A stretch of DNA of 55,714 nucleotides from Acidobacteriota bacterium (GTDB taxonomy: Bacteria > Acidobacteriota > Terriglobia > Acidiferrales > 2-02-FULL-67-57). The stretch spans positions 1 through 55,714 of the forward strand of contig JACQTJ010000021.1 of assembly GCA_016210855.1 (NCBI GenBank), in the 5' to 3' direction. The number at the start of each line of letters is the position of its first letter. Within the stretch, counting starts at the first letter, position 1. The notes below the pieces were generated by a model. That model was given only the letters and a program-made list of their open reading frames with translations, made no database searches and was not told the origin of the DNA. Shown piece after piece: positions 1-55,714 of the stretch. Both the position numbers and the translations under genes were made by a program.

Positions 1-120
1 CACTCTACCTCACTTGGTGGACGAATCCCTCGGCCAACCGCGCTGCGAGCCACCTGGCCCGCAAGCGGGCAATCAGTTATTCTACACCCGGCCGTTTCCC
101 CCCGCCAACCCCTGCTTCCT

Positions 121-287
121 CTGTCATCCTGAGCGAAGTCCCTCGTCTGTCGCTCGGGACGGTGAGCGAAAGTCGAACCGCGAAGGATCTCAGCGGTGCC
201 AGCGGCTCGGCTGAGATTCCTCGACTCTGCCCGCCTGGTTGTTGCTGAACGGCTTCGCGGAGAACGGGCTTCGCTCGGAATGACAGA
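121..287. repeat. Dispersed palindromic repeat, copy 1
   Basis: TGTCATCCTGAGCGAAG...GAAGGATCTCAGC...GCTGAGATTCCTCG...CGCTCGGAATGACAG inverted-repeat architecture shared with other copies in the window. Confidence 0.75.
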
Positions 288-377
288 AGGGGAACTACTC
301 GTAGGCGAGGGCGATGATGGCGTCCTCGATGCGCAGCCAATCGAAGGGAGCCGAGCCGAAGGGTGCGCAGGCGGCTC

Positions 378-1484
378 TTATTCGTAGGCCAGGGCCACAA
401 TCGCATCCTGTCTTGCCGCCAGCCAGGCCGGGTACACCGCCCCCAGCACCCCGCCCACGGCCGCCAGCAGGCCCGCCTTCGCCAGCCAGCCGACGGTGAT
501 GAGGATGGTGAGGGTGGGGAACATTTCTTTGAGCAGGGCGCGGCTGCCGTAGCTGAAGCCCACCCCAATCGCCACTCCCGCCGCGCACAGCAGCAGCGAC
601 TCCCGCAGCACCAGACCGATGATGTCCGCCTTCGACGCCCCGAGCGACTTCAAGATCCCGATCTCGCGCGTCCGCTCGAGTATGGTGGTGTACATGGAGA
701 GGAAAATCACCAGGAAACCCACCACCACGGCCAGGGCGATCATCGAGTCCACGAACGCATCCAGCCCCGGCAGCTGCGACGACGTCATCATCGTCAAGTA
801 TTCCTTGAGCGGCCGCAGCTGGTGGCGCGGGAAGAGCTGGCGGATCTCTTCGGCCACCGCTTCGGTGTTCTTGGGGTCGTCGCAGCGGATGTAGAAGATG
901 GAGGCCTTGTCGTGGGCGGCCGAGAGCTCTTGGAGCTTCTCAATGGGCACGAACAGCCGGGCCCCTTTGCCGTGCTCGACGATACCCCGCACCGTGAAGT
1001 CGTTTTCGAACAGCCGCAATCTCTCCCCCACTTTCAGGTTCTTCGCGGCCGCGTACCAGTCGTCCACCAGGATGTCGGCCGGCTCTGCGAAGGGCCCCCC
1101 GGCGTGGTAGGCGAAGCCCTTGCTGACCGCCTCGAAGCTTTCGAGCTCAATCCCATACACCATGTCGAGCCCGCCCGAGGTGTTGAACTGCAAGAGCACC
1201 GGGGCCACGGCCGCCACGTGCGGCACCTGCTCAAGCTTCTCTTTGATCTTGATGGACATCGGGGCCCCGCTGAAGGCCATCAGGAAGCTGGCCGCCGGCG
1301 GCTGGAGCATCAGGTCGGCGCCTACGCCTTCGATGCGCTTGGCGGTCTCGTGCAGCAGGCCCGTGGTCAGCCCCACGATGATCACCACCAGGCAGACCTC
1401 CACCCCCACCGCCACCACCGTGATCAGGGTGCGCAGCGGCCGGTGCAGCAGGTTCCCCACCAGCATGGCCCGCAGGGCGTTCAT
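378..1484 (-). CDS. ABC transporter permease (FtsX/MacB-like)
   Basis: 368 aa; N-terminal TM segment plus three C-terminal TM segments; ERTREIGILKSLGASKADI motif typical of FtsX-like permeases. Confidence 0.88.
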   Translation of the reverse strand: MNALRAMLVGNLLHRPLRTLITVVAVGVEVCLVVIIVGLTTGLLHETAKRIEGVGADLMLQPPAASFLMAFSGAPMSIKIKEKLEQVPHVAAVAPVLLQFNTSGGLDMVYGIELESFEAVSKGFAYHAGGPFAEPADILVDDWYAAAKNLKVGERLRLFENDFTVRGIVEHGKGARLFVPIEKLQELSAAHDKASIFYIRCDDPKNTEAVAEEIRQLFPRHQLRPLKEYLTMMTSSQLPGLDAFVDSMIALAVVVGFLVIFLSMYTTILERTREIGILKSLGASKADIIGLVLRESLLLCAAGVAIGVGFSYGSRALLKEMFPTLTILITVGWLAKAGLLAAVGGVLGAVYPAWLAARQDAIVALAYE

Positions 1485-2416
1485 TCCGTTTTCCTGGCTG
1501 CGGCCGCGTCGTCGTTGAGCTCCACCAGCTCCACTCCGGCTGGCCTCTCGAGCTCGAACCGCTCCGCCGGCAGGGGCTGGTTGAGCTTGAGCTCCTTCAC
1601 CAGCAGCTTCAGTCGGTAGTCTTCCTGCGGCCGCACCAGCTCGATTTCGCGCGGGTAGCTCACCCCGTCAGTCTTGCCCCAGCCGTGGTAGTGGACGTCG
1701 GCCAGGAGTCGCCCCTCGGCGTCAAAGCGCTGCGCCCGCACCAGGCTGAGGTCGGTGCGGTCGAACCACCATTTGCGGCTGAGCTGCCAGATGGGGTAGC
1801 GCGCCTCCGGGGAATCCTCCGGCTGGGCCATCTCCGTCACCGCGTAGTACCGCCGGCCGGCGAACTCGTTTTCTTCCAGAAACAGCAGGGCCAGCGGTTG
1901 CCGCTGGGGCGCGGAGAGAAACAGGGCCTCGAGCAGGTGCTGCGGGCGCAGGTTCTCAATGGGCTTCTCGCTCCGCCGCGCCAGGCGTGTCGGCCCCACG
2001 ATGAACTTGTTCTTGGTGGGGAGAAAGATGCGGAACTCGCGATCGTCGGCCGCCATGTCGAAGATGTTCTTGCGGACGAGAGGCGCCTGCCCGATCACGC
2101 GGATGTGATGGCGGTTGGCCGCTCCCTCCGGCCGGCGCTCGGCCAGCACGAAGGCGCGCACGTCGTGGTACTCCTCGATGACGCCGCTATAGGCCGAGCC
2201 GGTCGAGGGCACAAGCTCCGTCTGGGCGTTGATGAAGGTCACGGCCTCGGCTTGCTGCCGGAGCCGCCCCACCAGCTCTTCGAGCGTGGCGGTCCGGAGC
2301 GTCAGAACTTTCTCGGCCGGCAGCCGTTCGGTCTTCTTCACCCCGCAGCCCCCCAGCCCGAGCAGGGGGAGACTGCACAGCGCCAGCGTGGCCAGCTTGA
2401 GGCTCTTTCCCGGCAC
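1481..2416 (-). CDS. Outer-membrane lipoprotein-sorting-like / DUF4292-like lipoprotein
   Basis: Lipobox-like LLGLGGC near N-terminus; 4-nt overlap with downstream permease; LolA/LolB-like beta-rich sequence. Confidence 0.6.
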   Translation of the reverse strand: MPGKSLKLATLALCSLPLLGLGGCGVKKTERLPAEKVLTLRTATLEELVGRLRQQAEAVTFINAQTELVPSTGSAYSGVIEEYHDVRAFVLAERRPEGAANRHHIRVIGQAPLVRKNIFDMAADDREFRIFLPTKNKFIVGPTRLARRSEKPIENLRPQHLLEALFLSAPQRQPLALLFLEENEFAGRRYYAVTEMAQPEDSPEARYPIWQLSRKWWFDRTDLSLVRAQRFDAEGRLLADVHYHGWGKTDGVSYPREIELVRPQEDYRLKLLVKELKLNQPLPAERFELERPAGVELVELNDDAAAARKTE

Positions 2417-2531
2417 CGGTCCCTTCAGTCAATTCATCGCGCTGCGGCCAATCCTTCACTCTACCCGACCGCTTCGAAAACGGTCAATCGGATTCGCTGC
2501 GCACGCCGGATCAGCAGACTCGGCGGCGCCC

Positions 2532-4340
2532 CTACAAGGGTCGGACGGCCAGCAGGACGTCGAGGGCCAGCAATCCAGCGGCGCGCAGCCAGGCCCAGCG
2601 GGGCTTTGAGGCTTCGCAGAGGAGGTGGCCCAGGGGGCGTGGCTCGGCAGAGCCCCTCTCGGCTTTGGCCGCCCGCCACCGTACCGGCACCGCCAGCCCG
2701 TCACCGGCTCCGGGGTCGGTCGCGAGCGCCCCGAGGAGGCGGTGGCGTGCCTGGGTGAGCCCGTAGCTGGTGAGCATCCCCTGCCAGCCGAGCTGCGGGG
2801 CCACCAGGAAGCCCGACTGCCAGCGCTGCCCGGGCAGGTAGCTCCGTTCCAGGCCTACCAGCGGCAGCCAGCTCCGCCGCGGGGCGAGCGACAACGCTCG
2901 CAGGGCCGGCTGGGAGAAGACGAGCAGGCTGAACGTGGCGGTGTAGGTTGAAAGCTCGAGTGGCCCGCGGCCCCAGGCGGGCAGCCGCGACCCGATCGAG
3001 AACTGCAAGGGGCCGGCCAGGCTGAGCGGCCCGAGCGGGCCGGCGAGCGTCCAGCGGCCGCGCGGCTTCTCCCGCAACCAAAGGGTCAGGTGCACGAGAC
3101 GCTTCTCCGGGTCGAGCCCGGCCACGACGTCGCCCTCAGTCAGGGGCTCGAACAGCCCGGTCTCATTCAACCGGGCTAGGCCGCGTCGCAGGGCGGCGCG
3201 GTCGAACCACTCGCCTTCCTCGAGGGGCAGGGCGCGCCGCAGGGTGAGGTCGCTGACGGCGTGGTGGCCGCGGAACTCGATTCGTCCCAGCGTGTAAGGC
3301 GGGCCCGCCTCGGCGGCTGAGGTCAAGTTGACCCAATGGTCGCCCGACGGCAGACTCTCAGCCGGGCTGGCTGGCTGAGAGGGTTCGACCTCCACGCGGG
3401 CCGCGAAGTTCAGGGCGCCCTGGTGCTCTGAGCTTTCCTGGGCTTCGAGCAGGGAGCGGCACAGCGCCTGGGCCGGATAGTTGCCTTCGACGTCGGGGGC
3501 GAGCTCCTCGGTCGGGCTCGCTCCGGCCACCTCGACGCCGCTGACTCGGTAGCGCGGCCCCGCCTCTACGGCATACGTAATCGTCGCTTTGTCCTCTGCG
3601 AAGTCCACGCCGGCAAGAGACACCCGGGCGTCGAAGTACCCTCGGGAGAGATAGAAGGATTGCAGTCGTACCAGGTCGGCCTCGACGCCTTGCTGGCTGA
3701 ACGCCGGGTGCAACCGCCAGCCGCCCCACAGCCCGGGCACCCCGGGCAGCAGCCGCCTGATCCGCGTCGCCAGGAGCGTCCCCTGCAACTCGCCGGACTT
3801 CATCTCCGGGCTGCCGGAAAACCGCACTTCCTCGACGCGGTAGGCCGGGCCGGGCTCCACGCGCAGGCGCAAGTCGGCTGCTTGGAAGCCAACCGGAATC
3901 AGCTCGGCCGCCACCGCGGCGTCGCGATGGCCTTCTTCGACGAGTTGTCGCCGCAGGGCCGCGGCCACTTGTCGGGCCCACACCGCGTCCACCGGCGCCC
4001 CGGGCTTGAGGCCGAGTGGGCGCCGCTCGCGGGCTGGCTCGAACTCGACCCGCCGCAGGTAGAGCCGAGGCCGCTCGGCCAGGGTGAAGACCAGCTGGAG
4101 TCCCTCCGGGCTTTCTGTGCTCTCGACGTGGATGTCTTCGAACTGGCCGGTGGCCCACAGGCGCCGCAGGTCGCGCTCGAGCCCGGCGCGGTCGAGCCCC
4201 TGCCCGGCGTGGGTTTCAAGCTCGACACCCCGGGTGTGGCCGCGCACCTGAAGGGTTTGAATGAAGGGTTCCTCCCCGCGGCAGGGGAGCAAGGAAAGAA
4301 GCCCGAAGAGCAAAGTCGCGCTGCCGATTGTGGTTCGCAT
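2532..4340 (-). CDS. POTRA-repeat BamA/TamA-like protein
   Basis: Signal-peptide-like start MRTTIGSATLLFGLLSLLPC; several POTRA-like units (e.g. YTLGRIEFRGHHAVSDLTLRRALPLEEGEWFDRAALRRGLARLNETGLFE). Confidence 0.7.
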   Translation of the reverse strand: MRTTIGSATLLFGLLSLLPCRGEEPFIQTLQVRGHTRGVELETHAGQGLDRAGLERDLRRLWATGQFEDIHVESTESPEGLQLVFTLAERPRLYLRRVEFEPARERRPLGLKPGAPVDAVWARQVAAALRRQLVEEGHRDAAVAAELIPVGFQAADLRLRVEPGPAYRVEEVRFSGSPEMKSGELQGTLLATRIRRLLPGVPGLWGGWRLHPAFSQQGVEADLVRLQSFYLSRGYFDARVSLAGVDFAEDKATITYAVEAGPRYRVSGVEVAGASPTEELAPDVEGNYPAQALCRSLLEAQESSEHQGALNFAARVEVEPSQPASPAESLPSGDHWVNLTSAAEAGPPYTLGRIEFRGHHAVSDLTLRRALPLEEGEWFDRAALRRGLARLNETGLFEPLTEGDVVAGLDPEKRLVHLTLWLREKPRGRWTLAGPLGPLSLAGPLQFSIGSRLPAWGRGPLELSTYTATFSLLVFSQPALRALSLAPRRSWLPLVGLERSYLPGQRWQSGFLVAPQLGWQGMLTSYGLTQARHRLLGALATDPGAGDGLAVPVRWRAAKAERGSAEPRPLGHLLCEASKPRWAWLRAAGLLALDVLLAVRPL

Positions 4341-4368
4341 GGCCGGTTCTTGGAAAGATGCTCCGGTC

Positions 4369-5445
4369 CTACCTCGGGTTGCCGTTCGACCCGGCTTTGC
4401 GCTCCTGCCGGGCGCGGAGCCGGCGGTAGCGGGCCACGTTGCGCTCGTGCTCGGCGCCGGTGCGGGCGAAGTCGTGCCCGCCGCGGGTGTTGCTGACAAA
4501 GTAGAGGAAGTCGGACCGGGGCGGATTCAGGACGGCTTCGAGCGCCGCCCGCCCGGGATTGGCGATGGGGCCGGGGGGCAGGCCCGCATAGAGATACGTG
4601 TTGTAGGGTGATTTACGCTCGAGGTCGGAGACGTTGATGACGCCGTCGAACTGCCCGCGGGCCGCCAGCCGGGCGGCGTAGATGACGGTGGGGTCGCATT
4701 GCAGTGGCAGCCGCCGCTCCAGGCGGTTGTAAAACACCGCTGCAATCAGGCCGCGCTCCTGCGGCACACCCGTCTCCTTCTCGACCAGCGAGGCCAGGGT
4801 CACGAGTCGGTGCGTGGTCAGGGTCCCCCCCGGCCCGGCTGGCAGGCGGGAGTCGGCGCCGCGCTCCCGCAGCGCCCCGTATACCTGCCGGAAGTGCTCA
4901 ACCATGCTGCGGGCCATGGCCGCTGGGTCCGCGGGCCGGGCGAAGTGGTAAGTGTCCGGGAAAAGATAGCCTTCGAGAGTCGTCGCCTCCGGGGCTAGGT
5001 CGCGGATGAGATCGGGCTTCTCCGCCGCGTGGAGGAAAGCCTGGCGCGAGGCCAGCTGCAGGCGCTCCACCTCGGCGGCGATGTCCCAGCGGGTGTAGCC
5101 CTCGGGTATGGTGAGGGGGTAGAGATGCACCTCGCCCCGGGCGAGCTTCGCGAATACCCCGGCGGCGCTGACCGGGCGGTCAAAGACGTACTCGCCGGCC
5201 TTGAGGGTCCGGTGTGGCTGGGCGTAGGCGTACAGCAGGAACGGCCAGCGGGAGGGGAGCACGCCCTGGGCCGCGAGCCGGTCGGCGATGGCGCGGCGGC
5301 CAAGCCCCTGCTCGATTACCACCACCGCCTGGCCGCTGTAGCCCTGGTAGGGCCAGAGCAGCAGCGCCGCCACCCCGGCCACCGCCGCCAGCAGGGCCAG
5401 CCCGATGCGGCGTCCGAGCGACGGTCTGGAAAAGCGGTCTGGCAT
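4369..5445 (-). CDS. mltG: Endolytic murein transglycosylase MltG (YceG-like)
   Basis: EGYLFPDTYHF, LASLVEKETGVPQERGLIAAVFYNRLERRLPLQCDPTVIYA, SPYNTYLYAGLPPGPIANPGRAALEAVLNP motifs. Confidence 0.95.
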   Translation of the reverse strand: MPDRFSRPSLGRRIGLALLAAVAGVAALLLWPYQGYSGQAVVVIEQGLGRRAIADRLAAQGVLPSRWPFLLYAYAQPHRTLKAGEYVFDRPVSAAGVFAKLARGEVHLYPLTIPEGYTRWDIAAEVERLQLASRQAFLHAAEKPDLIRDLAPEATTLEGYLFPDTYHFARPADPAAMARSMVEHFRQVYGALRERGADSRLPAGPGGTLTTHRLVTLASLVEKETGVPQERGLIAAVFYNRLERRLPLQCDPTVIYAARLAARGQFDGVINVSDLERKSPYNTYLYAGLPPGPIANPGRAALEAVLNPPRSDFLYFVSNTRGGHDFARTGAEHERNVARYRRLRARQERKAGSNGNPR

Positions 5446-5921
5446 CAGGACTCAGCCGGCGCAGGGTTTTTTTCGCGAGCCGCGCGGGCAGTCTGGTGCT
5501 CGAGGTAGCTTTCGAGGATGAGCGTGGCGGCCAGGCGGTCCACGGCGTCTTTGCGCTGGGCGCGCGTCCCGAACCGTCGGGACCCGGCGGCGCGCAGCCG
5601 CTGTTCGGCCTCCCAGGAGGTGAGGCGCTCGTCGAAGAGCTCAACCGGCAGGCGCAGCTCGCGTCGCAGCCAGTCGGCGAAGCGGGCCGCTTGCTGCGCC
5701 CGGGCCCCGGCATAGCCCTTGAGGTGCAAGGGGTGGCCCACCACGATGCGCTCGACCTCGATCGCTTCCACCAGTTCCCGGAGACGCTTGAGGTCGGCGC
5801 GCCGGTTCGTGCGCCGCAGCGTCGGCAAGCCCTGCGCGCCGAGCCCCAACGCGTCGGTCACCGCCAGGCCGATGTTCTTGCTCCCCAGGTCAATCGCCAG
5901 GATGCGTCCGCTGCTCTTCAC
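5445..5921 (-). CDS. ruvX: Putative pre-16S rRNA nuclease / Holliday junction resolvase YqgF (RuvX)
   Basis: ILAIDLGSKNIGLAVTDALG and VGHPLHLKG, FDERLTSWEAEQ motifs; likely GTG start at 5921 inside the longer ORF. Confidence 0.93.
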   Translation of the reverse strand: MKSSGRILAIDLGSKNIGLAVTDALGLGAQGLPTLRRTNRRADLKRLRELVEAIEVERIVVGHPLHLKGYAGARAQQAARFADWLRRELRLPVELFDERLTSWEAEQRLRAAGSRRFGTRAQRKDAVDRLAATLILESYLEHQTARAAREKNPAPAES

Positions 5922-6198
5922 CCGCCCATTATAGGGAGCGCTCTCGCGGGGTGTCCAGCCACGCTGAGGAAGGGTTCCCGTCCGTTCCCTGGATGGCCTT
6001 CCCATGCGTTCGAATGTCTTCTGAACGCAGAACGCATGGCGGGCCAGGAGGGAATGCCTTCCCCCCACAGCCCGGCGCTGAACGCCAGGGCGGTCTGCGG
6101 TGTCTCAACAGGTGAACCCGCCGGGCCCTGCAACTTTTCCCGGCCAGCCGGGTTTGACCCCAGCAGCGGGGGAGTCGAGGTTCAAGGAGGAGAAGCCA

Positions 6199-6756
6199 AT
6201 GAAACCAGGACGAGTGCTTATCAGCCTGCTCGTGGCCGCCGTGGTGTTCGCCGGGGTGGCGACGCTCCCGGCCGCTGCGGCCGAGAAGAGAGGGCAGGGG
6301 TCGGTGCCGCAGGTCCCCGAGATTCCGACCAGCGACTTGCCGCCGTCTCTCGAGATTCCATTCGTGGCCCAGGCCCTGGCGACCGAGGAGGGCCCGGAGT
6401 ACGCCTTGCGCGTGGTGGCGGCCTTTCTGGAGTTGACCGACGAGCAGGTGGCTTCCCTGACCACGCTGCTCGAGCAGCGGAACGAGGCCATCGCGCCCCT
6501 GAGCGAGGAGATCCGGGAGCGCCAGCAGCAAATCGCCGAGCAATTCGACTCCGGAGCCCCCGACCCCGCCACCATCGGCCAGCTGGTGATTGAGGTCCAC
6601 CAGTTCAGGCAGCTCATCCACCAGGCCCAGCAGAGTTTCCTCGAAAGCTTCACCAGCCTGCTCAACGAGGAGCAGCAGCGCCGCTACCAGGCCATCCGCA
6701 TGGCCGAGCGCTTGCAGCGCTTCCTGCCGGCCTTTGCGAGGCTGCGCCTGATTTAG
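6199..6756 (+). CDS. Periplasmic Spy/CpxP-like protein
   Basis: Signal peptide MKPGRVLISLLVAAVVFAGVATLPAAAA; LTDEQ...LLEQRNEAI and LLNEEQQRRYQAI heavy-metal-resistance/Spy-like helices; GGAG upstream of ATG 6199. Confidence 0.6.
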   Translation: MKPGRVLISLLVAAVVFAGVATLPAAAAEKRGQGSVPQVPEIPTSDLPPSLEIPFVAQALATEEGPEYALRVVAAFLELTDEQVASLTTLLEQRNEAIAPLSEEIRERQQQIAEQFDSGAPDPATIGQLVIEVHQFRQLIHQAQQSFLESFTSLLNEEQQRRYQAIRMAERLQRFLPAFARLRLI

Positions 6757-6876
6757 CCCAGAACCCCCCGAAGCGCAGCCGACGGGCGCCCCTACGGGCG
6801 CCTGTCTCCTTTCCTCGCCTCTGGGGTGTATACTGGCACCCACGTCAGTTTCAATCACTGCTTCCCGGAGGGCACG

Positions 6877-8214
6877 ATGAGGCCTTCACGGACTCTCCTG
6901 CGGCTCGCGGCTTTGTTGAGCCTGTTTTTGATGGCGGGTTTGGTCGCGGCGGCGCAGCAGCCGTCGCCGCCCGCTCCTGCCCAGCCGGCTCAGCCGCCGG
7001 CCGCGGAAAAACAGGTGAAGGAGTACACTCTGACCCCGGAGAAGTACGAGCAGGCCATCGCCTACTCGCGGGCGCAATACCAGCTCTACTTCATCGGCTT
7101 CGTCTACGGCCTCGCCATCCTGCTCGTAGTTTTGCTCGCCCGGCTGGCGCCGAGGTTCCGCGACTGGGCCGAGCGCGCCTCCCAGCGCCGCGTTATCCAG
7201 GTGATTATTTTCGCCCCTCTCCTCCAGTTGGCCCTGGGCGTGTTGGGCCTGCCTACCGACATCTACGGCCATTGGCTTTCTCTCCGCTACGACCAGTCGG
7301 TGCAAGGCTGGGGCTCCTGGTTTTGGGACTACACCAAAGCCGGACTGATTGGGTTGGTCATTGGGACGTTTCTCATCTGGATTCTTTATGGGGTCGTTCG
7401 CCGCAGCCCGCGTCGCTGGTGGTTCTACTTCTGGCTGGCCTCGCTGCCCATCCTGGTGTTTCTGCTCTTCATCGCCCCGGTGGTCATCCATCCGTTGTTC
7501 TTCAAGTTCGAGCCGCTGGAGAAGACGCAGCCGGCGCTGGTGACGGAGATTGAAAAGGTCGTCGAGCGCGGCGGGCTCACCATCCCGCGCGACCGCATGT
7601 TCGAGATGAAAGCGAGCGAGAAGCTCAAGTCCGTGAGCGCCTACCTCACCGGCTTCGGAGCCTCGAAGCGCGTCGTGGTCTGGGACACGACCATCGGCAA
7701 GATGACCGTGCCCCAGACGCTTTTCGTCTTCGGGCACGAGATGGGCCACTACGTCCTCGGCCACATCCCCAAGCGCATCGCCTTCATCGCCGTGGTCCTG
7801 CTGGTATGCCTCTTCCTGGGCTACCGGGGGATGCACTGGGCCCTGGGACGCTGGGGGGAGCGCTGGGGCGTCCGCGGGGTGGACGACTGGGCCTCGCTGC
7901 CGGTGCTGATGCTTCTCCTGTCCCTGTTCGGCTTTTTGTTCTCTCCCGCCGGCAGCAGCTACAGTCGCTGGCAGGAGCACCAGGCCGACGTCTACGGGTT
8001 GGAGGTGATTCACGGGCTCGTGCCCGAGTCGGGCCGGGTGGCGGGCGAAGCCTTCCAGATTCTGGGCGAGATCAACCTGGCCGACCCCGAGCCAAGCACG
8101 TTCATCAAGGTCTGGCTCTACAGCCACCCGCCGCTCAACGAGCGCATTGTCTTCGCCCAGGCCTACGACCCCTGGGGGAAAGGCGAGAAGCCCCAGTTCG
8201 TCCCGGCGCAGTAA
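6877..8214 (+). CDS. M48 family (Ste24-like) metallopeptidase
   Basis: FVFGHEMGHYVLGH zinc motif, multiple TM helices, C-terminal YSHPPLNERI motif. Confidence 0.92.
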   Translation: MRPSRTLLRLAALLSLFLMAGLVAAAQQPSPPAPAQPAQPPAAEKQVKEYTLTPEKYEQAIAYSRAQYQLYFIGFVYGLAILLVVLLARLAPRFRDWAERASQRRVIQVIIFAPLLQLALGVLGLPTDIYGHWLSLRYDQSVQGWGSWFWDYTKAGLIGLVIGTFLIWILYGVVRRSPRRWWFYFWLASLPILVFLLFIAPVVIHPLFFKFEPLEKTQPALVTEIEKVVERGGLTIPRDRMFEMKASEKLKSVSAYLTGFGASKRVVVWDTTIGKMTVPQTLFVFGHEMGHYVLGHIPKRIAFIAVVLLVCLFLGYRGMHWALGRWGERWGVRGVDDWASLPVLMLLLSLFGFLFSPAGSSYSRWQEHQADVYGLEVIHGLVPESGRVAGEAFQILGEINLADPEPSTFIKVWLYSHPPLNERIVFAQAYDPWGKGEKPQFVPAQ

Positions 8215-8230
8215 AGGCGGGGCGGCCGAC

Positions 8231-8590
8231 CTAGATAAGGCGGCGGTGCCAGTATTCCCGGAAGGAGGCCACCTGCTCGCCCTCGAATTCGGCCAGTAGG
8301 ATGCCGCGCAGTTCCCGCCGCTCTCCGCTCGGGACGTGCGCATAGCGGGCGCCCCACTCGGCGATTACGGTGTTGCCGACCAGGTGGGGCTCGCGCATCA
8401 GCACATCAATGTCCTTCTGCTGGGCGGTGGCCCCCTGCCAGTAGGTGCGGATGCCCTGGCGGCCGACGATGGGCTCGTCGAAGGGGTCTTCGTGGTAGAG
8501 GGCCTGGTCGGTGAAGAGGCTGGCGGCCAAGTCGGGGTCGCGGCTCTCCCAGGCCCGGGCGTAGGTTTCCAAGAACTTCTTGGCGTTCAT
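8231..8590 (-). CDS. SnoaL/NTF2-like nuclear transport factor 2 family protein
   Basis: KFLETYARAWESRDPDLAASLFTDQALYHEDPFDEPIVGRQGIRTYW pattern. Confidence 0.8.
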   Translation of the reverse strand: MNAKKFLETYARAWESRDPDLAASLFTDQALYHEDPFDEPIVGRQGIRTYWQGATAQQKDIDVLMREPHLVGNTVIAEWGARYAHVPSGERRELRGILLAEFEGEQVASFREYWHRRLI

Positions 8591-9231
8591 TTCCTCCTTG
8601 CCTCCTCTTTTTGTCCGGCGCGCAGTTGCCGAACGGTTTCCGCAAGGTCGGAACTGGTTTGAAACAGGGAGATGGCGGCCAGGCCGGCGGCCCCAGTCTG
8701 GAGGCAGGCGGCGGCGTTGGCGAGCGTGATGCCGCCCAGAGCCAGCACCGGAATCCCGACGGCCCGGACCGCTTCGGCAAGTTTCTCGAGCCCGAGCGGC
8801 GGCCCGTAGGCTCGCTTGGAGGCGGTTTCATAGACGGGGCCAAAGACGGCGAAGTCGGCCCCGCCCTCTTCGGTGCGGCGCAGCTCCTTCAAGTTGTGGC
8901 AGGACGCGCCCAGGAGCAAATCCGGGTAGTGCTGGCGCAGCTCGGCCACGGGAAAACCCTGGGTGGGCAGATGCACGCCCGCCTGGGCGGCCAGGGCCAC
9001 GTCCAGGCGGTCGTTGACGAGGATCCGAGAGGGGCGGCCGCGGGCGCGCCCCACGGCGCTCTCCACCAGGCCCAGCAGGGCGCGGGTGTCGAGGTCGCGC
9101 TCGCGAATCTGGATGAGCTCAACCTCGGCGGCAATGGCCCGCCCGATGATCGGCAGAACATCCTCGGCAGGCGCAGTCCGGCGGTCGGTGATGTAGTAGA
9201 GCAGGGGGCGGGTCTCAGGCAGTCTGGCCAC
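8587..9231 (-). CDS. thiE: Thiamine phosphate synthase (ThiE/TenI family)
   Basis: LYYITDRR, ELIQIRERDLDTRAL, ILVNDRLDVALAAQAGVHLP, PVLALGGITLANAAACLQTGAAGLAAIS. Confidence 0.88.
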   Translation of the reverse strand: MARLPETRPLLYYITDRRTAPAEDVLPIIGRAIAAEVELIQIRERDLDTRALLGLVESAVGRARGRPSRILVNDRLDVALAAQAGVHLPTQGFPVAELRQHYPDLLLGASCHNLKELRRTEEGGADFAVFGPVYETASKRAYGPPLGLEKLAEAVRAVGIPVLALGGITLANAAACLQTGAAGLAAISLFQTSSDLAETVRQLRAGQKEEARRK

Positions 9232-9538
9232 GGCGAACCGAGCCCCGGTCGCCCTCAATTCCGGCCCCCGCTGCGGGGCCGGACGGGGAAGCGGCGAGCA
9301 AGACATCGAGCACTTCCCGGAAGTGGGCGACGTACCAGGCCCCCAGGCCGATGTCGACCAGACCCAACCCCGAGAGGGCACCGCGCAGGTAGTGGTTCAG
9401 CAGCCAGGGCGACAGGCCGGGGAAGCGCAGCAGGAAGTAGTTGTGTTCCCAGAGCGACGTCCAGGGGAGCACCACCAGGAAAACGCCCAACTCCAGGCAA
9501 AACAATATCAGCGACAGGAGAAAAAGGCGGGAAATCAT
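9215..9538 (-). CDS. Small conserved membrane protein, unknown function
   Basis: 107 aa with two hydrophobic segments (LFLLSLILFCLELGVFLVVLPW; ALSGLGLVDIGLGAW). Confidence 0.55.
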   Translation of the reverse strand: MISRLFLLSLILFCLELGVFLVVLPWTSLWEHNYFLLRFPGLSPWLLNHYLRGALSGLGLVDIGLGAWYVAHFREVLDVLLAASPSGPAAGAGIEGDRGSVRRGQTA

Positions 9539-9565
9539 CTCACCCGCCGGCTGTTGGGAACGGCA

Positions 9566-12082
9566 CTAGGAACCTTGCAGCTCGCGAATCCGTTCGCCCA
9601 CGTTGCGATAGTCCACGTTGGCTCCGTAGACCTCCATGAAGCAATCCAGGGCCGCCTTGCGGTTGCCGGCCTGCTCGTGGGCCACGCCCATGTCGTAGCG
9701 CAACGCCAGGGCTCCTTCTTCGTCGAGCCCCGGGGCCTTGAGCGCCCGCTCGTACCAGCGCACGGCGATGTTGGGAAGGCCTTTCTCCATGAAGCAAACC
9801 CCCAGCAGGGTGCAGACCCGGAACAGGTGGGTGGCGTCGGCGGTCTTCTCGGCTGCCTTCACCACCTTCTGGAACTCGCTGATGGCTTCCTCCATTAAGC
9901 CCATCTCTTTGTAGGCAATCCCTAGGTTGTAATGGGTTTCGACGTCTTCGACCTCTTCGACCGTCCCCAGCTCTTCTTTGAATTCCTCGAACACTTCGGC
10001 CAGGGCACCGGCAGGCGGTTCGGCGCCTGCCGCCACCGGGGCTTTGGCGGCGGGGCCTTTGGCTCGCGGTGGGGCGGCGCCAGCCAACGCCTGATCGAGG
10101 TCGCTGGCCAGGTCGGCGAAAAAGTCGCCGGCCGACATGGGGCCAGCCGCAGCCGGAGCCGCCGGTTGTGCCGGCGGCTCCGGCTCGAGCGCAATCTCGT
10201 AGGTTTCGCCTTCTCTGGCCACAGCCGCCTCTGCCGGTGCCGCTTCGACTGGAGCGGCGGCCCCTTCTACCCGGGCGCGGAGCTCGGCCAGGGCGGGCTC
10301 GCCGGGGAAGTCCCGCTCGTAGCGGGCCACTGTTTCGCGGGCTTGGTCAGCGAGTCCCTGGGCGAGGTAGAAATCGATCTCCTGCGCGGCTTCGGCGGCG
10401 TTGAAGGCGGCGGCAGGGATTTCGACGGCTGCCGCGGGGCCTTCTTCCGGCCCGGTGGCACTGGCCCACTCGGCGGAGAGGTCCACCTCGTGCAGGACGG
10501 GCTCGGGGACCGCGGCCGCCGGGGCCTCGACCCCGGCCGCCGCCGGCACTTCCTTGCCGAGTTTCTCGGCGTAGCCGCGGGCCAGTTCGCCCACCTCTTC
10601 GGCGCGGCCGTGGGTGCCCGCCTGGCGGTAGAGAGCCTGCAGCTTGGGGGCGAGCTCTACCACGCCCTGGTCGTTTCCGGTGCCAACGTAAAAGTCGAGC
10701 AGCTTCTCGTGGGCCGGGAGGTGGCTAGGGACGCGCCCGATGACCTGGCGGGCCAGCTCGATGGCCTTGTCGGTCATCCCGTAGCTGGAGAAGAGGTCAA
10801 TGTCGGTCATGGAGGCATTGATATAGGCCAGGGTGTCTTCGTCCAGCGCCGCCTCGGGCGCCGCCGCCGCGGCCGGGACAGGCGGGGTGGACGCCTCGAC
10901 CACCCCCGCTGGCTCGCCCAGCTTCTCCCGGATGCGGTTCAGCTGCTGAGTGAATTCGGGGTTCTCCGGCTGCAAGCTGACCAGCTGGTGGTAGAGCTGC
11001 TTGGCCAAGCTGTGGTCTTCGGCGCGAGCGGCTAGGCCGGCCCGGCGACTCAGAGCTTCGAGCAGCGCGCTCGAGTCGCCGGCCTTGCGTGCTGCCTGGA
11101 TGAGCAAGTCAGCCGCACTCCCTGAGCCCTGAAGCAAGGCAGACACCGAACGCGCCACCGGCAGAAAGTGGAAGGGGTCGTGCGCCAGGGCCGGTTTGGC
11201 GATGCGCTCGAGCAGCCCCAGGGCTTTCTGCCCGTCCTGCTCCTGGGCGGCGTGCTGGGCGAGCTGGAGGAGGCTTGAGAAGTTCTTGGGGTCGGCGGCA
11301 AAGAGCTGTTCCGCCATTTCTTCGGCCGACCCGGCCTCGCCCGCGCCCAGCCGGGCCTTCATCAGCAGCTCCTGGGCCTCGGGGTGCTGGTCGAGGTTGG
11401 GGATTCTCTCCAGGATAGCGAGGGCTTCTTCGCCCTTCCCCTGGCGCTCGAGCAGCTTTGCCTTGAAGAGGAGGACTTCGGGGTCCTGCGGGGCCAGGGC
11501 CGTGGCCTTCTGCAGCCACTTCTGGCTCTCATCAATCTGCTCGGAGTGCAGCAGCCGCTCGGCGAGCCGACGGTAGACGTGGGCGGCTTCGGCCTTCTGC
11601 CCGTGGCGCTCGTAGAGGTCGGCCAGCCGCTGCTGGATCTTGACGTTCTCGGGATCGAGGTCGAGGACTTTGTTCATGACCTCGATGGCTTTCTGGGCGT
11701 TGTTCGCCTTGAGCAGAACCTCGGCGAGTTGCAAGTACTGCTGCCGCGCCTCGGTCATCAACCCCTGCATGGTGTAGAGGTCGGCCAGGCGCTCCAGGGC
11801 GTTGGTGTTCGAGAGGTCGAGCTTGGAAATCTTCTTGTACATGGCGATGCCCCGCACCAGGAAGCCATCGCCCACGTACAGGTCGGCCAACTTGCCGTAA
11901 TAATTGAGCGCTTCGGGATTGTTATTCAGGCGGGCGTAAAGGTCGCCCAGGGTGTTCAGGACGTTCTGATCCTTCGGTTCTTGCTTGTGGATCTTGAGGT
12001 ACTCAGCGACAGCTTCCTTCAGCTTTCCCTGGTTGAAGAGCTGCTGCGCCGCCTCGATAGCTTTCGCCTTGTTGAATGCCAC
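9566..12082 (-). CDS. Large tetratricopeptide-repeat protein
   Basis: 838 aa with many TPR-like units (LKEAVAEYLKIHKQEPKDQNVLNTLGDLYARLNNNPEALNYYGKLADLY...). Confidence 0.88.
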   Translation of the reverse strand: MAFNKAKAIEAAQQLFNQGKLKEAVAEYLKIHKQEPKDQNVLNTLGDLYARLNNNPEALNYYGKLADLYVGDGFLVRGIAMYKKISKLDLSNTNALERLADLYTMQGLMTEARQQYLQLAEVLLKANNAQKAIEVMNKVLDLDPENVKIQQRLADLYERHGQKAEAAHVYRRLAERLLHSEQIDESQKWLQKATALAPQDPEVLLFKAKLLERQGKGEEALAILERIPNLDQHPEAQELLMKARLGAGEAGSAEEMAEQLFAADPKNFSSLLQLAQHAAQEQDGQKALGLLERIAKPALAHDPFHFLPVARSVSALLQGSGSAADLLIQAARKAGDSSALLEALSRRAGLAARAEDHSLAKQLYHQLVSLQPENPEFTQQLNRIREKLGEPAGVVEASTPPVPAAAAAPEAALDEDTLAYINASMTDIDLFSSYGMTDKAIELARQVIGRVPSHLPAHEKLLDFYVGTGNDQGVVELAPKLQALYRQAGTHGRAEEVGELARGYAEKLGKEVPAAAGVEAPAAAVPEPVLHEVDLSAEWASATGPEEGPAAAVEIPAAAFNAAEAAQEIDFYLAQGLADQARETVARYERDFPGEPALAELRARVEGAAAPVEAAPAEAAVAREGETYEIALEPEPPAQPAAPAAAGPMSAGDFFADLASDLDQALAGAAPPRAKGPAAKAPVAAGAEPPAGALAEVFEEFKEELGTVEEVEDVETHYNLGIAYKEMGLMEEAISEFQKVVKAAEKTADATHLFRVCTLLGVCFMEKGLPNIAVRWYERALKAPGLDEEGALALRYDMGVAHEQAGNRKAALDCFMEVYGANVDYRNVGERIRELQGS

Positions 12083-12184
12083 CGGGAACGTGCTCCCCCT
12101 CTGTGGTTGGGCAGCAAACCGCCTTCCCCGCGGAAAACTAGCACGACCCGGAGCGGAGTGTCAACGCTCGGCTCGCCCAAATCC

Positions 12185-12832
12185 CTAGAAAGGCAGCGGG
12201 TTTTGCTCGGCGGCGTGCAGGATGGCCAGGCACTCGCGCACGGGCGCAAACGACCGGCGGTGCAGCGGCGTCGGCCCGTGTTCGCGCAACCGCTCCAGGT
12301 GCTCGCGAGTGGCGTAGCCCTTGTGGCGGGCCAGCCCGTAGCCGGGGAACTCCCGGTCCAGGGCCTCGAGCAGCAGGTCGCGGTGGACCTTGGCCAGAAT
12401 GGAGGCGGCGGCGATCGAGACCGAGCGGGCGTCGCCGTGCACGAGGCTCCGGCAGGGAACCGGCAGGGCCAGCGGCAGGGCGTCGCTCAACACATAGTCG
12501 GGCCCGGGGTCGAGTTGGGCGAGCGCCTGCTCCATCGCCTGGCGGGACGCCTGGTAGATGTTCCAGGCGTCAATCCGCTCCGGGACGATTTCCCCGACCG
12601 CCCAGGTGAGGGCCCGGTCGCGAATTCTTTCGGCCAGCAGCCGGCGCTTGGCGGCCGTCAATTTTTTGGAATCGTCGAGGCCGGGGATGCGTCGGGCGGG
12701 ATTCAGAATGACGGCGGCGGCCACCACCGGCCCGAACAGCGCCCCCCGGCCCACTTCATCGACACCTGCCACCCGCCGGAAGCCGTTCTGCCAGGCCTGC
12801 CGCTCGTAGCGGCGTGTGCAGCGTCCCGCCAC
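12185..12832 (-). CDS. rnhB: Ribonuclease HII
   Basis: VAGVDEVGRGALFGPVVAAAVIL, LDDSKKLTAAKR, SIAAASILAKVHRD, KGYATREHLERLREHGPTPLHRRSF; start chosen inside the longer ORF. Confidence 0.94.
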   Translation of the reverse strand: MAGRCTRRYERQAWQNGFRRVAGVDEVGRGALFGPVVAAAVILNPARRIPGLDDSKKLTAAKRRLLAERIRDRALTWAVGEIVPERIDAWNIYQASRQAMEQALAQLDPGPDYVLSDALPLALPVPCRSLVHGDARSVSIAAASILAKVHRDLLLEALDREFPGYGLARHKGYATREHLERLREHGPTPLHRRSFAPVRECLAILHAAEQNPLPF

Positions 12833-12928
12833 GCCCGCGGAGTGTATCACAGCCCCGCAAGACGCCCCCGGGGAGACACCGGCGGCCCGAAGTGCTATCA
12901 TCCGCATCTGGGCGCTTGGGTCCTGCCG

Positions 12929-14323
12929 ATGAACGTCGTTCTCATCTCCACCTATGAGCTCGGCCGCCAGCCCTTCGGGCTGGCCTCACCGGCCGCCTGG
13001 CTGCGCCGAGTCGGCGCTCGGGTCACCTGCCTCGACCTCGCCAAGCAGGAGCTTCGAGAAGAGCCCATCCGCTCGGCCGACCTGGTGGCCTTCTATCTCC
13101 CCATGCACACCGCCACCCGCATCGCCGCCCGGGCCATCCCCAAAGTCCGGCGGCTCAACCCCCGCGCCCACCTCTGCGGTTACGGCCTCTACGCCCCGGT
13201 GAACGAAGGCTACCTGCGCGGCCTGGGCGTCCAGACCCTGCTTGGCGGAGAGTTTGAAGAGGGGCTGGTGCAGCTCGCGGGACGGCTCGAACAGGGCCAC
13301 AGCCAGGGTCCGCAACCGGAGCCGCTCATCTCGCTGGCCCGGGAGCAATTCCTGGTCCCGGACCGCTCGGACTTGGTGCCGCTCGCCCGCTATGCCCGCC
13401 TGCGGGTGAACGGCGAGAGCCGCACCGTCGGCTACACGGAGGCGAGCCGGGGCTGCAAGCACCTCTGCCGCCATTGCCCCATCGTTCCCGTCTACAACGG
13501 TGTCTTCCGCATCGTGCAGCCCGACGTGGTGCTCGAAGACATCCGCCGGCAGGTAGCCGCCGGTGCCGAGCACATCACCTTCGGCGACCCCGACTTCTTC
13601 AACGGCATCGGCCACGCCCTGCCGCTCATCGAGGCCCTGCACCGCCAGCACCCCCGTCTCACCTATGACGTCACCATCAAGATCGAGCATCTCTTGAAGC
13701 ACTCCGAGCGCCTGTCCGCGCTGCGCGACACCGGGTGCCTGTTCGTTACCAGCGCGGTGGAGTGCGTGGACGACCGCATCCTGGCCCGGCTCGACAAAGG
13801 CCACACCCGCGAGGATTTCATCCGAGTGGTCCGCCGCTTCCGGGAAATCGGTCTGACCCTGGCCCCCACCTTCGTGCCCTTCACCCCCTGGACGTCGCTC
13901 GAAGGGTACCTGGACCTGCTGGCGACCCTCGCCGGGCTCGACCTCATTGAGAACGTGGCCCCGATTCAGCTCGCGATTCGCCTCCTGATTCCCGCCGGCT
14001 CACGGCTCCTGGAGCTGCCCGAAGTGCAGGCCCTCGTGGGCCCGTTTGACGACGCTGCCTTGAGCTACCGCTGGCAGCACCCCGACCCGCGCGTGGATGA
14101 GCTCCGCCGAGAGGTCCAGGACGAGGTGAAGCGCGGCGAAGCCCGCGGCGAAACCCGCCGGCAGATCTTCGCCCGCCTCTGGGAGCTTGCCCACCAGGCC
14201 GCGGACCGACCCTCGCGCCAGTTGCCCGATACGGCCCTGCTCGCCCGGGCGGCCATCCCGTACCTGACCGAGCCCTGGTACTGTTGAGCCGAGCCCACCG
14301 AAGAGCAGGTCGCTCTTTTCTAG
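12929..14323 (+). CDS. Radical SAM protein with predicted selenocysteine in a C-terminal CUAEP tail (TGA 14285-14287 read as Sec453; terminates at TAG 14321-14323)
   Basis: Rossmann-like N-terminal domain MNVVLISTYELGRQPFGLASPAAWLRR; radical SAM cluster motif ASRGCKHLCRHC (CX3CX2C); ...LTEPWYC-TGA-GCC GAG CCC ACC GAA GAG CAG GTC GCT CTT TTC TAG = C-U-A-E-P-T-E-E-Q-V-A-L-F; hairpin after TGA; the ORF track truncates it at 14287 and falsely extends it upstream to 11384. Confidence 0.88.
14285..14320 (+). promoter_or_regulatory. Putative bacterial SECIS element
   Basis: UGA followed by 19 nt, then apical loop AGGUC; stem AAGAGC (14301-14306) / GCUCUU (14312-14317) plus a G.U pair (14300/14318); G at second loop position. 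Confidence 0.75.
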
Positions 14324-14327
14324 TCCC

Positions 14328-15590
14328 ATGAAGAACGCGGACGCCAAGCTGCTGCTGCTTTCGACCACCTCGAGCTACGAGACCAGGCTGTTTGTGGAGG
14401 CCGCCGAAAGACTCAGCATCCCGCTGCTCTTCGGCACCGACCGCTGCCACCGGCTCGACGACCCCTGGCAGGACGGGGCCCTGCCCCTGCGGTTCGAAGA
14501 GCCGGAAGCCTCGGCGGGGGTGATTGTCGAGCAGTCGCGCACCCAGTCCATTCAGGCGATCGTTCCGCTGGGTGACCGGGCTGTGCGCACCGCCGCGCTG
14601 GCTTGCCAGGCGCTGGGCCTCTCCCACAACCCCCCCAGCGCCGCCGAGGCCTGCCGGAACAAGTTCATCGCCCGCCAGCGCCTCCAGGCTGCCGGCCTCT
14701 GGGTCCCGCCCTTCGCGCGCTTCTCCATCTACGAGGACCCGCGGCCGCGCTTGGACGAGATGCCGTTCCCGTGCGTGCTCAAGCCGCTCTCGCTGTCGGC
14801 GAGCCAGGGAGTCATCCGGGCCAATGGCCCCGAGGAGTTCCTGGCTGCCTTCGAGCGCATCGCCCGCCTGCTGCGCCAGCCCGACATCCAGGTGCTCCGG
14901 GAAGAGACCCTGGGCGAGCTCTTGGTGGAAGGGTTCATTCCCGGGCCGGAGTTTGCCCTGGAAGGATTGCTCGACCACGGCCGCCTGCGCGTGCTCGTCC
15001 TCTTTGACAAGCCCGACCCGCTCGAGGGCCCCTACTTCGAAGAGACCCTCTACGTCACGCCCTCCCGCCTGCCGGAGGCGAAACAACGGGAGATCATCGG
15101 CGCCGTGGAAGCGGCTGCGAAGGCGCTCACGCTCTGCCACGGGCCGATCCACGCTGAAGTCCGCCTGCCGGCGGACGGCCCGCGCGTGCTGGAAGTGGCG
15201 GCGCGGGCCATCGGCGGCCTGTGCTCGCGAGCGGTCCGCTTCCAGACGGGGATCTCACTGCCGGAATTGATTCTCCGCCACGCCTGGGGGCTGCCCATCG
15301 AGCCGGTGGTGCGCGAAGACGCCGCCGCGGGCGTGATGATGATTCCCATCCCGCAGGCCGGGATCTTTCACGGGGTCGAGGGCCTGGAGGAAGCCCGGCA
15401 GGTCCCCGGCATTGAGGACATCGCCATCACCGCCAAGCCAGCTCATCCCATCGTCCCGCTGCCGGAGGGCGCGAGCTACCTGGGCTTCATCTTCGCCCGC
15501 GACTCTTCCTCGGAGGCGGTGGAGCGGGCTTTGCGGGAAGCCCACGGGCGGCTGCGCTTCCGGATTGGGCCCGAGTTGCCGGTCGTCTAA
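14328..15590 (+). CDS. ATP-grasp domain protein (carbamoyl-phosphate-synthase-L / biotin-carboxylase-like)
   Basis: CRNKFIARQRLQAAGLWVPPF, PFPCVLKPLSLSASQGVIRANGPEEF, LVEGFIPGPEFALEGLL, HAEVRLPADGPRVLEVAARAIGG; begins 4 nt after the predicted Sec-protein stop. Confidence 0.88.
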   Translation: MKNADAKLLLLSTTSSYETRLFVEAAERLSIPLLFGTDRCHRLDDPWQDGALPLRFEEPEASAGVIVEQSRTQSIQAIVPLGDRAVRTAALACQALGLSHNPPSAAEACRNKFIARQRLQAAGLWVPPFARFSIYEDPRPRLDEMPFPCVLKPLSLSASQGVIRANGPEEFLAAFERIARLLRQPDIQVLREETLGELLVEGFIPGPEFALEGLLDHGRLRVLVLFDKPDPLEGPYFEETLYVTPSRLPEAKQREIIGAVEAAAKALTLCHGPIHAEVRLPADGPRVLEVAARAIGGLCSRAVRFQTGISLPELILRHAWGLPIEPVVREDAAAGVMMIPIPQAGIFHGVEGLEEARQVPGIEDIAITAKPAHPIVPLPEGASYLGFIFARDSSSEAVERALREAHGRLRFRIGPELPVV

Positions 15591-15623
15591 CCCGGCAGTG
15601 GCACCTGCCGCTCGAGGCCTTCT

Positions 15624-15735
15624 CGGGTAGGGCAGGGGCTTGTCCCCTGCCGGATGCGGGCGGGAGCAAGGCCCGCCCCTACCCAAACAAGCCACCTTCT
15701 TGGGTAGGGCAAGGATATTGTCCCTTGCCGCCCGA
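15624..15735. repeat. Second repeat class (GGGTAGGGCAGGGGCTTGTCCCCTGCC-type tandem pair)
   Basis: Two related palindromic units: GGGTAGGGCAGGGGCTTGTCCCCTGCC and GGGTAGGGCAAGGATATTGTCCCTTGCC separated by GGGCGGGAGCAAGGCCCGCCCCTACCC. Confidence 0.65.
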
Positions 15736-15746
15736 CACGGACTAGG

Positions 15747-16028
15747 TTACTGCTTCTGCTGCGGGGGGACGTAGCCGGGCGGGAGCTTGGCATCCTTGCT
15801 GAAAAAGAACTTCTCGGCTTCGGTGGAGATGATCTCCCAGGCCTCGGGGGTGGCGGGGTTGAGTTGGTACTCGTTGATGACCATCTTCACGTGCTCTTTC
15901 CACATCTCCCAGGCCTTCCGGGAGACGCTTTCGTAGATGCGCTGGCCGAGTTCGCCGTTGTAGGGAGACTCGTCCAGCCCGGGGAGCATCTCCCCGAATT
16001 TCACGCATTTGACCAGCCGCTCGCCCAT
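15747..16028 (-). CDS. YggX-like Fe(2+)-trafficking / oxidative damage protection protein
   Basis: VKCVKFGEMLPGLDESPYNGELGQRIYESVSRKAWEMWKEHVKMVINEYQLN. Confidence 0.88.
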   Translation of the reverse strand: MGERLVKCVKFGEMLPGLDESPYNGELGQRIYESVSRKAWEMWKEHVKMVINEYQLNPATPEAWEIISTEAEKFFFSKDAKLPPGYVPPQQKQ

Positions 16029-16206
16029 AAGGAATCCTCTCTTTCCCTCAAAGCCATGATTTCAGAGGATACTGCAACCTCACCCGCTTGGCCAGCCCCG
16101 CCGCCGTTCGGCAGGGGCCCCGAAAAGACTGGTGCCCGCGGGCCGGGGGCGTAGAATAGTGGTGTCCCGAAAAAATCCGACAAGTGTTTCCCCAGGAGGT
16201 GTTGCT

Positions 16207-17061
16207 ATGGCCCGCTTTGGTTATGACCCCGAGAGTCGGGAAATCTATATCAAGAAAATGCAGGCGAAGGTGGCGCGGCTGGCCCGGTGGCTGCCGGTGT
16301 GGATTGTGGTGGTGATCGCGCTGGTGCTTTCGCTGGCCTACGTGCCCGCCGGGCACGTAGGGGTGCTGGTGCAGTTCGGCCGGGTCACCGACCGGGTTCT
16401 GCCCGAAGGCACCCACCTGGTTTGGCCCTGGCTGTCGAACAACCGCCTGTCGGTGCGCACCATGGAGCTGAAGGAGAAGGCCAGCGTGCCGTCGAACGAG
16501 GGCCTGATCGTCACGCTGGATACGTCCCTGCTCTTTCGCTTGAACTCCGAGAAGGCGGCCGACGTCTTCCGGCAGATCGGCCCGAACTACCTGCAAGTGG
16601 TGGTGGAGCCGATGCTGCGCGCCGCCATCCGCTCGGCGACCGGCACCCACAACGCCATCGCGCTCTACACCGGCGAACGGGAGAAAATCGCCAAGCAGAT
16701 TGCTGACGAGTTGCGGGTCGACCTCGGCAAGCGCGGCATCCAGTTGGAGAACATCCTGCTGCGCGACGTCCAGCTGCCCCCGCTGCTCGCCCGCGCCATC
16801 GAGGCCAAGCAGCAGGCCGAGCAGGACGCCCTGCGGATGAGCTTCATCCTGCAGAAGGAGAAGCAGGAGGCCGAGCGCAAGCGCATCGAAGCCGCCGGCA
16901 TCCGCGACTTCCAGCAGATCGTCGCCCAGGGCATCAGCCAGCAGCTGCTCACCTGGAAGGGCATCGAGGCCACCGAGAAGCTGGCCCAGAGCCCCAACGC
17001 CAAGGTGGTGGTCATCGGCAGCGGCAAGGGCGGCCTGCCCATCATCCTGGGTGCGCAGTAG
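16207..17061 (+). CDS. SPFH/prohibitin family protein
   Basis: One TM helix then VPAGHVGVLVQFGRVTDRVLPEGTHLVWPW...ENILLRDVQLPPLLARAIEAKQQAEQDA; AGGAGG upstream of ATG 16207. Confidence 0.92.
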   Translation: MARFGYDPESREIYIKKMQAKVARLARWLPVWIVVVIALVLSLAYVPAGHVGVLVQFGRVTDRVLPEGTHLVWPWLSNNRLSVRTMELKEKASVPSNEGLIVTLDTSLLFRLNSEKAADVFRQIGPNYLQVVVEPMLRAAIRSATGTHNAIALYTGEREKIAKQIADELRVDLGKRGIQLENILLRDVQLPPLLARAIEAKQQAEQDALRMSFILQKEKQEAERKRIEAAGIRDFQQIVAQGISQQLLTWKGIEATEKLAQSPNAKVVVIGSGKGGLPIILGAQ

Positions 17062-17085
17062 ACCCACCCGGGGCAGTCGGGCCGC

Positions 17086-17784
17086 TCAGCGGTAGCCCAC
17101 GCCCGGATGCAGCAGGTTCAGGGCCAGGGTGTAGAGCGGCTCGAAGAGCCGCCCGAAGAGGTACCAGGCGAGCAGCAGCCCTGCGAGCCCGTAGGCGCGG
17201 CTGAAGTCGCGGAAGCGGCGCGCCGTTGGCTCGCTCATGAGCAAGGTGACCGCGGTGTTTCCGTCCAGCGGCGGCACCGGAATCAGGTTGAAGAGAAAGA
17301 GCAGCAGGTTGAGTACGAACAGCACGCTCAGCAGCGTAGCCGCGGCCTCGAGCCAGCCCGGCTGGGTGGCGGCGACGATGTGCGTGAACGTGGCCCGGGC
17401 CGGAGCGCTGAAGGCACCAGCCAGAACCGCCAGCCGGATGGCCGCCGCTGCCAGCAGCAGCAGAGCCAGATTGGCGGCCGGCCCCGCCAACGCCATCCAG
17501 GCCGCCCGCCGCGGATGGCGCTCCGCCCACAGGGGATCGTACGGGGCGCTGGCCCAGCCGATCATCCAGCCACCGAGGAAGTAGGAGGCCAGCGGCACCA
17601 CCACCGCTCCGAGCGGCTCCCGGCGGATGTGCGGGAGGGGATTGAGCGAGGCCTGCCCGCCGAGCGCCGCCGTCGGGTCGCCGGCCCATTGCGCCGCCCA
17701 GGCGTGCGCAGCCTCGTGGCAGGTGGTCGAGAGCAGGAACACCACGTACCAAACCGCCCCCAGGATCAGGGTTTCTGTGGCCAA
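17086..17784 (-). CDS. Site-2 protease-like M50 family metallopeptidase
   Basis: TTCHEAAHAWAA (HExxH), NLALLLLAAA, NLIPVPPLDG motif. Confidence 0.9.
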   Translation of the reverse strand: MATETLILGAVWYVVFLLSTTCHEAAHAWAAQWAGDPTAALGGQASLNPLPHIRREPLGAVVVPLASYFLGGWMIGWASAPYDPLWAERHPRRAAWMALAGPAANLALLLLAAAAIRLAVLAGAFSAPARATFTHIVAATQPGWLEAAATLLSVLFVLNLLLFLFNLIPVPPLDGNTAVTLLMSEPTARRFRDFSRAYGLAGLLLAWYLFGRLFEPLYTLALNLLHPGVGYR

Positions 17785-17838
17785 CTTTTCCCCTTCCGCG
17801 CGAATCCAATCGCGATACTATCACGGGGAGGGGAGACG

Positions 17839-18627
17839 ATGAGGCCGGGTCCCGCTCTTCTTCTGGCGGCTCTGCTGCTCGCCGTGCGGCCCGCTCCGGG
17901 CCACTCCCAGCTGTGGATCAGCGAAGCCGCCGCTCCAGCCCGCATTGAAGTCAGCTACACCGAGCCCTCCGACGCGGGGCAGGCCGAGCGGCTGCGCGAT
18001 CTGGCGGCGCGGCTGAAGCCCGTGGCCGACCAGCTTGAGCCGCTCGACCTCGTTGAGATTGTCATCGTTCACTCCCCGGCCGAAATGAGCCGCCGCCTGG
18101 GCGCAGAGGATGCCCTGAGCGGCGTCAGCTACCTCCACGGCATCCTCTTCCTTTCGCCTGTCTCCTGGCAGCGCAACCCTACCCAGGAAGCCCTCGAGCA
18201 CGAGATGGAGGGGGCCCTGGTGCGCTACACCGCGAGTCGCCTGGCCGGCGGCCAGCGCCTGCCCGACTGGCTCGAGCAAGGATTGGTGAGCGCGCTCACC
18301 CGGCAGCCGTTTGCGCCCGCCACGGCCGAGCTCATCGCCGCTCGCGGCCCGCTTCTGCTCAGCCGCTTTGAGGCGGACGACGCCGCGGTCGGCTACTGGG
18401 CGGTTCGTTATCTTGTCGAGGCCCGCGGCGGCTTGGGTCCGGTGCGCCAGCTGCTCCGCTTGGTGGCGCAGCGGCCCGATACTTTCGTCGAGAATCTGCA
18501 ACTGGTCTACGGGGTTTCTGCCGGGGAGCTTGAGCGCGCCTGGCGGCAGTGGCTGTTGGAGCAGGCCGAAGCCGGTCGGCGGGAAAGGGGCGGCGAAGGT
18601 CCCCTTATCCGCGACCGCAACCCGTAA
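17839..18627 (+). CDS. Peptidase MA-like secreted protein with degenerate zinc motif
   Basis: Signal peptide MRPGPALLLAALLLAVRPAPGHS; LEHEMEGALVRYTA...LPDWLEQGLVSAL resembles HELTH...PxWLxEG. Confidence 0.6.
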   Translation: MRPGPALLLAALLLAVRPAPGHSQLWISEAAAPARIEVSYTEPSDAGQAERLRDLAARLKPVADQLEPLDLVEIVIVHSPAEMSRRLGAEDALSGVSYLHGILFLSPVSWQRNPTQEALEHEMEGALVRYTASRLAGGQRLPDWLEQGLVSALTRQPFAPATAELIAARGPLLLSRFEADDAAVGYWAVRYLVEARGGLGPVRQLLRLVAQRPDTFVENLQLVYGVSAGELERAWRQWLLEQAEAGRRERGGEGPLIRDRNP

Positions 18628-18635
18628 GTTCTTCC

Positions 18636-18731
18636 CTCATTCTCGGAAGGTTCGGGGCCAAGAATCTCAGCTGTGCCAGGAAGGGGGCGCCGAGATTCTT
18701 CGTCGCCCTGCGGGCTCCTCAGAATGACAGG
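18636..18731. repeat. Dispersed palindromic repeat, copy 2
   Basis: TCATTCTCGG...AAGAATCTCAGC...GCCGAGATTCTTCGTCGCCCTGCGGGCTCCTCAGAATGACAG. Confidence 0.8.
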
Positions 18732-18759
18732 AGACTGTACGTTTGAAGCCAGGGTGGGG

Positions 18760-19146
18760 CTACTGGCCGGCGGGGGTCTCGACTTCCGGGGCGGCGGTCT
18801 CGGCGAAGGCTTCCTTGATGCGGGTGGCCTTCTTGCCCTTCTTGCCCCGCAAGTAATAGAGCTTGGCCCGGCGCACCCGACCCGAGCGCAGCACCTCGAT
18901 AGACTCGATGATGGGGGAGTGCAGGGGGAAGATGCGCTCCACCCCGATGCCGAACGAGACCTTGCGCACCGTGAAGGTCTCTTGCACAGCGCGCCCGCGG
19001 CGGGCAATCACCACCCCTTCAAAGGGCTGCACACGGGTCTTGTCGCCCTCCTTGATCTTCACGTGCACCCGCACGCTGTCCCCCGGCCGGAACCCCGGCA
19101 CGGGAGCGCGCAATTGGGCCCGCGTGACCTTTTCGATGGCTGACAT
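18760..19146 (-). CDS. rplS: 50S ribosomal protein L19
   Basis: [30 protein letters not shown]...[51 protein letters not shown]. Confidence 0.97.
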
Positions 19147-19292
19147 CGGTACTCCCCGGAGCTGAACGAAGCTTTTACTTTAGCACAGATGCGCCCGGCT
19201 GCCTAGCCCTGCCCTTCGGGCCCGTCTTGACGCCTCTCGGCAGGCTGACCGACAATGGTGGCTGCTTCATTCAAACGCTGAGGTTCTTCTTT

Positions 19293-19604
19293 ATGGGATT
19301 GCTGGGCCTGTTTCGGCGGATTGACCGGCGCTCCTGGCACATTTGCTACGAGTGCCTGCGCAACCAGGACAACGTCGCCGAGGAGGCCATCTTCTACTAC
19401 GACGGGCCGCCAGAAGAGCATCTGGGGCGGCCGGTGGTCCGCTGCCCGCGCTGCAGCGCGGTCAACACCCGCTCCTTCCAGTTTCTGAAGGACACGGCGG
19501 AAGACGCAGCGCTCTTCGGGCTGGAGCGCATCGTCAAGAAAAACCCCCGGGAGCGCTTTGCGGTGAAGCCGCCCCCGGCGTCCGGGCCGGCCGCGCCCGC
19601 CTAG
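19293..19604 (+). CDS. Small zinc-ribbon-like protein, unknown function
   Basis: ICYECLRNQ...VVRCPRCSAVNTRSFQFLKD: two CxxC motifs. Confidence 0.6.
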   Translation: MGLLGLFRRIDRRSWHICYECLRNQDNVAEEAIFYYDGPPEEHLGRPVVRCPRCSAVNTRSFQFLKDTAEDAALFGLERIVKKNPRERFAVKPPPASGPAAPA

Positions 19605-20371
19605 CCGCGTTCTTTCTCTTCGAGCCGGCGGCGGTCATCTTCGCTCAACTCGGCCCCCTCGAGCAGGTCGGGCCGGTTCCGCTTGGTCTTGAGCAGCGCC
19701 TGCCGGCGGCGCCAACGGCGCACCTCTTCATGATTCCCGCCCACCAGCACCTCGGGGACTTTGTAGCCGCGGAAGTCGGCCGGGCGGGTGTAGTGCGGGC
19801 AGTCGAGGATGCCGCCGGCCGAGATGCGCGCCTCGGGGTGGGGGGTGAAGGATTCTTCGACCACGGAGCGCTCATCGCCGAGGGCCCGGGGCAGCAGCCG
19901 CGTCACCACATCCACCACCACCGCGGCCGCCAGCTCCCCGCCCGTCAGCACATAGTCGCCAATCGAGAGCTCTAGCGTGGCCACGTGCTCGGCCACCCGC
20001 TCGTCCACGCCTTCGTAGCGGCCGCAAAGCAGCACGATACGCTGCTGCGCGGCCAGCGCCTGCGCCACCGGCTGGGTCAGCAGCTTGCCCTGCGCCGACA
20101 GCAGGACGATGGCGGTCTGGGCGCGCTTCTCGAGCGTCTGGTCGCTCAGCAGACTTTCGACCGCGGCAAACAGCGGCTCGGGCTTGAGCACCATCCCTTC
20201 GCCGCCCCCGAAGGGCCGATCGTCCACCGTGTGGTGCTTATCGAGGGTGTAGTGGCGCAGGTCGTGAATGCGGAGGTCGATCAGCCGCTCGTCGCGGGCC
20301 CGGCGGATGATGCCGTGCTCGAACGGCCCCCGGAAAAATTCCGGAAAGATGGTGACGATGTCGTAAATCAC
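19601..20371 (-). CDS. trmD: tRNA (guanine37-N1)-methyltransferase
   Basis: [75 protein letters not shown] start at 20371. Confidence 0.97.
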
Positions 20372-20775
20372 GGCTCCTCCGCCTTTGGGGCCAGCTTGAG
20401 GGCGGCGGAGTTGATGCAGTAGCGCCGGCCGGTGGGCGGCGGGCCGTCGGGGAAGACGTGGCCCAGGTGGGCGTCGCAGCCGGCGCAGAGCACCTCGGTG
20501 CGGCGCACGAAGTGGCTGCGGTCTTCCTCCGTGGCGATGTTTTCCTCCGCGATGGGTGCCCAAAAGCTGGGCCAGCCGGTGCCGGAATCGAACTTGGCCA
20601 TGGAGCTAAAGAGCGGTGCCCCACAGCAGACGCACTCGTACACCCCTTCCTCGTGGCAGTCGGCGTACTCCCCCGAGAAGGGCGGCTCGGTGCCCTGGCG
20701 CCGGGTGACCCAGTACTGCTCTGGCGTGAGTTGCCGCTTCCACTCCTCGTCGTCCTTGACCACCTTCGCCCTCAT
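20368..20775 (-). CDS. msrB: Peptide-methionine (R)-S-oxide reductase
   Basis: [48 protein letters not shown]-terminal ORF extension is repeat-derived. Confidence 0.96.
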
Positions 20776-20825
20776 CCGCGCTCCTCTTCGGGCAAGAAAG
20801 AATCTCTGTCCTGCCGCTCTTCGCT

Positions 20826-20951
20826 TGTCATTCTGAGGCCGGAGGCCGAAGAATCTCAAACTTAGCTGGTGGCTACATTGAGATTCTTCGCTCCGCCCTG
20901 CAACTCCAGCCTGAGCCGCTCCCCGCGAAGGGCTCCGCTCAGAATGACAGG
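20826..20951. repeat. Dispersed palindromic repeat, copy 3
   Basis: TGTCATTCTGAGGCCGGAGGCCGAAGAATCTCAA...TTGAGATTCTTCG...CTCAGAATGACAG. Confidence 0.82.
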
Positions 20952-21009
20952 ATAAAGAAAGCGTCGCTGTCCCCGACAGTGGGGCGGACATTCCTGTCGG
21001 CTGCTTTTC

Positions 21010-21537
21010 CTACTCATTCAGGTCGCGCAGGCCGTCGGGCAGCACGACTTCGATGAGCTTTTCGCCCGGGGCGATGCGCGGGCAGAATTCTTCGGCGAAA
21101 GGAATCAGGATTTCCTTTCCGCCGGCTGCCTCCACAGCCAGCAAGGGGGTGCCGCCGGTCGAGATCAGCTCCCGCACGCGGCCGAGTTCGGCGCCGCTGG
21201 AGCGCTCCACCACCCGGCAGCCTTCCAGCTCGTCCAGGTAGAAGGCCGAGTGGCCGAGTGGTGTCGCCTCCGCCCGCGGGATTTGAATCTCGAGTCCCAC
21301 CAGCGCCTTCGCTTGCGCGAGTGACTCGAAGCCTGTGAGCTCGAACACCAGGAAGTTCTTGTGCGGCCAGATGCGCTCGACCCGGACGGCCCGCGGCTCG
21401 CTCCGGCCATCCCACAGCCAGACGGCGCGGCGCTCGAGGAGCCGGTCGGGGAAATCGGTCAGGATTTCGGCCGCTACCTCGCCCCGCCGCCCCTGGGTCT
21501 TCACGATGCGGGCAACCGTCAACCACCGTGCGGGCAA
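21010..21537 (-). CDS. rimM: Ribosome maturation factor RimM
   Basis: LTVARIVKTQGRRGEVAAEILTDFPDRL...EIQIPRAEATPLGHSAFYLDELEGCRVV...EILIPF...ILPAPGEKLIEV-like pattern. Confidence 0.92.
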   Translation of the reverse strand: MPARWLTVARIVKTQGRRGEVAAEILTDFPDRLLERRAVWLWDGRSEPRAVRVERIWPHKNFLVFELTGFESLAQAKALVGLEIQIPRAEATPLGHSAFYLDELEGCRVVERSSGAELGRVRELISTGGTPLLAVEAAGGKEILIPFAEEFCPRIAPGEKLIEVVLPDGLRDLNE

Positions 21538-21543
21538 GCCGGC

Positions 21544-21774
21544 CTACTCCAGGATTTCCAGGGTGAAGCGCTTCCGGAGCTTCATCCCGGCGGCGCCCAG
21601 GATGGTGCGGATGGAGCGGGCGGTGCGCCCTTGCTTGCCGATCACCTTGCCCAGGTCGGAGGGGTCCACGCGCAGCTCCAGCACCGTTACCTGCTCGCCC
21701 TCCACCGCTCGCACCGTGACCTTTTCGGGATGATCCACCAGGGACTTGGCGATCTGCTCGACCAACTCTCGCAT
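21544..21774 (-). CDS. khpA: KH-domain RNA-binding protein KhpA
   Basis: 76 aa; [31 protein letters not shown] (GxxG KH loop). Confidence 0.93.
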
Positions 21775-21843
21775 CCGCGCCCCCTCTCTCCTGCTCCCCG
21801 AGGGGCCTATGAACCACTTGGGCTAGAACTGCTAAAGGAGATT

Positions 21844-22107
21844 CTATACCAACTTGTGGCGCCGCAAGAAGCTGCGCACCGTCTCCGAGGGTTGAGCCCC
21901 TTTGCTCAGCCAGTACTGGATGCGCCCGGCCTTCAAGTTGATCGCCGCCGGCTGCCGCAGGGGGTCGTAGTGGCCCACCACTTCCACGTAGCTGCTGTTC
22001 CGCGCCTTGCGTTGGTCAATCACCACCACCCGATAGGCGGGCTGCTTCTTCTTCCCCACACGGCTCAGGCGGATTCTCAGCAAGTTCGTCACCTCCAAAA
22101 GATTCAA
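21844..22107 (-). CDS. rpsP: 30S ribosomal protein S16
   Basis: LLRIRLSRVGKKKQPAYRVVVIDQRKARNSSYVEVVGHYDPLRQP. Confidence 0.97.
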   Translation of the reverse strand: MNLLEVTNLLRIRLSRVGKKKQPAYRVVVIDQRKARNSSYVEVVGHYDPLRQPAAINLKAGRIQYWLSKGAQPSETVRSFLRRHKLV

Positions 22108-22153
22108 CCATTATACCTGCTCCGTCTGCTGCCGGAAAGGGGTCAGCCGCGGC

Positions 22154-23137
22154 CTACTTCAGGTAGCCGTGCTTCCTGTACCAGCGGTAGGTTTTCTCGA
22201 GCGAGGCTCGGAGCGGGGTCTGCGGGTAGCCAAGCTCGCGGATGGCCTTCTCGGAAGTGTAGGTGCGAGCGAAGCGCCCCATCCGCAGCAGCTCCGGGGT
22301 CAGCGCCGGCTCCCGGCGGGTGAGGAGCGAGAGCCCGTAGTTGGCGTAGGCCACCGCCTGCGCCAGCCAGTAGGGGATGACCTTCACCTCGACCTTCTTG
22401 CTCATCACCTCGCCCACCGCGCGGAACAAATCGGCGTAGCGGATGTGCTCGCCGCCCAGGATATAGCGCTGGCCGCTGCGGCCGCGCTCCATGGCGGCGA
22501 GGTGGCCCTGGCAGACGTCGTCCACGTCGCAGGTGGTGGTCGAGCCGGCGGGACTAAAGACGGTGGCTTTCTCCTGTACCAGCTTGAACATCCGCCCGGC
22601 GTTCCAACTTGTGTCCCGCGGGCCGAATATCAGGGCCGGGTTCACCACCACCACCTCGAGCCCCCGCGCCGCGGCCTTCAGGGCCTCCTGCTCGCCCAGA
22701 TGCTTGGTGGTGGCGTAGTGGATGTCCTGCGGTCCCCAGTTCCAAGAGGTCTCTTCATCGCAGGGCTTGCCGTCAGTGCGAAAACCGATGGCGGCGATAG
22801 AGCTGGTGTGCACGACGCGGCGGACGCCGTTCGAGAGCGCCGCCTCGACCACGTTGTGCGCCCCTACGACGTTGACGCGATACTGCCACGCCCGCCGCGG
22901 CGGCCAGTAGCTCACCAGCCCCGCCAGGTGGTAGATGCCTTCGACCCCGCGGCTCGCCCCGAGCAGCGAGTCGAAGTCGGTGACGTCGCCTTCGGTGAAT
23001 TCGACCGGCAGACCGGTGAGGATGTCGGGGGGCGTCCGCCGACGCTTCAGCACCCGCACCGTGTCGCCGCGGCCGACCAGGTGGTGGACGAGGTTCGCCC
23101 CCAGGAACCCCGTGCCACCGGTGACCAGAACCTTCAT
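22154..23137 (-). CDS. NAD-dependent epimerase/dehydratase (HpnA-like)
   Basis: MKVLVTGGTGFLGANLVHHLVGRG, HTSSIAAIG, YATTKHLGEQEAL, VVNPALIFGPRD. Confidence 0.87.
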   Translation of the reverse strand: MKVLVTGGTGFLGANLVHHLVGRGDTVRVLKRRRTPPDILTGLPVEFTEGDVTDFDSLLGASRGVEGIYHLAGLVSYWPPRRAWQYRVNVVGAHNVVEAALSNGVRRVVHTSSIAAIGFRTDGKPCDEETSWNWGPQDIHYATTKHLGEQEALKAAARGLEVVVVNPALIFGPRDTSWNAGRMFKLVQEKATVFSPAGSTTTCDVDDVCQGHLAAMERGRSGQRYILGGEHIRYADLFRAVGEVMSKKVEVKVIPYWLAQAVAYANYGLSLLTRREPALTPELLRMGRFARTYTSEKAIRELGYPQTPLRASLEKTYRWYRKHGYLK

Positions 23138-23180
23138 GGAGGCCAACGCCTCCCACTGCAAGCTCGCGCCTCAAGCAGTT

Positions 23181-23267
23181 TGTCATCCTGAGCGAAGCGA
23201 AGGATCTCAATCTTGCCAGTAGCTACGATTGAGATTCTTCGTCGCCGTGGGCTCCTCAGAATGACAG
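23181..23267. repeat. Dispersed palindromic repeat, copy 4
   Basis: TGTCATCCTGAGCGAAGCGAAGGATCTCAAT...ATTGAGATTCTTCGTCGCCGTGGGCTCCTCAGAATGACAG. Confidence 0.85.
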
Positions 23268-23277
23268 TGTAAGTATG

Positions 23278-24624
23278 TTACATGGGCAGTTTCGTCCGGC
23301 CCCCGAAGCGCGCCGCCAGCTTCCGCAGAGCGTCGCCCTGGCCGCCCTTCATAGCCTTCATCATCCGGCGCATCTCGGCGAACTGGCGCAGGAGCTGGTT
23401 GACTTCCTGGACGGTGGTGCCGCTGCCGCGGGCGATGCGCTTGCGGCGCCGGCCGTCGAGAATGTCTGGGCGGCGGCGCTCCTTCGGGGTCATCGAATTG
23501 ATGATGGCCTCGAGCTGCACCAGCCGCCCCTCGTTCACCGGCTGCCCGCGCACCTCGGGGGCGACACCCGGAATCATCTCGAGCACCTGCTCGAGCGGGC
23601 CCATTTTCTTGAGCTGGCGCAGCTGGTCGCGGAAGTCTTCGAGGGTGAACTCGGCCCGGCGCAGCTTTTCTTCGAGCTCTTCGGCCTGGGCGCGGTCAAC
23701 GGTTTCTTCCGCCTTCTCGATGAGCGAGAGCACGTCGCCCATCCCCAGGATGCGGCTGACGATGCGGTCGGGGTGGAAAGGCTCGAGGGCGTCGTACTTT
23801 TCTCCCGTGCCGATGAACTTGATGGGCCGGCCAGTCACCCAACGGATCGAAAGCGCCGCGCCCCCGCGGGCGTCGCCGTCCATCTTGGTGAGGATGACCC
23901 CCGTCAGGCCCAGCCGCTCGTGGAAGGTGCCGGCGCTCTTGACGGCGTCCTGGCCGGTCATGGCGTCGGCGACGAACAGGGTTTCGACCGGCTGAAAAGC
24001 CTTTTTCATGGCCTCGAGCTCGCCCATCAGCTCGTCGTCAATGTGCAGCCGGCCCTGCGTGTCCACCAGCACCACGTCGTAGGCCAAAAGCTCGGCCTCC
24101 CGGCGGGCGGCCTTGAGCAGCTCCAGCGGATCGTCCGAGGCTTTTTCCACCACCGGCAGGCCGACAGCGCGGGCAATCTGGGCGAGCTGCTCGCGAGCCG
24201 CCGGGCGGCGCACATCGGTCGAGACCCCCACCGGACGGTGCCCGCTCTTGGCGAGCCACTTGCCGAGCTTGCCCGTCGTCGTGGTCTTGCCCGAGCCTTG
24301 CAGCCCGGTGAGGAAGATGAGGGTCGGCGGCTTCTTCGAGAATTGAAGCGGCGCCACGCGCCCGCCGAGCAGCCCTACCAGCTCGTCACGGACAATCTTG
24401 AGCACCTGCTGGTCGGGGGAGAGCGAGAGCAGCACCTCCTGCCCCAGGGCCCGGCCGCGGATGTTCTCGGTCAGTTGCTGGACGACCTTGAAGTGGACAT
24501 CGCCTTCGAGCAGCGCCAGGCGGATTTGGCTTAGGGCCTGGTTGACGTGCTCCTCGGAGAGCTTGCCCTCGCCCCGTAGGCTCTTGAAGGTCCGTTGCAG
24601 CTTTTCGGTCAGGGCTTCGAACAT
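23278..24624 (-). CDS. ffh: Signal recognition particle protein
   Basis: FLTGLQGSGKTTTTGKLG, LVDTQGRLHIDDELM, TKMDGDARGGAALS, GSGTTVQEVNQLLRQFAEMRRMMK. Confidence 0.97.
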   Translation of the reverse strand: MFEALTEKLQRTFKSLRGEGKLSEEHVNQALSQIRLALLEGDVHFKVVQQLTENIRGRALGQEVLLSLSPDQQVLKIVRDELVGLLGGRVAPLQFSKKPPTLIFLTGLQGSGKTTTTGKLGKWLAKSGHRPVGVSTDVRRPAAREQLAQIARAVGLPVVEKASDDPLELLKAARREAELLAYDVVLVDTQGRLHIDDELMGELEAMKKAFQPVETLFVADAMTGQDAVKSAGTFHERLGLTGVILTKMDGDARGGAALSIRWVTGRPIKFIGTGEKYDALEPFHPDRIVSRILGMGDVLSLIEKAEETVDRAQAEELEEKLRRAEFTLEDFRDQLRQLKKMGPLEQVLEMIPGVAPEVRGQPVNEGRLVQLEAIINSMTPKERRRPDILDGRRRKRIARGSGTTVQEVNQLLRQFAEMRRMMKAMKGGQGDALRKLAARFGGRTKLPM

Positions 24625-24630
24625 CGGATT

Positions 24631-25428
24631 CTATCTGCGGTTTTCGTCCAGGGCGAGGCGTTGGATGGAGCGGGCGCGGCCGGTGGTTTCGTCAATGTCG
24701 AGCACGGTCCCGCACAGCCGCACGTCGCCCTTGGCGACGTCGAGGCGGGCAGGGAGGCCGGTCAAGAAGCGGCGCAGGACGTCTTCTTTGGCGTTCCCGA
24801 TCACCGACTCGTATGGCCCGGTCATCCCCACGTCGGTGATGTAGGCCGTTCCGCCGGGCAGAATCTTCTCGTCGGCGGTGGGCACGTGGGTGTGCGTGCC
24901 CAAGACGGCGGAGACCCGCCCATCGAGATGCCAGCCTAGGGCCTGCTTCTCGGAGGTAGTCTCGGCGTGGGCGTCCACCAGAATGACCTTGATTCGGGCG
25001 GGAAGCCCTTCGAGCAGCCGGTCCACAGTGCGAAAGGGGCAGTCAATCGAAGGCATGAAGACGCGGCCCTGGATGTTCATCACCGCGTAGGGCGTGCCCC
25101 GGCGGGTCTGGCCCGAGTAGAGGCCGGTGCCGGGGGCCGGGGCGGGGTAGTTCGCCGGGCGAAGCAGGCGGCCGTCGCCTGCGCCCTGCTCGAAGAAGGG
25201 CAGGATCTCCTTACGGTCGAAGATGTGGTTGCCGCTGGTGAGGACATCGATGCCAACTTCGAGCAGCTCTTCGACCAGCGCCGGGGTGATGCCAAAGCCG
25301 GCGGCGGCGTTTTCGCAGTTGGCCACCACCAGCTCGGCCCCGTGCTCCTCCGCTAGCTCGCGCACGGACTCGGCCACGATGCGCCGGCCGGGGCTGCCCA
25401 CAATGTCGCCGATGAAAAGGGCTTTCAT
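24631..25428 (-). CDS. YmdB-family metallophosphoesterase (2',3'-cyclic-nucleotide phosphodiesterase-like)
   Basis: MKALFIGDIVGSPGRRIV, ELVVANCENAAAGFGI, VLTSGNHIFDRKEI, HAETTSEKQALGWHLDGRVSAVLGTHTHVPTADE. Confidence 0.93.
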   Translation of the reverse strand: MKALFIGDIVGSPGRRIVAESVRELAEEHGAELVVANCENAAAGFGITPALVEELLEVGIDVLTSGNHIFDRKEILPFFEQGAGDGRLLRPANYPAPAPGTGLYSGQTRRGTPYAVMNIQGRVFMPSIDCPFRTVDRLLEGLPARIKVILVDAHAETTSEKQALGWHLDGRVSAVLGTHTHVPTADEKILPGGTAYITDVGMTGPYESVIGNAKEDVLRRFLTGLPARLDVAKGDVRLCGTVLDIDETTGRARSIQRLALDENRR

Positions 25429-25491
25429 CAGGAAAGAGCGAGTGTAGCAGAGGTGCCGGGGGCTGGATAGCGGGCCGGTAGGTGGGCCCAC

Positions 25492-25684
25492 AAAAAAGAA
25501 CTACGTCCGCCGGCACCGTGGGGCACTCGATATGCCTGAACCCTAGGTCCAGGTGGGTGTTCTGCGCTCGCCTTCAGGCTTCCCTTGCGGGCATGCGCAC
25601 CAGCGAGCGACTTGAACTCCCCTTCTCCGAGTGTTGGCTCAGTTTATCCTTGTGCCCTCACCTGCGTCGCAGGCGTAGTCCAAT
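25492..25684 (-). ncRNA. ssrS: Probable 6S RNA (RNA polymerase regulator)
   Basis: Directly downstream of zapA on the same strand. 5' GGACTACG pairs with 3' CGTAGTTC; inner closing stem GTGAGGGCAC / GTGCCCCAC; large central bubble; terminal stem CGCTCGC / GCGAGCG; 3' T-run. Confidence 0.8.
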
Positions 25685-25688
25685 AGGG

Positions 25689-25719
25689 ATTCTAGTCCTC
25701 CGACGGACGTGCAGGTCAA
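25689..25719 (-). promoter_or_regulatory. Putative sigma70-type promoter for 6S RNA
   Basis: Minus strand TTGACC (25719-25714), 19-nt spacer, TAGAAT (25694-25689). Confidence 0.55.
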
Positions 25720-25780
25720 GCGAAAATTTAGCGAGAAAAGAGGGCAGGAATCCTACCGCCGGGTTTGGCACGCGGATTGC

Positions 25781-26077
25781 CTAGCCGCGGCTTAGGGCGG
25801 ACTCGAGCATGCGGTGGCAAGCTTGGAGGCGGGCAGCGAGCTGGGGCAGCGAGTCCGGTTCTGGTGCGGGCTTCTCTTTGAGTTGTAGGAGCTCGTCGGC
25901 GAGGTTGAGTGCGGCAAGCACGGCCAGCCGGCGGGTGTCGAGACTGTCCGTCTGCCGGGCCAGGGCGCGCATCTTGGCGTCCACGGTGCGGGCCAGCTGC
26001 TCGAGGTAGGCGGGGTCGAGCTCGCCGGCGACGCTGTAGGTCTGCCCGTAAATCTCGAGGGGGATTTCTTTCTTCAT
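25781..26077 (-). CDS. zapA: Cell division protein ZapA
   Basis: EIYGQTYSVAGELDPAYLEQLARTVDAKMRALARQ...VLAALNLADELLQLK. Confidence 0.88.
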   Translation of the reverse strand: MKKEIPLEIYGQTYSVAGELDPAYLEQLARTVDAKMRALARQTDSLDTRRLAVLAALNLADELLQLKEKPAPEPDSLPQLAARLQACHRMLESALSRG

Positions 26078-26087
26078 GGTTGCTCCT

Positions 26088-26369
26088 TTACCCTGAGTTC
26101 GTCGAAGGGTCAGTCAGGGAATCAATGCGGGCCACGAGCTGCTCGATGCGGTTGCGCACCTGCTCGCGCTCGGTCTGGACGTCCATGAGCTGGGCCTCCA
26201 GCCGCCGCAGGGTCGCGCCGCGCTCCTTGAGTGCGGTGCGGAGCTTTTCGACTTCGGCCTGGGCGGCGTCGCGCTGAGCGCGCAGTGCTTTGAGTTCCTC
26301 GGCCGCTCGCCGCACCGTTTCTTCCAGTTGCTCGAGCCGCTGGAGGGCGTCGCGAGTGGGTTCATCCAT
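26088..26369 (-). CDS. Small coiled-coil protein (ZapB-like)
   Basis: 93 aa heptad-rich coiled coil directly upstream of zapA. Confidence 0.55.
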   Translation of the reverse strand: MDEPTRDALQRLEQLEETVRRAAEELKALRAQRDAAQAEVEKLRTALKERGATLRRLEAQLMDVQTEREQVRNRIEQLVARIDSLTDPSTNSG

Positions 26370-26377
26370 CGCCGTGC

Positions 26378-28423
26378 TTAGGCGCGCAAGGTGGCGCCGA
26401 GCTCCTTCTCGAGCGCCCGCACGATGCGCTCCGAGAGGGAGCGAATCTGCTCGTCGGTCAGCGTCTGCTCGGGGCTCTGGAGCGTTACTCGGACCAGCAG
26501 GCTGTAGCGACCGGTCGGGATCGAGCCGCCGCGGAAGCGGTCCACCGCCTCCACTGCGACCAGCTCGGGGATCTTCAGCTTTTCGATGACGCCGCGCACT
26601 GCCGCGAAGCTGGTCCGTTCATCGAGCAGCAGGGAGAAGTCGCGCCCGACCGCCGGATAGCGGGAGATGGCCTGGTAGCGGCGCGCCCGCAGCCCGGCGG
26701 CGTAGAGGGCTTCCAGGTCGAGCTCGGCGAGAAAGGCCTCCTGGCGCAGCTTGAAGTGGGCGGCGAGCCCCGGGCTCAACTGCCCGAGCAGTCCGAACTG
26801 CTTCGCGCCCGCCTGGAGCGCAGCCCGCTGCCCGGGATGAAAGTAGGCGGCGTCGCACGGCCGGAACTCGACCCTGTCCAACCGGAAAGCTTCGAGCACT
26901 GCTTCCAGCGCCCCCTTCAGGGCGAAGAAGTCGAAGGGCTGCTCGGCCGCGTGGACACCCTTCTCGCGCAACAGCCCCGTGCCCCCCAGGGTCAGCACCC
27001 GCCGCTCGCGGAACTGGCCGCTGGGCACCGTGTAGGCTTTGCCGATCTCATAGAGGCGCACGTGCCGCTGGCCACGGTTCACGTTCCAGGCCAGCGCCTC
27101 GACCAGGCTCGGCAGGCCCGAGGGACGCAGGATGGAGAGTTCTTCCGAGAGCGGGTTGCGCAGCCGGGCCAGCTCCTCACCCGGGGCGAGAAACTTTTGA
27201 GCGTCGACGGGATCGACTAGGGAAAAGCTGACCGCCTCGTCGAACCCCTGGGCCTCGAGCCTCTCCCGCACAGCCGCCTCTGCTCGAGCGTGCGGCAGCG
27301 ACTCCACCGGCCGGCGCGCGGCTGGCAGGCGCGAGGGAAACTTGTCGTAGCCGTAGAGGCGGGCCAGCTCTTCGATCAAATCGATTTCCCGGCTGACGTC
27401 GCGCCGCCAGGACGGCGCCCTCGCCTGCCAGGCATCCTTGCCGGCGCGGGTGATGGCAAAGCCCAGGGCAGTCAGGATGCGTTCGATTTCAGGGGCGGGC
27501 AGGGCCTCGCCCAGGACGCGCACGATTTCGCTCTGGCGGAGGTGGATTTCGGCGGCTTTCCACGGGCGCGGGTAAACGTCCAAGGCGCCGGCAAGCAGCT
27601 CTCCGCCGGCCAGTTCCAGGAACAGCTCCGCGCAGCGCTGCGCCGCCCGGAGCGGCGCCTCCGGGTCCATCCCGCGCTCGAAGCGGTAGCTGGCTTCCGT
27701 GCGCAGGCCGAGCTCCTTGGCGGCCCGGCGGGTGGCGATGGGATCGAACCAGGCGGATTCGAGCAGCACGTTCTTCGTCCGCAAGCTGATTTCGGTGTCG
27801 GCGCCGCCCATGATGCCGGCCAGGGCCACCGGGCGGCGGGCGTCGGCGATCACCAGGTGATGCGGCTTGAGTTCGCGTGCCACCCCGTCGAGCGTGGTGA
27901 GTTTTTCGCCCGCTTTGGCCCGGCGCACGATGAGGGCTTTGTCCGTCAGGGTGTCGAGGTCGAAGGCGTGAGTGGGGTGGCCGAGCTCGAGCAGCACGTA
28001 GTTGGTGACGTCGACGATGTTATTGATGGAGGCGATGCCGCAGGCCTCCAGGCGCTTCCGCAGCCAATCGGGTGAGGGCTGCACCCTGAGGTTGCGCACC
28101 ACCAGGGCCACGTAGCGGTGGCAGAGGTCCGGGTCGGCGATTTCAACCCGGGCGGCGCGGCTCGCCGGCTCGGCAGCTTCCGCCGGCTTCGGGGTGACGG
28201 GCTTGAGCGGCTGGGCGTAGAGGGCGCTGACGTCCCGCGCCACCCCGTAGTGGCTGAGCAGGTCCGGCCGGTTGGTGGTGATTTCGAGCTCCCACAACGG
28301 CCCCCCCGGAGTCTCGCTCGTTCCCTCGATCCCCAAGCCAGCCAGGGTCAGGTCCTGGGCGAGCTTCGCCGGCGCCACCGCGACGCTCACGTACTCTTTC
28401 AGCCACTCGAGCAGGATCTTCAT
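26378..28423 (-). CDS. pheT: Phenylalanine--tRNA ligase beta subunit
   Basis: MKILLEWLKEYV, NIVDVTNYVLLELGHPTHAFD, RPVALAGIMGG, C-terminal anticodon-binding-like domain. Confidence 0.96.
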   Translation of the reverse strand: MKILLEWLKEYVSVAVAPAKLAQDLTLAGLGIEGTSETPGGPLWELEITTNRPDLLSHYGVARDVSALYAQPLKPVTPKPAEAAEPASRAARVEIADPDLCHRYVALVVRNLRVQPSPDWLRKRLEACGIASINNIVDVTNYVLLELGHPTHAFDLDTLTDKALIVRRAKAGEKLTTLDGVARELKPHHLVIADARRPVALAGIMGGADTEISLRTKNVLLESAWFDPIATRRAAKELGLRTEASYRFERGMDPEAPLRAAQRCAELFLELAGGELLAGALDVYPRPWKAAEIHLRQSEIVRVLGEALPAPEIERILTALGFAITRAGKDAWQARAPSWRRDVSREIDLIEELARLYGYDKFPSRLPAARRPVESLPHARAEAAVRERLEAQGFDEAVSFSLVDPVDAQKFLAPGEELARLRNPLSEELSILRPSGLPSLVEALAWNVNRGQRHVRLYEIGKAYTVPSGQFRERRVLTLGGTGLLREKGVHAAEQPFDFFALKGALEAVLEAFRLDRVEFRPCDAAYFHPGQRAALQAGAKQFGLLGQLSPGLAAHFKLRQEAFLAELDLEALYAAGLRARRYQAISRYPAVGRDFSLLLDERTSFAAVRGVIEKLKIPELVAVEAVDRFRGGSIPTGRYSLLVRVTLQSPEQTLTDEQIRSLSERIVRALEKELGATLRA

Positions 28424-28424
28424 T

Positions 28425-30035
28425 CTACGTGTCGCTGAGAAGGCGGTTGAGTTCTGAGAGGGCCACGTTAACCCGGGAGGCGATTGCTTGGAAAACTTCA
28501 CCAGTCGTTGCGCTGCCGTATAACCCTAGCTGGTTCATTACGCGTTGTAATTCTTGCGGGTCTATTCGGTGGACTGCTCCACCTGATGACCGAAGCTGCT
28601 GCAGGAGGCGGAGCGGTTTGACAATTGCTGTAGAGTCATGCTTGCCAGCAAACTGTTCGCCAAGGAACAGGTCAAGGACACTAAGAGGCGGCACGGGCTG
28701 ACCTTTCTCGTCGCAGAGGGTAGACCGGTCTTTGACAAGCTGCGTCAGCTTCTTCACAGCAATTGAGTCTTGGAGGAGTTTGCACAGGTTGAGGAGTTGA
28801 TCGTTGAGTTCCTGTTGTTCGTTCGTAACAGGTTGATGCAGGGTCTTGAGGATATCCACCTGTCTCGGGTCCAGGTCAAGGAAAAGAGGGAAGCCGTGCT
28901 TCGCTTTGAACTGTTCGTTGATATCTGAACGCAGCCTAGTGATCTTGTGCTCTATCCGTTCCAAGTCCACGAACTGGGCTTGCATCTGCGTGGCCCAGAA
29001 CTCGCCGCTCAGCTTACCCACGGGGGCGGCGTTATGTGCCTTCCAGTGGAGCTGTTCTTCGTGTGGGAGATGTCCTAAGTCGCCTAGCCATACATGAACA
29101 TACCCTTCATTGTTGATGCCATAGGATATCCCCCAGAAATGAAGGTCTCGAATGTAGCCAGGCTCTACTGTATAGCGCCTAGGGTTGTCATAGTATTTCT
29201 TCAAGACTCGTAGCTCGAAGAAGACAGGCGTCAAGAACTCCTGCCCACTGCACGGCAGTAGTTTGGGGTCGCCGCTTTGTGGGTCGCGACCAACTACGAA
29301 CTCGGCGTACTCACGTTTCTCGTCGTTTGAACTCCGACTATCGGGATGTGCAGGTTTCGAGTAGCCATGAAGAAGATCCTTTCCAAGTATCCTCCCCACA
29401 GTTCTTGGCCCCTGAAGGCCCGGCACGGTGGAGACGGACACCAAGAAGTTGCTTTCGTCGATCTTGGGCTTCCACTGACCGGAAAGTGCTTCGTGCTTCC
29501 CCACGATTTGGCGGCGGTGGTCATGAAATCTGACCAGAACGGCCTTACGTGCAGCCAGAAAATCCTTCAGTTGATGAGCACGCACAAGGACTCTGTTTGG
29601 TGACAACCGAATAACCACCTCTTCGGTCACAGGATCGATAAGCTCCTGTTCCCGTTCGTAAAGATTGTGGTACAAGAGAAACTCCTGCAACACATCGAAC
29701 CTGGCCGGGTATATGCCGTGGAAGTTTCTCCGGATTATGAAGGCCTTTACTGGATAGTCCGGCGTGCTGCCGTCGGGCGAGTACACTGGACGGCCTCCGT
29801 AGAGGCCCAGGAAGGCAGGATATCCACTCGGGTGAATTGGTCCCCATTCGGGACTCTTCAGGACTGATGTCAGGTTTTTCTTTGTGCGCCGCAGAATTCC
29901 GCTACCCATGTGGAAATCGCCGTGACTGGAGTCATCGCTTTGAGCCACTGTTATCCAATCTCCCATCTCCCGGCCGCTAGCTAGCCAATCGCGGAAGCGA
30001 AGATAATCGAGTGGTTGTTGCTCCGTCACGTTCAT
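28425..30035 (-). CDS. 536-aa protein of unknown function
   Basis: Long lower-GC ORF MNVTEQQPLDYLRFRDWLASG...; stop 1 nt before pheT ATG; no family recognised. Confidence 0.72.
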   Translation of the reverse strand: MNVTEQQPLDYLRFRDWLASGREMGDWITVAQSDDSSHGDFHMGSGILRRTKKNLTSVLKSPEWGPIHPSGYPAFLGLYGGRPVYSPDGSTPDYPVKAFIIRRNFHGIYPARFDVLQEFLLYHNLYEREQELIDPVTEEVVIRLSPNRVLVRAHQLKDFLAARKAVLVRFHDHRRQIVGKHEALSGQWKPKIDESNFLVSVSTVPGLQGPRTVGRILGKDLLHGYSKPAHPDSRSSNDEKREYAEFVVGRDPQSGDPKLLPCSGQEFLTPVFFELRVLKKYYDNPRRYTVEPGYIRDLHFWGISYGINNEGYVHVWLGDLGHLPHEEQLHWKAHNAAPVGKLSGEFWATQMQAQFVDLERIEHKITRLRSDINEQFKAKHGFPLFLDLDPRQVDILKTLHQPVTNEQQELNDQLLNLCKLLQDSIAVKKLTQLVKDRSTLCDEKGQPVPPLSVLDLFLGEQFAGKHDSTAIVKPLRLLQQLRSSGGAVHRIDPQELQRVMNQLGLYGSATTGEVFQAIASRVNVALSELNRLLSDT

Positions 30036-30085
30036 AAATACTGGCTTGAAAACACAAACGTGTCACACACTACCGGTTGCAGCCT

Positions 30086-30343
30086 TCATTTCTTCCGTCC
30101 GAGCGTGAAGATAAGCGGGATGCCCACCAGCAGGCCGGGGACGGCGAGCAGCAGGAAAGTGCTGCCGTCGCGGGCCCAGACGAACTGGTAGGTAACCATT
30201 GGCGCGGGGAGTTCCTCCCGGGCCACCTTGGCCTTGGTGCGATCCCACAGGCCGGGCTCCTCGACGTGGCGAGCAGCGTAGGCGAAAGCAAAGGCCAGCC
30301 AGGCGGCCAGGAGCCACACCACAATCAGTTGCTTCTTGTTCAT
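30086..30343 (-). CDS. Small two-TM membrane protein
   Basis: MNKKQLIVVWLLAAWLAFAFAYAA...TFLLLAVPGLLVGIPLIFTLGRKK. Confidence 0.65.
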   Translation of the reverse strand: MNKKQLIVVWLLAAWLAFAFAYAARHVEEPGLWDRTKAKVAREELPAPMVTYQFVWARDGSTFLLLAVPGLLVGIPLIFTLGRKK

Positions 30344-30408
30344 GCCGTTTTCTTCCCTGACGGCGAGGGGCAAGCCTTTGCCTTGCCCAAGCGGCCGTCG
30401 GACTTATT

Positions 30409-30514
30409 TGTCATTCTGAGCGGAGCCCCTGCGCCGAGAAACGGTTCAGGTTCAAGTTCGCGGGGGGAGCGAAGAATCTCAGTCTGAGATGCTTCGCTTC
30501 GCTCAGCATGACAG
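30409..30514. repeat. Dispersed palindromic repeat, copy 5
   Basis: TGTCATTCTGAGCGGAGC...GAAGAATCTCAG...CTGAGATGCTTCGCTTCGCTCAGCATGACAG. Confidence 0.82.
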
Positions 30515-30540
30515 ATTGTCCGATTGGGCATGGCAACTCC

Positions 30541-31683
30541 TTAGCGCCGGAACTGGTTCAGGAAGCGGACGTCGTTCTGGAAGAAGAGCTGCAAGTCGTC
30601 CACGCCGTGCTTCACCATGGCGAAGCGCTCCACCCCCATGCCGAAGGCGAAGCCCGAGAGTTGGCCCGGGTCGTAGCCCACAAAACCATAGACGGCCGGG
30701 TCCACCATGCCGGCGCCGAAGAGCTCGATCCAACCCGTGTGCTTGCAGACCCGGCAGCCCGAGCCTTTGCAGATCGAGCAGCTGGCGGCCAGGTCGGCCG
30801 AGGGCTCGGTGAAGGGGAAGTAGCTGGCCGCGAAGCGGGTCTTCGTCTCCGGCCCGAAGAACTCCCGCAAGAAGTACTCCATCGTCCCCTTGAACTCACA
30901 GAAGGTGATGTCGCGGTCCACGGCCAGCCCCTCGACCTGGTGGAACATAAAGGAGTGGGTGGCGTCGGGATTGTCGCGCCGGTAGGTCTTGCCGGGCACG
31001 ACCACGCGCACCGGCGGCTTCTGCTTCTCCATGGTGCGGATCTGGACCGGCGAGGTGTGCGTGCGCAGCAGCAGGAACTGCTTCGGGTCGCTCCGCTGTC
31101 CGCGGAGCTCCGCGGGCAGGGCGCTGGCGGGGGCGTCCAGGTAGAAGGTGTCCATCGTGTCCCGGGCCGGGTGGTGTTCGGGGAGGTTGAGGGCTTCGAA
31201 GTTGTAATAGTCGGTCTCTACCTCCGGCCCTTCCACCACGGAAAAACCGATGCGGGCGAAGATGTCGCAGATCTCCTCGATGGTTTGGGTGATTAAATGG
31301 CGCGCCCCCCGGCGAACGGCCAGTCCGGGGAGGCTGAAGTCGAGCGCTTCGGCGGTCGTGGCCGGCGCTGCCTCAAGCTGCCGCTTGCGCTCCGCCAGGG
31401 CCTGCTCGACATGCGCCCGCAGCGCGTTCAGTTGTTTGCCGACTTCAGGCTTGAGGTCGGCCCCGGCCGGGAGCAGCCAGTTGTTCTTGACCTGGGTGAG
31501 GACGCCTTTCTTGCGGCCCAGCCAATGGTCGCGCATGCCCTGCCAGGATTCGGGGCTGTCGGTGCGGGCGAGTCCCCACTCGAAGGCCGCCCGCAAGCCA
31601 GCGAAGAGTGCCTCCAGGCTCGCGGGGGAAGAGACACCCAGCTCGCGCAATGTCTTACTGCTCTTGCCAACGAGGTCAGTCAT
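30541..31683 (-). CDS. pheS: Phenylalanine--tRNA ligase alpha subunit
   Basis: FSVVEGPEVETDYYNFEALNLPEHHPARDTMDTFYL, RTHTSPVQIRTM, FHQVEGLAVD, GFAFGMGVERFAMVKHGVDDLQLFFQND. Confidence 0.97.
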   Translation of the reverse strand: MTDLVGKSSKTLRELGVSSPASLEALFAGLRAAFEWGLARTDSPESWQGMRDHWLGRKKGVLTQVKNNWLLPAGADLKPEVGKQLNALRAHVEQALAERKRQLEAAPATTAEALDFSLPGLAVRRGARHLITQTIEEICDIFARIGFSVVEGPEVETDYYNFEALNLPEHHPARDTMDTFYLDAPASALPAELRGQRSDPKQFLLLRTHTSPVQIRTMEKQKPPVRVVVPGKTYRRDNPDATHSFMFHQVEGLAVDRDITFCEFKGTMEYFLREFFGPETKTRFAASYFPFTEPSADLAASCSICKGSGCRVCKHTGWIELFGAGMVDPAVYGFVGYDPGQLSGFAFGMGVERFAMVKHGVDDLQLFFQNDVRFLNQFRR

Positions 31684-31812
31684 AGGAGTGTGCTGAGCCC
31701 CGAGGCCCCTGCCGCGGGGCGTTGGATTCGGCAGTTTACACGAGAGAATCCAAAGCTCAAAGACACCCCGAGCCCTGAGGTCAACTGGAGATTGGGGGTC
31801 AGGGGGCTCCGG

Positions 31813-32175
31813 TTAGACCGGAGCGGAGGCCTGCTTGGCAGTGGCCGCCAGGGCCGCAAAACCCTGGGGGTCGCGCACGGCGATATCGGCCAGCACCTTG
31901 CGGTCGAGTTCGATGCCGGCCTGGCGCAGGCCGTCCATCAGGCGCGCATAGTTCAGGTCGTGCTCGCGGGCGGCGGCGTTCAGCCGCACGATCCAGAGGC
32001 TGCGGAACTCGCGCTTCTTCCGGCGCCGGTGGCGGAAGGCGAACTCCATCGCCCGCCGCACCGCCAGCCGGGCCTGCCGGTGCAGCTTCGATTTGGTCAG
32101 GAAGTAGCCCTTGGCCTGCCGGAGAATCTTCTTCCGGCGGCGGGCGCGCTTGAAACCTCGTTTGACTCGGGCCAT
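31813..32175 (-). CDS. rplT: 50S ribosomal protein L20
   Basis: [25 protein letters not shown]...[22 protein letters not shown]. Confidence 0.97.
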
Positions 32176-32194
32176 GAGTGCGGTCCGGTCCTTT

Positions 32195-32401
32195 CTACAT
32201 CTTCTTCCAGTAGGGCAGCAGGCGCTTGACCTGAGCCTGATCGGCCTCGCTCACCCCCACCGTCCGGCCCAGGGCCCGCTTGCGCTTGCGCCCCTTGCCG
32301 GTCAGCAGGTGTCTCACGTAGGCCTGGCCCCGCAGGAACTTTCCTCGCCCGGTCTTGCGGACTCGCTTGGCCGTGCCCCGGTGGGTCTTCAGCTTAGGCA
32401 T
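32195..32401 (-). CDS. rpmI: 50S ribosomal protein L35
   Basis: [36 protein letters not shown]. Confidence 0.96.
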
Positions 32402-32954
32402 TGGCGGCTTCGCTCGAAGCGGCGGGCTTGCCCGACTCCGGCTTCGACGGCCGCTTGCCGGATTGCGCCTTGGGGGCCAGCACGGTGATCATCGCCCGGC
32501 CTTCCATGTAAGGCCGAATCTCCGGAGCGCCGTACTCGGCGACTTCGCCGATCAGCTTCTCCAGCTTCTGCCGCCCCAGGTTGGCGTGGGCGATCTCCCG
32601 GCCCCGGAACATCATCACCAGCTTCACCTTGTCGCCCTCCTCCAGGAACCGCACCACGTGGTTCTTCTTGAACTCGTAGTCGTGCTGGTCGGTGCGGGGA
32701 CGCAGCTTGACCTCTTTGATGCGGATGCCCTTCTGGTGCTTGCGCTGCTCATGGAGCTTTTTGTTGAGCTCGTAGAGGTACTTGCCGTAGTCCATGATTT
32801 TGCAAACCGGCGGCACGGCGGTGGGGGAGATTTCCACCAGGTCGAGTCCCCGGTCGCGGGCCAACTTCACGGCTTCGTGCGGGGGCAGGACGCCGATTTG
32901 CTGGCCGGTTTCGTCAATCAAGCGGACTTCGCGAGTGCGAATCCGCTCATTCAC
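32394..32954 (-). CDS. infC: Translation initiation factor IF-3 (start uncertain; see finding)
   Basis: NERIRTREVRLIDETGQQIGVLP...PPVCKIMDYGKYLYE...RGREIAHANLG; GTG at 32954, or possibly ACG at 32981. Confidence 0.95.
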   Translation of the reverse strand: MNERIRTREVRLIDETGQQIGVLPPHEAVKLARDRGLDLVEISPTAVPPVCKIMDYGKYLYELNKKLHEQRKHQKGIRIKEVKLRPRTDQHDYEFKKNHVVRFLEEGDKVKLVMMFRGREIAHANLGRQKLEKLIGEVAEYGAPEIRPYMEGRAMITVLAPKAQSGKRPSKPESGKPAASSEAANA

Positions 32955-33168
32955 CCGCAGGCTTCGGTTCGATACGCTCGTAGCTCAGCCTCCTAAAAAA
33001 AGAGTCACCCGCGCCGCACGCCCCCTCGCCGCCAGACTCAGACGGCTGGGGGCAAGTCCGCGAGCTTGCCAGAGACGGCAGGCGCGGCTTCGGTCGGCCC
33101 GGGTGTCATCAATTCTCCCCCGCGCGGCGCTTCACCTCCCCGCTCCGCGCGGGCGCAGAAAGGCGGAC

Positions 33169-33174
33169 AGTATA
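33169..33174 (-). promoter_or_regulatory. Putative -10 element of the infC operon promoter
   Basis: Minus strand TATACT in TGCTATACTGTCC upstream of a roughly 200-nt infC leader. Confidence 0.4.
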
Positions 33175-33198
33175 GCACATTCGGGCAGGGAGCAAGGG

Positions 33199-35139
33199 CT
33201 AGGTCTCGACCGCCCGGGTCTCGACCCGGCGGGCGAGCTCTCGCTGGAACTCGGCCAACGGCTGCGGCCCCAGGTCGCCCCGGCTGCGGGAGCGGACGCT
33301 GACGGTTCCGGCTTCCTTTTCCTTCTGGCCGCAGATGAGCATGTAGGGAATCTTTTGCAGCTGGGCGTCGCGGATCTTGGCCTGGAGCTTTTCGTTGCGG
33401 GCGTCGAGCTCAACCCGGAAGCCGTCGGCGCGCAACTGGTCGGCCACCTGGCCGCCGTAGTCGGCCGCTTTCTCGCTCACCGGCAGCACCACCACCTGCA
33501 CCGGGGCCAGCCACACCGGGAAGGCGCCCGCGTAATGCTCGATCAGGACGCCAAAGAAGCGCTCCACCGACCCCCACAGGGCCCGGTGCACCATCACCGG
33601 ACGATGGAAGGCGCCGTCGGCGGCGGTGTACTTCAGATCGAAGCGCTCCGGGAGGTTGAAGTCGAACTGGATGGTCGAAAGTTGCCAGGGACGCCCAATG
33701 GCATCCACCAGCTTGACGTCAATCTTCGGGCCGTAGAAGACGGCCTCGCCTTGCATGCGCTTGAAGAGGAGGCCCATGTGGTTCAGGGTCGAGAGCAGCG
33801 CCCCCTCGGCCCGCTCCCAGTCTTCCACTTTGCCGGCGTAGTGCTCCGGACGAGCGGGGTCGCGGACGGAAAGCTCCACTTCGAAGCGCTCGAAGCCGAA
33901 GGTCTTCAGGGCGTCCAGGGCGAACTGGACGCAGCCGCGGATTTCGCCTTCCACCTGGTCCGGGGTGCAGAAGATGTGGGCGTCGTCCACGGTAAAGCCG
34001 CGCACCCGCAGCAGCCCGTGCACCACGCCCGAGCGCTCGTAGCGATAGACGGTGCCGAGCTCGGCCAGCCGCAGCGGCAGTTCCCGGTAGCTGCGCCGGC
34101 GGTCGCGGTAGATGAGGATGTGGCCCGGACAGTTCATGGGCTTGAGCTGGTAAGGGGCCTTTTCGACCTCCATCCCCGGGAACATATTCTCCTGGTACCA
34201 GTTCAGGTGCCCGCTGGTCTTCCACAACTCCTGCCGCATCACGTGCGGGGTGAAAACCAGCTGGTAGCCACGGCGCCGGTACTCGGCCCGCAGCCAGTCC
34301 TCCATCAAGGTACGCACCAGGCCGCCCTTGGGGTGCCAGAAGATCAGACCCGGCCCGGCTTCTGGCTGCAGGCTGAAGAGGTCGAGCTCCGGCCCGAGCT
34401 TGCGGTGGTCGCGGCGCCGGGCTTCTTCGAGCCGGTGCAGGAAGTCGTCGAGCTCGGCCTGGGAGGGGAAGCTGGTGCCGTAGATGCGCTGCATCTGCGG
34501 ATTGCCCTCGACGCCTTTCCAATAGGCGCCCGCCACGGAAAGCAGCTTGAATGCCTTGATCCGCCCGGCGGAGGGGATGTGCGGGCCGCGGCAAAAGTCA
34601 ACAAACTTGCCGGTGACGTAGACGCTGACTTCGTTGCCCACGCCCTTCTCCCGGATGAACTCGCACTTGAAGTCTTGCTGCTGCTCGGCGTAAAAGCGCA
34701 GGCACTCTTCCCGCGGCATCATGCGGCGCTCGAAGGGCAGGTCGCGGTCACGCAGCTCCGCCATCTTCCGCTCGATTTTCTCCAGGTCCTCCGGGGTAAA
34801 GGGCTGCTCGCGGTAGAACTCGTAGAAGAAGCCCTGGTCGGTGGGCGGACCCACGCCCAGCTTCACCTCCGGGAAGAGCTCGAGCACCGCTGCAGCCAGC
34901 AAGTGCGCGGAGCTGTGGCGGAAAACGAACATCCCCTCGGGGTCGTCCGGGGTCAGGAAGTTCAAGGGGGTATCGCGCTCGAGCGGCTGGTTGAGGTCAA
35001 TCAGCTCGCCGTTCGCCCGGGCCACGATGGCCTGCTCGGCCAGGCGGGTGTTCAGCTTCTTCAACACCTCAAGCGGCGTCGTGCGCTTGCGGACCTGCTC
35101 GACCTGCCCGTCCGGCAGCGTGATTTTGATGGTATCCAT
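33199..35139 (-). CDS. thrS: Threonine--tRNA ligase
   Basis: FVFRHSSAHLLAAAV, GVGPPTDQGFFYEF, MNCPGHILIYRDRRRSYRELPLRLAELGTVYRYERSGVVHGLLRVRGFTVDDAHIFC. Confidence 0.98.
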   Translation of the reverse strand: MDTIKITLPDGQVEQVRKRTTPLEVLKKLNTRLAEQAIVARANGELIDLNQPLERDTPLNFLTPDDPEGMFVFRHSSAHLLAAAVLELFPEVKLGVGPPTDQGFFYEFYREQPFTPEDLEKIERKMAELRDRDLPFERRMMPREECLRFYAEQQQDFKCEFIREKGVGNEVSVYVTGKFVDFCRGPHIPSAGRIKAFKLLSVAGAYWKGVEGNPQMQRIYGTSFPSQAELDDFLHRLEEARRRDHRKLGPELDLFSLQPEAGPGLIFWHPKGGLVRTLMEDWLRAEYRRRGYQLVFTPHVMRQELWKTSGHLNWYQENMFPGMEVEKAPYQLKPMNCPGHILIYRDRRRSYRELPLRLAELGTVYRYERSGVVHGLLRVRGFTVDDAHIFCTPDQVEGEIRGCVQFALDALKTFGFERFEVELSVRDPARPEHYAGKVEDWERAEGALLSTLNHMGLLFKRMQGEAVFYGPKIDVKLVDAIGRPWQLSTIQFDFNLPERFDLKYTAADGAFHRPVMVHRALWGSVERFFGVLIEHYAGAFPVWLAPVQVVVLPVSEKAADYGGQVADQLRADGFRVELDARNEKLQAKIRDAQLQKIPYMLICGQKEKEAGTVSVRSRSRGDLGPQPLAEFQRELARRVETRAVET

Positions 35140-35343
35140 GGCCGCTCAGTCTCGCCCCACCAGGCGCAGAAACCATAAAACTAACAGACGCCCGCCCGCA
35201 GCGTCAAATCGAGCTGCCCGGCAGAGGAGCCCTACGCCGCGACCGAGATGCGTCCGGAGACGCGTCCGGACGCATGAGAAAGCCTTTCCAGGAGAAGCGG
35301 GCGAGGCCCCAGGGCAACGCCTGGACCCTAGCCAGCGCCTTGT

Positions 35344-35396
35344 TTGTCATTCCGAGCGCAGCCCGCAGCGCAGGCGAGGAATCTGCTTGTCACGGT
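35344..35396. repeat. Partial palindromic repeat (half element), copy 6
   Basis: TGTCATTCCGAGCGCAGC...GCGAGGAATCTGCTTGTCACGG. Confidence 0.6.
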
Positions 35397-35467
35397 GCTA
35401 GTTGCAGTGGGCTCGACATTAACGGTTTGCCTGGGGGGCAAACCGGCCGTGCTAGAATCCGCCCCCC

Positions 35468-36385
35468 ATGAGGTTGGGCACCTGCTCGCTGGCGTTGCTC
35501 CTGGCAGCCTGCCTGGTCACGGCAGCCGCAGAAGAGCCGAAGCCGCCGATGCAGGTCATCCTGCTTGGCACCGGTTACCCGCGGCCCGACCCGGAGCGCG
35601 CCGGCCCCGCTACCGCGCTTGTGGTCGGCGAGAAGCTCTTCATTGTGGATGCCGGCCGCGGCGTCGTCCTGCGCTTGGCCGCTGCCGAGCTGCCCGCCGC
35701 CTGCGGCGTGGCCGGGAGCAAGTGCTTGCGCGCCGTCTTCCTCACTCACCTGCACTCCGATCACACCAGCGGCCTGCCCGACCTGTTCACCACGAGTTGG
35801 ATCTTCGGCCGGCACCAGCCCCTTGAGCTTTACGGCCCGAAGGGCACAAAGGAGATGGCCGCGGCGCTGGAGAAGTTTTTCGCCGCCGACATCCGCATTC
35901 GCCGCGACCTCACCGAAATGCATCCCGGCGCCGGCACCACCCTCAACGCGCACACCCTCAAGGAAGGCGTGGTCTACGAGGACTCGGACGTCCGCATCAC
36001 CGCCTTCGCCGTGGACCACCGGCCCGTCGTGCCGGTCTTCGGCTACCGCTTCGATAGCGGAGGGAAAAGCGTCGTGATCTCCGGCGATACTCGCCCCAGT
36101 GAGAATCTAATCAAGCACGCCAAAGGCGCCGACATCCTCATCCACGAGGCTTACTTACCGGAGCACTTTGACCGCGTGGACACGCCCGAAGTGGCCGCGC
36201 GCCTCAAGGCTTACCACTCGAGCGCCGAAGAAGCCGGCCAGGTGGCTGCCCAGGCCGGCGTGAAGCTCCTGGTGCTCACGCACTTGGTTCCCGGCGAGAC
36301 CGAAAGCGAGCGAGTCTTCCTCGAGCGCGCCGGCAAACACTTTAAGGGCAAGATCGTCGTCGGCCGCGACCTGCTGCGGTTCTGA
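35468..36385 (+). CDS. Secreted MBL-fold metallo-hydrolase (RNase Z-like)
   Basis: Signal peptide; VILLGTGYPRPDPERAGPATALVV, FLTHLHSDHTSGLPDL, VVISGDTRPSENLIKHAKGADILIHEAY, LVLTHLVPGE. Confidence 0.9.
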   Translation: MRLGTCSLALLLAACLVTAAAEEPKPPMQVILLGTGYPRPDPERAGPATALVVGEKLFIVDAGRGVVLRLAAAELPAACGVAGSKCLRAVFLTHLHSDHTSGLPDLFTTSWIFGRHQPLELYGPKGTKEMAAALEKFFAADIRIRRDLTEMHPGAGTTLNAHTLKEGVVYEDSDVRITAFAVDHRPVVPVFGYRFDSGGKSVVISGDTRPSENLIKHAKGADILIHEAYLPEHFDRVDTPEVAARLKAYHSSAEEAGQVAAQAGVKLLVLTHLVPGETESERVFLERAGKHFKGKIVVGRDLLRF

Positions 36386-36403
36386 GCCTTCCCTTTCTTG
36401 GCC

Positions 36404-36511
36404 TGTCATCCCGAGCGCAGCGAGGGATCTGCTTTTCCGGGCAAGCAGATTCCTCGCCGCCCCTTCGACTTCGCTCAGGGCAAGCAAGGCAGGCAAGGGC
36501 TCGGAATGACA
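36404..36511. repeat. Dispersed palindromic repeat, copy 7 (GGATCTGCTT-type)
   Basis: TGTCATCCCGAGCGCAGCGAGGGATCTGCTTTTCC...GCAAGCAGATTCCTCG...CTCGGAATGACA. Confidence 0.83.
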
Positions 36512-36541
36512 AACAGAGACGAAGGGATAGCCGTAGAGCGG

Positions 36542-36817
36542 TTATGAAGGTGGAAGCAAGCCTTTCTGTCTGAGGATCTCAATGTATCCTTGCCGATCGA
36601 GAGGGCACGCCACAAGCTGCCGAAATTGTTCTTCATTAAGCCGAAGTTGCTGTCGTATTAAGTGAGGTGTCTTTCCCTTAAGCTCGCCTTTCCCGTGGGA
36701 GCGCTTGGTCATGAGAATGCGCCTGCCTTCATGCACGAACCAAGCAAGTTTGTCCCTTGCTTCTCGGATTTCCATTCCGAGCTTCCCGAATGCGCGATCT
36801 ATGTCGGCGGCCTTCAC
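36542..36817 (-). CDS. Small HicA-like protein (putative toxin)
   Basis: ILMTKRSHGKGELKGKTPHLIRQQLRL; third gene of a low-GC operon. Confidence 0.4.
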   Translation of the reverse strand: MKAADIDRAFGKLGMEIREARDKLAWFVHEGRRILMTKRSHGKGELKGKTPHLIRQQLRLNEEQFRQLVACPLDRQGYIEILRQKGLLPPS

Positions 36818-36820
36818 GGA

Positions 36821-37366
36821 CTAGTTCTCGCAAACGAGGTTGGATAGTATGCGGAGGTGCTTTGCTGGAAGCGGGCCAAGCGTTTCGGCTGACTGGCGCA
36901 GTTGCAGATAATACTCTACAAACGTTTGCTTGAGGTCAGCGAGCGCCTCGAATTCGGTTTCTCCTTCTCCAAAAACTTCACATTCATAGTATGTGGCGGT
37001 AACGATTCCTTCGCTGTGCTCGATGACGACGAGAATCGGCCGGTTTAACACGAAAGCTTCGTCCAGAGTCTCAACCGGAACAATCTTTGCTGGAGTCCGT
37101 TGCCCCTTGCTAAGGCCAAGCTCATTTTTGATCGCAGTGCACGTTTCAGCAACAGCTTCGATTCTTGAAACGGCTTCCTTGAGTAATGCTCGTTCTTCTC
37201 CGCCCCAAAGCCGGACAGTCTCTAGGACGCTGACGATCATTTGCGCGCGCTCATCATCAAGGGGCTCGTGCTCAGGGTCCACAAAAGTTCGTGTGCGTCG
37301 CTCACGCGCGTACAGGAAGCGATCCACAACAAAGGGCGGAATGGGTTGCATTTGCCTAGTTCTCAC
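36821..37366 (-). CDS. Protein with HicB-like domain
   Basis: VTATYYECEVFGEGETEFEALADLKQTFVEYYLQL resembles the HicB-like partial RNase H fold. Confidence 0.45.
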   Translation of the reverse strand: MRTRQMQPIPPFVVDRFLYARERRTRTFVDPEHEPLDDERAQMIVSVLETVRLWGGEERALLKEAVSRIEAVAETCTAIKNELGLSKGQRTPAKIVPVETLDEAFVLNRPILVVIEHSEGIVTATYYECEVFGEGETEFEALADLKQTFVEYYLQLRQSAETLGPLPAKHLRILSNLVCEN

Positions 37367-38022
37367 GCCTTCGCCTCCGTTGCGTCCCGGGCGAACTTTT
37401 GAGAGATGACCGTGGCTAGGTCTAGCACGTTCGTCAAGAACTTCTCCGCGTCAGACACTTTATAACTGAAGCTCACGTTGTGAAAGATGCGGTCGCCAGG
37501 TGCCAACTCCATGATAACACTGAATTCGGGTTTTTTCGCTGATGGTCTTTCTTTGACGTTCACCCTAACGCCAGCTATTTCTGAGTGCTCGAAACCAGCC
37601 TGCGGGTACGCTATTGGCAGTTTGGGCACCGATTCATACTTGTCACGAGTATAGAAGTACCTTGCGTGTACATCGGCAACTTGGCCTCGGATGAGTTCTG
37701 GATGGGAAGAAAGAAAGTCAAAGGCCGGCGGTAATTTGGACTTCAGGCGAGCAAAGCGTGGCCGATCTCCCACGCCAAACGAAATATGCACGTGTAATTG
37801 CGCCTTCCTCTTGCTAGGTCGTCTCTTCCGAGAATGAGCCAAAAGGGAACAATAGTACTTTTCCTTTTCACCAATATATTCCTGGTACGCAAGGTAGCTC
37901 CAGTCTTGCGTAGGTGAAAACTCTTTTCCAAATATGCGCGATGCATCTGATGGTGACAAGTCGGGCGAAAAATCTATATCCAACCCACTGCAGTGCCAGC
38001 TTGCCAACTCAGGCTTTGTCAT
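37363..38022 (-). CDS. Unknown protein, first gene of low-GC operon
   Basis: 219 aa ORF MTKPELASWHCSGLDIDF..., 4-nt overlap with downstream ORF, AT-richer than flanks. Confidence 0.6.
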   Translation of the reverse strand: MTKPELASWHCSGLDIDFSPDLSPSDASRIFGKEFSPTQDWSYLAYQEYIGEKEKYYCSLLAHSRKRRPSKRKAQLHVHISFGVGDRPRFARLKSKLPPAFDFLSSHPELIRGQVADVHARYFYTRDKYESVPKLPIAYPQAGFEHSEIAGVRVNVKERPSAKKPEFSVIMELAPGDRIFHNVSFSYKVSDAEKFLTNVLDLATVISQKFARDATEAKA

Positions 38023-38088
38023 GACGAGGTCATTAGAGCATAGTCTCGTGGGGCACGCAATTTACAGCTACCAAACAAGTTACATATC

Positions 38089-39789
38089 TTAGTGTCTGAA
38101 ATGCCGGACACCCGTTAAGACCATGGCGAGGCCGAGGCGGTCGGCGGCGGCCATGACTTCCGGGTCGCGCACGGAGCCGCCCGGCTGGATGATGGCGGTG
38201 ACGCCGGCCTTGGCGGCTTCCTCGACGCCGTCGGGAAAAGGGAAGAAAGCGTCCGAAGCCAGCACTGAACCCTTGAGCCTTTCGGCGTGGCCGAGCTCAC
38301 GGGCCTTCTGGGCACCGAGCTTCACCGCGTCCACGCGGCTCATCTGCCCGGCACCGATCCCGACCGTCTGCCCGTCGCGGGCATAGACCACGGCGTTCGA
38401 CTTCACGTGTTTCGCCACCACCCAGGCAAAGAGTAGCGACTGCATTTCGGCTGCTGTCGGGACGCGCTTTGTGACCGTGCGCAACTGTTCGTAGTTCAGT
38501 TGGGCACAGTCTTTATCCTGGATGAGCAGGCCGCCGGAAATGGAGCGAACCCGCCACTCGCCGCGAAAAGCAGATCCCTCGACCCTTCGACTCCGCTCAG
38601 GGCAAGCTTCGCTCGGGATGACAGAGCCGAGTGGGGCACTGCGTGTCACCTCCAAGAGGCGAAGGTTTTTCTTCTTGGCCAGTAACTCCAGTGCTCCCGG
38701 CTGGTAGCCGGGGGCGGCGACGGCTTCGACGAAGAGCTTGCTCATCGCCTCGGCGGTTCCGGCCGTAACCGCCTGGTTGAAGCCGAGCACGGAGCCAAAC
38801 GCGGAGACCGGGTCGCAGGCGAGCGCCTTCTCGTAAGCCTCGGCCTGGGTGGCGCTGACGGCCACGCCGCAGGGGTTGGTGTGCTTGATAATGACGGCCA
38901 CGGGCTCTTGGTTCGACTGTCGCTCACCACGCCGAGCAAAAGTCGAGGCGTCGAATTCGCTGGCCAGGTCCCAGGCGGCATCGAGGTCGAGCAGGTTGTT
39001 GTAGCTCAGTTCTTTGCCTTGAAGCTGGCGGGCCCCGCCTACGCCAGAGGCTTCGGCGGGGTAAACCCCCGCGAGCCGATAGAGTGCGGCTCGTTGATGC
39101 GGGTTCTCGCCGTAGCGCAGGTCCATCACTTTGGGACCGCGGAGCGATAGCACTGCCGGAAACCCGCTCGCCCCGGCGCGCTTCAAGCCGTCGGCTTCGG
39201 CCTGGAGCTCTTCGAGCCGGGGGGCGATGGTGGAGTCGTAGCCGGCGGTCAGCGCGAAAGCCTTCCGGGCCAGCTCGAGCCGGGTCTGGAGTGAGAGCGC
39301 CCCACCGGCCTTCAGCTCTTCGATCACCCGCGGATAGTCATCCGGGGAAACCACCACGGCGACGCCCATGAAGTTCTTGGCGGCGGCGCGGATGAGCGTG
39401 GGTCCGCCGATGTCAATCTCTTCGATGAGCTCGGCGGGCGTGGCCTCCGGCCGGGCGGCAGTCTCGGCGAAGGGGTAGAGATTGACGACCACGAGGTCAA
39501 TGGGCGCGAAGCCTTGCCGCTCGAGCTCCTCCAGGTGCCTTGGGTCGTCGCGCCGGGCGAGAATGCCGGCGTGGATGGCCGGGTGCAGGGTCTTGACCCG
39601 ACCGTCGAGCATTTCCGGCAAGCCCGTGACTTGGCTGACTTCGCGCAGCGGGATCCCGTTCTCCCGGAGCCGGCGGGCCGTGCCGCCGGTGGAAAGAATC
39701 TCGATGCTCATCTCGGCGAGCGCCCGGGCCAGCTCCACCAAGCCGCGCTTGTCGGAAACACTCAGCAAGGCGCGCGTGCAACGCTTCAC
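38089..39789 (-). CDS. purH: Bifunctional AICAR transformylase / IMP cyclohydrolase
   Basis: [81 protein letters not shown]; contains repeat-derived insertion. Confidence 0.97.
38565..38624. repeat. Palindromic repeat copy 8 inside purH
   Basis: GAAAAGCAGATCCCTCGACCCTTCGACTCCGCTCAGGGCAAGCTTCGCTCGGGATGACA; matches copies 7 and 11. Confidence 0.85.
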
Positions 39790-39910
39790 GGGGCTTCTCC
39801 TTTCCTGCCGCTGGAGAGGAGTGGGAGATTAGTTTCTGAGGCTTGTGCCGTTCCAACTCGCGTGCCCGGCGGCTGTCACCGCAGCGAACGGCAAGCGAGT
39901 TGAAATGGCA

Positions 39911-40516
39911 CTAGGCGCCCTTGGCCTTGAGCTTCACCTGGCCGCCTTCGAGCGAGACCGTGTACTCCACCTGCTTGACGCCCAGCTGCTGCTTGAGCTG
40001 GTCCGTTTTCTCGCGGACGAATTTGTGGAACTGCTCGAAGTTGATGTCCGCCTTCTCGCCTGCCTTCTTCTTGGCTTCGATCATGGTGCGGTAGAGTTCC
40101 TGCACCTTTTCGGCCTCGCGCAAGGGGTCGCTGACGGCCACCCGGGCTCCGCCCTCCTGCAGGTGTCCGTGGATGCGGGCTTCGTGCTCGCGGGCGGCTT
40201 CGGCCAGGCGCTTCTCCTCCAGTTCGCGGCCCGTCTTGCTGTAGCCGTAGGCGATGTGGCCTTCCTCGACCCGCTTGGCCCGTTGCCGCCAGACTTCACT
40301 GAACTTGGCGTAGCGGGCTGCCAGGTTGTTGAACCGGAAGCTCTGGGCGTATTTGAGCTTTCCGCCCATCTCCGAGAACTTGTTGATCAGGGTTTTCACC
40401 CGCCACTCGGTGTCCGCGGGGGGGCGCTTGCGGCCCCCCTGGAAGTAGGTCTCGTATTCGATTTGCAGCTGGCGGATGTCTTTCTCGAGCTGGGTCAGTT
40501 CTTCGTCAATCGTGGG
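39911..40516 (-). CDS. MXAN_5187 C-terminal-domain-like protein
   Basis: VPTIDEELTQLEKDIRQLQIEYETYFQGGRKRPPADTEWRVKTLINKFSEMGGKLKYAQSFRFNNLAARYAKFSEVWRQ. Confidence 0.65.
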   Translation of the reverse strand, partial: PTIDEELTQLEKDIRQLQIEYETYFQGGRKRPPADTEWRVKTLINKFSEMGGKLKYAQSFRFNNLAARYAKFSEVWRQRAKRVEEGHIAYGYSKTGRELEEKRLAEAAREHEARIHGHLQEGGARVAVSDPLREAEKVQELYRTMIEAKKKAGEKADINFEQFHKFVREKTDQLKQQLGVKQVEYTVSLEGGQVKLKAKGA

Positions 40517-40643
40517 CACGGAGGAGCTCCCGACAAAGGTGGAGCGGCTTGCCCCTGCTACTCTAGTCGCGGGAACGGGAAGCGTCAACCCCTGCCTGCG
40601 GCTGGCCGGCGGCAAGTTGACCCCTCGGGGCAGCTATGATGCA

Positions 40644-42086
40644 ATGCAGGGCGCGCGTATGCCCACCAAGCCGCAGACTGGAAAACGAACCGTCTGGCGG
40701 GGACCCCGGCTCCGCGACCTGCCCTCGGTGGACGAGCTGCTGCGGAGCGAGCGTCTTCGCCGCCTAGCCGAAGAAGTCGGCCGGCCGCTCGTACTGGCGG
40801 CGGCCCGCCAGGTGCTTGCCGGCTTGCGCGAGCAGATCCGCCGCGGCCGGTCGGGCCCCGAGTTCGAGTCCGTCCTGGCCCACCTGCCGGAGGAAGTGAC
40901 CGGGGAGGTGCGCGAGCTGCTGGGGTTATCCCTGCAACCGGTGATCAACGCCACTGGCGTGGTTCTGCACACGAACCTCGGCCGCGCCCCGCTCGGGAGG
41001 GAAGCCGCGCGGGGCGTGTTCGAGGTCGCTACCCAGTATTCGAACCTGGAGTTCGATCTCGGCAAGGGAGCCCGGGGCCGGCGCGATGTCCACGCCGGCA
41101 AGTTCCTCGACCGGCTGCTTGGCGCCGAGGCCAGCTTGGTGGTCAACAACAACGCCGCCGCCGTCCTGCTGGCGCTCAACACGCTGGCCGAAGGCGGCGA
41201 GGTGGTGGTCTCGCGGGGGGAGCTCATTGAAATCGGCGAAAGCTTCCGCATCCCAGACATCATGGCCCGCAGCGGGGCCGTGCTGCGCGAGGTGGGCACC
41301 ACGAACCGCACCCGCATCGGCGACTACGCCCGTGCCCTCAACAAACAGACGCGCCTGCTGCTGCGCGTGCACCCGAGCAATTTCCGCCTGGAAGGCTTCA
41401 CGGCGCGGCCCGCGCTGGAGGAGCTTGTAGCCCTGGGCCGCCGGCGCCGGCTGCCTCTGGTCGAAGACCTCGGGAGCGGCCTGCTCGTGGACCTGAGCGG
41501 GCAGGGACTCGCCCAAGAGCCCTTGGCGGCGGCCAGCCTCGGCGCCGGCGTGGACCTGGTCACGTTCAGCGGCGACAAGCTGCTCGGCGGCCCGCAGGCG
41601 GGCATCATCGCCGGGAAGAAAAAGCTGGTGGAGCGCTGCCGGCGCAACCCGCTCTTCCGCGCCCTGCGCGTGGATAAGATGACTTACGCCGCGCTCGAAG
41701 CCACCTTGCGGAGCTACCTGCGCGGGGGGCTGGAGGACGTCCCGGCCTTGCGACTCATCCGGCTGACGGCGGCCGAAATCGGCGAGCGGGCGGAGGCATT
41801 GCGGGCGTCACTCGAAAAAGACCTGGCGGGGGGCGCGGCGCTGAGCGTTCGGGCGGGGCAGTCGGTCGTGGGCGGCGGCTCGACCCCGGGTTACTCGCTG
41901 CCGACGAAGCTGCTCGTAATCGCTGCGCAGGGGATGAGCCCGGCGGAGCTGGCGGCGCGCCTGCGCCGGGCCCACCCGCCCGTAGTGGTGCGTGTCGAAG
42001 CCGACCGCGTGCTCGTGGACCTGCGCACCGTCTTCGAGGACCAGCAGACGGCGCTCGCCGCAGCCCTGCGGCAGGCCCTCAGCTAG
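40644..42086 (+). CDS. selA: L-seryl-tRNA(Sec) selenium transferase
   Basis: LPSVDELL, PVINATGVVLHTNLGRAPL, YSNLEFDLGKGARGRR, ASLVVNNNAAAVLLALNTL, LREVGTTNRTRIGDY, LVTFSGDKLLGGPQAGIIAGKK, RALRVDKMTYAALEATLRSY. Confidence 0.97.
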   Translation: MQGARMPTKPQTGKRTVWRGPRLRDLPSVDELLRSERLRRLAEEVGRPLVLAAARQVLAGLREQIRRGRSGPEFESVLAHLPEEVTGEVRELLGLSLQPVINATGVVLHTNLGRAPLGREAARGVFEVATQYSNLEFDLGKGARGRRDVHAGKFLDRLLGAEASLVVNNNAAAVLLALNTLAEGGEVVVSRGELIEIGESFRIPDIMARSGAVLREVGTTNRTRIGDYARALNKQTRLLLRVHPSNFRLEGFTARPALEELVALGRRRRLPLVEDLGSGLLVDLSGQGLAQEPLAAASLGAGVDLVTFSGDKLLGGPQAGIIAGKKKLVERCRRNPLFRALRVDKMTYAALEATLRSYLRGGLEDVPALRLIRLTAAEIGERAEALRASLEKDLAGGAALSVRAGQSVVGGGSTPGYSLPTKLLVIAAQGMSPAELAARLRRAHPPVVVRVEADRVLVDLRTVFEDQQTALAAALRQALS

Positions 42087-42448
42087 CCCTGCCCCCGTGG
42101 TTTCGACCGCTGGGCGTGGTAGCGGATGGACTCCTCTAGACCGAAGCGCTCGTGCGGCGCCAGTTGAATGAATTCCACCCCAACCTGGTCTCCGTCGTGG
42201 CGCGTGACCACGGCGTCGGTTTCGAGCTGTTTGCCCCCAAGCATGAAACTGACCCGGGTCTTCGCCCCGAGCGTCAGGGGCGGGTCGGGCGACTCCAGCC
42301 CCAGTCCGCCCAGGCTGAGGTCCCTGAGGCGGGCCTTGCCTTTCATCTGACCGACCAGGAACTCGAGCTGCTGATCGAGTGTCACTCGTGAATGTTTGCG
42401 GCGTTCTTCGGCCACGATAAGCCCCGAAGGATGTGCTTTGGCATCCAT
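42083..42448 (-). CDS. PilZ-domain protein
   Basis: ERRKHSRVTLDQQLEFLV...LRDLSLGGLGLES...GVEFIQL. Confidence 0.8.
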   Translation of the reverse strand: MDAKAHPSGLIVAEERRKHSRVTLDQQLEFLVGQMKGKARLRDLSLGGLGLESPDPPLTLGAKTRVSFMLGGKQLETDAVVTRHDGDQVGVEFIQLAPHERFGLEESIRYHAQRSKPRGQG

Positions 42449-42515
42449 AGATACCGCAGGGGCAGCGGGATGGCAAAAAGAATTTGCTACCCGGCGGGGC
42501 CTTCGGCGCGAAGCG

Positions 42516-43082
42516 CTAGCGGGCCCGCTCGAGGTAGGTGCCGTCGGCCGTGTCCACGCGGATGACTTCGCCTTCGCTGATAAAGGGCGGCACCTGGACG
42601 GTGATGCCGGTTTCGAGCTTGGCGGGCTTCATGACGTTGGTGGCCGACGCCCCCTTGATCCCGGGCTCGGTCTCGACGACTTTCAGTTCCACCGCGGGCG
42701 GCAGCTCGAGGCCAATCGGCCTGCCCTCGAAGAACTCCACCTTGAGCTGGCAGTTGGGGGTGAGGTAGCCAACCGTATCTCCCAGCACCTCGCGGCTCAG
42801 GCTGTACTGCTCGTAGGTGGAGGTGTCCATGAAGGTGAAGACGTCGTCCTCGTGGTAGAGGAACTCCACCTCCTTTTCGTCCAGGAAGGCCCGCTCGACG
42901 AACTCTTCCGAGCTGAAGCGGTGCTCGATCATCGCCCCGCTGCGCAAATCGCGGAGCTTGGTCTGGACGAAGCCGCGCTTGTTCCCCGGGGTGCGGTGGG
43001 TGAGGCTGAAGACGGAGTAGAGGCTGCCCTGGTGCTGGATCACCATTCCCGGGCGCAGGCGAGTGGCTTGAACCGTCTCCAT
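42516..43082 (-). CDS. efp: Elongation factor P
   Basis: ATRLRPGMVIQHQGSLYSVFSLTHRTPGNKRGFVQTKLRDLRSG...ADGTYLERAR. Confidence 0.95.
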   Translation of the reverse strand: METVQATRLRPGMVIQHQGSLYSVFSLTHRTPGNKRGFVQTKLRDLRSGAMIEHRFSSEEFVERAFLDEKEVEFLYHEDDVFTFMDTSTYEQYSLSREVLGDTVGYLTPNCQLKVEFFEGRPIGLELPPAVELKVVETEPGIKGASATNVMKPAKLETGITVQVPPFISEGEVIRVDTADGTYLERAR

Positions 43083-43148
43083 GGGTGGCTCACGCTCGGC
43101 GAACCTGATGCCTTCACTTTCAATTATACCGGCCCTGCGCGCTAGCCG

Positions 43149-43868
43149 TCAAATTCGTCCACCGGTGCCAATGAAGTTCCGCACGGCCCGCAGGACCCGG
43201 TTGAACATCGCCCGGGTCAGCCGTCCCGTCTGGGTGTTCTGCTGGCTGGGGTGGAAGGCGTCGAATAGCTGAATCCCGCGGTTGAAATAGGGGTGGAGCA
43301 GCTCGTGCTCTGCGCCGTGGGCGAAGGGGAAGTCGGCAAGGCGCTTGACCCGCCCCTGGTCTTTGAGCAGCTTGAGGAAGGTGTCGTGCGCAATGCGCCC
43401 CAGCGCCAGCACCGCCCGCACGTTCTGGAGCAGCCGGAATTCTTCTTCTAGGTACGGCCGGCAGTTCGCCTGCTCTTCGGGGGTGGGCTTGTTCTGGGGC
43501 GGGCAGCAGCGCACGCTGGCGGTGATGTAGCAGTTCCTGAGCCTGAGTCCGTCATCGCGGCTCACGGAAGTGGGCCGGTTGGCGAAGCCCGCCGCGTAGA
43601 GGGCGCGGAAGAGGAAGTCGCCGGAGCGGTCGCCGGTAAAGACCCGCCCGGTGCGGTTGCCGCCATGGGCGGCGGGGGCCAGGCCCAGCACCAGCAGTTC
43701 CGCCTGCGGGTCGCCGAAGCCCGGCACGGGCCGGCCCCAGTAGTCCCAGTCGCGGTAGGCCCGGCGCTTCTCCCGCGCCACCTGCTCCCGGTAGCGCGTA
43801 AGGCGCGGACACTTCCGGCAAGCGATGATGAGTCGGTTGAGCGCCGCGAGCTGCCTCGTTGCATCCAT
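43149..43868 (-). CDS. Family 4/5-type uracil-DNA glycosylase
   Basis: CRKCPRL, LVLGLAPAAHGGNRTGRVFTGDRSGDFLFRALYAAGFA, ITASVRCCPPQNKPTPEEQANC, LALGRIAHDTFL, FDAFHPSQQNTQTGRL. Confidence 0.9.
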   Translation of the reverse strand: MDATRQLAALNRLIIACRKCPRLTRYREQVAREKRRAYRDWDYWGRPVPGFGDPQAELLVLGLAPAAHGGNRTGRVFTGDRSGDFLFRALYAAGFANRPTSVSRDDGLRLRNCYITASVRCCPPQNKPTPEEQANCRPYLEEEFRLLQNVRAVLALGRIAHDTFLKLLKDQGRVKRLADFPFAHGAEHELLHPYFNRGIQLFDAFHPSQQNTQTGRLTRAMFNRVLRAVRNFIGTGGRI

Positions 43869-43897
43869 GAGATTCTTCGCTTCGCTCAGAATGACAG
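43868..43897. repeat. Half palindromic repeat, copy 9, abutting the uracil-DNA glycosylase start
   Basis: GAGATTCTTCGCTTCGCTCAGAATGACAG. Confidence 0.75.
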
Positions 43898-44021
43898 CAG
43901 AGAGCTCAGCCCGGCGGTCCCTCCCCTGGGGAACATGGAGGTAGAACAATCTTCTACCACAGAGGTGCAGAGAGGACAGCAACGGCTGATTTGTTCGATG
44001 AGGACCGCCAGGAACTGCGCC

Positions 44022-45380
44022 CTACTTCTTTCCGGCTCGCGCTTCGGCCATGAAACGCTCCACCTCTTCGACGGTGCGGGGCAGCGAGGCAGTCAGGAGG
44101 ACAGCCCCGGTCTCGGTGACGAGCACGATATCTTCCAGGCGCACGCCGAGGTTCTCCTCCGGGATGTAGATGCCCGGTTCGATGGTCAGGATCATGCCGG
44201 GCTGGAGCGGGCGGCTGCCATCGCCGGCGTCGTGCACTTCCAGGCCGATGTGGTGGCCCAGTCCGTGGATGAAGTACTTGCCGAGCGGCTCGCCCTGCTT
44301 GTCCTTGCCGTGGGTGTTGATGTAGTCGTAGGCGATGCGGTAGAGCGAGTTCTCTCCGGTGCGTCCCATCGTCATCCCCGGTTTGACCGCGGCGATGGCG
44401 GCGTTCTGGGCCGCGAGCACGATCTCGTAGATTTCTTTCTGCCGGGCGGTGAACTTCCCGCTCACGGGCAGGGTGCGGGTGATGTCGGCCGAATAGCCGT
44501 TGCACTCGGCCCCCACGTCAATCACCACCACATCGCCCGCCGGCATCTGGCGGCGGTTCGAGTCGTAGTGGAGGACCGTGGAGTTGAACCCCGAGCCCAC
44601 GATCTGCCCGTAGCCGGGCCGCTCGCAGCCCGCCCGCGCGAAGCTGTACTCCATCAGGGCGGCGATTTCATACTCGTGCAGTCCCGGCCGCAGGGCCCGC
44701 ATGGCTTCCCGGTGGGCTTCCAGGGAGCGTTCGATCGCCACCCGCAGCAGCTCCTGCTCGCTCTTCGACTTCACCTGCCGCAACGCCCCCAGGCTCCCCC
44801 GCACGTCCTGAAAATCGGCCAGTGGGGTGGCTTGGCGCAGCCACGCCAGCCAACGTCCGGCGTGGCTCGCCTCGCCTTCCGGCCCGTACTCGGGCTTGGC
44901 CAACGGAAAGAGCGTGTAAAGGCGGGGGAACACTTCGAGAGCGCGCTCCAGCTCGCTGCGCAGCAGGGAGACGGGCTTGACTTCTTCGAAGCCCGTCTGG
45001 GGGCGCGCCTCCGCCTCCTCCGGGCCCGCCCGCGGGCCGTCCCAGCGCTCGCGTTGCAGGTCGCGCGGCGGCAGGAACAGGATTTCCTTGGGCAGCCCGG
45101 CCGTCTGGGCGGCTTCGGTCTGCGGAATCAGCAGCAGCGCCGCGCCCGGCTCGTCGTGCCCGGTCAGGTAGTAGAAGTTGGGTTCCTGCCAGAAGGTCGC
45201 TTCTGGAAAGACGTTCTCCTGGCCGCCATAAGCGAAGAGCACGACGGGGCCGGCCACTCGCTCGAGCAGCCGGGCACGCCGGCTGGCGTACTCGTCTCGT
45301 GCCTCCTTCTCGCGCGCCGCCATGGACAAAGCCGCCGCCAGGCCGAGCAAGGCCACCAAGGCGAGGTTTTTCCTTTTCAT
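44022..45380 (-). CDS. M24 family Xaa-Pro aminopeptidase
   Basis: VVVIDVGAECNGYSADITRTLPVSGKFT, YFIHGLGHHIGLEVHD, GMILTIEPGIYIPEENLGVRLEDIVLVTE. Confidence 0.95.
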   Translation of the reverse strand: MKRKNLALVALLGLAAALSMAAREKEARDEYASRRARLLERVAGPVVLFAYGGQENVFPEATFWQEPNFYYLTGHDEPGAALLLIPQTEAAQTAGLPKEILFLPPRDLQRERWDGPRAGPEEAEARPQTGFEEVKPVSLLRSELERALEVFPRLYTLFPLAKPEYGPEGEASHAGRWLAWLRQATPLADFQDVRGSLGALRQVKSKSEQELLRVAIERSLEAHREAMRALRPGLHEYEIAALMEYSFARAGCERPGYGQIVGSGFNSTVLHYDSNRRQMPAGDVVVIDVGAECNGYSADITRTLPVSGKFTARQKEIYEIVLAAQNAAIAAVKPGMTMGRTGENSLYRIAYDYINTHGKDKQGEPLGKYFIHGLGHHIGLEVHDAGDGSRPLQPGMILTIEPGIYIPEENLGVRLEDIVLVTETGAVLLTASLPRTVEEVERFMAEARAGKK

Positions 45381-45507
45381 GCTTCCTCTCTTTTTTCCTC
45401 TGTGCTCTCTGTGCCTCCCGTGGTGAGCGTTAGTGCCGTTGTTCTAGGATCACCACAGAGGCACAGAGTACGGAGAGAAAGGGGAAACCCTATACCGGTT
45501 CCGGCTG

Positions 45508-47136
45508 CTACTGCAAGGCCCGTCCCGAATCCCGAAGCATGGGGAGGGGATTCGGCGGCAGGTGCAGCCAATGGAAGCGGTTCCAGAAGGGCTGGGTGAG
45601 CGAGAGGAACCCGGTGTAGAGGTAGCCGGAGACGAACAGGCAAAGGAAGGGCACGGTGGCGTAGTTTTCGTTCAGGAAGGCGTAGAGCGCGGCCCAGAGG
45701 AAGTAGCCGCCGAGCCCGAGCTCCACCCAGGGCAGCCAGTTGCGCTCCGCGGAGCGGTACACCTTCGCGTACCAGGGCTCCCGCGGGGCTTCAATGCGGT
45801 ACTTGGGGGTGCGCACGAAAGGTGACTCGATGCCCCAGAGAGCTTCCACCACGGCGCGGGCGTTGCGCAGGGCTACGCCGATCCCCACGGCCATCAGCAG
45901 GGGCAGGAAGAAGAAGGTGCGCTTCCAGTGGCGCGGGTCGCGTTGCTTCTGCGCCAGCAGGTAGAAGCTCGAGACCGAGCCGGTGGCCGCCAGGAAGAGC
46001 GGCAGGTCGATCCACAGCACCTGCCACCAGCCCCCATAGAGGCGCACGATCATGGCCGGCAGCAGCAGCACCGAGAGGGCCACCATCAGCGGGTAGCTCA
46101 GGCAGCCGGTCAAATGGTAGAAGGCTTCGAGCTTCACCTGCCCAGGGACCGGCGCCCCCGCGATGCGGGGCAGGATCTTCTTCGCCGTCTGCATCAGGCC
46201 CTTCGCCCAACGGGCCTGCTGGGCCTTGAAGGCGTTGATGTCCACGGGCAGCTCCGAGGGGCATTCAACCTCGGGCAGGTAGAGGAACTTCCAGCCGCGA
46301 AGTTGTGCCCGGTAGCTCAGGTCGGTGTCTTCGGTCAGGGTGTCGTGCTGCCAGCCGCCAGCGTCTTCGATGGCGGCGCGCCGCCACACCCCGGCCGTGC
46401 CGTTGAAGTTGAAGAACAACCCGGCGCGCCAGCGGGCCGCGTGCTCGAGGATGAAGTGGCCGTCGAGCAGGATGGCCTGCACTTCGGTGAGCAGGGAGTA
46501 GTGGCGGTTGATGTAGCTCCAGCGGGTCTGCACCATGGCCAGCTGCCGATCGGCGAAGTAGGGGAGGGTTCGGCGCAGGAAGTCCGCCGGGGGCAAGAAG
46601 TCGGCATCAAACACGGCGATGAATTCGCCCCGTGCCTGCCGCAATCCCTCGGCCAGCGCCCCGGCCTTGTAACCGGTGCGGTGGCTGCGGTGGAGGTAAT
46701 GGATGTTGAGGCCCGTAGCCGCATAGCGCTCGACGCCGTCGCGGGCTACTCGGACGGTGTCGTCGGTCGAGTCGTCGAGCACCTGGATTTCCAGGGACTC
46801 GCGGGGGTAGTCCAGGGGTGCCACCGCGTCGAGCAGGCGCTCCGTCACGTACTTCTCGTTGTAGAGCGGAAGCTGTATGGTAACCTGCGGCCACTCGTGG
46901 AGCGGCTCCGGGTGGGGCAGGGGGCGATTCCGGTAGCGCCGGTAGAGGTAGATCATCCGGTAGCGGTGCAGGCCGTAGAAGCTGAGCGTGCCCAGGATGG
47001 CGAAGTAAGGGATGAGCACCAGCAAATCAAACGCGTTCAGGTTGTAGAGCCCGCGGAAAGGGTCGTCGGCCAGGAGGAAGGGCAAGGAGCGCTCCAGGGG
47101 GCCGGCTGCGGCTTCCACTATTAAGGCAAACGTCAT
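45508..47136 (-). CDS. Family 2 glycosyltransferase, cellulose-synthase-like membrane protein
   Basis: VTIQLPLYNEKYVTERLLDAV, VLDDSTDDT, FIAVFDADFLP, TEDTDLSYRAQLRGWKFLYLPEVECPSELPVDINAFKAQQARWAKG; multiple TM helices. Confidence 0.93.
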   Translation of the reverse strand: MTFALIVEAAAGPLERSLPFLLADDPFRGLYNLNAFDLLVLIPYFAILGTLSFYGLHRYRMIYLYRRYRNRPLPHPEPLHEWPQVTIQLPLYNEKYVTERLLDAVAPLDYPRESLEIQVLDDSTDDTVRVARDGVERYAATGLNIHYLHRSHRTGYKAGALAEGLRQARGEFIAVFDADFLPPADFLRRTLPYFADRQLAMVQTRWSYINRHYSLLTEVQAILLDGHFILEHAARWRAGLFFNFNGTAGVWRRAAIEDAGGWQHDTLTEDTDLSYRAQLRGWKFLYLPEVECPSELPVDINAFKAQQARWAKGLMQTAKKILPRIAGAPVPGQVKLEAFYHLTGCLSYPLMVALSVLLLPAMIVRLYGGWWQVLWIDLPLFLAATGSVSSFYLLAQKQRDPRHWKRTFFFLPLLMAVGIGVALRNARAVVEALWGIESPFVRTPKYRIEAPREPWYAKVYRSAERNWLPWVELGLGGYFLWAALYAFLNENYATVPFLCLFVSGYLYTGFLSLTQPFWNRFHWLHLPPNPLPMLRDSGRALQ

Positions 47137-47161
47137 CTAGCGGTTGAGTCCTTCACCCCTC

Positions 47162-48460
47162 ATGAGGCTGCCTGGGATCCCTCGGCTTTCGCAACCCTTG
47201 ATGCTGGCCCTGCTGGCCGGGTTGCTGGAAGCCGCCTTCCTGGCCGTGCGCGGGCTCCACCCTCTGGATGAAAACGTCCCCGAAGTGATTGCCGTCACCT
47301 TGGCAGTCGGCCTGGTCTATTTGACAGCTGCCCATTTGGTCCTCTCCTGGAATCAATGCACGCGGTCGGCTCTCTTTGTCGTCCTGCTGGCCAGCCTGGC
47401 CTTCCGCCTTACGCTGTTTTCCCTCCCCCCAACCCTCTCCTATGACCTCTATCGCTACCAGTGGGAGGGCAAGGTCCAGCTGGCCGGTCGGAACCCCTAT
47501 CTTTCCGCTCCCGCCGACCCCGAGCTGGCACACCTTCGTCCCACTGAATTCAACCGGCTCCCGGGAGCGGAGTACACGGCCGCCTACGGGCCCCTGACTG
47601 AGCTGCTCTTCCGGCTCGCCGCCCGGCTCGACGGGCAGGCGGGCCTGAAGCTCCTAAGCGTCGCCTTCGACCTGGCAACGCTCGTGGTGCTGCTGGGCCT
47701 GCTGCGCACGCGGCGGGAGCCCCCGGTACGAGCCCTCCTCTATGCCTGGTGCCCGCTGGTGGTTGTAGAGTTTGCCGGCAGCGGGCACAACGATTCCGTT
47801 GCCCTCTTCGGTTTTCTGCTCGCCAACTTTTTGATTATACGGCAGCGGCCCGTGGTGTCAAACGCCGCCCTGGCCGCCGCCGCCCTTTCGAAGTGGTTTG
47901 CGGCCGTAGCCGCGCCGGTGTTTCTCTGGCGCAGCGGCTGGCGCGGGCTTCTCGCATTTCTTGCTGTGGGGCTGGCGGCGGCGCTGCCTTACCGGGACGC
48001 CGGTTGGAACCTGTTCGGCGGTCTCCTCTCCTATGCTGGCGAGTGGCGCAACAACGAAAGCCTTTACGCACTCTTGCTGGCCGCCACCGGGCAGGAGACC
48101 GTGGCCACGGGCGTGGCCCTCGGCGTGGGGGCCGGCCTGGCGGTCCACGCTGCTGCCCGCGGCACCGACCCGCTGCGGGCAAGCTACCTCTTGGTGGCCG
48201 CTGTGCTCCTGCTCTCTCCGAGCGTCTTTCCCTGGTACGTTACCTGGCTGGTGCCGTTTCTCTGTTTTTTCCCCAACCCCGGCTTCCTGGTTTTCACCAC
48301 CACCGTCCTGCTCAGCTACCACGTGCTGATTGACTACACTTCCCTGGGCGTCTGGCGCTACACCCCGTGGCTCGTCTGGCTGGAGTATGTCCCCGTCTAC
48401 ACGCTCTTACTGTGGAGGTGGGGGCGGACCGGCCGGTTTGCGGCGCAACTCAAGAACTGA
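47162..48460 (+). CDS. Polytopic GT87/mannosyltransferase-like membrane protein
   Basis: About ten hydrophobic segments; YDLYRYQWEGKVQLAGRNPYLSAPADPEL motif typical of GT-C lipid-sugar-dependent transferases. Confidence 0.75.
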   Translation: MRLPGIPRLSQPLMLALLAGLLEAAFLAVRGLHPLDENVPEVIAVTLAVGLVYLTAAHLVLSWNQCTRSALFVVLLASLAFRLTLFSLPPTLSYDLYRYQWEGKVQLAGRNPYLSAPADPELAHLRPTEFNRLPGAEYTAAYGPLTELLFRLAARLDGQAGLKLLSVAFDLATLVVLLGLLRTRREPPVRALLYAWCPLVVVEFAGSGHNDSVALFGFLLANFLIIRQRPVVSNAALAAAALSKWFAAVAAPVFLWRSGWRGLLAFLAVGLAAALPYRDAGWNLFGGLLSYAGEWRNNESLYALLLAATGQETVATGVALGVGAGLAVHAAARGTDPLRASYLLVAAVLLLSPSVFPWYVTWLVPFLCFFPNPGFLVFTTTVLLSYHVLIDYTSLGVWRYTPWLVWLEYVPVYTLLLWRWGRTGRFAAQLKN

Positions 48461-48471
48461 ATTGGTTTGCT

Positions 48472-48560
48472 TGTCATTCTGAGCGCAGCGAAGAATCTCA
48501 GCCGAAGGCGCGGGCAACGGTGAGATTCTTCGTCCCCGTACGGGTCCTCAGAATGACAGA
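48472..48560. repeat. Dispersed palindromic repeat, copy 10
   Basis: TGTCATTCTGAGCGCAGCGAAGAATCTCAGC...GTGAGATTCTTCGTCCCCGTACGGGTCCTCAGAATGACAG. Confidence 0.87.
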
Positions 48561-48569
48561 GGGGAAAAG

Positions 48570-49736
48570 CTAGACGTTGACGGCGAGGGTGGTGTCAACG
48601 CGGGGCTGGCCGTCGGCGGTGCGGGTTACCGGGCGGTAGAGCGTATCGCGCTCCACCGGGTCGCGTCCGGCCTCGTGGATCAGCCGCAGCAGTTCGGAAC
48701 GGCGCAGGGCCTGGGCGGTTTTGGCCCCGGCGTCGTGGTAAATCTTTTCTTCGATCACCGTGCCGTCAATGTCGTCGGCGCCGAAGCGCAGCCCCACCTG
48801 GGCGATGGGCGGGGTGAGCATGATCCAGTAGGCCTTGATGTGGGGGAAGTTGTCGAGCAGCAGGCGGCTGATGGCGATGTTCTTGAGGTCGAGGAAGCCG
48901 GTGGTCTTGGGCAGGTGGCTCAGGGCGGTGTTGTCGGGGTGGAAGGCGAGCGGGATGAAGCAGACAAAGCCGCGGGTCTCGTCCTGGAGGGCCCGCAACT
49001 GGAGCAGGTGGTCCACCCGTTCCTCCGCGGTCTCAATGTGGCCGTAGAGCATGGTGGCGTTCGAGTGCAGGCCGAGCTCATGCGCGTTGCGCGCCACCTG
49101 GAGCCACATCTGCCCGGAGGTCTTGTGGTCGCAGATGACCTTTCGCACTCGGGGGTGGAAAATCTCCGCCCCGCCGCCCGGCAGCGACCCGAGGCCCGCC
49201 TCCTTGAGCTTCAGGAGCACGTCGCGCACCGGCAGCTTCGAGATCCGCGACAGGTAGTGGATTTCCACCATGGTGAAGGCTTTCAGGTGGACGTGCGGGA
49301 AGCGCTCCTTCAGGCCGCGGAGCAGGTCGAGGTAGTACTCGAAGGGCAGGTCGGGGTGCAGCCCGCCGACGATATGGAACTCGGTGACGGCTTCATCGTA
49401 GCCGGTGGCGGCCGTCCGCAAGACCTCTTCGAGCGCCATGGTGTAGGCGCCAGGGGCGTTGGCGTCACGCCCGAAAGCGCACAGGCGGCAGTGGGCCACG
49501 CAGGTGTTCGTGGGGTTGATGTGGCGGTTGATGTTGTAATAGCAGAGGTTGCCGTGCTTCTGCTCGCGGACATGGTTGGCGAGCCAGCCGAGGGCGAGCA
49601 AATCGTTCGAATGGTAGAGGGCCACGCCGTCTTCAAACGAGAGCCGCTCGCCTGCCTGTACCTTCTCGGCGACGGGTTCGAGCCGCTTGTCTTCGAGAGT
49701 CAGTTGCCGGCTTATCATTTCGGTTGCATGAATCAC
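48570..49736 (-). CDS. mqnE: Aminofutalosine synthase (radical SAM)
   Basis: INPTNTCVAHCRLCAFGR (CX3CX2C), EFHIVGGLHPDLPFEYYLDLLRGLK, AGLGSLPGGGAEIFHPRVRKVICDHKTSG, GADDIDGTVIEEKIYHDAGA; start 49736 or 49718. Confidence 0.96.
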   Translation of the reverse strand: MIHATEMISRQLTLEDKRLEPVAEKVQAGERLSFEDGVALYHSNDLLALGWLANHVREQKHGNLCYYNINRHINPTNTCVAHCRLCAFGRDANAPGAYTMALEEVLRTAATGYDEAVTEFHIVGGLHPDLPFEYYLDLLRGLKERFPHVHLKAFTMVEIHYLSRISKLPVRDVLLKLKEAGLGSLPGGGAEIFHPRVRKVICDHKTSGQMWLQVARNAHELGLHSNATMLYGHIETAEERVDHLLQLRALQDETRGFVCFIPLAFHPDNTALSHLPKTTGFLDLKNIAISRLLLDNFPHIKAYWIMLTPPIAQVGLRFGADDIDGTVIEEKIYHDAGAKTAQALRRSELLRLIHEAGRDPVERDTLYRPVTRTADGQPRVDTTLAVNV

Positions 49737-50011
49737 AGAGTCGAGAAAATTCGGTCAACGAACCGCCAGTATCTGGCAAGATTCTGACCGTGATTTCTCA
49801 GATGATTCAACAAAACTTTGCGAGCTGTTGGACTTGCTTTTGACACAATTGGATTTCCTCTGAGTCGGGCGACAATACCTCCTGGGGTGTCAAGCCATCT
49901 ACTTTCAAACTTCCTCAGGTCTGTTTCGCTTCGCACTTTGAGCCAGTCTTTGTCTGCGCGTGTCACGGACTTTTGTAACAGGCCCCAAAAGTCCCCGCGG
50001 CTGGGCATCAC
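49733..50011 (-). CDS. 92-aa protein of unknown function
   Basis: ORF MMPSRGDFWGLLQKSVTRADKDWLKVRSETDLRKFESRWLDTPGG..., overlaps mqnE start by 4 nt, lower GC. Confidence 0.5.
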   Translation of the reverse strand: MMPSRGDFWGLLQKSVTRADKDWLKVRSETDLRKFESRWLDTPGGIVARLRGNPIVSKASPTARKVLLNHLRNHGQNLARYWRFVDRIFSTL

Positions 50012-50041
50012 AATCTCCCAGAATTCGACTTGTGCCTAGTT

Positions 50042-50123
50042 TGTCATTCCGAGCGGAGCCCAGAGGGCGAAGTCGAGGAACCTGCTTTTGAAAAGCAGAT
50101 CCCTCGACAAGCTCGGGATGACA
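50042..50123. repeat. Dispersed palindromic repeat, copy 11 (GGAATCTGCTT-like)
   Basis: TGTCATTCCGAGCGGAGC...GAGGAACCTGCTTTTGAAAAGCAGATCCCTCGACAAGCTCGGGATGACA. Confidence 0.85.
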
Positions 50124-50125
50124 CC

Positions 50126-51007
50126 CTAAAACAAAATATCCACGCCCCAGAACAAGAGCAGCAGCACGCTAATATACCCATTCACCGTGAAAAATGCAGC
50201 ATTCACCTGGCTCAAGTCGTGCGGCTTGACGAGCGAGTGCTCGTAGGCCAGCAGCCCTGCCACCACCGCCAGTCCCCCGTAGGCCACCGCCCCCAGCCCG
50301 GCCAGATGCGCCAGCCACACCAGCAGCCCGAGCATGGTGACGTGCAGCAGCCGGGACACCCACAGCGCTCCTGCTATCCCTATACGCCGGGGAAGGGAGA
50401 AAAGTCCCACCTGGCGGTCGAAGTCCACGTCCTGGCAGGCGTAGATGATATCGAAGCCGGCCACCCAGAAGAGCACGGCCAGGCTGAGGGGCAGAATCTC
50501 CCAGTCGAGCCGGCCGCGCACGGCAATCCAGGCCCCGGCGGGGGCCATCCCCAGGCACAGGCCCAGCACCCAGTGGGTGAGGAGGGTGAAGCGCTTGGTG
50601 AAGGAGTAGAGGAACAGGATGGCCAGCACCAGAGGGGAGAGCTTCAGCGCCAGGGGATTCAACTGCCCGGCGGCCAGCACCAGGACCGCCGCCGAGACCA
50701 GCGTGAAGGTCCAGGCAAACCCGAGCGAGAGCTTGCCGGTGGGCAGCTCGCGGTTGGCGGTGCGGGGGTTCCGGGCGTCGTAGCGGAGGTCGGCGATGCG
50801 GTTGAAGGCCATGGCGGCGCTGCGCCCGCCGACCATAGCCACGACAATCCAAAAAATCTGGTGCGCGGTCGGCCAGCCGCCTGCCCCGCCGCCGGCGGGG
50901 CGCGCCGCTAACAGCGCCCCCAGCAGGGCAAAGGGGAGCGCGAACACCGCGTGCTCGAACTTGATCATCCGCAGCGTGGTCAGCAGCGGACGGAACACGG
51001 CGCTCAT
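50126..51007 (-). CDS. UbiA-family prenyltransferase (menaquinone pathway, MqnP-like)
   Basis: MIKFEHAVFALPFALLGALLAA, GGRSAAMAFNRIADLRYDARNPRTANRELPTG, GFDIIYACQDVDFDRQVGLFSLPRRIG. Confidence 0.93.
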   Translation of the reverse strand: MSAVFRPLLTTLRMIKFEHAVFALPFALLGALLAARPAGGGAGGWPTAHQIFWIVVAMVGGRSAAMAFNRIADLRYDARNPRTANRELPTGKLSLGFAWTFTLVSAAVLVLAAGQLNPLALKLSPLVLAILFLYSFTKRFTLLTHWVLGLCLGMAPAGAWIAVRGRLDWEILPLSLAVLFWVAGFDIIYACQDVDFDRQVGLFSLPRRIGIAGALWVSRLLHVTMLGLLVWLAHLAGLGAVAYGGLAVVAGLLAYEHSLVKPHDLSQVNAAFFTVNGYISVLLLLFWGVDILF

Positions 51008-51615
51008 CCTCCGGCGCCTTTCCACTGGCGCTGCCTTTCTTGCGGCAGGCCGAGGCGGGCCAGCACCCGGCAGCAGAACTGCGTCACCAGCTCGTCCAGG
51101 TTCCTGGCGCCAAAGTAGTAACCCGGCGAAATCGGGAAGTTGACCCCGCCGGCGCGGGCCACCCGCAGGGCGTTCGCCAGGTGGATGGTGTTGAGCGGGG
51201 TGTCGCGCCAGCAGACGAGCAGCGGCCGGCCTTCCTTCAGGTGGACGTCCGCGGCCCGGCGCATCAGGTTGTCGCTCAGGCCGTTGGCGATGGCCCCGAG
51301 CGTCCCCATCGAGCAGGGGATGATGACCATGCCGTCGGTCGGGTAGCTGCCGCTGGCGAGCGAGGCGCCGATGTCGGCGTTGTGCAGGTGCTCGAACTTT
51401 TTCGCCGCTGCCCGGCCCACCAGCGCCGCTGGCAGCTGGGCCAGGTCTTTGGGAGCGATGTGGAGCTCTTCCTTGAGCAGGCGCATCCCGCCACTGGATA
51501 CGACCAGAGGCACGCCGGCGACGCGCTTGTCCGCCGCCAGGAGTTCCAACAGCCGGCGGGCATAGAGGGCGCCCGAGGCCCCGCTGATGCCCACGACGAT
51601 GGTCTTGCCGCCCAT
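51004..51615 (-). CDS. UbiX-family flavin prenyltransferase
   Basis: TIVVGISGASGALYARRLLELL, SGGMRLLKEEL, GMVIIPCSMGTLGAIANGLSDNLMRRAADVHLKEGRPLLVCWRDTPLN. Confidence 0.95.
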   Translation of the reverse strand: MGGKTIVVGISGASGALYARRLLELLAADKRVAGVPLVVSSGGMRLLKEELHIAPKDLAQLPAALVGRAAAKKFEHLHNADIGASLASGSYPTDGMVIIPCSMGTLGAIANGLSDNLMRRAADVHLKEGRPLLVCWRDTPLNTIHLANALRVARAGGVNFPISPGYYFGARNLDELVTQFCCRVLARLGLPQERQRQWKGAGG

Positions 51616-51712
51616 GGGGGAATGCGCTCGGCCTCCGGAGCCTTGCGCATAGGCGGGAGTCTAGGACGCGCCTGCGTCCCAGTCAAGAAAACCCCGGCCG
51701 CACCCTTTTGGC

Positions 51713-51786
51713 TGTCACCCCGAGCGAAGCGAGGGGTCTGCTGGTGAGGCTGGAAGCGATGCGAAAAGCAGATTCCTCGGAATGAG
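51713..51786. repeat. Dispersed palindromic repeat, copy 12
   Basis: TGTCACCCCGAGCGAAGCGAGGGGTCTGCTGG...AAAAGCAGATTCCTCGGAATGAG. Confidence 0.75.
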
Positions 51787-51843
51787 GGTCGTGCGCGGTT
51801 GCGGTGGCCTCGTGTAGAATGCTCTTGCCCTCAAGGTACGCCA

Positions 51844-52590
<747 letters not shown>

Positions 52591-52604
52591 CCGTGTTTAT
52601 GGCC

Positions 52605-52691
52605 GGTTATTCCGAGCGAAGCGAGGAATCTGCTTGCCGCCGGCGCAGTCAGACAACACAAACAGACCTCTCGACTGCGCTCGGGGTGACA
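52605..52691. repeat. Dispersed palindromic repeat, copy 13
   Basis: TTATTCCGAGCGAAGCGAGGAATCTGCTTG...ACCTCTCGACTGCGCTCGGGGTGACA. Confidence 0.75.
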
Positions 52692-52716
52692 TCTCCGAAC
52701 AAGGAGCTGGGACACG

Positions 52717-53031
52717 ATGCCTAGAGTCTTCCGCAAGCAGGTGTTCGTCTGCACCACCGAAGGCGAAGGGAAGTGCGCGACCAAGGGGTCGCTGGAGGTT
52801 TTCCAGAAGTTTCGCGACGAGGTGAAGGCGCGCAACCTGACCGACATCATCGTCACCCGCGTGGGCTGCACCGGGCAGCACGCCACCGGCCCCACAGTCA
52901 TCGTCCACCCAGACGGGCTTTGGTACCAGCGGGTCACTCCGACCGACGTCGCAGAAATCATCGAGCAGCACCTGGTGGGCGGCAGGCCGGTCGCGCGGCT
53001 CATCAACCCCGAAATGCAGGTGAAGGGATAG
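52717..53031 (+). CDS. Thioredoxin-like [2Fe-2S] ferredoxin with predicted 3Cys/1His ligand set
   Basis: VFVCTTEGEGKCATKGS...RVGCTGQHATGPTVIVHPDGLWYQRVTPTDVAEIIEQHLVGGRPV; same architecture as (2Fe-2S) ferredoxin-domain proteins but His replaces the fourth Cys. Confidence 0.85.
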   Translation: MPRVFRKQVFVCTTEGEGKCATKGSLEVFQKFRDEVKARNLTDIIVTRVGCTGQHATGPTVIVHPDGLWYQRVTPTDVAEIIEQHLVGGRPVARLINPEMQVKG

Positions 53032-53066
53032 GCTGCTCCCAGTGGAGCTACGGCGTTAGACCAGGG

Positions 53067-54581
53067 CTAGGTGCCCGGCGGGCCGCTGACCGGCTGGCAG
53101 CGGATCAAGCGGCGGTTGGGTCCGGCTTCGAGAGTCCCCTTCTCGACGTGGACGTTGAAGGTCCGGGTCTGCACTTCCAGGGGAAAGCTCGAATCGGGCC
53201 CGGGCAGCTGCTCCGCCGGGAGGGACAGCAGGTAAGTCGTGCGGGCGGGGTCGTACAGGGTGGCTCCATTCACCACCCGCAAAGCGCACTCTTCGGCCAC
53301 GCCGAAATCAATCACCAGGAAGCGGGCCAGCACCCGCCCGTCCGGCAACTGCAGCAAGCTGACGGGATTGACCCCGTGGAGGTGGAAGCCCCGCGGTCGC
53401 ACTGCACTGATGTCCACTTCCAGTTCTCCGGTGCCCGGCGGAAAAAGCCCCTCCAGGAGCGCTTTCCGGGCCGCAGTGCGGGCAGCCATTTCCTTTCGCA
53501 CCAACTCTTGAATCCGGTCCCAGTTGATGCCCAGAGCCTGGAGCGACCGCTGGTAGTAAGCCTGGATGGAAACGTTGTCGGCGGGGAAGCTGACGGCCTC
53601 GGCGAGCAGCTCGTCGAGGAACTTCGGGGTGCGCTCGAACTCTTCTTTCCAGCGGGGACGCAGGCGGTCGAGGAGGACCGCTTGGGCCATCCCCAAGGGG
53701 TAGAGCCGTTGGCGGAGGGTGTCGCCGGCTGCTGCCAGGTCGGTGAGGGGGTTGAGCCGGCGGCGGAGCAGCTGCCGGTTGCGACGGAAGCCCGAAAAGT
53801 TCGGGTCGAGCCGCACGAGCGCCGGCAGCCCGTGGTAGCCCTTGAGCGGCCGGCTCAGGAAGCGGTACTCGATGTACTGGGAGAGGCCTTCGTTGACCTC
53901 CTCGCCGCGCTCGAAACGGATCTGCTCGGGGTTGAGCAGCCGGCGGCGCACCGCCCGCACGGCCAGGAAGCGCAGCAGGAAAGCCCGCGCCTTGCGCAGT
54001 TCTCTGACCTCCAGGGCTTGGTCCAGCAGGGCGGCTTCGAGGGAGAGCCAGGCGTTGTTGTCGAAGGAGAACTCCGGGTAGCGCCCGAACAGCACCACCA
54101 GGATGTCGCCGAATTTCTCCGGGGCCACCCGCTGCCGGTAGGCGTGGAAGAGCTCGTGCAGGCAAACGGCCAGGGCGTCCTCGGCGGGCGTGGCCATCAA
54201 GGTCTGGTAGGTGACCATGGAGGTGACGACGCCGTTCAAGGGCAGAGCGGTGTTTGCCATCAGCCCCGCGGTGTTCGTCGAGACGTAGACCGGGGTCGAG
54301 ACCAGCGGGGTCTGGACACGCACGAAGTGCGCCGGAGGATCCGGGTGCTGGATGAGGACGGCCAGGCGCCCCTGGTCGTGCACCGCAATCGGCGTGGAGA
54401 GCAGGTCCCAGCCCGGCCAGAAGTCTTTCCCGTAGAGACGTCCGATTTCGCGCAACTGTTCGAGCCGCGCCAGAAGCACTGACTCGCGCCCGATGAGTTC
54501 TGCGGGTGTCTCAGCCGCGGCCCCGAGCGGCGGCAGCAGGCTCAGAGCCGCCGCCAGCAGGAAAGGACGGAGCCGGGACAC
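53067..54581 (-). CDS. Putative secreted zinc-metallopeptidase-like protein, unknown family
   Basis: Signal peptide MSRLRPFLLAAALSLLPPLGAAAE; single HELFHAYRQR (HExxH) motif; SLEAALLDQAL downstream Glu-containing helix. Confidence 0.55.
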   Translation of the reverse strand: MSRLRPFLLAAALSLLPPLGAAAETPAELIGRESVLLARLEQLREIGRLYGKDFWPGWDLLSTPIAVHDQGRLAVLIQHPDPPAHFVRVQTPLVSTPVYVSTNTAGLMANTALPLNGVVTSMVTYQTLMATPAEDALAVCLHELFHAYRQRVAPEKFGDILVVLFGRYPEFSFDNNAWLSLEAALLDQALEVRELRKARAFLLRFLAVRAVRRRLLNPEQIRFERGEEVNEGLSQYIEYRFLSRPLKGYHGLPALVRLDPNFSGFRRNRQLLRRRLNPLTDLAAAGDTLRQRLYPLGMAQAVLLDRLRPRWKEEFERTPKFLDELLAEAVSFPADNVSIQAYYQRSLQALGINWDRIQELVRKEMAARTAARKALLEGLFPPGTGELEVDISAVRPRGFHLHGVNPVSLLQLPDGRVLARFLVIDFGVAEECALRVVNGATLYDPARTTYLLSLPAEQLPGPDSSFPLEVQTRTFNVHVEKGTLEAGPNRRLIRCQPVSGPPGT

Positions 54582-54587
54582 GGACGC

Positions 54588-55714
54588 TCAGGCAAACACC
54601 CGCCGGAAGATTTCGTCCACGTGGCGGAGGGCGTGGCCCAGATCGAAAGCGGCCTCGATTTCCTGCGGGGAGAGTTTGGCCGTAATGCGCGGCTCGGCGA
54701 GCACTGCCTGCTTGAAGTTTTGGTTCGACTCCCAGACCTGAGCGGCGGCCTCCTGCACCCAGGCGTAGGCTTCCTCGCGGGGGGCACCTTTCTTCACCAG
54801 CTCGAGCAGCAGCGCCTCGGAGAAGACCAGCCCCCGGGTCAGCTCCAGGTTCTGCCGCATGCGCTCGGGGTAGACGCGGAGCTGTTCGATGAGGGTGGCG
54901 GTTTTGTCGAGGAGGTAGTCCGCCAGGATGGTCGAATCCGGCAGGATGACGCGCTCGACGGAGCTGTGGGAGATGTCGCGCTCGTGCCAGAGGGGCACGT
55001 TTTCCAGCCCCGCCTGGGCGTTCGCCCGCACCAGGCGGGCCAGCCCGCAAATCTGCTCGGCGACGATGGGGTTGCGCTTGTGGGGCATGGCGGAGCTGCC
55101 GCGCTGCCCGGCCCCGAAGTGCTCCTCCGCTTCGCGCACCTCGGTGCGCTGCAGATGGCGAATCTCCAGGGCCATCTTCTCGAGCGAGGTGGCGATGACC
55201 GCCAGCGTCGCCAGGTAGTACGCGTAGCGATCGCGCTGGATGATCTGCGAGCTGATGGCCGCCGGCACGAGTCCCAGCTGTCCGCAGATGCGCTGTTCGA
55301 TTGGCGGGGCCAAGTGCGCGAAGGTGCCCACGGCGCCTGAGATCTTCCCCACCCGCAGCTCCTCGGCCGCCCGCCCGAAGCGCTCCCGGTTGCGCTGGTT
55401 CTCGCTGTACCAGGTGGCGAGCTTCAACCCGAAGGTGGTGGGCTCGGCGTGGACGCCATGAGTCCGGCCCACCATGGGCGTGTCCTTGAACTCGTAGGCG
55501 CGCTTCTTGAGGACGCCGGCCAGTCGCTCGAGCCCGTCGCGCAGCAGGGCGTTCGCCTCCACGAGCAGCAGGGCCTGGGCGGTGTCGAGCACGTCGGAGC
55601 TCGTGAGCCCGTAATGGAAGTAGCGCCCCGCCCCGGCGGCCTCCGGGCCCAGGTTTTCCACCACGGCCAGGGTGAAGGCGATCACGTCGTGGCGGACCTT
55701 CTGCTCGAGTTCCA
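54588..55714 (-). CDS. purB: Adenylosuccinate lyase (5' part beyond window edge)
   Basis: VGRTHGVHAEPTTFGLKLATWY, ISGAVGTFA, QRGSSAMPHKRNPIVAEQICGLARLVR, WHERDISHSSVERVILPDS; ORF open to the window end. Confidence 0.97.
   Translation of the reverse strand, partial: ELEQKVRHDVIAFTLAVVENLGPEAAGAGRYFHYGLTSSDVLDTAQALLLVEANALLRDGLERLAGVLKKRAYEFKDTPMVGRTHGVHAEPTTFGLKLATWYSENQRNRERFGRAAEELRVGKISGAVGTFAHLAPPIEQRICGQLGLVPAAISSQIIQRDRYAYYLATLAVIATSLEKMALEIRHLQRTEVREAEEHFGAGQRGSSAMPHKRNPIVAEQICGLARLVRANAQAGLENVPLWHERDISHSSVERVILPDSTILADYLLDKTATLIEQLRVYPERMRQNLELTRGLVFSEALLLELVKKGAPREEAYAWVQEAAAQVWESNQNFKQAVLAEPRITAKLSPQEIEAAFDLGHALRHVDEIFRRVFA

Follow-up and report, generated by a model that had tools for sequence, protein, structure and literature searches.

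Our analysis of a 55,714-nucleotide stretch of Acidobacteriota DNA (hereafter, the window) points to a thioredoxin-fold, ferredoxin-like protein in which a histidine occupies the position of the fourth cluster ligand. In the likeliest reading, to which we assign a probability of about two in three, this protein would carry a 3Cys:1His [2Fe-2S] cluster, with C12 and C20 on one iron and C51 and His55 on the other, and would carry one electron at a time, possibly coupled to a proton. The reading combines the sequence, a predicted structure and analogy with characterized proteins, from which we infer a thioredoxin-like ferredoxin with a 3Cys:1His variation of the ligand set, working like Apd1/Aim32. 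As a predicted native ligand set in this fold, 3Cys:1His looks new.

The open reading frame at 52717..53031 (+) encodes 104 residues, and a good Shine–Dalgarno sequence, AAGGAG (52701..52706, +), lies 10 nt 5' of its ATG at 52717. A first-pass annotation had given the same frame, had named Cys12, Cys20 and the Cys of the GC pair (Cys51) as ligands and had quoted the motif GCTGQHATGPTVIVHPDGLWY, all of them correctly; the ligand region reads VGCTGQHATGPTVIVHPDGLWY. The protein has only three cysteines. Translation, HMMER alignment and codon comparison place the TGC codons of Cys12 at 52750..52752 (+), Cys20 at 52774..52776 (+) and Cys51 at 52867..52869 (+), as the putative first, second and third ligands corresponding to Cys9, Cys22 and Cys55 of the Aquifex ferredoxin. 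His55, placed at the fourth-ligand position (Aquifex Cys59) by alignment and conservation, is encoded by CAC at 52879..52881 (+), one codon upstream of the earlier assignment (52882-52884). The resulting spacing, C-X7-C-X30-C-X3-H, departs from the four-Cys pattern of the family, C-X10-12-C-X29-34-C-X3-C (PMC11138216), in having three Cys and one His, and a short first loop.

The best PDB matches (HMMER, phmmer) are the A. aeolicus [2Fe-2S] ferredoxin and its Cys55Ser and Cys59Ser variants, with E values of 4e-22 to 2e-20. In the HMMER alignment His55 falls opposite residue 59, which is Ser in 1m2d, the Cys59Ser crystal structure; the earlier statement that His sits at the last Cys position thus holds residue for residue. 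An AlphaFold2 model of the protein (mean pLDDT 86.2, pTM 0.80) was interpreted at the level of the fold, the side-chain geometry at the ligand site being unreadable. Foldseek superposed it on 1f37, 1m2a and 1m2d with a probability of 1.00, a TM score of 0.83 and an rmsd of 1.4-2.0 Å. The next matches were the thioredoxin-like ferredoxin domains of bifurcating hydrogenases and complex I, and all 50 fold matches at E up to 0.001 were thioredoxin-like ferredoxins or such domains in larger complexes. At the prediction level, the thioredoxin-like ferredoxin fold is therefore settled. Among family models, the best Pfam match was PF06999 (Suc_Fer-like, Apd1/Aim32), at 31.7 bits against a gathering cut-off of 34.9 (E 2e-7) and over profile positions 97-187 only. 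PF01257 (2Fe-2S_thioredx) scored 24.2 bits, just under its cut-off of 24.8, and NCBIfam NF041612 gave an E value of 5e-20, yet fell far under its equivalog cut-off.

Five homologues, 68-85% identical, occur in further genomes of the same order, in the families f1 and f2, and all read GCTGQH. His55, Cys12, Cys20 and Cys51 are invariant across the two families (6/6 genomes), although in so small a sample, with about half of the alignment columns invariant, the conservation of a single residue is modest evidence on its own. The six genes have diverged by 0.67 to 1.6 synonymous substitutions per site, and the His codon itself has undergone a synonymous change, being CAT in one gene and CAC in the other five. 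Because the six related genomes with this gene all have the same swap, it is probably a real natural variant, predicted to tune the iron-sulfur cluster. The genome of the window is a draft of 130 contigs, and we found nothing to suggest that the His stems from faulty sequencing or assembly or from a mutation confined to this genome; that explanation is refuted by the presence of His in six separately assembled genomes, including two loci in the public Acidobacteriota records MEKM01000183 and JALLOH010000002. A hidden fourth Cys was likewise ruled out, since no other Cys is conserved and the only extra ones are C11 in one locus (L004) and C57 in another (L007). The first-pass annotation had proposed a 3Cys-1His ligand set and an alignment with related genomes; in that alignment the close relatives all have His and no fourth Cys is conserved elsewhere, so the predicted set withstood both tests.

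The same data bear on whether the cluster has been lost altogether, leaving a scaffold or a thiol-active thioredoxin-fold protein. Losing a ligand can lead to such an outcome, but decay would be expected to remove the three remaining ligand Cys as well, and these are invariant in genes evolving under purifying selection (dN/dS 0.13-0.24). Moreover, the replacement is always His and never mixed. We regard cluster loss as very unlikely.

In the tree, the six His proteins form one clade among Cys-type ferredoxins with a support of 100/99, in an analysis of 66 rows and few columns that was rooted at the midpoint; the conservation of His in a subclade, for which the proposed alignment was meant to look, is thus borne out. 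Within the class, profile searches separate the last complete His member (3e-56) from the first Cys member (1e-24) by a wide gap in E value. A partial His match at a contig end in one genome (7e-42) raised the possibility of a second gene copy there, which was ruled out, as the two contig ends concerned appear to be one locus. Of the Cys-type loci that were read out after the profile searches, not one carries His at this position. In a motif survey of 396 Acidobacteriota genomes, the Cys form was found in 71 and the His form solely in the genome of the window. A scan of 84,980 species used peptide patterns that do not include the His motif and is insensitive to the variant, and other phyla were surveyed only shallowly.

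The ligand set and its phylogenetic setting also bear on a different occupant of the site. Zn(II) is commonly bound by CCCH sets, and the protein could hold zinc or another single metal ion, without a [2Fe-2S] cluster, as a structural or metal-handling protein; a linkage to the adjacent nickel-cofactor gene, described below, would suit such a role. Against this, the ligand spacing of the scaffold family is that of a two-iron cluster, and all four Cys are present in the proteins nearest to it in the tree. We therefore consider a single-metal site distinctly unlikely.

Other departures at the ligand positions were observed among related ferredoxins. In a second variant, CGS(L/M/I)Gx-C, the third-ligand Cys is replaced by Ser and a Cys lies two residues upstream; it occurs in loci L009, L037, L038, L047-L049, L051, L053, L056, L057, L063, L065 and L103, and also in L022 from Myxococcota, many of them in open frames of about 450-580 residues. 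Its 13 members from Acidobacteriota cluster with one another in the tree (88/83). Five divergent Cys-type proteins from family f8 of the same class (L102, L104, L106, L107 and L114) have MCFGGCHDGPN, MCFGGCHEGPN or MCFGACHEGPN where the third and fourth ligands lie. A second histidine, His64 (52906-52908, VxxHPDG), is invariant in the His clade, while most relatives have Tyr. This His is independent of the swap, since L022 has the equivalent of His64 together with a Cys fourth ligand. In A. vinelandii FeSI, Tyr69 forms a hydrogen bond across the dimer (PMC8561814); it may be the counterpart of His64. Relatives are also carried by 84 plasmid records, and on haloarchaeal plasmids (H8, H19, H20, H23-H25, H29) such ferredoxin domains lie inside proteins annotated as CbiX/SirB N-terminal domain-containing.

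The crystallization of the Aquifex Fd4 Cys59Ser variant indicates that an altered residue at the fourth-ligand position is structurally tolerated. This tolerance, seen at two ligand positions with the Cys55Ser and Cys59Ser variants, also leaves room for a [2Fe-2S] cluster to which His55 is not bound, the fourth ligand being water or hydroxide, a hydroxyl side chain or a residue of a partner, in a labile or sensing cluster. The cluster of the thioredoxin-like ferredoxin class lies near the surface (PMC11138216), which would favour such an arrangement. On the other hand, His55 is strictly conserved in six proteins exactly at the ligand position, and experiments support His as a ligand at this site in Apd1/Aim32. 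An unligated His55 is thus, in our judgement, a rather unlikely alternative.

Under the preferred reading, with His55 as a cluster ligand, the iron on Cys12 and Cys20 would stay ferric, by homology with the solved ferredoxins, and the iron on Cys51 and His55 would be the reducible one. His55 would be expected to give a potential that is higher than in the 4-Cys ferredoxins and dependent on pH, and it may tie the transfer of an electron to that of a proton. For a His ligand, a higher potential and proton-coupled redox chemistry are reasonable expectations. The protein would act as a one-electron carrier, probably as a homodimer, for a partner. Points against this reading are the short first loop (C-X7-C, compared with 10-12 residues in the classical members), with which the local geometry could differ, and the scores of both Pfam models, which fall just short of their cut-offs.

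The surroundings of the gene may indicate where such a partner should be sought. Directly upstream on the same strand, in 6/6 genomes and with a gap of at least 44 bp, lies larB of nickel-pincer cofactor biosynthesis, assigned by NF033503 (279.5 bits, cut-off 175) and synteny; in the window it occupies 51844..52590 (+), with the start that its relatives suggest, in a frame open from 51799. Divergently upstream in the six genomes are a ubiX-type flavin prenyltransferase gene (51004..51615, −; TIGR00421, synteny), a ubiA/mqnP-type prenyltransferase gene (50126..51025, −; TIGR01475, synteny) and mqnE, encoding the aminofutalosine synthase of the futalosine menaquinone pathway (48570..49736, −; TIGR03700, 520 bits), and purB follows convergently downstream where the contigs reach. 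A scan for promoters and terminators between larB and the ferredoxin gene gave nothing useful. A dispersed repeat like TCATTCCGAGCGAAGCGAGGAATCT has one copy between these two genes (52607-52631) and others at 48474-48498, 43870-43894 and 36406-36430, with up to 3 mismatches; shuffled sequences give none.

The ferredoxin gene is present in 6 of the 95 genomes of the order, all in f1 or f2 and none in f3, suggesting that the f1/f2 lineage either acquired or retained it. In f3 genomes, larB and ubiX/ubiA often occur together and the ferredoxin is absent, and the ferredoxin therefore cannot be essential for LarB. The genome of the window also encodes larC and larE. The LarE proteins of relatives in the order (L124, L126, L127 and L129) have a CYxCK pair and a third Cys (ACLxSRxxYG); a CxxC pair plus a third Cys is the mark of [4Fe-4S]-type LarE, and the sequences suggest, speculatively, that LarE of this order may bear a cluster. 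A literature search for a link between Lar proteins and ferredoxins returned papers that, judged by their titles, use the terms merely in passing. A tie between the ferredoxin and the Lar pathway is speculative, and the adjacency of larB offers a lead rather than evidence for a shared pathway. We consider it unlikely that the full combination holds, namely a natural 3Cys:1His ferredoxin, with a ligand set between those of the 4-Cys proteins and Apd1/Aim32, acting in this lineage of Acidobacteriota as a dedicated proton-coupled electron carrier or cluster donor for nickel-pincer cofactor assembly (LarB/LarE). Given its conserved place after larB, the nickel-pincer cofactor route is nevertheless the first place to seek a partner.

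If the cluster is confirmed, the protein would provide a naturally occurring 3Cys:1His [2Fe-2S] site on a thioredoxin-like ferredoxin scaffold. Alongside its 4-Cys and 2Cys:2His counterparts, it would form a natural series of zero, one and two His ligands on one small, crystallizable fold, in which one could compare how each His affects the potential, the pKa and the stability. The larB neighbour, in turn, suggests where to look for the physiological partner of these functionally obscure ferredoxins.

Among the known systems, A. aeolicus Fd4, C. pasteurianum 2FeFd and A. vinelandii FeSI resemble the window protein in fold, size, the first three Cys and the GP and PDG-x-WY motifs. In these thioredoxin-like [2Fe-2S] ferredoxins, the fourth ligand is Cys and the first inter-Cys loop has 10-12 residues (motif from PMC11138216), whereas the window protein has His and a loop of 7. 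The analogy with mitoNEET drawn in the first-pass annotation is sound for the ligand set and for the C-X-G-X-H spacing. Like the NEET proteins (mitoNEET, CISD2), the window protein is predicted to have 3Cys:1His ligation with one Cys and the His on one iron (CDGSH there, CTGQH here). The analogy does not extend to the fold, which is unrelated, and with neither the C-X-C pair nor the CDGSH signature the protein lies outside the NEET family on every point of membership. The resemblance is one of convergence, because the two folds have no relationship and Cys-type relatives already commonly have the Gly (GCxGxC). In mitoNEET, the iron bound by Cys83 and His87 becomes ferrous upon reduction, the potential is about 0 mV, and pH lability is documented (PMC9737848). 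The pH-sensitive cluster release that the annotation extended to the window protein is possible but is not predicted from a His ligand alone: the two-His Rieske centres are stable, and in mitoNEET a hydrogen-bond network to Lys55 adds to the lability, of which His ligation is not the only cause (PMC9737848). Rieske proteins also have a His-ligated [2Fe-2S] cluster, but of 2Cys:2His type and with an unrelated fold and motif.

The yeast Apd1/Aim32 domains are closer. They follow C-X8-C-X24-75-H-X-G-G-H, the ferric iron being held by two Cys and the reducible one by two His, and their His ligands permit proton-coupled electron transfer (PMC11138216, PMC8482512, PMC11126956). The window protein shares with them the predicted fold, His at the fourth position, a short first loop (X8 there, X7 here), the Gly in the middle of C/H-X-G-X-H and, in PF06999, its best Pfam match. 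The original Apd1 study reportedly found the cluster retained in His-to-Cys variants. Bona fide Suc_Fer-like (HxGGH) proteins scoring above the cut-off were found in none of 151 genomes of the class, and a direct tree link to Apd1/Aim32 therefore cannot be built. The differences are also clear: the third ligand of Apd1/Aim32 is His (2Cys:2His), whereas that of the window protein would be Cys51 (3Cys:1His), which places it outside that family; it scores below the PF06999 gathering threshold; and, while Apd1/Aim32 has an additional N-terminal domain, the window protein is a single-domain product of a 104-residue frame with its own Shine–Dalgarno sequence. With the same fold and His at the same position, Apd1/Aim32, and not mitoNEET, is the closest precedent.
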